A stretch of 32,977 nt of DNA from Mesoaciditogaceae bacterium (lineage in GTDB: Bacteria; Thermotogota; Thermotogae; Mesoaciditogales; Mesoaciditogaceae): assembly GCA_015486145.1 (NCBI GenBank), contig WFSH01000115.1, positions 1-32,977 of the forward strand, given 5' to 3'. Shown here in pieces: positions 1 through 32,977 of this stretch. A program made the translations under genes and the position numbers. Under the pieces are notes generated by a model. It did no database searches and was not told the DNA's origin. It worked only from the letters and a program-made list of their open reading frames with translations. How positions within the stretch are numbered: position 1 is the first letter of the stretch; the number at the start of each line of letters is the position of its first letter.

Positions 1-634
1 TGGCTTCCAAAATAGAATATGGATCTCCCTCAAGGATCAACCTATCTTTAAACGTTCCGGGTTCACCTTCATCGGCATTGCATAAAACGTATTTCTTCTC
101 ACTTTTAGATTTTCTCGTCATTTCCCATTTTAACCCCGTTGGGAATCCCGCGCCACCTCGACCTCGAAGTCCAGAATCCTTTACCGATTGGATCACCTCT
201 TCCGGCCCCATTTTCAGAGCTTTTGCAAAAGCGGCATATCCGTCTTTAGCTATGTACTCTTCAACACTTGAAGGATCTATCAGACCGACGTTCCTGAGCA
301 CGATCCTGGTCTCTTTTGTTCCGTAAACTTTTGATAACTTCAAATTTTTCAAATCTATGCTAAGCTCCACAACTTCTCGTCCCTTTAAAAGGTGTTCTTC
401 AAAAACTCTCAAAACGTCTTTTGAAGATTTGATAACGTAATAAACATCATCGGGAAGGATCTGGAAAACCACACCTTTGCCATGAACACCATATGTTCCG
501 GTTTCGACCACTTGGATAAGATCTGACATGTTGTGATCCCTGATCAAGGTTTTCAGTTGCTCTTCAAATTCTTTTGCACCACTTAAGAGACTATTTGAGT
601 CCATTGAAATTAAAACGGTGGTCACCTGTCTCAT
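1..634 (-). CDS. NuoF / HydB-like NADH-binding subunit (N-terminal part; truncated by window edge)
   Basis: My reverse-strand translation from ATG at 634: [30 protein letters not shown]...[16 protein letters not shown]...[63 protein letters not shown]. The [17 protein letters not shown] and [14 protein letters not shown] motifs are diagnostic of NuoF. Not in the ORF track because it runs off the edge. Start overlaps the nuoE stop (ATGA). Confidence 0.93.
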
Positions 635-1113
635 CTTTTTTCACCTCGATAGCTGTCTATTATTTCCTTCACACGCTCTGACGTTAGATTTCCATAGGCT
701 TCTCCATCTATCATCATTACCGGCCCAACTCCACACAATCCAAGACAAGAAGAAGTTTCCAACGTGAAAAGCCCATCATCGGTGGTTTCTCCCACTTCAA
801 CTCCAAGAATAGTTTTCAGAGTCTTCACCACTTCTTTTCCACCAACCACATGACACGGTAAGCTCTCACAAAATCTGATCAGATGCTTTCCCCTTGGACG
901 AGTGGAATACATACTGTAAAAGGTGGCTAATTCGTACACTCGATTCATTTTCACTTTCAGTAATTCCGATATTGTTTCCGCAGCTTCTATTGGAATTGAA
1001 TTGTTAAAGAGTTCTTGTGCAGCATGCAATGCCATTAAAAGTTCATCGCCACTCTCCATTTTTTTTGCCTTTATTTTTTGTATCCGACTTTTAAGCTCTT
1101 CAATTTCGTTCAT
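631..1113 (-). CDS. nuoE: NuoE / HydC-like [2Fe-2S] (thioredoxin-like) subunit
   Basis: CESLPC...[15 protein letters not shown] ligand pattern typical of the NuoE family. ORF extends to 1128 from a GTG, but ATG at 1113 has better RBS spacing (aaggaaggtg). Confidence 0.92.
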
Positions 1114-1171
1114 TTTAAAACTCCACACCTTCCTTTCTAATGTGAAATTTATAACATTGTATTTTAAAAAA

Positions 1172-1260
1172 TGGCGGAGGTGCTGGGGCTCGAACCCAGA
1201 AGGTGCATAGCACCACCGGTTTTCAAGACCGGCCCCTTAGCCAATTCGGGCACACCTCCG
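1172..1260 (-). tRNA. tRNA-Ser (anticodon UGA), CCA encoded
   Basis: Reverse strand cggaggt...ggtcttgaaaaccgg...ggttcgaaccc...acctccgCCA; 7-bp acceptor stem, long variable arm, loop CTTGAAA giving anticodon TGA. Confidence 0.95.
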
Positions 1261-1273
1261 TCTCGATTACTTG

Positions 1274-2452
1274 TTAGGAATTGTTACCATTCTCAGAGAC
1301 ACGTACCGCCTTACTGTCTTTGAGACCGCTTTCGAGTTTTTCCTTGGTTATTATGGCTCTTTGAGTTTGAAGATCAAAAGCCCTCATCATGGACATGTCA
1401 AATACCAAATCCATTTCTTGACCCACCGTAGCTTCTGTTTTTGGATCTATGGAGGCAACAATGGTGTCATTTCCAACGCTGGCGTGCAAAATTGTTTGAC
1501 TTCCCAAAGGCTCGAGTATATCGACTTTTGCTTTCACGGTGTTTTCAGGTTTGGCAGCCACGGCAAACATCTTGTCATAGATATCTTCTGGCCTGATTCC
1601 TGTCAAAATCTCTTTGTCTTTGTACTCTGCCAATTCATCCTCGTAAATCTTTGGAACCTTTAAAAGTATACCATTTCCAAGTCGGATCCACAAACCCCCA
1701 TCTTTTCCAACCACAGTGGCCTTCAAGAAGTTCATGGCTGGTGAACCTATGAATCCCGCGACAAAAGTATTTTTGGGGTAATGATAAAGGTTGAAAGGAG
1801 AATCTATTTGCTGAACAACGCCATCTCTGATAACTATTATTTTGTCCGCCATTGTCATAGCTTCAACCTGATCGTGAGTGACGTACACCATTGTGGCATT
1901 CAGCCTGAGATGAAGTTTTTTCAATTCACTCCGCATTTGAACTCTCAATTTTGCGTCGAGGTTCGACAACGGCTCGTCAAACAAAAAGACCTTTGGATCT
2001 CTAACTATAGCTCGACCCAACGCAACACGCTGCCTTTGGCCACCTGAAAGTTGTTTGGGCTTTCTATCGAGCAGATTTTCTATGCCGAGGATTCTAGCTG
2101 CCTCTTTAACTCTCTTATCTATTTCAGCCTTTGGAAACTTCCTCAATCTCAGTCCAAATGACATATTTTGATAGACCGTCATGTGAGGGTATAAGGCGTA
2201 ATTCTGGAAAACCATTGCTATGTCCCTATCTTTTGGTTCCACATCGTTGACTACTTTGTCGCCAATTTTTATGGTTCCCTTTGTTATTTCCTCCAAACCG
2301 GCTATCATCCTGAGAGTGGTTGTTTTTCCACAACCAGAAGGCCCAACCAAAACCGCGAACTCTTTGTCTTCGATGGCTATATTTGCATCTTTCACAGCTT
2401 CAACTTTGCCATCGTAGATCTTCCACACGTGATCCAACAACACGTTTGCCAT
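1274..2452 (-). CDS. ugpC: ABC transporter ATP-binding protein, UgpC/MsmK/MalK (CUT1 sugar) type
   Basis: GPSGCGKTTTLRMIAGLE, LSGGQRQRVALGRAIVRDPKVFLFDEPLSNLDAKLR, TOBE-like C-terminus with GIRPEDI. Confidence 0.95.
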   Translation of the reverse strand: MANVLLDHVWKIYDGKVEAVKDANIAIEDKEFAVLVGPSGCGKTTTLRMIAGLEEITKGTIKIGDKVVNDVEPKDRDIAMVFQNYALYPHMTVYQNMSFGLRLRKFPKAEIDKRVKEAARILGIENLLDRKPKQLSGGQRQRVALGRAIVRDPKVFLFDEPLSNLDAKLRVQMRSELKKLHLRLNATMVYVTHDQVEAMTMADKIIVIRDGVVQQIDSPFNLYHYPKNTFVAGFIGSPAMNFLKATVVGKDGGLWIRLGNGILLKVPKIYEDELAEYKDKEILTGIRPEDIYDKMFAVAAKPENTVKAKVDILEPLGSQTILHASVGNDTIVASIDPKTEATVGQEMDLVFDMSMMRAFDLQTQRAIITKEKLESGLKDSKAVRVSENGNNS

Positions 2453-2464
2453 ATTTGTACCTCC

Positions 2465-2710
2465 TCAGTTTTCTTTGAGAATATCTTCAATTGGATCTTT
2501 AATTCCTTCAAAACCAACATCTAAAAGATAAAGATCTTTGACTTTTTCCATAAAATCCATCATTTTAACGTACCTATCGTATTTCATCACGGCTGCCACC
2601 GGCACACCATTTTTGGTGATAACGCTGTCGCGACTTTCGAGATCTGCTATCAGCTTTGACAATTCTGTTTTTGCTTCCGCCACACTGTAAAAATTCAGTT
2701 TTCCAAGCAT
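2465..2710 (-). CDS. Phd/YefM-family antitoxin-like DNA-binding protein (no adjacent toxin)
   Basis: MLGKLNFYSVAEAKTELSKLIADLESRDSVITKNGVPVAAVMKYDRYVKMM matches the Phd/YefM N-terminal pattern. Confidence 0.82.
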   Translation of the reverse strand: MLGKLNFYSVAEAKTELSKLIADLESRDSVITKNGVPVAAVMKYDRYVKMMDFMEKVKDLYLLDVGFEGIKDPIEDILKEN

Positions 2711-2722
2711 TTTTTCACCTCG

Positions 2723-2740
2723 TGACCATAATTATAGTCA
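2723..2740. promoter_or_regulatory. 18-bp near-perfect dyad overlapping the -10 of the antitoxin/ugpC promoter (candidate operator)
   Basis: TGACCATAATTATAGTCA: the half-sites differ at only one position each. Confidence 0.6.
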
Positions 2741-2759
2741 TAATTTCCCCTTTTGTCAA
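2731..2759 (-). promoter_or_regulatory. Consensus sigma-70-type promoter for phd-like/ugpC genes
   Basis: Reverse strand TTGACA-17 nt (AAAGGGGAAATTATGAC)-TATAAT. Confidence 0.8.
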
Positions 2760-2830
2760 GTGAAAGTGAAAATTTCTCTTAAAGGTGTTATAATCTTTAA
2801 GAAAAAAGAAAAGATGGGAGAGGATGTGAA

Positions 2831-5800
2831 TTGAAAAATGAATGGGAGATTTCGAAGTCCCAGGAAGAGTGGGAAGTTTTTTTGTGCAAAAAATTTAATA
2901 TAAGCCCTCTTCTTGCACATCTTCTTGTCAACAGAGGAGTTGATTCTGTAGAAAAAGCGGAGCAATTTTTGATGCCGGAAAAGATACATTTAGCCGATCC
3001 ATACAAAATGCTGGACATGGATAAAGCGGTGGAAAAGTTGATAAAGATCAGAGAAAAAAAAGCCCCTTTAGTTGTATACGGTGATTACGATGTGGACGGA
3101 GTTACAGGTACTTCTCTGTATTATCTGGTGCTTAAAAAATGGGGTTGGAACATTAAGACGTATATCCCAAAACGTTTAGACGATGGATATGGTTTGAGTA
3201 AGAATTCGATATCGCTTTTGCACGACAAGGGGATAAATCATTTTATCACCGTAGATTGTGGAATCACCTCGATCGATGAGATTAATTACGCCAATTCTCT
3301 TGGTTGTGAAGTGATCGTGACTGATCATCATGAGGTGAAAAATCAGATTCCGCCAGCCGTTGCCATCGTGGATCCAAAGCGTCCGGGAGATCCTTATCCG
3401 TTCAAAGATTTTTCAGGCGTGGGAGTTGCTTTCAAAGTTCTTCAAGCTCTCCAAAAGAGGCTTGGAATAAACGATGATCTGGAAGAATATCTCGATATAG
3501 TGGCTCTTGGAACAATAGCGGATATAGTGCCCATTCTTTGGGAAAATAGATATTTTGTTCACAAGGGTATCAAACTTTTCAAAAGTAAAAGAAGAGTTGG
3601 AATCATGAAGCTCATGGAGCTTTCCAACGTCAATCCAGATGACATAAAAGCTCACGACATAGGCTACAAGATCGCACCAAAGATAAACGCAGTTGGTCGT
3701 ATCGACAGCGCGTACACAGCACTTAAGCTTATCTTAGAAGAAAACCCGAAAAAAGCTCACGAATTGGCCCAAAATCTCGTCGAAAAAAATTTGGAGAGGC
3801 AATCCATAGAAAATCAAATTTATCAGCAGGCTTTAGCTCAGTTGGATGTGATGAAGGATTTAAAAGAACGAAGGATACTTGTTCTCTCAGGGAAAGGATG
3901 GCACCCAGGTGTTATTGGAATTGTTGCTTCAAGAATTCTTTCCATATATCACAGGCCAACGCTTATGCTCTCAATTGAGGGTGACATTGCACGTGGGTCA
4001 GCTCGAAGTATCGAAGGTGTGAACATCGTGGAAATTTTAAAGGAAGTTGACGATTTGCTTGAAGAATACGGCGGACATAAAATGGCTGCCGGCTTTTCCC
4101 TTAAAACTGAGCTCATTCCCGAATTCGATCGTAGACTTCAAATTGTTATGAAAAAGTACGATTCACAAATTCTTATACCGAAAATAAAGGTGGACGCAAA
4201 ATTAGAACTTTCTGATGTTAACGAAGCTCTCTTTAAAGATATAAAAAAGATAAGACCTTACGGCAGCGGTAACCCCGAGCCGATTTTTGTTTTTGAAGAC
4301 CTTGAAATTGGACGTTTGAGAACTGTGGGTAAGAATGGAAAACATGTGAATGTTATTCTTTGGAAAGGTCAAAACAAAATGGATGCCGTGGGCTTTGGAT
4401 TTTCTCATCTGTTTGACAACGTAAATCTCCCAAACGAATTTGCCAGGTTGGATGTGGCGGCAAACGTATGGGAAAATTCCTGGAACGACAAGATCAGGTA
4501 TCAGTTGAACATCGTTGACATGAATATTAAATTTGATGGCAAGTACAAGGTCAATTTTTTGAGGAAATCCGAGATTAAGAAAGAGAAGTTTGACAAGATT
4601 TTGAATCAAAGTTCAAATGCCCTGGTGATTGGTGACCCTTGCGTGGAAGAAAAGATAATACTTGAAGCGTCTATGAAAGAAAGAGGCAAACTCATTGTGG
4701 TATCTCCAACGAATTCGATGTTAAAAGATCTTTACAACTCTTTAAGTCTCATGTTGAAAAAGATTGGCATACAGTCTTCTTACGTGGATGCTCTTCACAT
4801 GTCTGACAACCCAAACGGCGTGACCTTCACGAATGTGATCTCTTTGCCGAAAATAATAAAAGGTGGAGAATTTGTCATTCTCTGTGAGCCGCAGTTGATG
4901 ATCGAAATGGGTTTGGTAAACGAAATATCCGATCTCGTTGTTGAAAAGAAATCCAAACGTTTGCTTCTACTTTCCTCTTTTTTAAACCGCGATGACGAAT
5001 CAAAAATCTTACAGCTTTTTTCCGTTAAAAAGATATTCCACGAATTTCACAAAAGGGATATTGGCATCATAGACGACAGAAACACAAAGGATAAAACCTC
5101 TATACTGATGCGATTGCTTAAAAGTGAACACAACAGGATGGCCGTGGTTTTTTCGAATCGACAAAACCTCAAAAAAACCCTTTCAACCCTTTGCGAGAGA
5201 TTTCCCCTCATGTGTAAGAGCGATCAGATCATCTCTTATGTTCCCAATGCGAGTCTTTATCATTACCATCGTGTTGTGGATCTTGTTAAAAAGGGAAAGG
5301 TCAAGGTGCTTTTGACAACACCTGTTTACGCATCCTCGTTAGAAAGGATCAACAGGATCGTTTATTACGATTTTCCAAGAAATCACATTTCTTTTTTAAA
5401 ACCTCCATCGCTGTTCGATAGGGCAAATTCCATGTCAGTCATACACATGATGTTTGGTGAGGAAGATGTCAACAGGAACGTAAAAGATATCGAATCGCTA
5501 TTTCCGCCTTCTGAACATATAATAAAAGCCGCACATGTGTTAAGTCAAAAAAGTGTTGATCCGGAGGAACGTCTTGTGGAAACCGGCATTGTAGACTCGA
5601 AAGTATTTTCAAAATTGTACATTTCTATGTTCAAAGAGATGGGGATCTTTGATGGTGAAAAAGTCACGAAGATTCCGACTGAGGACGAAGTAAACATGAC
5701 ATTACGGGAAAGGGAAGGAATGGCGGAGAAAAGAATCCTCACCAATTTGAAACGGGAACTAATGGAAAGAAAAACACGAAACATAGCAAAAATCTTTCAC

Positions 5801-5836
5801 AACCCCTTTGAGAATTATGCGAAAAGTAGCAATTGA
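2831..5836 (+). CDS. recJ: Single-stranded-DNA-specific exonuclease RecJ with long C-terminal helicase-like extension
   Basis: VVYGDYDVDGVTGTS, VTDHHE, GGHKMAAGFSL, YGSGNPEPIF motifs. TTG start preceded by gggagagg. 1001 aa, versus about 570 aa for the RecJ core. Confidence 0.95.
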   Translation: MKNEWEISKSQEEWEVFLCKKFNISPLLAHLLVNRGVDSVEKAEQFLMPEKIHLADPYKMLDMDKAVEKLIKIREKKAPLVVYGDYDVDGVTGTSLYYLVLKKWGWNIKTYIPKRLDDGYGLSKNSISLLHDKGINHFITVDCGITSIDEINYANSLGCEVIVTDHHEVKNQIPPAVAIVDPKRPGDPYPFKDFSGVGVAFKVLQALQKRLGINDDLEEYLDIVALGTIADIVPILWENRYFVHKGIKLFKSKRRVGIMKLMELSNVNPDDIKAHDIGYKIAPKINAVGRIDSAYTALKLILEENPKKAHELAQNLVEKNLERQSIENQIYQQALAQLDVMKDLKERRILVLSGKGWHPGVIGIVASRILSIYHRPTLMLSIEGDIARGSARSIEGVNIVEILKEVDDLLEEYGGHKMAAGFSLKTELIPEFDRRLQIVMKKYDSQILIPKIKVDAKLELSDVNEALFKDIKKIRPYGSGNPEPIFVFEDLEIGRLRTVGKNGKHVNVILWKGQNKMDAVGFGFSHLFDNVNLPNEFARLDVAANVWENSWNDKIRYQLNIVDMNIKFDGKYKVNFLRKSEIKKEKFDKILNQSSNALVIGDPCVEEKIILEASMKERGKLIVVSPTNSMLKDLYNSLSLMLKKIGIQSSYVDALHMSDNPNGVTFTNVISLPKIIKGGEFVILCEPQLMIEMGLVNEISDLVVEKKSKRLLLLSSFLNRDDESKILQLFSVKKIFHEFHKRDIGIIDDRNTKDKTSILMRLLKSEHNRMAVVFSNRQNLKKTLSTLCERFPLMCKSDQIISYVPNASLYHYHRVVDLVKKGKVKVLLTTPVYASSLERINRIVYYDFPRNHISFLKPPSLFDRANSMSVIHMMFGEEDVNRNVKDIESLFPPSEHIIKAAHVLSQKSVDPEERLVETGIVDSKVFSKLYISMFKEMGIFDGEKVTKIPTEDEVNMTLREREGMAEKRILTNLKRELMERKTRNIAKIFHNPFENYAKSSN

Positions 5837-6608
5837 CTTTGGCCCTAAAAGAACTGGCATTGCCATAACGGATCCAAATGGAAAGATCGTGACTTTCACG
5901 AAAACCGTAAAACCTTCTGAAATACTTAAAGAGATAAAAAAAGTAGATGCTCTCTCAGAAGTGATTTTTGGGTTTCCGATAAATTTAAAGATGCGGTTTA
6001 CCAAGTCAACGATCGATGCTGTCGACAAATCAATAGAAATTGCCAAATCGATCTTGCCTGTTCCCGTTTATTTAGTAGATGAGCGTTTTACATCTTCGAT
6101 TGCAAATTCTCGAATAAACGTTTCAAAAGGGCGAAATCGCAAGACTTTGGTAGACGGCCTTAGTGCTTCGGTAATTCTTGAGGATTACATTCATGGAATG
6201 AAAGCTCACCGGGTTATGTGGGAACTTCCAAGAATTTCCGGTGAGATTGTTTCTCTTATAAGCGCAATTGGAAATTTTAAGAAAATCTATCTTGTGGGAA
6301 GTGGATTGCGGGGAATAGAATTTTTCCCGATCGCGGAAGAATACGAAATTTTTGAGGAAGATCCTGCTTACTTTAGATTAAGGCAAAGAAGAATTAACGA
6401 TTTTGATATTCACATCTCTTTGCATTTTGGAGTATTTTGGGATATAATTTTGCGTAGATTAAATGAAGATGATTTGGTGGTTTGCGATGCTGAAAACATG
6501 GCCAAAATCGATAAATGTGCTTTTCCTCCTGGTTTGTTGATTGTGGTTGAAGAAAAAAAGGGAGCGGTGCACGTGGGTGGACGATCTTTAAGAATTTTAA
6601 GAATCTAA
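5817..6608 (+). CDS. YqgF/RuvX-family putative Holliday-junction resolvase/pre-16S nuclease with extra C-terminal domain
   Basis: AIDFGPKRTGIAITDP, FGFPINL, VDERFTS, VDGLSASVILEDY motifs; about 130 further residues follow. ORF opens at TTG 5808, ATG at 5817 preferred. Confidence 0.85.
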   Translation: MRKVAIDFGPKRTGIAITDPNGKIVTFTKTVKPSEILKEIKKVDALSEVIFGFPINLKMRFTKSTIDAVDKSIEIAKSILPVPVYLVDERFTSSIANSRINVSKGRNRKTLVDGLSASVILEDYIHGMKAHRVMWELPRISGEIVSLISAIGNFKKIYLVGSGLRGIEFFPIAEEYEIFEEDPAYFRLRQRRINDFDIHISLHFGVFWDIILRRLNEDDLVVCDAENMAKIDKCAFPPGLLIVVEEKKGAVHVGGRSLRILRI

Positions 6609-6615
6609 CAGATCG

Positions 6616-6864
6616 ATGAAAAGAAAGATTCCAATATCTTTTTTTAAACATTCAAACATTGTTTTTAATTTTGGCGTTACAGTGGTGAGTAACGTTTTGG
6701 TGGGAGGATTGATAGGTTATTATCTCGATAAGTGGACGTTTAACAACAAGGTTTTACTTATCATCTTTCTTTTACTCGGAATCGTATCAGGGATGTACAA
6801 CGGCATGAAATTACTGCTTGAGGAAGCAAAAAAAGCAGACGATGAGAAAAACAAGAAAACTTAG
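6616..6864 (+). CDS. atpZ: AtpZ/AtpI-like small membrane protein of the F1Fo operon
   Basis: NIVFNFGVTVVSNVLVGGLIGYYLDKW...LGIVSGMYNGMKLL typical of AtpZ; located just upstream of atp genes. Confidence 0.8.
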   Translation: MKRKIPISFFKHSNIVFNFGVTVVSNVLVGGLIGYYLDKWTFNNKVLLIIFLLLGIVSGMYNGMKLLLEEAKKADDEKNKKT

Positions 6865-7183
6865 TTGGTCGTTGAATCTCTGGCTTTCCTACATGCCGTT
6901 TGCTTTCCTCTTTGGTGGTCTGGGATGGAAATGTTTTTTGGGGTTTTCAATTGGTGCCGTAGGTGCTGAGCTTTCTTTGCTTATGATGATAAATGATATT
7001 GAACATTTTAAATTGCACGGAGCACGTGCTTTGAAGAAAGGATTTCTTAAGAGGTACACGTTAAGTGCAATGATTCTTGGATTTTCGGCTACTTTATCAA
7101 TACGAAGTCTTGTTCTTGCGTTTTTAGGGTTATGGCTCATGAGACTTACACTTACTACTTTTGCAAGGGGTGGTGAGATTTGA
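6842..7183 (+). CDS. atpI: ATP synthase subunit I-like membrane protein
   Basis: Hydrophobic protein of about 113 aa between atpZ and atpB; overlaps both neighbours. ORF opens at TTG 6818, ATG 6842 preferred. Confidence 0.65.
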   Translation: MRKTRKLSWSLNLWLSYMPFAFLFGGLGWKCFLGFSIGAVGAELSLLMMINDIEHFKLHGARALKKGFLKRYTLSAMILGFSATLSIRSLVLAFLGLWLMRLTLTTFARGGEI

Positions 7184-8022
7184 AAATACCTGTAAAATTT
7201 TCAAAAGGTGAAAAGATATTTTTAGGGATTTTTTTTGCGGCTTATGCGGGTGTGGCTGTTTGGAATTTTGGCAAGGTTGAGTTCCCATCTGGCATCGCCC
7301 ACGTTTGGCAAATAAAGGTACCACTTCCTTCCATTTTAGGAACCCTCAATCCAATGACCATCATCATGACAGCACTTCTACTTGTGATTTTGATTTACTT
7401 GGCCTTCGATTTCAAAAGACATCTGAAAAAAATACCCTCTCGCAAGCAATCTGCAATTGAGTTGGTACTTTCTTTCATGTACGATCTGGTGAAGGATGTC
7501 ACACCAGCAGAAGAATTTGTAAGGCCGGTTTTTTACATTGCTACCACTCTTTTCTTGTTCATACTGTTTTCAAACATACTTGGAGGGATACCAGGCATCG
7601 GTATTGGAGTTTCGCCAAACGGATCTTTGAAGTTGAACCTCTTTACAGATACGTGGCATTCTCCAACGGGGGATCTGAACACGAATGTAACTTACGCCAT
7701 CATGGTGCTTTTCATAAGTCATATATTTGCCATAAAGTTAAAGGGATTAAAAGAATGGGCAAAGGGTTTCATTTCACCAAATCCAATAATGCTTCCAATG
7801 AACATCATAGGAGAATTTGCCAAACCAATTTCACATTCTCTAAGACTTTTCGGCAACATTGCGGGTGGTGGCATAATGGTACTCATGTTGAGTTATCTTG
7901 TCAAATACACCTTTGTGCCGGTGATTCTTTGGGGATTTTTTGGGTTCTTTGTGGGTACTATTCAGGCTTTTGTCTTTTCCATATTAGCGATTGCCTACAT
8001 TGGCATACAACTTGAACAATAA
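7180..8022 (+). CDS. atpB: F1Fo ATP synthase subunit a
   Basis: HSLRLFGNIAGGGIMV and C-terminal AFVFSILAIAYIGI motif; TTG start overlaps upstream stop. Confidence 0.96.
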   Translation: MKIPVKFSKGEKIFLGIFFAAYAGVAVWNFGKVEFPSGIAHVWQIKVPLPSILGTLNPMTIIMTALLLVILIYLAFDFKRHLKKIPSRKQSAIELVLSFMYDLVKDVTPAEEFVRPVFYIATTLFLFILFSNILGGIPGIGIGVSPNGSLKLNLFTDTWHSPTGDLNTNVTYAIMVLFISHIFAIKLKGLKEWAKGFISPNPIMLPMNIIGEFAKPISHSLRLFGNIAGGGIMVLMLSYLVKYTFVPVILWGFFGFFVGTIQAFVFSILAIAYIGIQLEQ

Positions 8023-8039
8023 CGAAGGAGGGAGTTGAA

Positions 8040-8294
8040 TTGACAGCAGAACTTTCAATGGCTCAGGCGGTGGTTCATGCCGCAAAGTACATAGGTGCAG
8101 GATTGGCAATGGGATTGGGTGCTATAGGTCCCGCAATAGGTGAAGGGCACATTGGTCAAGGTGCTATGGAATCAATGGCGAGGCAACCAGAAATGGTGGG
8201 CACGCTCACCACAAGAATGCTGCTTTCTCAAGCTGTTGCCGAGTCTACGGGGCTTTACGCATTGCTGATCGCATTCATGATCTTGCTCATTTAA
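8040..8294 (+). CDS. atpE: F1Fo ATP synthase subunit c (Na+-type signature)
   Basis: GAIGPAIGEGHIGQGAMESMARQPE ... SQAVAESTGLYALLIAFMILL. Confidence 0.97.
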   Translation: MTAELSMAQAVVHAAKYIGAGLAMGLGAIGPAIGEGHIGQGAMESMARQPEMVGTLTTRMLLSQAVAESTGLYALLIAFMILLI

Positions 8295-8307
8295 GGAGAG
8301 AGGGAAA

Positions 8308-8805
8308 ATGTCTGGAAGTTTCGTGAATTTCAACGGTACTTCTATACTTCAGTTGATGAGTTTTTTTATTCTCATGTACTTTCTTATCAAATTTCTTTAC
8401 AAACCTTTTCTGAACATACTTGATAAAAGATCTGAAGAGATAAAGTCTCAATACGAAAAAGCAGATGAAGCTCGAAAGGAAGCCGAGAAATTTAGAGAAA
8501 AAGTCAAGGTTGAAATGGAAAGGTTAAGTGAACGCACTGATCAAATGTACGAGGAAGCCAAGGCGAGGGTTGAAGCTTACGAGAAAGCTGAGAGAACCCG
8601 TATTCAAACTGAAGTAGAATCGATTATGAAAAGGGCGAGAAGAGAGATAGAGGAAGAACGCTCGAAAGCTGAAGAGAGTCTCAAAGCAAACGTAATAACA
8701 TTGGCAATTGCACTTGCATCACGGATAATCCAAAAAGATCTTGATGAGAAATCAAAACGAGAATTCTTGATGGATCAACTTTCTAAAGTAAGGGATATGA
8801 GATGA
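8308..8805 (+). CDS. atpF: F1Fo ATP synthase subunit b
   Basis: N-terminal TM followed by long charged helix; operon position c-b-delta. Confidence 0.93.
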   Translation: MSGSFVNFNGTSILQLMSFFILMYFLIKFLYKPFLNILDKRSEEIKSQYEKADEARKEAEKFREKVKVEMERLSERTDQMYEEAKARVEAYEKAERTRIQTEVESIMKRARREIEEERSKAEESLKANVITLAIALASRIIQKDLDEKSKREFLMDQLSKVRDMR

Positions 8806-9317
8806 GAGCAAACCGTGCTGTCACTCTCAGATACGCAAGGGCACTTTTTGAATTGAAAGATGGGAAATGTTTGGAAGTCATTAGTGCTCTTTCTTCCATC
8901 AAAGACGAAAAAGTGAAACAGTTCGTGGGTGATCCCACCATTTTGGCAAAAGAAAAAGCGGAACTCATTGCACACGCTTTTAACACCAATAAAAAATGCG
9001 AGAACCTGCTAAGGGTGATATTTGAGCACAAACGTTTCCGAATGTTTCCTGAGTTGTACCAAACGGCGCGGGCTATGTGGTTAAGGGATAATGGAAAAGA
9101 GCAAGTGGTCGTGAGAAGTGCTCAGGTTCTTAATAAAGACGAGACAGATATGATCGTGAAGATCGTAAGGGAGATCAGAAAATCAGAGCCCATTCTAAAA
9201 GTGGTGCACGACCCGAAACTTCTGGCAGGAATCACCATAGATTTTGAAGATTCAGTTGTGGATCTTAGCGTTTCAGGTGCACTTGAAAAAGCTGCCAGCT
9301 TTATGTATGGAGGGTGA
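8802..9317 (+). CDS. atpH: F1Fo ATP synthase subunit delta
   Basis: RYARALFEL N-terminus and DPKLLAGITIDFEDSVVDLSVSGALEK C-terminus. Confidence 0.94.
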   Translation: MRANRAVTLRYARALFELKDGKCLEVISALSSIKDEKVKQFVGDPTILAKEKAELIAHAFNTNKKCENLLRVIFEHKRFRMFPELYQTARAMWLRDNGKEQVVVRSAQVLNKDETDMIVKIVREIRKSEPILKVVHDPKLLAGITIDFEDSVVDLSVSGALEKAASFMYGG

Positions 9318-9321
9318 TTGA

Positions 9322-10833
9322 ATGCGCATAAATCCAGATGAAATCACGAGAGTTCTTCGTGAAAAAATAGAGAGTTTTGAGAATCTTCCCAATCTTAAAG
9401 AAGTGGGGCGTGTTATTCAAGTTGGTGATGGCATAGCACGTGTCTACGGTCTTGAAAACGTGATGTCCAACGAGCTGGTGAAATTTCAAAACAAGAGCAT
9501 GGGAATCGCTATAAATCTTGAAGAGGACAACGTTGGTGTGGTTATTCTTGGGGAATACAAAAACATCAAAGAGGGAGATCTCGTCGAAAGGACGCACAAA
9601 ATAGTTGAAGTTCCGGTTGGTGATGAACTTGTTGGCAGAGTCATCGATCCGTTGGGAAATCCTTTAGATGGTGGAAGCCCAATATTGGCAAAAAAAACTC
9701 GTCCTATTGAGAAAAAGGCCGTTGGTATCATTGAGAGACAACCGGTTAACACGCCACTGCAGACCGGACTAAAATCCATAGACTCCATGATTCCAATAGG
9801 AAGGGGACAAAGGGAATTAATACTTGGTGATAGACAAACTGGTAAAACTGCCATTGCAGTTGATACCATCATCAATCAAAAGGGAAAAGGAGTTTACTGC
9901 ATATACGTGGCAATAGGACAAAAAGGTGCGGCAGTTGCAAGAACTGTTGAAAAGTTTAGACAATACGGAGCTATGGAATATACAACCGTTGTGGTTGCAT
10001 CCGCGAGTGATCCGGCTCCAATGTTGTATCTTGCCCCATACACTGGGGTTGCAATTGCAGAAGAACTCATGTTTTCTGGAAAGGATGCACTCGTGGTTTA
10101 CGATGATCTGAGCAAGCACGCAGTTGCGTACAGGGAAATGTCACTTCTGCTAAGACGTCCGCCTGGTCGTGAGGCTTACCCAGGTGATATCTTTTACCTC
10201 CACTCTAGACTACTCGAACGTGCCGCTAAACTGAGTGATGATCTTGGTGGAGGCTCGATGACAGCCATTCCCATTGTAGAAACTCAGGCAAACGATGTGA
10301 GTGCATACATTCCGACAAATGTTATATCGATCACGGATGGTCAAATATACCTTGAACCGGGTCTTTTTTACTCTGGATTTAGGCCAGCAGTGAATGTTGG
10401 CCTGTCCGTTTCTCGTGTTGGCGGTGCTGCTCAGACAAAAGCCATGAAAAAAGTGGCGGGAAATCTCAGAATAGAATTGGCACAATATAGGGAATTAGAG
10501 GCTTTTTCCCAGTTTTCCAACGAACTAGATCCCTCAACTCAAGCTCAAATAACCAGAGGGCAACGTTTAATGGAACTTTTAAAGCAGGAGCAATACAGCC
10601 CCATGCCCCTTGAAGAGCAGGTGATCGTGTTGTTTGCAGCCGTTAACGGATATCTGGATGATCTTCCGGTTGAGTATGTCAAAAAGTTTGAGGATGAATT
10701 TCTCTCTTACATGAAAAAGAAGCATTTTGATGTTCTCAAGACTGTGGAACAAACAGGGGATCTCGATGAAAAAACAGCGGAATTACTTGAAGTCGCGATC
10801 GAAGATTTTAAAGAAAAATTCAAGGTGGTATAA
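9322..10833 (+). CDS. atpA: F1Fo ATP synthase subunit alpha
   Basis: [31 protein letters not shown]. Confidence 0.98.
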
Positions 10834-13099
<2,266 letters not shown>

Positions 13100-13101
13100 A
13101 C

Positions 13102-13500
13102 GTGTTTCGAGTGATTATCATCACTCCAGAGAAACGGGCATTCGATGGAAAGGCACGTTTTGTAGAGTTTAAGACTGTTGAGGGTGCCATGGGTACACTT
13201 CAAAACAGAGCTCCTCTTATGGCGGCAATGGCAATTTCTGAACTTGAAATAACAGATGAAAACGGTAAAAAACAACTTTTTGCGATTCACGGGGGAATAT
13301 CTGAATTCTCCAACAACACTTTTACAATCATAACAGATTCTGCTGAGAGACCTGATGAGATAGATGTAGATCGCGTGAAGAACGCTTTAGAACATGCAAG
13401 AGTGGAACTTGAAACCATTGAGAGTGAGATTAGAAAAAAAGAAGTTGAAAGAAAGATTAAACACGCATTGGTACGTTTGAAAATCTCACAAAAGGATTGA
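13102..13500 (+). CDS. atpC: F1Fo ATP synthase subunit epsilon
   Basis: ITPEKRAFDGKARFVEFKTVEGAMGTLQNRAPLMAAM typical of epsilon; GTG start after atpD stop (ORF opens TTG 13096). Confidence 0.94.
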   Translation: MFRVIIITPEKRAFDGKARFVEFKTVEGAMGTLQNRAPLMAAMAISELEITDENGKKQLFAIHGGISEFSNNTFTIITDSAERPDEIDVDRVKNALEHARVELETIESEIRKKEVERKIKHALVRLKISQKD

Positions 13501-13510
13501 GGTGATGACG

Positions 13511-14533
13511 TTGAGGATAGCGATATTGACAGGCGGAGGAGACTGTCCAGGCCTCAATGCGGTTATCAGAGGAATAGTTAAAGCCAGAAGAGAAGAAGAT
13601 GAAATAATAGGAATTAGACGTGGGTGGAAGGGTGCCGTGGAGGGAACATTTGTGACCCTTTCAGATGATGATGTGGAAGGCATTCACCTTTTGGGTGGCA
13701 CAATCCTTGGTACATCAAGGGTAAATCCCTTCACCCTCGAAGGTGGCGTTGAGAAAGTAGAAAACAACCTCAAAAATGCCAAAGTAGATGCTTTGATCGC
13801 AATCGGAGGGGATGACACTTTAAGTGTGGCGGCCAGATTTTCTTCCAAGGGTTTAAAAGTGGTTGGGGTCCCTAAGACGATAGATAATGATGTATCCAAC
13901 ACCGATTACACTTTTGGCTTTCACACCGCTGTTAATGTTGGCGCAGACGCCATAGATCGTCTTCAATCCACAGCCAAGTCTCATGAACGTATAATTTTTG
14001 TGGAACTCATGGGAAGGGAAGCTGGATGGATAACGGTAGAGGCCGGGCTTGCCGCAGGCGCTCATCTCATTTTGATACCAGAGTTTCCAAGGACGTTAGA
14101 AGAAATTGTGAAGATACTCGACGAAAGAATGAAAAAGAAAAGATACGCAGTGGTGGCCGTCGCAGAAGGTTTTAAGCCTACGGAACTTGAAACCGTTGTG
14201 GGGGACAAAACTACGATAGACGCATTTGGACACATAAAATTAGGGGGAATAGCACATTATTTGGCAGAGATAGTAGAGCAAAAAACGGGTTATGAGACCA
14301 GATCTGTGGTTTTGGGTCATCTTTTAAGAGGAGGTACTCCGACGGCGTTTGACAGAATTCTTGGGACTCGATACGGTGTTGAGGCTATAAAACTGGTACA
14401 AAAAAGTGATTTTGGACGTATGGTAGCACTGCGTGGGAATGAAATCATTTCCATACCATTGGAGTATGGTGTCGCAACCAAAAAAGCCGTACCGTATGAA
14501 TATTACAAACTTGCGGAGATGTTTTTTGGATGA
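13511..14533 (+). CDS. pfp: 6-phosphofructokinase, PPi-dependent signature
   Basis: TGGGDCPGLNAVIRG; IGGDDT and VPKTIDND (Asp and Lys where ATP-PFKs carry Gly). TTG start with RBS gaggtgat (ORF opens 13502). Confidence 0.92.
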   Translation: MRIAILTGGGDCPGLNAVIRGIVKARREEDEIIGIRRGWKGAVEGTFVTLSDDDVEGIHLLGGTILGTSRVNPFTLEGGVEKVENNLKNAKVDALIAIGGDDTLSVAARFSSKGLKVVGVPKTIDNDVSNTDYTFGFHTAVNVGADAIDRLQSTAKSHERIIFVELMGREAGWITVEAGLAAGAHLILIPEFPRTLEEIVKILDERMKKKRYAVVAVAEGFKPTELETVVGDKTTIDAFGHIKLGGIAHYLAEIVEQKTGYETRSVVLGHLLRGGTPTAFDRILGTRYGVEAIKLVQKSDFGRMVALRGNEIISIPLEYGVATKKAVPYEYYKLAEMFFG

Positions 14534-15054
14534 AAGGGGAACATCCTTTTGTAAAATGGGCAATAAAAGTGATAGAATTTAAAGTTAGGGATGGAATAGA
14601 GTTAAAGCCAAACCCGAAGGAGTTGCCAGCGGAACTTTTTGAACGAAGAGCGGGCGTGTTTGTGACGCTTCACAAATCGACTGGCGAGTTGAGGGGTTGT
14701 ATAGGAACATTTTTACCTACAACCCAAGATATTGCTCATGAAATAGCACAAAATGCGATCTCGGCGGCTTTAGAAGATCCAAGATTTGAACCTGTCAGCG
14801 AGAAAGAGCTGAGCTCTTTAGTTGTGAGTGTGGACGTGCTTTCAACACCAGAGGAAGTGAGAACAATAGATGAGCTCGACCCCCGGAAGTACGGGATAAT
14901 AGTTGAAAGTGGTTGGAGAAGGGGATTGCTACTTCCCGACCTCGAAGGAGTTGACACGATCGAGCAGCAAATTCGCATTGCTAAAATGAAAGCGGGTATT
15001 CATGAGCGAGAAAGTGTCAAGATTTACCGTTTTACCGTGGAAAGATACCATTGA
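14530..15054 (+). CDS. AMMECR1-domain protein (AmmeMemoRadiSam system protein A-like)
   Basis: GVFVTLHKSTGELRGCIGTFLPT...AAL.DPRFEPV...LPDLEGVDT. Confidence 0.92.
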   Translation: MKGEHPFVKWAIKVIEFKVRDGIELKPNPKELPAELFERRAGVFVTLHKSTGELRGCIGTFLPTTQDIAHEIAQNAISAALEDPRFEPVSEKELSSLVVSVDVLSTPEEVRTIDELDPRKYGIIVESGWRRGLLLPDLEGVDTIEQQIRIAKMKAGIHERESVKIYRFTVERYH

Positions 15055-15073
15055 TAAAGAGGTGGGGCAGCGA

Positions 15074-15721
15074 ATGGTAGAGAAGAATGTCGAGGAATTG
15101 GAGAAGGTGTTAACGTCTCTTGACGGTATCGAAAAAGCCAAAGTGATAGTCGATGAAGATACGGGGGAGATGAAAGAAATACACGTTCTCTCTTCCGTAG
15201 ATAAGAGTTCGAAACAGATTGTCAGAGACATAGAGACGGCTATTCTCACGATCGTTGGTGAGAGAATAGATAGAAGAATAATAAGTGTCGCTCAGATGAG
15301 TGGTAAGTATCTAAAAAACGGAGAAAAGAACGGAAATGGGGACAATTTTAGGATTGAGTCCGTTGGTTTTTCTGAAGATGGTATTGAAATAGAAGTGAAC
15401 GTTGGAATAACGAAGGGCAGTGCGATAAAAGAAATTTCAAAACGCGGTGGTAAATCATTTAAAAATGTCCTTAAATTATCGGCAGAATCAGCAATAGAAG
15501 CGATTGAAGGATTGATGACATCGGAAGTTCGCCTCACTTTGGATGAAATCAGAGAGGTCTCCACAGGTGAGAAAAGGTTCTTTCTTGGTGTAATGACCGT
15601 TCTAAAAGTTGGTGGAATGAGTAAAGAACTCGTCTTTGCTGGAGCCATTGGTTTCAACCCAGTCAAGAATGTGGCTGAAGCCGTGGTTGATAAAGTGAAT
15701 TCCACGAGTTTGGATTTTTAA
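15074..15721 (+). CDS. Conserved hypothetical protein
   Basis: VEELEKVLTSLDGIEKAKVIVDEDTGEMKEIHVLSSVDKSSKQIVRDIETAILTIVGERIDRRIISVAQM; this N-terminal pattern is familiar from uncharacterised bacterial proteins. ORF opens 15002, but ATG 15074 lies just after the upstream stop and has a nearby gaggtgggg. Confidence 0.75.
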   Translation: MVEKNVEELEKVLTSLDGIEKAKVIVDEDTGEMKEIHVLSSVDKSSKQIVRDIETAILTIVGERIDRRIISVAQMSGKYLKNGEKNGNGDNFRIESVGFSEDGIEIEVNVGITKGSAIKEISKRGGKSFKNVLKLSAESAIEAIEGLMTSEVRLTLDEIREVSTGEKRFFLGVMTVLKVGGMSKELVFAGAIGFNPVKNVAEAVVDKVNSTSLDF

Positions 15722-15736
15722 GAAGGTGATGGGTGG

Positions 15737-16549
15737 TTGGCAAAGGTATACGTCTTAACCTCTGGAAAGGGTGGAGTTGGCAAAACAACTCTCACGGCGA
15801 ATTTGGGAGCAACCATGGCACTTAAAGGAGAAAGAGTGGCTTTGGTGGATGCCGACATAGGCCTAAAAAATTTGGATGTTGTGATGGGCTTGGAAAACAG
15901 AATCGTTTATACGTTGATAGATGTTGCCAACGGTAAAGTACAAGTATTCGACGCCCTTGTTAGACATAAGCAACTTAAAAATTTGAGTTTGCTTCCCGCT
16001 TCTCAAATTGCCACCAAAGAGATGATATCTCCAGATGACATGAAGAGAATAATAGGAGAAATGAAAGAGAGGTTCGATTACATTTTTGTGGATTGTCCAG
16101 CTGGCATAGAAAGGGGATTCAGAAATGCCGTTGCTGGCGCAGATGAAGCTCTGATCGTAACTACTCCCGAGCTTCCAGCGATAACCGATGCCGATAGGGT
16201 AATTGGATTACTGGAGAACATGGGATTTGAAGACGAAAAGATACATCTGATAGTTAACAGGTTTAAACCGCATATGGTGAAAAACGGAGATATGCTTAAC
16301 ATTGATGATATAAAATCTGCCCTTTCTATAGAAGTTATGGGAATAGTTCCAGATTCTGAAGAAGTTATAATTTCCACAAATAAAGGTGTTCCGCTCTCGC
16401 TAAATGGAGCTGACAGTAGAATGATCAAAATTCTTGACGGAATAGTTCGAAGACTCGAAGGTGAAGATGTTCCGATTCCAAATCTCAACGATTTGACAGA
16501 AAAAAACAATTTATGGAACGCCATAAAATCGCTTTTCAGACGTCGTTGA
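15737..16549 (+). CDS. minD: Septum site-determining ATPase MinD
   Basis: VLTSGKGGVGKTTLTANLGATMA, DADIGLKNLDVVMGLENRIVYT, VDCPAGIERGFRNA, C-terminal amphipathic helix NNLWNAIKSLFRRR. Confidence 0.96.
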   Translation: MAKVYVLTSGKGGVGKTTLTANLGATMALKGERVALVDADIGLKNLDVVMGLENRIVYTLIDVANGKVQVFDALVRHKQLKNLSLLPASQIATKEMISPDDMKRIIGEMKERFDYIFVDCPAGIERGFRNAVAGADEALIVTTPELPAITDADRVIGLLENMGFEDEKIHLIVNRFKPHMVKNGDMLNIDDIKSALSIEVMGIVPDSEEVIISTNKGVPLSLNGADSRMIKILDGIVRRLEGEDVPIPNLNDLTEKNNLWNAIKSLFRRR

Positions 16550-16566
16550 ATCGGAGATGAGTGATA

Positions 16567-16854
16567 ATGAGCTTTTTCAGTATATTCACAAGAAGAAAAA
16601 GACACAAAGAATCCAAAGCGCGTGACTCCGCAAGAGAAAGGCTTAAGTCTCTTGTGGGTAACGGAAGGCGCATGGTTTATAGGATAGACGATTTTGAAAG
16701 TCCAGAAGAACTTGCGGGGAAAGCGGAAAAGATAAAAGATGAAATACAAAAAAAAGCTTCTCAACTTTTCAACACCGATGAGAAAAAAGTCAAAGTTGTT
16801 GTTGAAGAACACAACGGCTATGTTATTATAATAGCAAATATAAATTTTGAGTGA
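16567..16854 (+). CDS. minE: Cell division topological specificity factor MinE
   Basis: Follows minD; small protein with N-terminal amphipathic segment MSFFSIFTRRKRHKESKARDSARERLKSLV typical of MinE. Confidence 0.9.
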   Translation: MSFFSIFTRRKRHKESKARDSARERLKSLVGNGRRMVYRIDDFESPEELAGKAEKIKDEIQKKASQLFNTDEKKVKVVVEEHNGYVIIIANINFE

Positions 16855-16862
16855 GATTATTT

Positions 16863-17258
16863 ATGGAAGAGATAAAAATAAGAAGTTTGGAACATTTTGA
16901 GTTCATAGATGTAACTTCGAAAATTCAAGATATCGTACGTAAAAGTGGTAAGAAGGAGGGCATGTGTTACCTTTATGTTCCTCACACCACTGCTGCGATT
17001 ACGATCAACGAAAATGCAGATCCTGCCGTGAAGAATGACATAATTTCCACCTTTCAAAAGATCGTGCCGTGGAATTGGGACTACACGCATTTGGAAGGGA
17101 ACTCGGCCGCTCATATACTTTCAACTGTTGTTGGAGTTTCAATTGCCATACCAATTTCAAAAAATGAATTAGTACTTGGGGTATGGCAGGGAATTTACTT
17201 TTGTGAATTTGATGGACCACGCAACAGGCGTTTGATCGTTTCGATCGTGGGGGAGTGA
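16863..17258 (+). CDS. YjbQ/UPF0047 family protein
   Basis: CYLYVPHTTAAITINENADPAVKNDI...HLEGNSAAHILSTVVG...LGVWQGIYFCEFDGPRNRRLIVSIVG. Confidence 0.95.
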   Translation: MEEIKIRSLEHFEFIDVTSKIQDIVRKSGKKEGMCYLYVPHTTAAITINENADPAVKNDIISTFQKIVPWNWDYTHLEGNSAAHILSTVVGVSIAIPISKNELVLGVWQGIYFCEFDGPRNRRLIVSIVGE

Positions 17259-17260
17259 AT

Positions 17261-18007
17261 ATGAAAAAACTTTATTTTTTGTTCATCGGATTGTTGATTT
17301 TGCCGGCAATTTTTGCGTTCGCGATTGATTTCCCACCTGAAAGTGTCATGAATTTCAATCCAGCGTACATGGTGACAAATTCAAAGTGGTTGATCTCGTA
17401 CGAGACATATTTTGGTGATGCCATGGATTTAGTGGTGTTTCAGCCCTTCCAAAACGGTTTTGCAGGTGAGGTTGGACTGTACGCAAATGGAAAAACAAAT
17501 GGAGTTATCTATTCAGTGGCGTCCTCAATTGGAAAAGTGGCCTTGGGAACCAAGTTTGACCTTTCGTTTGTTGGAACATCTCTCCACGTAAATACGGGTT
17601 TTGGAGTTGTTCAAGAGGTGTGGAAAAACGCCGATCTTGAACTTCGAGTTCCGAACACCGTTACTTACATTTACGATAAAGGTTTCTCAGTTAACACCAA
17701 TTTCCAACTGGCACTTAGTCTCGTTTTTAAAAATTGGAATGCCGCCGCATTTGCAGGGGTAACATACCCATGGGTGAAAACTGGTTTTTGGGGTGGAATA
17801 TCGTTCTTGGGTGCCCAACTCTTTGGGCGATACACCTATGAATACGATTCGGAATTGTCTTCAGCTGTGAATGAACAAATTTTTGATCTGACGGTGCAAT
17901 ACTCTGTGGGTGCAATGAAATTCGCCTACATGTTTGAGAATGACAAACATTCCAGTCCATCTCTGAGTACCAAGACCAACGGGTTGAGATTTACGGTGGA
18001 ATGGTGA
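17261..18007 (+). CDS. Secreted/outer-envelope beta-barrel-like protein, uncharacterised
   Basis: Signal peptide MKKLYFLFIGLLILPAIFAFA; alternating hydrophobic/aromatic strands; terminal ...GLRFTVEW. Confidence 0.6.
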   Translation: MKKLYFLFIGLLILPAIFAFAIDFPPESVMNFNPAYMVTNSKWLISYETYFGDAMDLVVFQPFQNGFAGEVGLYANGKTNGVIYSVASSIGKVALGTKFDLSFVGTSLHVNTGFGVVQEVWKNADLELRVPNTVTYIYDKGFSVNTNFQLALSLVFKNWNAAAFAGVTYPWVKTGFWGGISFLGAQLFGRYTYEYDSELSSAVNEQIFDLTVQYSVGAMKFAYMFENDKHSSPSLSTKTNGLRFTVEW

Positions 18008-18013
18008 ATTGAT

Positions 18014-19261
18014 TTGTTTATAGACAAGGCACGAATATACGTTATTTCTGGTCATGGAGGCAACGGGGCCGTCAGTTTCAGAAGAGAAAAATTCGTTCCC
18101 AAAGGTGGTCCGGATGGCGGAGATGGTGGAAACGGTGGTTCCGTGATCATCAGGGCAACATCTTCTATGAAAACACTTGTGAATTTTAATCACAAAAAGT
18201 ATTTTAAGGCCGCCTCTGGAGAGAATGGAAAAGGTTCAAACATGCATGGCAAATCGGCTGAAGATCTTGTGATACACGTTCCCACGGGTACAGTTGTAAA
18301 AGTGGAAGGAGTTACAATTGCGGATTTAGATGAGCCTGGAAAAAGTGTGGTTGTTGCCAAAGGCGGAAGAGGCGGAAGGGGAAACTCTCATTTCACCAAT
18401 TCGGTAAGGCAAGCTCCAACCATAGCCGAAAATGGAGAACTGGGTGAAGAACATGTGGTGGAGTTGGAGTTAAAAGTTTTGGCAGACGTGGGACTCGTGG
18501 GACTTCCAAATGTTGGTAAGTCTTCTCTCATATCGGCTATGAGTAATGCACATCCAAAGATTGCGGATTACCCTTTTACGACGCTTACTCCAGTACTCGG
18601 AAAAGTGGAAATGGGTTTTGGAAAATCTTACGTTTTGGTTGATATTCCAGGTTTAATAGAAGGCGCCCACAAAGGAACGGGACTGGGCGATGAGTTTTTG
18701 CGCCATGTTGAACGTACACGCGTGATTGCGCATGTTATAGATCTAACGAGCAAAAATCACCTCAAAAATTATAAGATAGTTGAAGAGGAGATGGAAAAAT
18801 ACGAAACTTCTCTGATAAAGAGGCCAGAGGTGATCGTACTCAACAAGGCAGATCTTGTGTCTGAAGACAAAATAGACGCCGTTTCAAAACTTTTCCCGAA
18901 TAAACGTGTTTTCGTCGTTTCTGCTTTAACGAGAAAGGGAATAGAACGGTTAAAAAAAGCACTTTACCACGAAGTACAAAATGCACCCATGATCGACTCT
19001 CAAATAAATGAAGAGGTGGAAAACAAGGCGATCATCACAACAGCTTCTATCACCGTTGAAAAAGAGGGCGGTGTTTTTGTTGTGAAGGGAGAGAAAGTTG
19101 ACAGACTTTTGCACAAGTACCAAATATCTTACCCGGATGCCATGGAATTGTTCATGAAAAAAATCGACGCACTCGGTTTAGAAAAGTTGCTTCAAAATGC
19201 AGGTGTAAAAGAAGGTGACACCGTGGTGATCGGTGACATGGAATTTGAATATCGCACATGA
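18014..19261 (+). CDS. obg: GTPase Obg/CgtA
   Basis: GGDGGNGGSVIIRA, GLPNVGKSSLISAMSNAHPKIADYPFTTLTPVLG, DIPGLIEGAHKGTGLG; C-terminal OCT-like domain. Confidence 0.97.
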   Translation: MFIDKARIYVISGHGGNGAVSFRREKFVPKGGPDGGDGGNGGSVIIRATSSMKTLVNFNHKKYFKAASGENGKGSNMHGKSAEDLVIHVPTGTVVKVEGVTIADLDEPGKSVVVAKGGRGGRGNSHFTNSVRQAPTIAENGELGEEHVVELELKVLADVGLVGLPNVGKSSLISAMSNAHPKIADYPFTTLTPVLGKVEMGFGKSYVLVDIPGLIEGAHKGTGLGDEFLRHVERTRVIAHVIDLTSKNHLKNYKIVEEEMEKYETSLIKRPEVIVLNKADLVSEDKIDAVSKLFPNKRVFVVSALTRKGIERLKKALYHEVQNAPMIDSQINEEVENKAIITTASITVEKEGGVFVVKGEKVDRLLHKYQISYPDAMELFMKKIDALGLEKLLQNAGVKEGDTVVIGDMEFEYRT

Positions 19262-19875
19262 AAATAGGTATATATGGAGGAACCTTTGATCCCATTCACA
19301 ATGGCCATTTGATGATTTCCACCTTAGCACTGGAGAATTTGAATTTGGACAGGCTTGTGATCATGCCATCGTACATATCACCACATAAAAAAGGCGTTAT
19401 CAACGCCGATTTTGATACGAGATTTAAATGGGTGAAAAAGGCTTTTAAAGGAATAAATAAAATAGAAGTTTCCGATTATGAGGGAAGAAAGGGAGACATT
19501 TCTTACACTTTCAACACCATCTGTCATTTTGAAAAGATCTACGATAAAATCCTTTATGTTATGGGAGAAGATAGTTTTGTCGATATTGAAAAATGGTACA
19601 AGTACAAAGAATTTCTTGAGAAAGTTGAACTGTGGATCTATCCTCGTTATTGTGAACGGAAATACCTTTCTCCACTCCTTGAAAGGTTGGGAGAATTTTC
19701 GACAAACGTTCATATTTTGAAAAATGTGCCACTTTTCCAAATTTCTTCGACGTTCATAAGGGAAAGGATAAAAGCTGGATTGCCAATAAAGGGCTACGTT
19801 CCTGAAGAAATACGAAGAGAGGTTATCGATTTTTACAACGGCACAAAAAATCATGGGAGGGGAAAAGATGCATGA
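19258..19875 (+). CDS. nadD: Nicotinate-nucleotide adenylyltransferase
   Basis: GIYGGTFDPIHNGHLMIS, MPSYISPHKK, MGEDSFVDIEKWYKYKE, ISSTFIRERIKAG. Confidence 0.93.
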   Translation: MKIGIYGGTFDPIHNGHLMISTLALENLNLDRLVIMPSYISPHKKGVINADFDTRFKWVKKAFKGINKIEVSDYEGRKGDISYTFNTICHFEKIYDKILYVMGEDSFVDIEKWYKYKEFLEKVELWIYPRYCERKYLSPLLERLGEFSTNVHILKNVPLFQISSTFIRERIKAGLPIKGYVPEEIRREVIDFYNGTKNHGRGKDA

Positions 19876-20902
19876 GATCGTAAATGTGACTTTTGAATTG
19901 AAAACTTACGAGTATATTGAACCTTTTAGAATAGCGAACAATGTTGAAAATAAAGCGCACAACGTGGAAGTTAAAGTGTATTTGAAAGATGGTGCTGTTG
20001 GAATAGGTGAGGCTTCGCCGTCTTACAGAGTTAACGGAGAAAGGGTTTCCGCTTTACTTGCGCTGGAAGATGATGTTAAGGAGATGATCTCGGGAGAGGA
20101 TGTTAAAAATTACAGACGCATCTTTAACATTATGGATGGTCTTTCAAGAACTGCCCCTAGTGTAAAAGCCGCCGTTCAATATGCCACTTTAGACGCCTTG
20201 AGCGCCATTTGGAACGCGCCGGTTTATCAGATACTTGGTGGGCACAAGAATAGAATTCACACCGACAAAACGATTGGAATAGATACTCTCAATGTGATGG
20301 TGGAAAAAGCTCGCAAAACTTTTGAGGAAGGGTTTAAAACTTTAAAGATAAAAATTGGCGAAAATTTGAAAGAAGATATAGAAAAAATGGTGGCTATTTC
20401 CGAAGCTACACCTGAGGCATCTTACATAGTTGATGCCAATCAAGGTTACACCACAAAGACGGCCGTGCAATTTGCTCAAGAGGTTTACAGACAAAATGTT
20501 AATGTGGTTGTTTTTGAGCAACCCATCATGTGGAATGATCACGATGGGTTGAAACTTTTAAGATATGCCTCTCCATTCCCAATTGCCGCGGATGAGAGCG
20601 CCAAAACAAAACACGATGTTTACGACCTGATTCGAAATGAATGTGTAGATTTTGTGAATATAAAATTGATGAAATCCGGACTCTCAGATGCGTTGAGCAT
20701 TGTGGAATTGGCGAAAACGACCAACATAGGACTCATGATAGGATGCATGGGTGAATCCAGCGTGGGAATAAATCAGAGTGTTCATTTCGCAGCCGGAACG
20801 GGTGCATTTTCTTACCACGATCTCGATTCTCACATGATGTTAAAAGAAAACTTTCGTGGAAAGTTTAAACAAGAGAGAGATAATCTTATACCAACGCTTT
20901 GA
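19868..20902 (+). CDS. Enolase-superfamily dipeptide (L-Ala-D/L-Glu) epimerase-like
   Basis: KTLKIKIG (KxK), YIVDANQGY, VFEQPI, AADESAKT, NIKLMKSGL, and DLDSHMML typical of dipeptide epimerases. Confidence 0.88.
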   Translation: MHEIVNVTFELKTYEYIEPFRIANNVENKAHNVEVKVYLKDGAVGIGEASPSYRVNGERVSALLALEDDVKEMISGEDVKNYRRIFNIMDGLSRTAPSVKAAVQYATLDALSAIWNAPVYQILGGHKNRIHTDKTIGIDTLNVMVEKARKTFEEGFKTLKIKIGENLKEDIEKMVAISEATPEASYIVDANQGYTTKTAVQFAQEVYRQNVNVVVFEQPIMWNDHDGLKLLRYASPFPIAADESAKTKHDVYDLIRNECVDFVNIKLMKSGLSDALSIVELAKTTNIGLMIGCMGESSVGINQSVHFAAGTGAFSYHDLDSHMMLKENFRGKFKQERDNLIPTL

Positions 20903-20910
20903 GGTGTGTT

Positions 20911-21438
20911 TTGAGCGTTTTTTTCGTTGCGGTGATGAGCGCGAATGGCAAAATTTCCCGTTCACATACTGCACACTTAGATTGGAGTTCCAAGGCAGAT
21001 TTGATGTGGTTCAAACACATCACGACCAAAGTTGGCGTTGTGGTGATGGGAAAAAAGACATTCGATACGTTGAATTCTCCTCTTCCTGGAAGACTGAACG
21101 TGGTTATGAGTCACAAATCAAACCGCCAAGAAATTCCAAACGTGCTGTTTACCAATATGCCACCTAAGTTCCTCGTGAAAATGTTGAAAGAAAAGGGGTT
21201 TGAAGATATTGCCGTTGTAGGTGGACAGTCGGTATTCACACTTTTTCTAAAAGAAAAATTGGTGGACGAAATGTATTTAACATATGAACCGGTCATCATT
21301 GAGGGTATAGATTTTTTCTCAAATTTGGAAGAAGATGTTAGGATGAAAGTGATAAATACAAAATCTCTGGATTCTGGAGCTTTAGTTGTGCACTACAAAA
21401 TTGTAAGCTGGGAGAAACGTTATGGAAGAGAAGTTTAA
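20911..21438 (+). CDS. Dihydrofolate reductase / RibD C-terminal family protein
   Basis: VAVMSANGKISR...GVVVMGKKTFDTL..PLPGRLNVVMS...VVGGQSVFTLFL. TTG at 20911 with gaggtg RBS (ORF opens 20899). Confidence 0.82.
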   Translation: MSVFFVAVMSANGKISRSHTAHLDWSSKADLMWFKHITTKVGVVVMGKKTFDTLNSPLPGRLNVVMSHKSNRQEIPNVLFTNMPPKFLVKMLKEKGFEDIAVVGGQSVFTLFLKEKLVDEMYLTYEPVIIEGIDFFSNLEEDVRMKVINTKSLDSGALVVHYKIVSWEKRYGREV

Positions 21439-21862
21439 AGAGATAGAGTTACTTTTAAGGGGAATTTGTTTTCGAGTAAAAGTTGCCGGACGTTTTGTGT
21501 TGAAAGAATTTGATCTGAGCACATCCCAATTTGATATCCTTCAATACCTTTATTTTGAGGGACCTAAAATGATGTCCGAATTGAGTAAAAAGATGGGTGT
21601 GACAAAATCAACTATGACCGGTCTCGTGTCAAGAATGGAAAATGCAGATTACGTTCAAAAAGTACCATTTGAAAAGGATAGGAGGGTCATTCTCGTTAAA
21701 ATCTCCCCCAAAGGGGAGAATATCATAAAAAAAGTCATCGATGAACGGGTAAAATTCGTGGCAAATTCTCTTAAAAACATCGATCGATCAGAGTTGTTGG
21801 AAAATCTTCAGAAAGTGAATGCGGCAATTTCCAAAGAATTTGATCAGTTGAAAAAAAGGTGA
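21422..21862 (+). CDS. MarR-family transcriptional regulator
   Basis: LSTSQFDILQYLYFEGPKMMSELSKKMGVTKSTMTGLVSRMENADYVQKVPFEKDRRVILVKIS. Confidence 0.92.
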   Translation: MEEKFKEIELLLRGICFRVKVAGRFVLKEFDLSTSQFDILQYLYFEGPKMMSELSKKMGVTKSTMTGLVSRMENADYVQKVPFEKDRRVILVKISPKGENIIKKVIDERVKFVANSLKNIDRSELLENLQKVNAAISKEFDQLKKR

Positions 21863-22515
21863 AACGTTTCCGCCTTTATGCGTTTGAGAGAAATTTTCTT
21901 GGATGCGATCCAATCCTTTAAAGTTCTTTCATTCAAAGCGTTCCTGACTGGCGCATACGTTAAGCGATGGAATACGGTGGGTCCGTTTTCTTTTAGTGCC
22001 CGTATATGTTGTGGGGTGCCGTATCCCATGTTGTGTTCGAACCCATAATCGGCAAAATAATTAGAAACTTTTTTCATAATATCGTCTCTAAAAACCTTAG
22101 CTGCTATAGAAGCTGCAGCAATTGATGGACTTTTTCCATCTCCTTTTACGATACATTTGTGAAAGAAACTCAACCCCATTTCCAAACCATCAACGAGCAC
22201 GAAAGATTCCGTTCCAAGGGTACGATAAGCCCTTTCCATAGCCAGTTTTGTCGCTCCTATTACGTTGTAAATGTCCACTTCAGTGGGCGTGGCTATCCCA
22301 AACGCTATCTGAGCACTCAAGATCAATTTCTTAAAAAGAAGTTCGCGCTTCTCACGGTTTATTTTTTTTGAGTCATCCACTCCTTCAATCGGTTTTTTCA
22401 ACAGAACAGCTGCAGCTACCACTGGACCCGCCAATGCACCTCGTCCAACTTCATCGATACCCACCACCGTACCGTATTTTGAAATGTAGGGATAGTCAAA
22501 ATCTTTTTCTATCAT
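21844..22515 (-). CDS. rnhB: Ribonuclease HII
   Basis: [56 protein letters not shown]. Confidence 0.95.
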
Positions 22516-24493
22516 TTTGGCTTTTGACCTTTCTCAATTCATCACGATAAACAGCCGCTTCTTCGAATCTCCAGTCATCTGCCGCCTCGTTCATTTTTTG
22601 CTCCAATATGGTTATGTATTCTTCAGTATCGACTTTTTCTTTAAGGATCAAAACTTCCTTGATGTCTTCGCCAAATTTATCGTATTCTTTGCCTTCTTCG
22701 GATTTAAGCTGCATGAAAAATTCATCGATTCCCTTTTGAATGGTTTTAGGAGTTATGGAGTGTTTTTCATTGTATTGCAATTGTTTTTTTCTGCGGCGGT
22801 GTGCCTCTTCAATGGCACGTTTCATAGAATTGGTGATCGTGTCAGCGTACAAAATTACTTTTCCATTCACATTTCTTGAGGCACGTCCCATCGTTTGAAC
22901 CAAAGATGTCGTAGACCTTAAAAATCCTTCTTTGTCCGCATCCAATATGGCCACAAGCGAAACTTCCGGCAAATCGAGCCCTTCTCTCAAGAGATTAACA
23001 CCCACCACGGCGTCAATTTTTCCCTTTCTGAGTCTTGTAAGAACTTTCATTCGATCTATGGTGTCGAGATCCGAATGAACGTATTCGGCACGATACCCCA
23101 TTTCTACCAAGTATTGACTTAGCTTTTCAGACATATCCTTTGTCAAAGTTACGATCAAGGCACGTTCGTTTCTGGCTTTGACTCGCTCAAGTTCTTCGAT
23201 CAGATTGTCCACTTGGTTGAGAGTTGGCCTCACTTCAACTTTTGGATCAACGAGTCCTGTAGGTCTAACAATCTGTTCCACAATTCTTTCCGATACTTCT
23301 CTTTCATACGGGCCGGGAGTTGCGGAGACAAAAACAACTTGGGGAGCTCTTTCCAAAAATTCGTTGAACCTTAGGGGGCGGTTGTCATATGCACTCGGTA
23401 AACGAAATCCATAATCAACCAGGCTTTGTTTTCGACTCCTGTCTCCCCTGTGCATTCCCATTATTTGGGGCACGCTTATGTGGGATTCATCGATGAAAAC
23501 TAACAAATCTTCCGGAAAATAGTCCATCAAAGTCCATGGTGGCTCTCCGGGCGCTTTTCCACTGAAATGACGTGAGTAATTTTCTATGCCACTGCAATAT
23601 CCCATTGTGTCAAGCATTTCCAAATCGTAAAGAGTTCTTTGGCGCAAACGCTCCGCTTCCAACAATTTTCCTTGCCTCTTCAACTCTGAAAGTCTCTGAT
23701 CTAACTCTACTCTTATGGATTTTATGGCGCGTTTTACCTTTTCTCGAGTTGAAGTAAATTCCTTGGCTGGATACAAAACCAGCCTATCAATTTCTTCAAG
23801 AGTTTTTCTGGAAATCGGCTCAACTATCAAAATTCTTTCCACATCGTTGTCAAAAAATTCCACCCTTACGATATTTGTTTCATAAGGTGGGTGAATTTCC
23901 AAAACTTCCCCATGCAATCTGAAAGTTCCAGGTTCAATTTCGGAATCGGATCGCTTGTACTGCATGGATGCAAATTTTTTTAGCATTTCCCTTCTGTTTA
24001 CAGATTCTTCGCGCTTAATCTCAAGGTTAATATCTCTGAAGTCTTCCGGATCGCCCGACGCGTATATACACGAAACGCTTGCCACCACGATAACATCACG
24101 ACGTGTTATGACAGATTTCATCGCCGAAAGCCGCATTCTTTCCAACTCTTCGTTTATGTCAGCTTCTTTTTCGATGTACACATCTTTGGATGGCAAATAT
24201 GCTTCCGGGCGATAGTAATCGTAGTAACTCACAAAAAATTCGACACGATTTTGAGGGAAAAACGCTTTGAATTCTCGATACAGCTGAGCTGCAAGAGTTT
24301 TGTTGGGTGACACCACTAACACCGGTCGGTTGAAAGCCGCTATCACGTTGGCCATAGTAAAAGTTTTTCCGGAACCGGTGACGCCTAACAGTGTTAAGAA
24401 TCTTTCTCCTCTCTTTATTCCTTCTTTCAACGATTCTATTGCGTCTGGTTGATCGCCCATGGGAGAAAATTTGCTGAAAAGTTTGAATTTCAT
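22496..24493 (-). CDS. uvrB: Excinuclease ABC subunit B
   Basis: [38 protein letters not shown]-terminal UVR motif. ATG 24493 with RBS aggtgag (ORF opens 24544). Confidence 0.98.
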
Positions 24494-24503
24494 ACAGCTC
24501 ACC

Positions 24504-24914
24504 TCACAAAAACCATCCCAAAGTTGCTCCAACAAGCAGACCAACTATTACTTCAGATACCTTATGGCCTGAAGAAGTGTTGAACTTTTCTTTGGTGAGT
24601 TTTTCAAGAGCTTCAGAATGTCGACCAACCTCTTGTCTCAAATGCAAAGCATCTGTGACTACAACGGTTGCAAAAATGAGAGCTATGGCAAATTGAGAAC
24701 TCGAAAATCCCATACCCTTTCCTATTGCCATGGCCAAGCCTGAAACTGTTGCCGTGTGTGCGCTAGGCATTCCACCAGTGGAAGCGTAAACCTTGAAGTC
24801 CCACTTTCTTTCTCTGAACAATTTCAGAATTAACTTCACGCTTTGCGCCGTCATCCACGACAATATGGCCGCCCACAAATACACATTCCAAAATACTTTT
24901 ACAATCTCAGTCAT
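24504..24914 (-). CDS. Divergent PAP2 family membrane protein
   Basis: [19 protein letters not shown]...[26 protein letters not shown]...[21 protein letters not shown]. Confidence 0.9.
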
Positions 24915-24917
24915 CGT

Positions 24918-26141
24918 TCAATTTATCCTTGTCCTGCTTATAAGCCTTGTTTCAACCACAAAATCATCTCTGTCTTTTTTTACCAAAATATAATTCATCT
25001 CTATCTTTTTGTGAAATGTAACCTGCCCGTACTTTCCCACCGATCTCTCGACTAACGGTCTCCATGTTCCGGTGTTAGCATAATATTTTGAACCTGAAGG
25101 TGTTGGAATAATGTGAAAATCTGGCATGTGATTGTGACCAAAGAATACCATTTTCAAACGGGAGTAATCTATGTCAGGTGGTTCTTTGGAGTACCCTGCC
25201 ACGTTCTTTGAGGTTAATTTCCAATCCGGGTTTGTTTCGGAGTTTAATATTTTTTCGGCCCTCATTTTAAGGTAATTTGTTTCTTTAAATCTGAAGATAT
25301 CATCGACGAGTTTGGTAATTCTTCTCCCAAACTCAAACCACCCCGCTTTTTGAGTAAAAAAATCACTCAGCCAATAACTGTGTGGAAACTTTACCCTGGT
25401 CCACGCTCTGGCTTCCTCGCTGCGAAATGCCATGAAAAAACTCCGCCTCCACTCTTTCATGAGATCAACGGGAAGCTTGTAAATGTACGTCACGTACTTC
25501 AACCAATCTACAGCATAAGAAACTGGTCTCACGTTATCGTAATCTCTGACCACCTCTTCTGGCAATTTTGTGGACCTCAAAATGGGTTCGAAATATTTCA
25601 TCGTGTAACGCGTTATATAATCCCCTATAGGGGGAACCAGGTGTCCATCTTGCATGTAAGCAAAAGAATTTGCCACATCGTATTGATTTCCGTGCTGCGC
25701 AAAGATACCAAATTCTTCGTCGTAGAAATGGGGAACGATCTTAAAGTTGGGAGATCCGATCTTTTCCAACAACGCTTCTTTCAACTTGTCGTTCACGAGT
25801 ATGTAGTAATCATGATTTCCAACCACATACACAATCTTATGATGTTTGGAGAAATTCATCAAAGCGTTGAAAAAAAGTTTGTGCTTGTTGAAGATCATCT
25901 CAATAACATCTCCATCTAAGGAGTTACAAAGATCGAAAAAGTTAATAAGTCCCATCTGCTTAACAGCATCACTTTCTAAAATTTCAAAACCGTCTCCGAT
26001 TATTACAAGTTCAGCGTTTCTATCAGCTTCATCCACATCTTCTAAAAGTTTGTAAAACTCACGATCGTAAGCAAAATCATCGCTTGCTGAGCCATCTCCG
26101 ACGTGAAGATCGCTGACGAAAAGCTTCAAGGACATACTCAC
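24918..26141 (-). CDS. Metallophosphoesterase (calcineurin-like)
   Basis: LFVSDLHVGDG, VIIGDGFE, VVGNHDYY, AQHGNQYD, FFGHNHMPDF. Confidence 0.9.
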   Translation of the reverse strand: MSMSLKLFVSDLHVGDGSASDDFAYDREFYKLLEDVDEADRNAELVIIGDGFEILESDAVKQMGLINFFDLCNSLDGDVIEMIFNKHKLFFNALMNFSKHHKIVYVVGNHDYYILVNDKLKEALLEKIGSPNFKIVPHFYDEEFGIFAQHGNQYDVANSFAYMQDGHLVPPIGDYITRYTMKYFEPILRSTKLPEEVVRDYDNVRPVSYAVDWLKYVTYIYKLPVDLMKEWRRSFFMAFRSEEARAWTRVKFPHSYWLSDFFTQKAGWFEFGRRITKLVDDIFRFKETNYLKMRAEKILNSETNPDWKLTSKNVAGYSKEPPDIDYSRLKMVFFGHNHMPDFHIIPTPSGSKYYANTGTWRPLVERSVGKYGQVTFHKKIEMNYILVKKDRDDFVVETRLISRTRIN

Positions 26142-27838
26142 ACAACACTCACAATCTTCGAAATCTCATCCTTCACCTTGTCTAAAAGTTCTAAGGCGTC
26201 ATCTCGTTTTTTAAAATTCATGGCCATGATGTAAAATTTTATTTTCGGTTCCGTTCCCGAAGGTCTTACATACACGGTTAAATTACCTCCAAAATTCATT
26301 CTCAAAACATTTGAGGGTGGAATGTCATCAATTCCTCGGTCGTAATCAACAACCTCAGTCAGTTTATATCCCGAAAGTTCGGAAGGTGGATTTTTGCGCA
26401 AAAAGTCCATTATGGAGTCTATCTTGCCCATCCCTTCCTCACCTTCAAAAACAGGCGCGAATTGTGTTTCAAAATAGTAACCGTACTGCTCGTATATTTC
26501 GTTTAAAGCATCGATAAGTGTCATTCCGCGTTTTTTATACTCCGAAGCCATTTCACAAGTGTACATTATCGCCGTGGCAGAATCTTTATCATACACAAAA
26601 TCTCCAATGTTGTATCCGTAACTTTCCTCAAAAGAAAAAAGTACATCTTTACCCGATTTTCTTAAATCATCTGCTTTGTTACATATCCACTTAAATCCCG
26701 TGAGCACTTCTACAACTTCAACTTCAAAAGATCTTGCTACCTTCGCGAACAGTTTAGAAGATACTATGGACTCAATAACTACGGGATATGTAGGCATCCC
26801 ACGCTTAGAGTACCTGTCGAGAATAAATTTCAAAAGCAACACACCCATTTGATTACCATCTATTCTGACAAACTTACCTCGATGCTTTACCATGACACCC
26901 ATACGATCTGCATCCGGGTCTGAGGCAAGAATGATATCAGAGTCCAGTCTTTCCGCATCTTTTATTGACAATTCAAATGCCCGTGGATCTTCGGGATTGG
27001 GATATTCGACAGTTGGAAAGTCGCCATCAGGTATTGCCTGTGCTTCCTGAACATACGGATTAAACCCGTCTTTTTTGAGAAGTGAAGGAACAATTTTCAC
27101 ACCTGTTCCATGAAGAGGAGTGTAAACGATTTTTAACGATGGATCCACCTCTTTAAATGAAAGTGCCAATGCTTTCTTAAAATACGTCTGGTCTATTTCC
27201 GTTCCCAGCATCTGGATCAAGTGCTGTTTTTTTGCCTCTTCCATGGGCATGCGTTTAATTTCTCCAAATGACTCTATCGCTTTATACTCTCTGATTATAC
27301 CTTCATCGTGTGGAGGTATAACTTGTGCTCCATTTTTCCAATAAGCTTTATAACCATTGTACTTTGGTAAGTTGTGACTTGCCGTGATCATCACGCCAGC
27401 AGTTGCTTCCAACTGTCTTACCGCAAAAGACAAAATTGGAGTTGGTCTGAACTCCTCAAATAAATAGGCTTTTATGTTGTTGGCGGCGAATATTTCTGCC
27501 GTTTCAGCCGCAAATTCCGGGGACATATGACGAGTATCGTAGGATATTACAACACTTTTGGAATCCTTTACAACTTTATTTATGTAGTTTGCAAAAGCTT
27601 GTGTAGCTCGTCCAACGGTGTAAAAATTCATTCTGTTATCTCCGAGCCCTATTATTCCACGCATTCCACCTGTTCCAAATTCCAACTCTTTGTAAAATGC
27701 GTCCTGAAGTTCGTCTTCATCGGTGTTTCGCAATTTTTCTTTGTCCTCCTCAGATATGCTCGAATCTGAGAGCCATTTTTGGTATCTCATCAAAGCTTCT
27801 TTTTCCACGAGGTCGAACACTCCTTTCTTGTATATCAT
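26138..27838 (-). CDS. Phosphoglucomutase/phosphomannomutase
   Basis: TGGMRGIIGLGDNRMN, GVMITASHNLPKYNGYKAYW, SDPDADRMGV, VRPSGTEPKIKFY. Start uncertain: ATG 27838, or GTG 27808 with RBS aaaggagtg. Confidence 0.95.
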   Translation of the reverse strand: MIYKKGVFDLVEKEALMRYQKWLSDSSISEEDKEKLRNTDEDELQDAFYKELEFGTGGMRGIIGLGDNRMNFYTVGRATQAFANYINKVVKDSKSVVISYDTRHMSPEFAAETAEIFAANNIKAYLFEEFRPTPILSFAVRQLEATAGVMITASHNLPKYNGYKAYWKNGAQVIPPHDEGIIREYKAIESFGEIKRMPMEEAKKQHLIQMLGTEIDQTYFKKALALSFKEVDPSLKIVYTPLHGTGVKIVPSLLKKDGFNPYVQEAQAIPDGDFPTVEYPNPEDPRAFELSIKDAERLDSDIILASDPDADRMGVMVKHRGKFVRIDGNQMGVLLLKFILDRYSKRGMPTYPVVIESIVSSKLFAKVARSFEVEVVEVLTGFKWICNKADDLRKSGKDVLFSFEESYGYNIGDFVYDKDSATAIMYTCEMASEYKKRGMTLIDALNEIYEQYGYYFETQFAPVFEGEEGMGKIDSIMDFLRKNPPSELSGYKLTEVVDYDRGIDDIPPSNVLRMNFGGNLTVYVRPSGTEPKIKFYIMAMNFKKRDDALELLDKVKDEISKIVSVV

Positions 27839-27842
27839 AGGC

Positions 27843-27872
27843 TTGACTTTCTTACCGTATATATTGTACAAT
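27843..27872 (+). promoter_or_regulatory. Promoter for tRNA-Val
   Basis: TTGACT-18 nt-TACAAT, 25 nt upstream of the tRNA 5' end. Confidence 0.6.
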
Positions 27873-27897
27873 AAAATTCACCGTAGGCATAATGTGT

Positions 27898-27972
27898 GGG
27901 TGTGTAGCTCAGTGGGAGAGCGCTTCCCTCACACGGAAGAGGTCATAGGTTCAATCCCTATCACACCCACCA
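27898..27972 (+). tRNA. tRNA-Val (anticodon CAC), CCA encoded
   Basis: GGGTGTG TA GCTCAGTGGGAGAGC G CTTCC CTCACAC GGAAG AGGTC ATAGG TTCAATC CCTAT CACACCC A CCA. Confidence 0.96.
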
Positions 27973-28068
27973 GAGTTTTGAGAGTCGTTCTTCCGCTCGA
28001 GAAATCTTCGTGTTTTTACAAAGTTCTATCAAAATTGTTCTCTTCACAGTCATATGAGCAACACTTTT

Positions 28069-28092
28069 GAATGGTGACACGTGTTGCCATTC
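28069..28092. repeat. 24-bp interrupted palindrome
   Basis: GAATGGTGACACGTGTTGCCATTC; central ACACGTGT palindrome, outer GAATGG/CCATTC. Confidence 0.7.
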
Positions 28093-28160
28093 ATCCGTGG
28101 CTGCTTCCCTTTCTTGGTACATCCTGTGCCTTTCCTCGTAGCTATCGCCTCGGTCATGAA

Positions 28161-28196
28161 AATGGTCATTCCGGCCACCGAGCCGGAATGACCATT
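28161..28196. repeat. REP-like palindrome; possibly terminator of the ABC operon on the - strand
   Basis: AATGGTCATTCCGGC-CACCGA-GCCGGAATGACCATT, perfect 15-bp stem; on the - strand the stem runs into TTTTC. Confidence 0.75.
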
Positions 28197-28256
28197 GAAG
28201 TGTTATCTACACCATCTCGCAGAGAACCTTTATTTTTAATCGACTGAGTAATAAAT

Positions 28257-28988
28257 TCAGGAAAGACGCGCCATGAATTTCAAAGCTTTTTCTGTTTTTG
28301 GAGATATAAAAAATTCCTCCGGTCCCGATTCTTCCATTACCACACCATCATCCATAAAAACGATCCTATCCGCGGCGTAGCGTGCAAAGTTCATTTCGTG
28401 TGTTACAACGATCATCGTTGTCCCGCTATCCGCGAGTTCTTTCATGACACTTAGAACTTCCGCGGTCATTTCGGGATCGAGTGCCGACGTTGGCTCGTCA
28501 AACAATATCAAATCTGGTCTCATGGCCATGGCACGTGCTATAGCAACCCTTTGTTTTTGGCCTCCTGATAATTCCCCTGGGTAGCTGTTAAGTTTGTCTG
28601 AAAGCCCAACTCTGTTAAGCATCTCAATAGCTTGATCTCTCGCTTCTATTTTCCCTACCTTTTTGACTTTCACAAGTGGATAAACCACGTTTTTGAGGGC
28701 TTTCATATGTGGAAAAAGATTATAACTTTGGGATACAAAAGATATTTTGGCTCTTGCACGTCTCAGTACATTGGGATCTTTTTTCATCTTTTCACCATCA
28801 AAGATGATTTCTCCACCGTCTGGAAATTCAAGAAAGTTGATGGTTCTTAGAAACGTTGACTTTCCCGTTCCTGACGGCCCCATTATAACGACAACTTCTC
28901 CTTTGTTAACAACTAACGACACATCACGAAGGACAACAGTTTCCCCAAATACTTTTTTTACATGCTTTGCTTCCAACAAATTTGTCAT
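28257..28988 (-). CDS. Polar amino-acid ABC transporter ATP-binding protein (HisP/GlnQ type)
   Basis: GPSGTGKSTFLRTINFLE, LSGGQKQRVAIARAMAMRPDLILFDEPTSALDPEM. Confidence 0.95.
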   Translation of the reverse strand: MTNLLEAKHVKKVFGETVVLRDVSLVVNKGEVVVIMGPSGTGKSTFLRTINFLEFPDGGEIIFDGEKMKKDPNVLRRARAKISFVSQSYNLFPHMKALKNVVYPLVKVKKVGKIEARDQAIEMLNRVGLSDKLNSYPGELSGGQKQRVAIARAMAMRPDLILFDEPTSALDPEMTAEVLSVMKELADSGTTMIVVTHEMNFARYAADRIVFMDDGVVMEESGPEEFFISPKTEKALKFMARLS

Positions 28989-29725
28989 GGTATTGCCAGT
29001 CTCCTTTCAATGAGGTTGCTCAGAAAACTTAGCAAATAGGTCAAGGTAAAGTACATGAGCGCAACAGTTATATAGCTTTCGAAAGAAGCGAGAGCCATTG
29101 TGGCAACTTGAGTTCCGCGTTGAGTCAATTCACTTATCGCTATAACAGAAGCCAGAGAGCTGTCTTTCACAAGACTTATAAATTGTCCAGTTAGAGACGG
29201 AAGTGAATTTCTGAAAGCTTGAGGTAAAATCACATCGAAAAACCTTTCCTTAGGTGAAAGGCCAAGAGCTTCGGCTGTCTCAAACTGCTCTTTCGGTATC
29301 GATTGAATGCCAGCTCTTACTATTTCTATAACATAAGCTCCTTCGAAAGTGGACAGAGCTAAAACTGCTGCCCAAAACCTTGGTATGTTGACCAGTGTGC
29401 CAACTCCGTAATAAACTAAAAGGATGACAACAAGCAATGGAATGTTTCTAAAAAACACCACGTATAATCCCGACAAATCTCTCAGAGTTTCACTCTTTGA
29501 CACTTTCATTATTCCCCCAAAAACTCCAATTGCAAAAGAGATCACTATGCTTACAACAGAGATCTTCAACGTCATGAGAAGACCAAGGAAGTACAGCTTC
29601 AGGTAATGGGTTGGCACCACATTCCAATGAAATGGATATTGAAGAGACATAAAATAGTACATGATTCCGAAGGTCGCGGCGATAAGCGCCGCGATCGAAA
29701 TCTTTTTGAGAATTCTATACCTCAT
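28985..29725 (-). CDS. Polar amino-acid ABC transporter permease (HisM/GlnP type)
   Basis: EAYxxxG-type loop EQFETAEALGLSPKERFFDVILPQAFRNSLPSLTGQFISLVKDSSLASVI. Confidence 0.94.
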   Translation of the reverse strand: MRYRILKKISIAALIAATFGIMYYFMSLQYPFHWNVVPTHYLKLYFLGLLMTLKISVVSIVISFAIGVFGGIMKVSKSETLRDLSGLYVVFFRNIPLLVVILLVYYGVGTLVNIPRFWAAVLALSTFEGAYVIEIVRAGIQSIPKEQFETAEALGLSPKERFFDVILPQAFRNSLPSLTGQFISLVKDSSLASVIAISELTQRGTQVATMALASFESYITVALMYFTLTYLLSFLSNLIERRLAIP

Positions 29726-29734
29726 GAAATCACC

Positions 29735-30517
29735 TCAAGAGTTTGGTTGGTAGTTATTGAACCATTTGTTGTATAGCTTTTGCCATTGTCCGCTTGCTTT
29801 CACATATGTTATGAACGTGTTTATCCAATTGAGAAGATCAAATTCACCTTGTTTTATTGCAATTCCGTAATTCTCGTTGGTTAATTCCTCATTTGTTGTG
29901 GAAAGCTGGGAATATTTACTTACCATGAACCCAACGTATGTAGAATCCCCAACAGCGATGTCAGCTTTTTTCATAGCAACTTGTATAGAGGCTTCGTCCA
30001 TTGACGCAAACTCTAAAATTTTCGCATTTTTGAAGAAAGCCCTCGCGGCATCGTCTCCAGTTGTTCCCATTTGAACAGCCACGATTAAATTTTTCTTTTC
30101 CAGCAGTTCTTTTAAAGTCGGTGGAGTTTTATAGACCTTATTGTTGTAAAGGATCTTTTGACCCACCGTGAAATAAGGTATTGAAAAGTTGACCATAATT
30201 GCACGCTTTGGAGTTATCGTCATCGCAGAGATTATCATGTCAAACTTTCCGGAGACTAAAGAAGGAAGGATCCCAGACCACCGTGTTGGAACAATTCTAA
30301 GCTTAACACCAAGTTCATTAGCCATGAGAGTAGCCAAATCCACATCAAAGCCAATGTATTTACCGCTGCTATTGATCCCTTCAAATGGCATATAGCCTGC
30401 GGCATCCATTCCGACGTTCAAATAACCAGACGAAATGATCCTCTGAAGCGCATCAGCACTCACGATAATTACCATAACGAGAATAAGTAACGAAACTACC
30501 ACAAGAACTCTTTTCAT
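29735..30517 (-). CDS. Polar amino-acid ABC transporter substrate-binding protein
   Basis: Signal peptide; GKYIGFDVDLATLMANELGVKLRIVPTRWSGILPSLVSGKFDMIISAMTITPKRA. RBS AGGAGG upstream of ATG 30517. Confidence 0.94.
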   Translation of the reverse strand: MKRVLVVVSLLILVMVIIVSADALQRIISSGYLNVGMDAAGYMPFEGINSSGKYIGFDVDLATLMANELGVKLRIVPTRWSGILPSLVSGKFDMIISAMTITPKRAIMVNFSIPYFTVGQKILYNNKVYKTPPTLKELLEKKNLIVAVQMGTTGDDAARAFFKNAKILEFASMDEASIQVAMKKADIAVGDSTYVGFMVSKYSQLSTTNEELTNENYGIAIKQGEFDLLNWINTFITYVKASGQWQKLYNKWFNNYQPNS

Positions 30518-30545
30518 TTTAACCGCCTCCTTAGATTTTGGTATA

Positions 30546-30578
30546 GAAAAAGGGCCACATCTTTTTTAGGTGTGGCCC
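30546..30578 (-). terminator. Intrinsic terminator upstream of the substrate-binding protein gene (attenuator)
   Basis: - strand GGGCCACA-CCTAAAAAAGA-TGTGGCCC-TTTTTC, 8-bp GC-rich stem plus U-tract, before the start codon at 30517. Confidence 0.9.
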
Positions 30579-30654
30579 GGTGGGTTTGCTTTAACTTAAA
30601 AGCACACGTTCAAGTTTCCGCTCTTCCACCGGGCGGATACTTAACGTGATGCTT
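30575..30654 (-). promoter_or_regulatory. Leader RNA: long hairpin plus antiterminator pairing
   Basis: - strand stem AAGCA-u-CACGUU-AAGU-a-UCCGC / GCGGA-a-ACUU-g-AACGUG-UGCUU (30654-30600). GCCCGGUGG (30634-30626) is perfectly complementary to CCACCGGGC (30583-30575), which overlaps the terminator 5' arm. Confidence 0.75.
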
Positions 30655-30699
30655 CCTGTTCAATTGGTTTAAAATCGGAATAATATATTTATCAATCAT
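30610..30699 (-). CDS. Putative 29-aa leader peptide MIDKYIIPILNQLNRKHHVKYPPGGRAET
   Basis: - strand ATG 30699 to TGA 30610, preceded by agaagggaaaaagt; positioned between promoter and attenuator. Below the ORF-track length threshold. Confidence 0.62.
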   Translation of the reverse strand: MIDKYIIPILNQLNRKHHVKYPPGGRAET

Positions 30700-30732
30700 A
30701 CTTTTTCCCTTCTTATTAAAGAACTTGGATTT

Positions 30733-30762
30733 ATACTATCATTTAAACCTATGTTGTGTCAA
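30733..30762 (-). promoter_or_regulatory. Promoter for the amino-acid ABC operon leader
   Basis: - strand TTGACA-18 nt-TAGTAT, immediately upstream of the leader. Confidence 0.65.
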
Positions 30763-30864
30763 GTTGTAAAACGGTTTCTTTTTTATGTATTTGAAATATT
30801 ATAACTATTTTCCCTAAATATTCATATTCAAGACATATGTAATGACGGTTATCAAAAGTCCCTT

Positions 30865-31144
30865 GATAGCGTGAAATAATTGCTGTAAAAAGGTAGAAAA
30901 GGTTGAATAGAGAAATAAAAAGAAGGGGAAGGGTAGTTGGTGCATTTACAAGCATCAAATCCTTCATTAGGTTGTTAGGCTCAGTTCTGCTTGACCAAAA
31001 CGAAGAATGGCTCACAGGCAGAAGATATTTGAATATGGAAACTGAGGAAGAATTTGAAGAAATGACTGTTTGAATTGAAAAACAAGGCTGTTTTCAGCTT
31101 TTAAGGATACAGGAATAATTTTACAGCAATATCTTGACATAACC
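30865..31144 (+). mobile_element. Internally deleted IS256-family element (about 280 bp, MITE-like)
   Basis: Left end GATAGCGTGAAATAATTGCTGTAAA (30865-30889) and reverse complement of right end GGTTATGTCAAGATATTGCTGTAAA (31144-31120) share an identical inner 11 bp (ATTGCTGTAAA) and the IS256-like terminal layout; transposase C-terminus lies between. Confidence 0.75.
30903..31073 (+). pseudogene. IS256-family transposase C-terminal remnant
   Basis: LNREIKRRGRVVGAFTSIKSFIRLLGSVLLDQNEEWLTGRRYLNMETEEEFEEMTV*, the characteristic IS256 (Mutator-type) C-terminus; in-frame TAG just upstream and no N-terminal/catalytic part. Confidence 0.88.
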
Positions 31145-31147
31145 CAC

Positions 31148-31189
31148 AAAAAAAATCCCCTCCACTCAAAAAAAGGAGAAGAGGGATTT
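31148..31189 (-). terminator. Terminator of the LRR gene
   Basis: - strand AAATCCC...CTCC-loop-GGAG/GGGATTT followed by a T-run. Confidence 0.75.
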
Positions 31190-31207
31190 AAAATATTCAA
31201 AAAAGGT

Positions 31208-32542
31208 TCATCGCTGAGGATCGTACAAAACCTGAACGCCTCTTCCTTGAAGCGTTTGAATATCGTTCAAATCCGTAGATGGAGAGGTTAAATCCAACAA
31301 ATTCCATCTCACATCCAAATGATCTCCGTTGTTAATTCCACTATTTTTCACGAGAGGAGAAATATCATCTATTTGATTGTAAGAAAGATTCAGTCCCTCC
31401 AAGTTATTGAGACCTTCCAAGGGTGAAATGTTACTCACATTGTTGTGCTCTATGGCAAGTGTCTCTAAGTTGGTTAAACTTGCCAGAGGGGAAATATCCG
31501 TTAAGTGATTGCCAAAGATAGCCAATATCTTCAAACTCGTTAAATTCCTCAAAGAGGTTAAATCAGTTGCGGGATTGTCTCCAACGTTTAGATCCCACAA
31601 ATTCACGAGTTTTGATAGCGGTGACAAATCGGTTATCTTGTTTCCATTGATGAGAAGAACTTCTAAATTGGTAAGGCTTGCGATCGGGCTCAAATCATCT
31701 ATGTTGGAATTGTTGAAAATCTGAAGCCACGTTAAATTTGAAAAGTTAGAAAGAAATGTGATATCTGAGTTTGTGAGGCCCATTCCACCCATTCCAAGTT
31801 CTTCAAGCCATGTCCAATTTTTCAAAAACGCCCAATTGCTTTTTGGTATTGGATCGTAATCAAGATATAGTTTCTTTATATTCGTCAAATTCTGAATTGG
31901 GCTTATATCACTGACGTTGTTGGACCAAATATTCAGATCTTGCAGATGAGTTAAGCTTGCCAACATGCTTACATCCGATACGTTATTGTTTATGATTTCA
32001 AGCGATTTTAAATTGACACAATATTGAATCCCTTCGAGGTTGGCTATTTTGCTTGCGGCTCTCGAGGGCCAGTTGTTTGAAATCGTCGCGATGGTTGTCA
32101 GATCGCTTTCGTATATATCACCGGCTGGCTTTCCTATTTGAGCTCTTATTATGGAATTAAGAACTGGATCTGGAAAGATCACGATCGAATTTGTAGGAGT
32201 TGCTTTCGTCGTTGCCGAAGCGGTGTTGCTTGGATCTGACAATCCGAAATCGTTTTTTGCCCTGACTTTGTAGTAATACGTCGTTGACGGTGTTAAAGCT
32301 GTGTCAACGAAATCGTTAAAAGTTGTGGTTGCTATGGAATTGAATGCCGCGCCAACATTCGACTTAGATCTGTAAATGGTGAAATCTCCAGAGCCATTCC
32401 ATGAAAGCTTTATGGAAGAGGCACTTAATGTAATTGCCTTAAGGTTTGTCGGTGCTTGAGGTTTTAAAAGAAAGCATGCAGAAAGGATAAAAGCTATGAT
32501 TAGCACCGTTCCCAACAACAAAATTCTTGTAAGTATCTTCAC
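31208..32542 (-). CDS. LRR (internalin-type) + fibronectin type III lipoprotein
   Basis: Lipobox IIAFILSAC; FN3-like APTNLKAITLSASSIKLSWNGSG...YYYKVRAKNDFGLSDPSN; multiple ~22-aa repeats (LTNLETLAIEHNNVSNISPLEG). GTG 32542 with RBS aaggaggg (ORF opens 32566). Confidence 0.9.
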   Translation of the reverse strand: MKILTRILLLGTVLIIAFILSACFLLKPQAPTNLKAITLSASSIKLSWNGSGDFTIYRSKSNVGAAFNSIATTTFNDFVDTALTPSTTYYYKVRAKNDFGLSDPSNTASATTKATPTNSIVIFPDPVLNSIIRAQIGKPAGDIYESDLTTIATISNNWPSRAASKIANLEGIQYCVNLKSLEIINNNVSDVSMLASLTHLQDLNIWSNNVSDISPIQNLTNIKKLYLDYDPIPKSNWAFLKNWTWLEELGMGGMGLTNSDITFLSNFSNLTWLQIFNNSNIDDLSPIASLTNLEVLLINGNKITDLSPLSKLVNLWDLNVGDNPATDLTSLRNLTSLKILAIFGNHLTDISPLASLTNLETLAIEHNNVSNISPLEGLNNLEGLNLSYNQIDDISPLVKNSGINNGDHLDVRWNLLDLTSPSTDLNDIQTLQGRGVQVLYDPQR

Positions 32543-32583
32543 GGTCTGTCCCTCCTTAAGATACAAAATGTCTTATGTTAATA

Positions 32584-32612
32584 ATTTTAACACTTATTTT
32601 AAAAATAATCAA
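32584..32612 (-). promoter_or_regulatory. Promoter for the LRR lipoprotein gene
   Basis: - strand TTGATT-17 nt-TAAAAT. Confidence 0.6.
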
Positions 32613-32929
32613 CTAAAATCTTACATTTATCTTCTTTCACACTTTTGAGTTTAGGCAAGCCTGCTTTCAAATCAAAAACCGAGGGTAGGAGGGCCCTCAG
32701 CTTTTTCGAGGTTCAGTGTTGGTGAGCGTTCTTCTTTCATACTTAAAATGTTTTTTGTAAATGTGATAGAAGTCAATCGTGGGTTCTCTTCACGATAGTG
32801 TGGGTAGTATTTTTGAATAACAACATGCTTTGACATTTTAGTACCGCTTTACAAGCGGTGAGTGTAATTTTTTTGAAGCCTTGTCAAAACTGATTCGTTC
32901 TTTTATTTGGAGTCTTTGACCTTAACGTC

Positions 32930-32961
32930 ATCCTGAAAGTTCCGAAGGAACTATTCAGGAT
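32930..32961. repeat. REP-like palindrome
   Basis: ATCCTGAA-AGTTCC-GAA-GGAACT-a-TTCAGGAT: 14 bp with one bulge. Confidence 0.75.
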
Positions 32962-32977
32962 CTCCAAGCAACTAACA

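Follow-up and report, generated by a model that had tools for sequence, protein, structure and literature searches.

What controls the amino-acid ABC importer operon on the minus strand of this window, the whole stretch of 32,977 nucleotides analyzed here? The original prediction read the segment ahead of the operon as an attenuator, and every element it named (promoter, ribosome-binding site, ORF, codons, helices, terminator, and the AGGAGG of the first gene) was located on the minus strand, as follows.

30733 to 30762, minus strand: putative sigma-70 promoter TTGACA-18-TAGTAT, from the sequence (TTGACA 30762-30757, 18-nt spacer, TAGTAT 30738-30733)
30704 to 30713, minus strand: weak Shine-Dalgarno-like site agaagggaaa, with an AAGG core
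30610 to 30699, minus strand: leader ORF MIDKYIIPILNQLNRKHHVKYPPGGRAET (ATG at 30699, 29 codons, TGA 30612-30610)
30646 to 30657, minus strand: control codons AGG AAG CAT CAC (R-K-H-H), from folding with a ribosome footprint
30598 to 30656, minus strand: P1 hairpin (5' arm 30656-30633, 3' arm 30621-30598), from the minimum-energy fold and covariation
30626 to 30634, minus strand: 5' strand of antiterminator helix P2, GCCCGGUGG (GCCCGGTGG), within the ORF, at the P-P-G-G codons
30588 to 30603, minus strand: small hairpin GCUUU/AAAGC that can form in the P2 loop, from the sequence
30575 to 30583, minus strand: 3' strand of antiterminator helix P2, CCACCGGGC, overlapping the terminator by GGGC
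30547 to 30578, minus strand: intrinsic terminator P3, GGGCCACA/UGUGGCCC plus U tract, from the sequence and the fold
29735 to 30517, minus strand: amino-acid ABC importer substrate-binding protein, with the ribosome-binding site AGGAGG
28985 to 29725, minus strand: ABC importer permease
28257 to 28988, minus strand: ABC importer ATPase

The codons AGG AAG CAT CAC GTT AAG of the leader ORF occupy 30657-30640, and the P1 hairpin pairs the segment holding the control codons. Downstream of these, GCCCGGTGG (30634-30626) is the perfect complement of CCACCGGGC (30583-30575), giving a 9-bp helix, and the stop codon lies 13 nt beyond the 5' strand of this helix. The terminator is built from the arms GGGCCACA (30578-30571) and TGTGGCCC (30559-30552), followed by a T run at 30551-30547. 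Because GGGC (30578-30575) is common to both, the P2 and terminator pairings are mutually exclusive; this exclusion and the 9/9 complementarity, both claimed originally, can be read directly from the sequence. The small hairpin of the P2 loop is seen in several orthologs too. Upstream of the importer operon, an internalin-like leucine-rich-repeat protein is encoded at 31208-32566 on the minus strand, and a terminator-like hairpin lies behind this gene, at 31179-31156.

With a probability of roughly 0.88, we read the segment as a ribosome-mediated attenuator that controls transcription of the importer operon. The short ORF of the leader would be translated as soon as RNA polymerase has made it. 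Under a shortage of charged His-, Lys- or Arg-tRNA, the ribosome would stall with an R-K-H-H codon in its A site and prevent P1 from forming, leaving GCCCGGUGG free to capture CCACCGGGC before the 3' arm of the terminator is made, and transcription would proceed into the importer genes. When amino acids are plentiful, the ribosome would reach the stop codon and mask the 5' strand of P2 (or P1 would re-form after release); with that strand masked, GGGC would pair in the terminator and transcription would stop. We infer the stalling, starvation as the signal, and His, Lys and Arg as the imported substrates.

The leader RNA folds with -52.8 kcal/mol, compared with -34.0 in shuffles (z -5.08; 0 of 200 shuffles as good), and in its minimum-energy fold the control codons are held in the P1 hairpin and the terminator is formed. 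The effect of translation was modelled by folding the RNA with a ribosome at each codon, covering 12 nt beyond the first A-site base, at 60 °C, with a tool that computes equilibrium folds and ignores pseudoknots. In this footprint model, the antiterminator strand of the window leader is wholly free with the ribosome at N-R-K-H-H, becomes less free at V, and is no longer free at the second K. Of the stall at basic codons originally proposed, the R-K-H-H part, permissive as far as 30646, therefore stands, whereas the second lysine codon, AAG 30642-30640, comes too late in the model. With a ribosome on the stop codon, antiterminator pairing is 0 or nearly 0 in practically all leaders tested; in the model, a control-codon stall frees the antiterminator strand and a stop-codon ribosome blocks it. 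The window model favours the terminator at equilibrium for every ribosome position, and antitermination must therefore be kinetic, which is usual for attenuators of the leader-peptide type. Coexistence of P1 and P2 as a pseudoknot might alter the default state without translation.

When the leader DNA was used as a query against 61 related genomes, it matched upstream of orthologous importers and at further sites in the same genomes. Orthologous importer leaders occur in six genomes of Mesoaciditogaceae, the family of the window, which includes Athalassotoga saccharophila NAS-01, while paralogous leaders precede other genes, identified with NCBIfam and Pfam. All follow a common mobile design, comprising a short ORF, control codons, GCCCGGUGG, its complement, and a terminator sharing GGGC. 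The peptide segments at the control codons are as follows.

Importer leaders: KKHHVKY or RKHHVKY (RKHH in the window)
Aspartokinase (lysC) leader: KKQVKY
DapF (dapF) leader: KKYVK
APC amino-acid permease leader: RKHDK
Oligopeptide-binding protein leader: RRDHR or RRHHR
Xaa-Pro dipeptidase-like amidohydrolase leader (L016, L017, L019, L081, L082): IIFVVLI or VVYIVLI, with Ile/Val/Leu codons

The last of these suggests that the Xaa-Pro dipeptidase-like amidohydrolase may serve branched-chain amino-acid supply from peptides. Across related leaders, the ORF, control codons and exclusive pairings are retained together, and the control codons switch with the downstream gene under a constant pairing logic, which backs the originally proposed attenuator. 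Sequence comparison thus establishes that the parts are present and conserved, that the pairings exclude each other and that codons match genes across the leader family. Two members deviate: P2 of the APC leader L059 has one mismatch, and, set beside the closely related L020, the importer leader L083 (G009:C120) misses part of the antiterminator 3' strand/terminator 5' arm. L083 may be a decayed or misassembled leader.

In the Mesoaciditogaceae alignment, 80% of cells are paired in P1, 99.4% in P2 and 98.8% in the terminator P3, while slid partners give 23-53%. P1 covaries strongly, with double changes in 45 cells where shuffles give 21 (45 reached in 0 of 500). P2 shows the compensatory changes GGUGA/UCACC and CUGG/CCAG, at only two positions, as the helix is so conserved. 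The strong fold, the conserved and covarying P1, the conserved loop sequence, and the presence of lysine genes among the targets are also what one would see if the RNA were a metabolite riboswitch, in which P1 and P2 would form a pseudoknot that recognises lysine or some other amino acid and thereby governs the terminator, the ORF being incidental. We consider this very unlikely: Rfam, searched with the leader at gathering and permissive thresholds, returned chance, unrelated matches only, the would-be aptamer varies by target gene as its amino-acid codons do (IIFVV, RRH, KKQ, NNNNN, HHH), and the reading frame is preserved with its start and stop, indels coming in triplets. Specifically, the ORFs of the importer leaders differ by one 3-nt indel, and other indels before the stop codon also come in threes. 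Changes in the control region are mostly third-position or synonymous, and dN is below dS in 9 of 10 pairs, a small sample in which the bases are also constrained by P1 pairing.

Most Mesoaciditogaceae peptides end in P-(P/A)-G-G-x-A, and the segment before it differs by gene. Pro-Pro-Gly is a known stalling motif, and the constancy of the C-terminal PPGG or SPGG in most of these leaders would fit a leader-peptide attenuator that senses any slowing of translation or a ribosome stalled on Pro-Pro-Gly (e.g., upon EF-P shortage). The shared end is explained otherwise, because this stretch encodes the P2 strand GCCCGGUGG. Moreover, in the model a ribosome halted there blocks P2, leading to termination, and neither general slow translation nor Pro-Pro-Gly stalling needs control codons that fit the function of the gene. 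Such a sensor is therefore highly improbable, and attenuation through control codons is preferred.

To follow this attenuation beyond the family, a covariance model built from 19 leaders was run on 104 Thermotogota genomes and gave matches in 50 of them at E up to 0.1. Those above E of about 0.03 (L105, L107-L113) were mostly not attenuators, L106 excepted. Scanning GTDB genomes for the exact core pattern gave 10 places in Thermotogota and scattered, mostly high-GC matches elsewhere. The same logic of exclusive pairing and codons was found in other Thermotogota families, with the following leaders.

hisZ leaders: two to four His codons (HHH)
argG leaders: Arg-rich (RRR)
argJ leader: RRR
dapD leaders: Lys codons (KK)
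G004:C25:30793-30876, minus strand: asparagine synthetase A leader L099, MCKDINLVASYKFNNNNNPLDIGRWG, with NNNNN
Citrate synthase leaders (L092, L094-L096, L102-L104; family f7): LNNQPEP plus a long exclusive helix
Oligopeptide permease leader: RNRRK

The five Asn codons of L099 lie at the edge of the stall-permissive zone, and the citrate synthase leaders would read glutamate-family or Asn/Gln codons. The hisZ leader L062 (G049:C10:53303-53388) appears as two copies with an N run between them, and this doubling is probably an assembly artefact.

The competing helix, the ORF and the codon matching were thus found again in dozens of leaders. This recurrence, together with a position behind a conserved promoter-like site of its own, speaks against an ordinary terminator of upstream transcription accompanied by a chance ORF and devoid of regulation, an explanation whose sole point is that regulation is so far predicted from sequence, and which we find hardly credible. 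The promoter-like site by itself is not above chance (3 found, 2.0 expected); -35 and -10 boxes like those of the window lie 31-37 nt 5' of the ATG in four of five orthologous leaders, and the Shine-Dalgarno-like site occurs at the same place in orthologs as GAAGGG, GAGGG or AAGGAG.

The attenuator reading further implies that control codons match gene function at the right place, and this was examined in nine gene groups having an expected amino acid, excluding L062 (N runs) and L079. Since leaders in one group share ancestry, values were averaged over groups. When amino-acid labels were permuted over the nine groups, the observed match was reached once in 20000, about the best attainable because only 5040 distinct arrangements exist. 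The fraction of cognate codons is 0.52, 0.94, 0.70 and 0.48 at positions -3 to 0 of the stall-permissive zone and mostly near zero at other positions, with 0.22-0.30 at three. Cognate codons thereby cluster at the downstream edge, beyond which a stalled ribosome no longer keeps the antiterminator strand free. At -4 to 0, a leader carries 2.75 cognate codons, compared with 0.72 under within-leader residue shuffling (0 of 20000). The stall test scored total non-local pairing because the automatic P2 search, which demands an unbroken helix, missed or misjudged several argG leaders. The leaders thus combine an ORF with start, Shine-Dalgarno site and stop, codons cognate to the gene (at the importer of the window, cognate to a predicted substrate), and an exclusive antiterminator and terminator.

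These features are shared with the his, trp, leu, ilv, thr and phe attenuators of Proteobacteria (Kolter and Yanofsky type), namely a leader peptide with control codons, a hairpin over these codons, mutually exclusive antiterminator and terminator, and an intrinsic terminator before the first gene. In contrast to them, the Thermotogota leader has one perfect 9-bp antiterminator helix with its 5' strand inside the ORF, its targets include lysine, arginine, asparagine, citrate synthase and importer genes, and there is no sequence relation: it matched none of the Rfam family models for the His, Leu, Thr and Trp operon leaders, nor RF00168 or RF00230. A 2013 survey listed only His, Leu, Thr and Trp among the Rfam amino-acid attenuators and considered a gamma-proteobacterial origin possible (PMC3766115). 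In Firmicutes, a His-codon leader with terminator and antiterminator precedes hisZ, hisS* or his operons (PMC2965389; PMC9413887); compared by description, its design is the same, in another phylum, while hisZ in Thermotogota is one of a multi-amino-acid set. A report on the Salmonella speF leader describes arginine codons and a response to arginine (PMC6386406), a likeness by description; gene, phylum and leader are different.

Two other regulators of amino-acid genes complete the comparison. The lysine riboswitch (RF00168), which binds its ligand directly and has no ORF, controls lysine genes in other Thermotogota and is present in 57 of the 104 genomes; the family of the window lacks it (0 of 10 genomes), as do the genomes of family f2 among the matches. 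In both of these families, leaders with Lys codons precede lysC, dapF or dapD, a complementarity between families that is suggestive. The T-box (RF00230) also senses uncharged tRNA for amino-acid genes but reads the tRNA directly, and it was found in one of the 104 genomes (L124, G078:C104:262-462), a genome with 6% contamination. We lean towards a phylum-wide attenuation layer in Thermotogota that would read codons for His, Lys, Arg, Asn, branched-chain and glutamate-family amino acids at least, and would replace T-boxes throughout and, in two or more families, the lysine riboswitch. Its leaders would have spread between genes as copies in which nothing but the control codons changed.

Leader-peptide attenuation is usually pictured as belonging to Proteobacteria, with exceptions in Actinobacteria and Firmicutes, the phyla in which the literature searched places such attenuators. 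In the open literature searched, none was described in Thermotogota, and a paper on the genome organisation of T. maritima does not mention attenuation; an earlier mention is possible, most likely in Lopatovskaya et al. 2010. The presence of such leaders before many amino-acid genes of a deep-branching thermophilic phylum bears on the age of the mechanism and the ease of its rewiring, and the Lys, Arg and Asn codon sets are unusual for it.

Where the specificity of a transporter or peptidase is unknown, its control codons can also serve as a label of the substrate, and here they predict a His/Lys/Arg importer. Importers in two other families have binding proteins 46% and 50% identical and a permease 51% identical to that of the window; the leaders of related importers read RHH-S-R in family f7, and in f9 one reads HHHK. 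Across three families, the most informative positions of the importer leaders hold His (HH, HH or RH, HHH), with Lys or Arg varying around it at the critical positions. As His is common to all three, the main signal is most plausibly histidine, and the importer is predicted to respond mainly to histidine, with Lys/Arg added. The best NCBIfam subfamily match of the binding protein, a Lys/Arg/Orn-binding label (TIGR01096), was set aside, as its 158 bits fall below the cut-off of 256. The protein resembles arginine- and lysine-type binding proteins, with the ancestral AncCDT-1, 3k4u and 6svf/4prs, which we take to be Arg- or Lys-binding proteins, as best matches. Judged by its sequence, the operon likely encodes a basic amino-acid importer.
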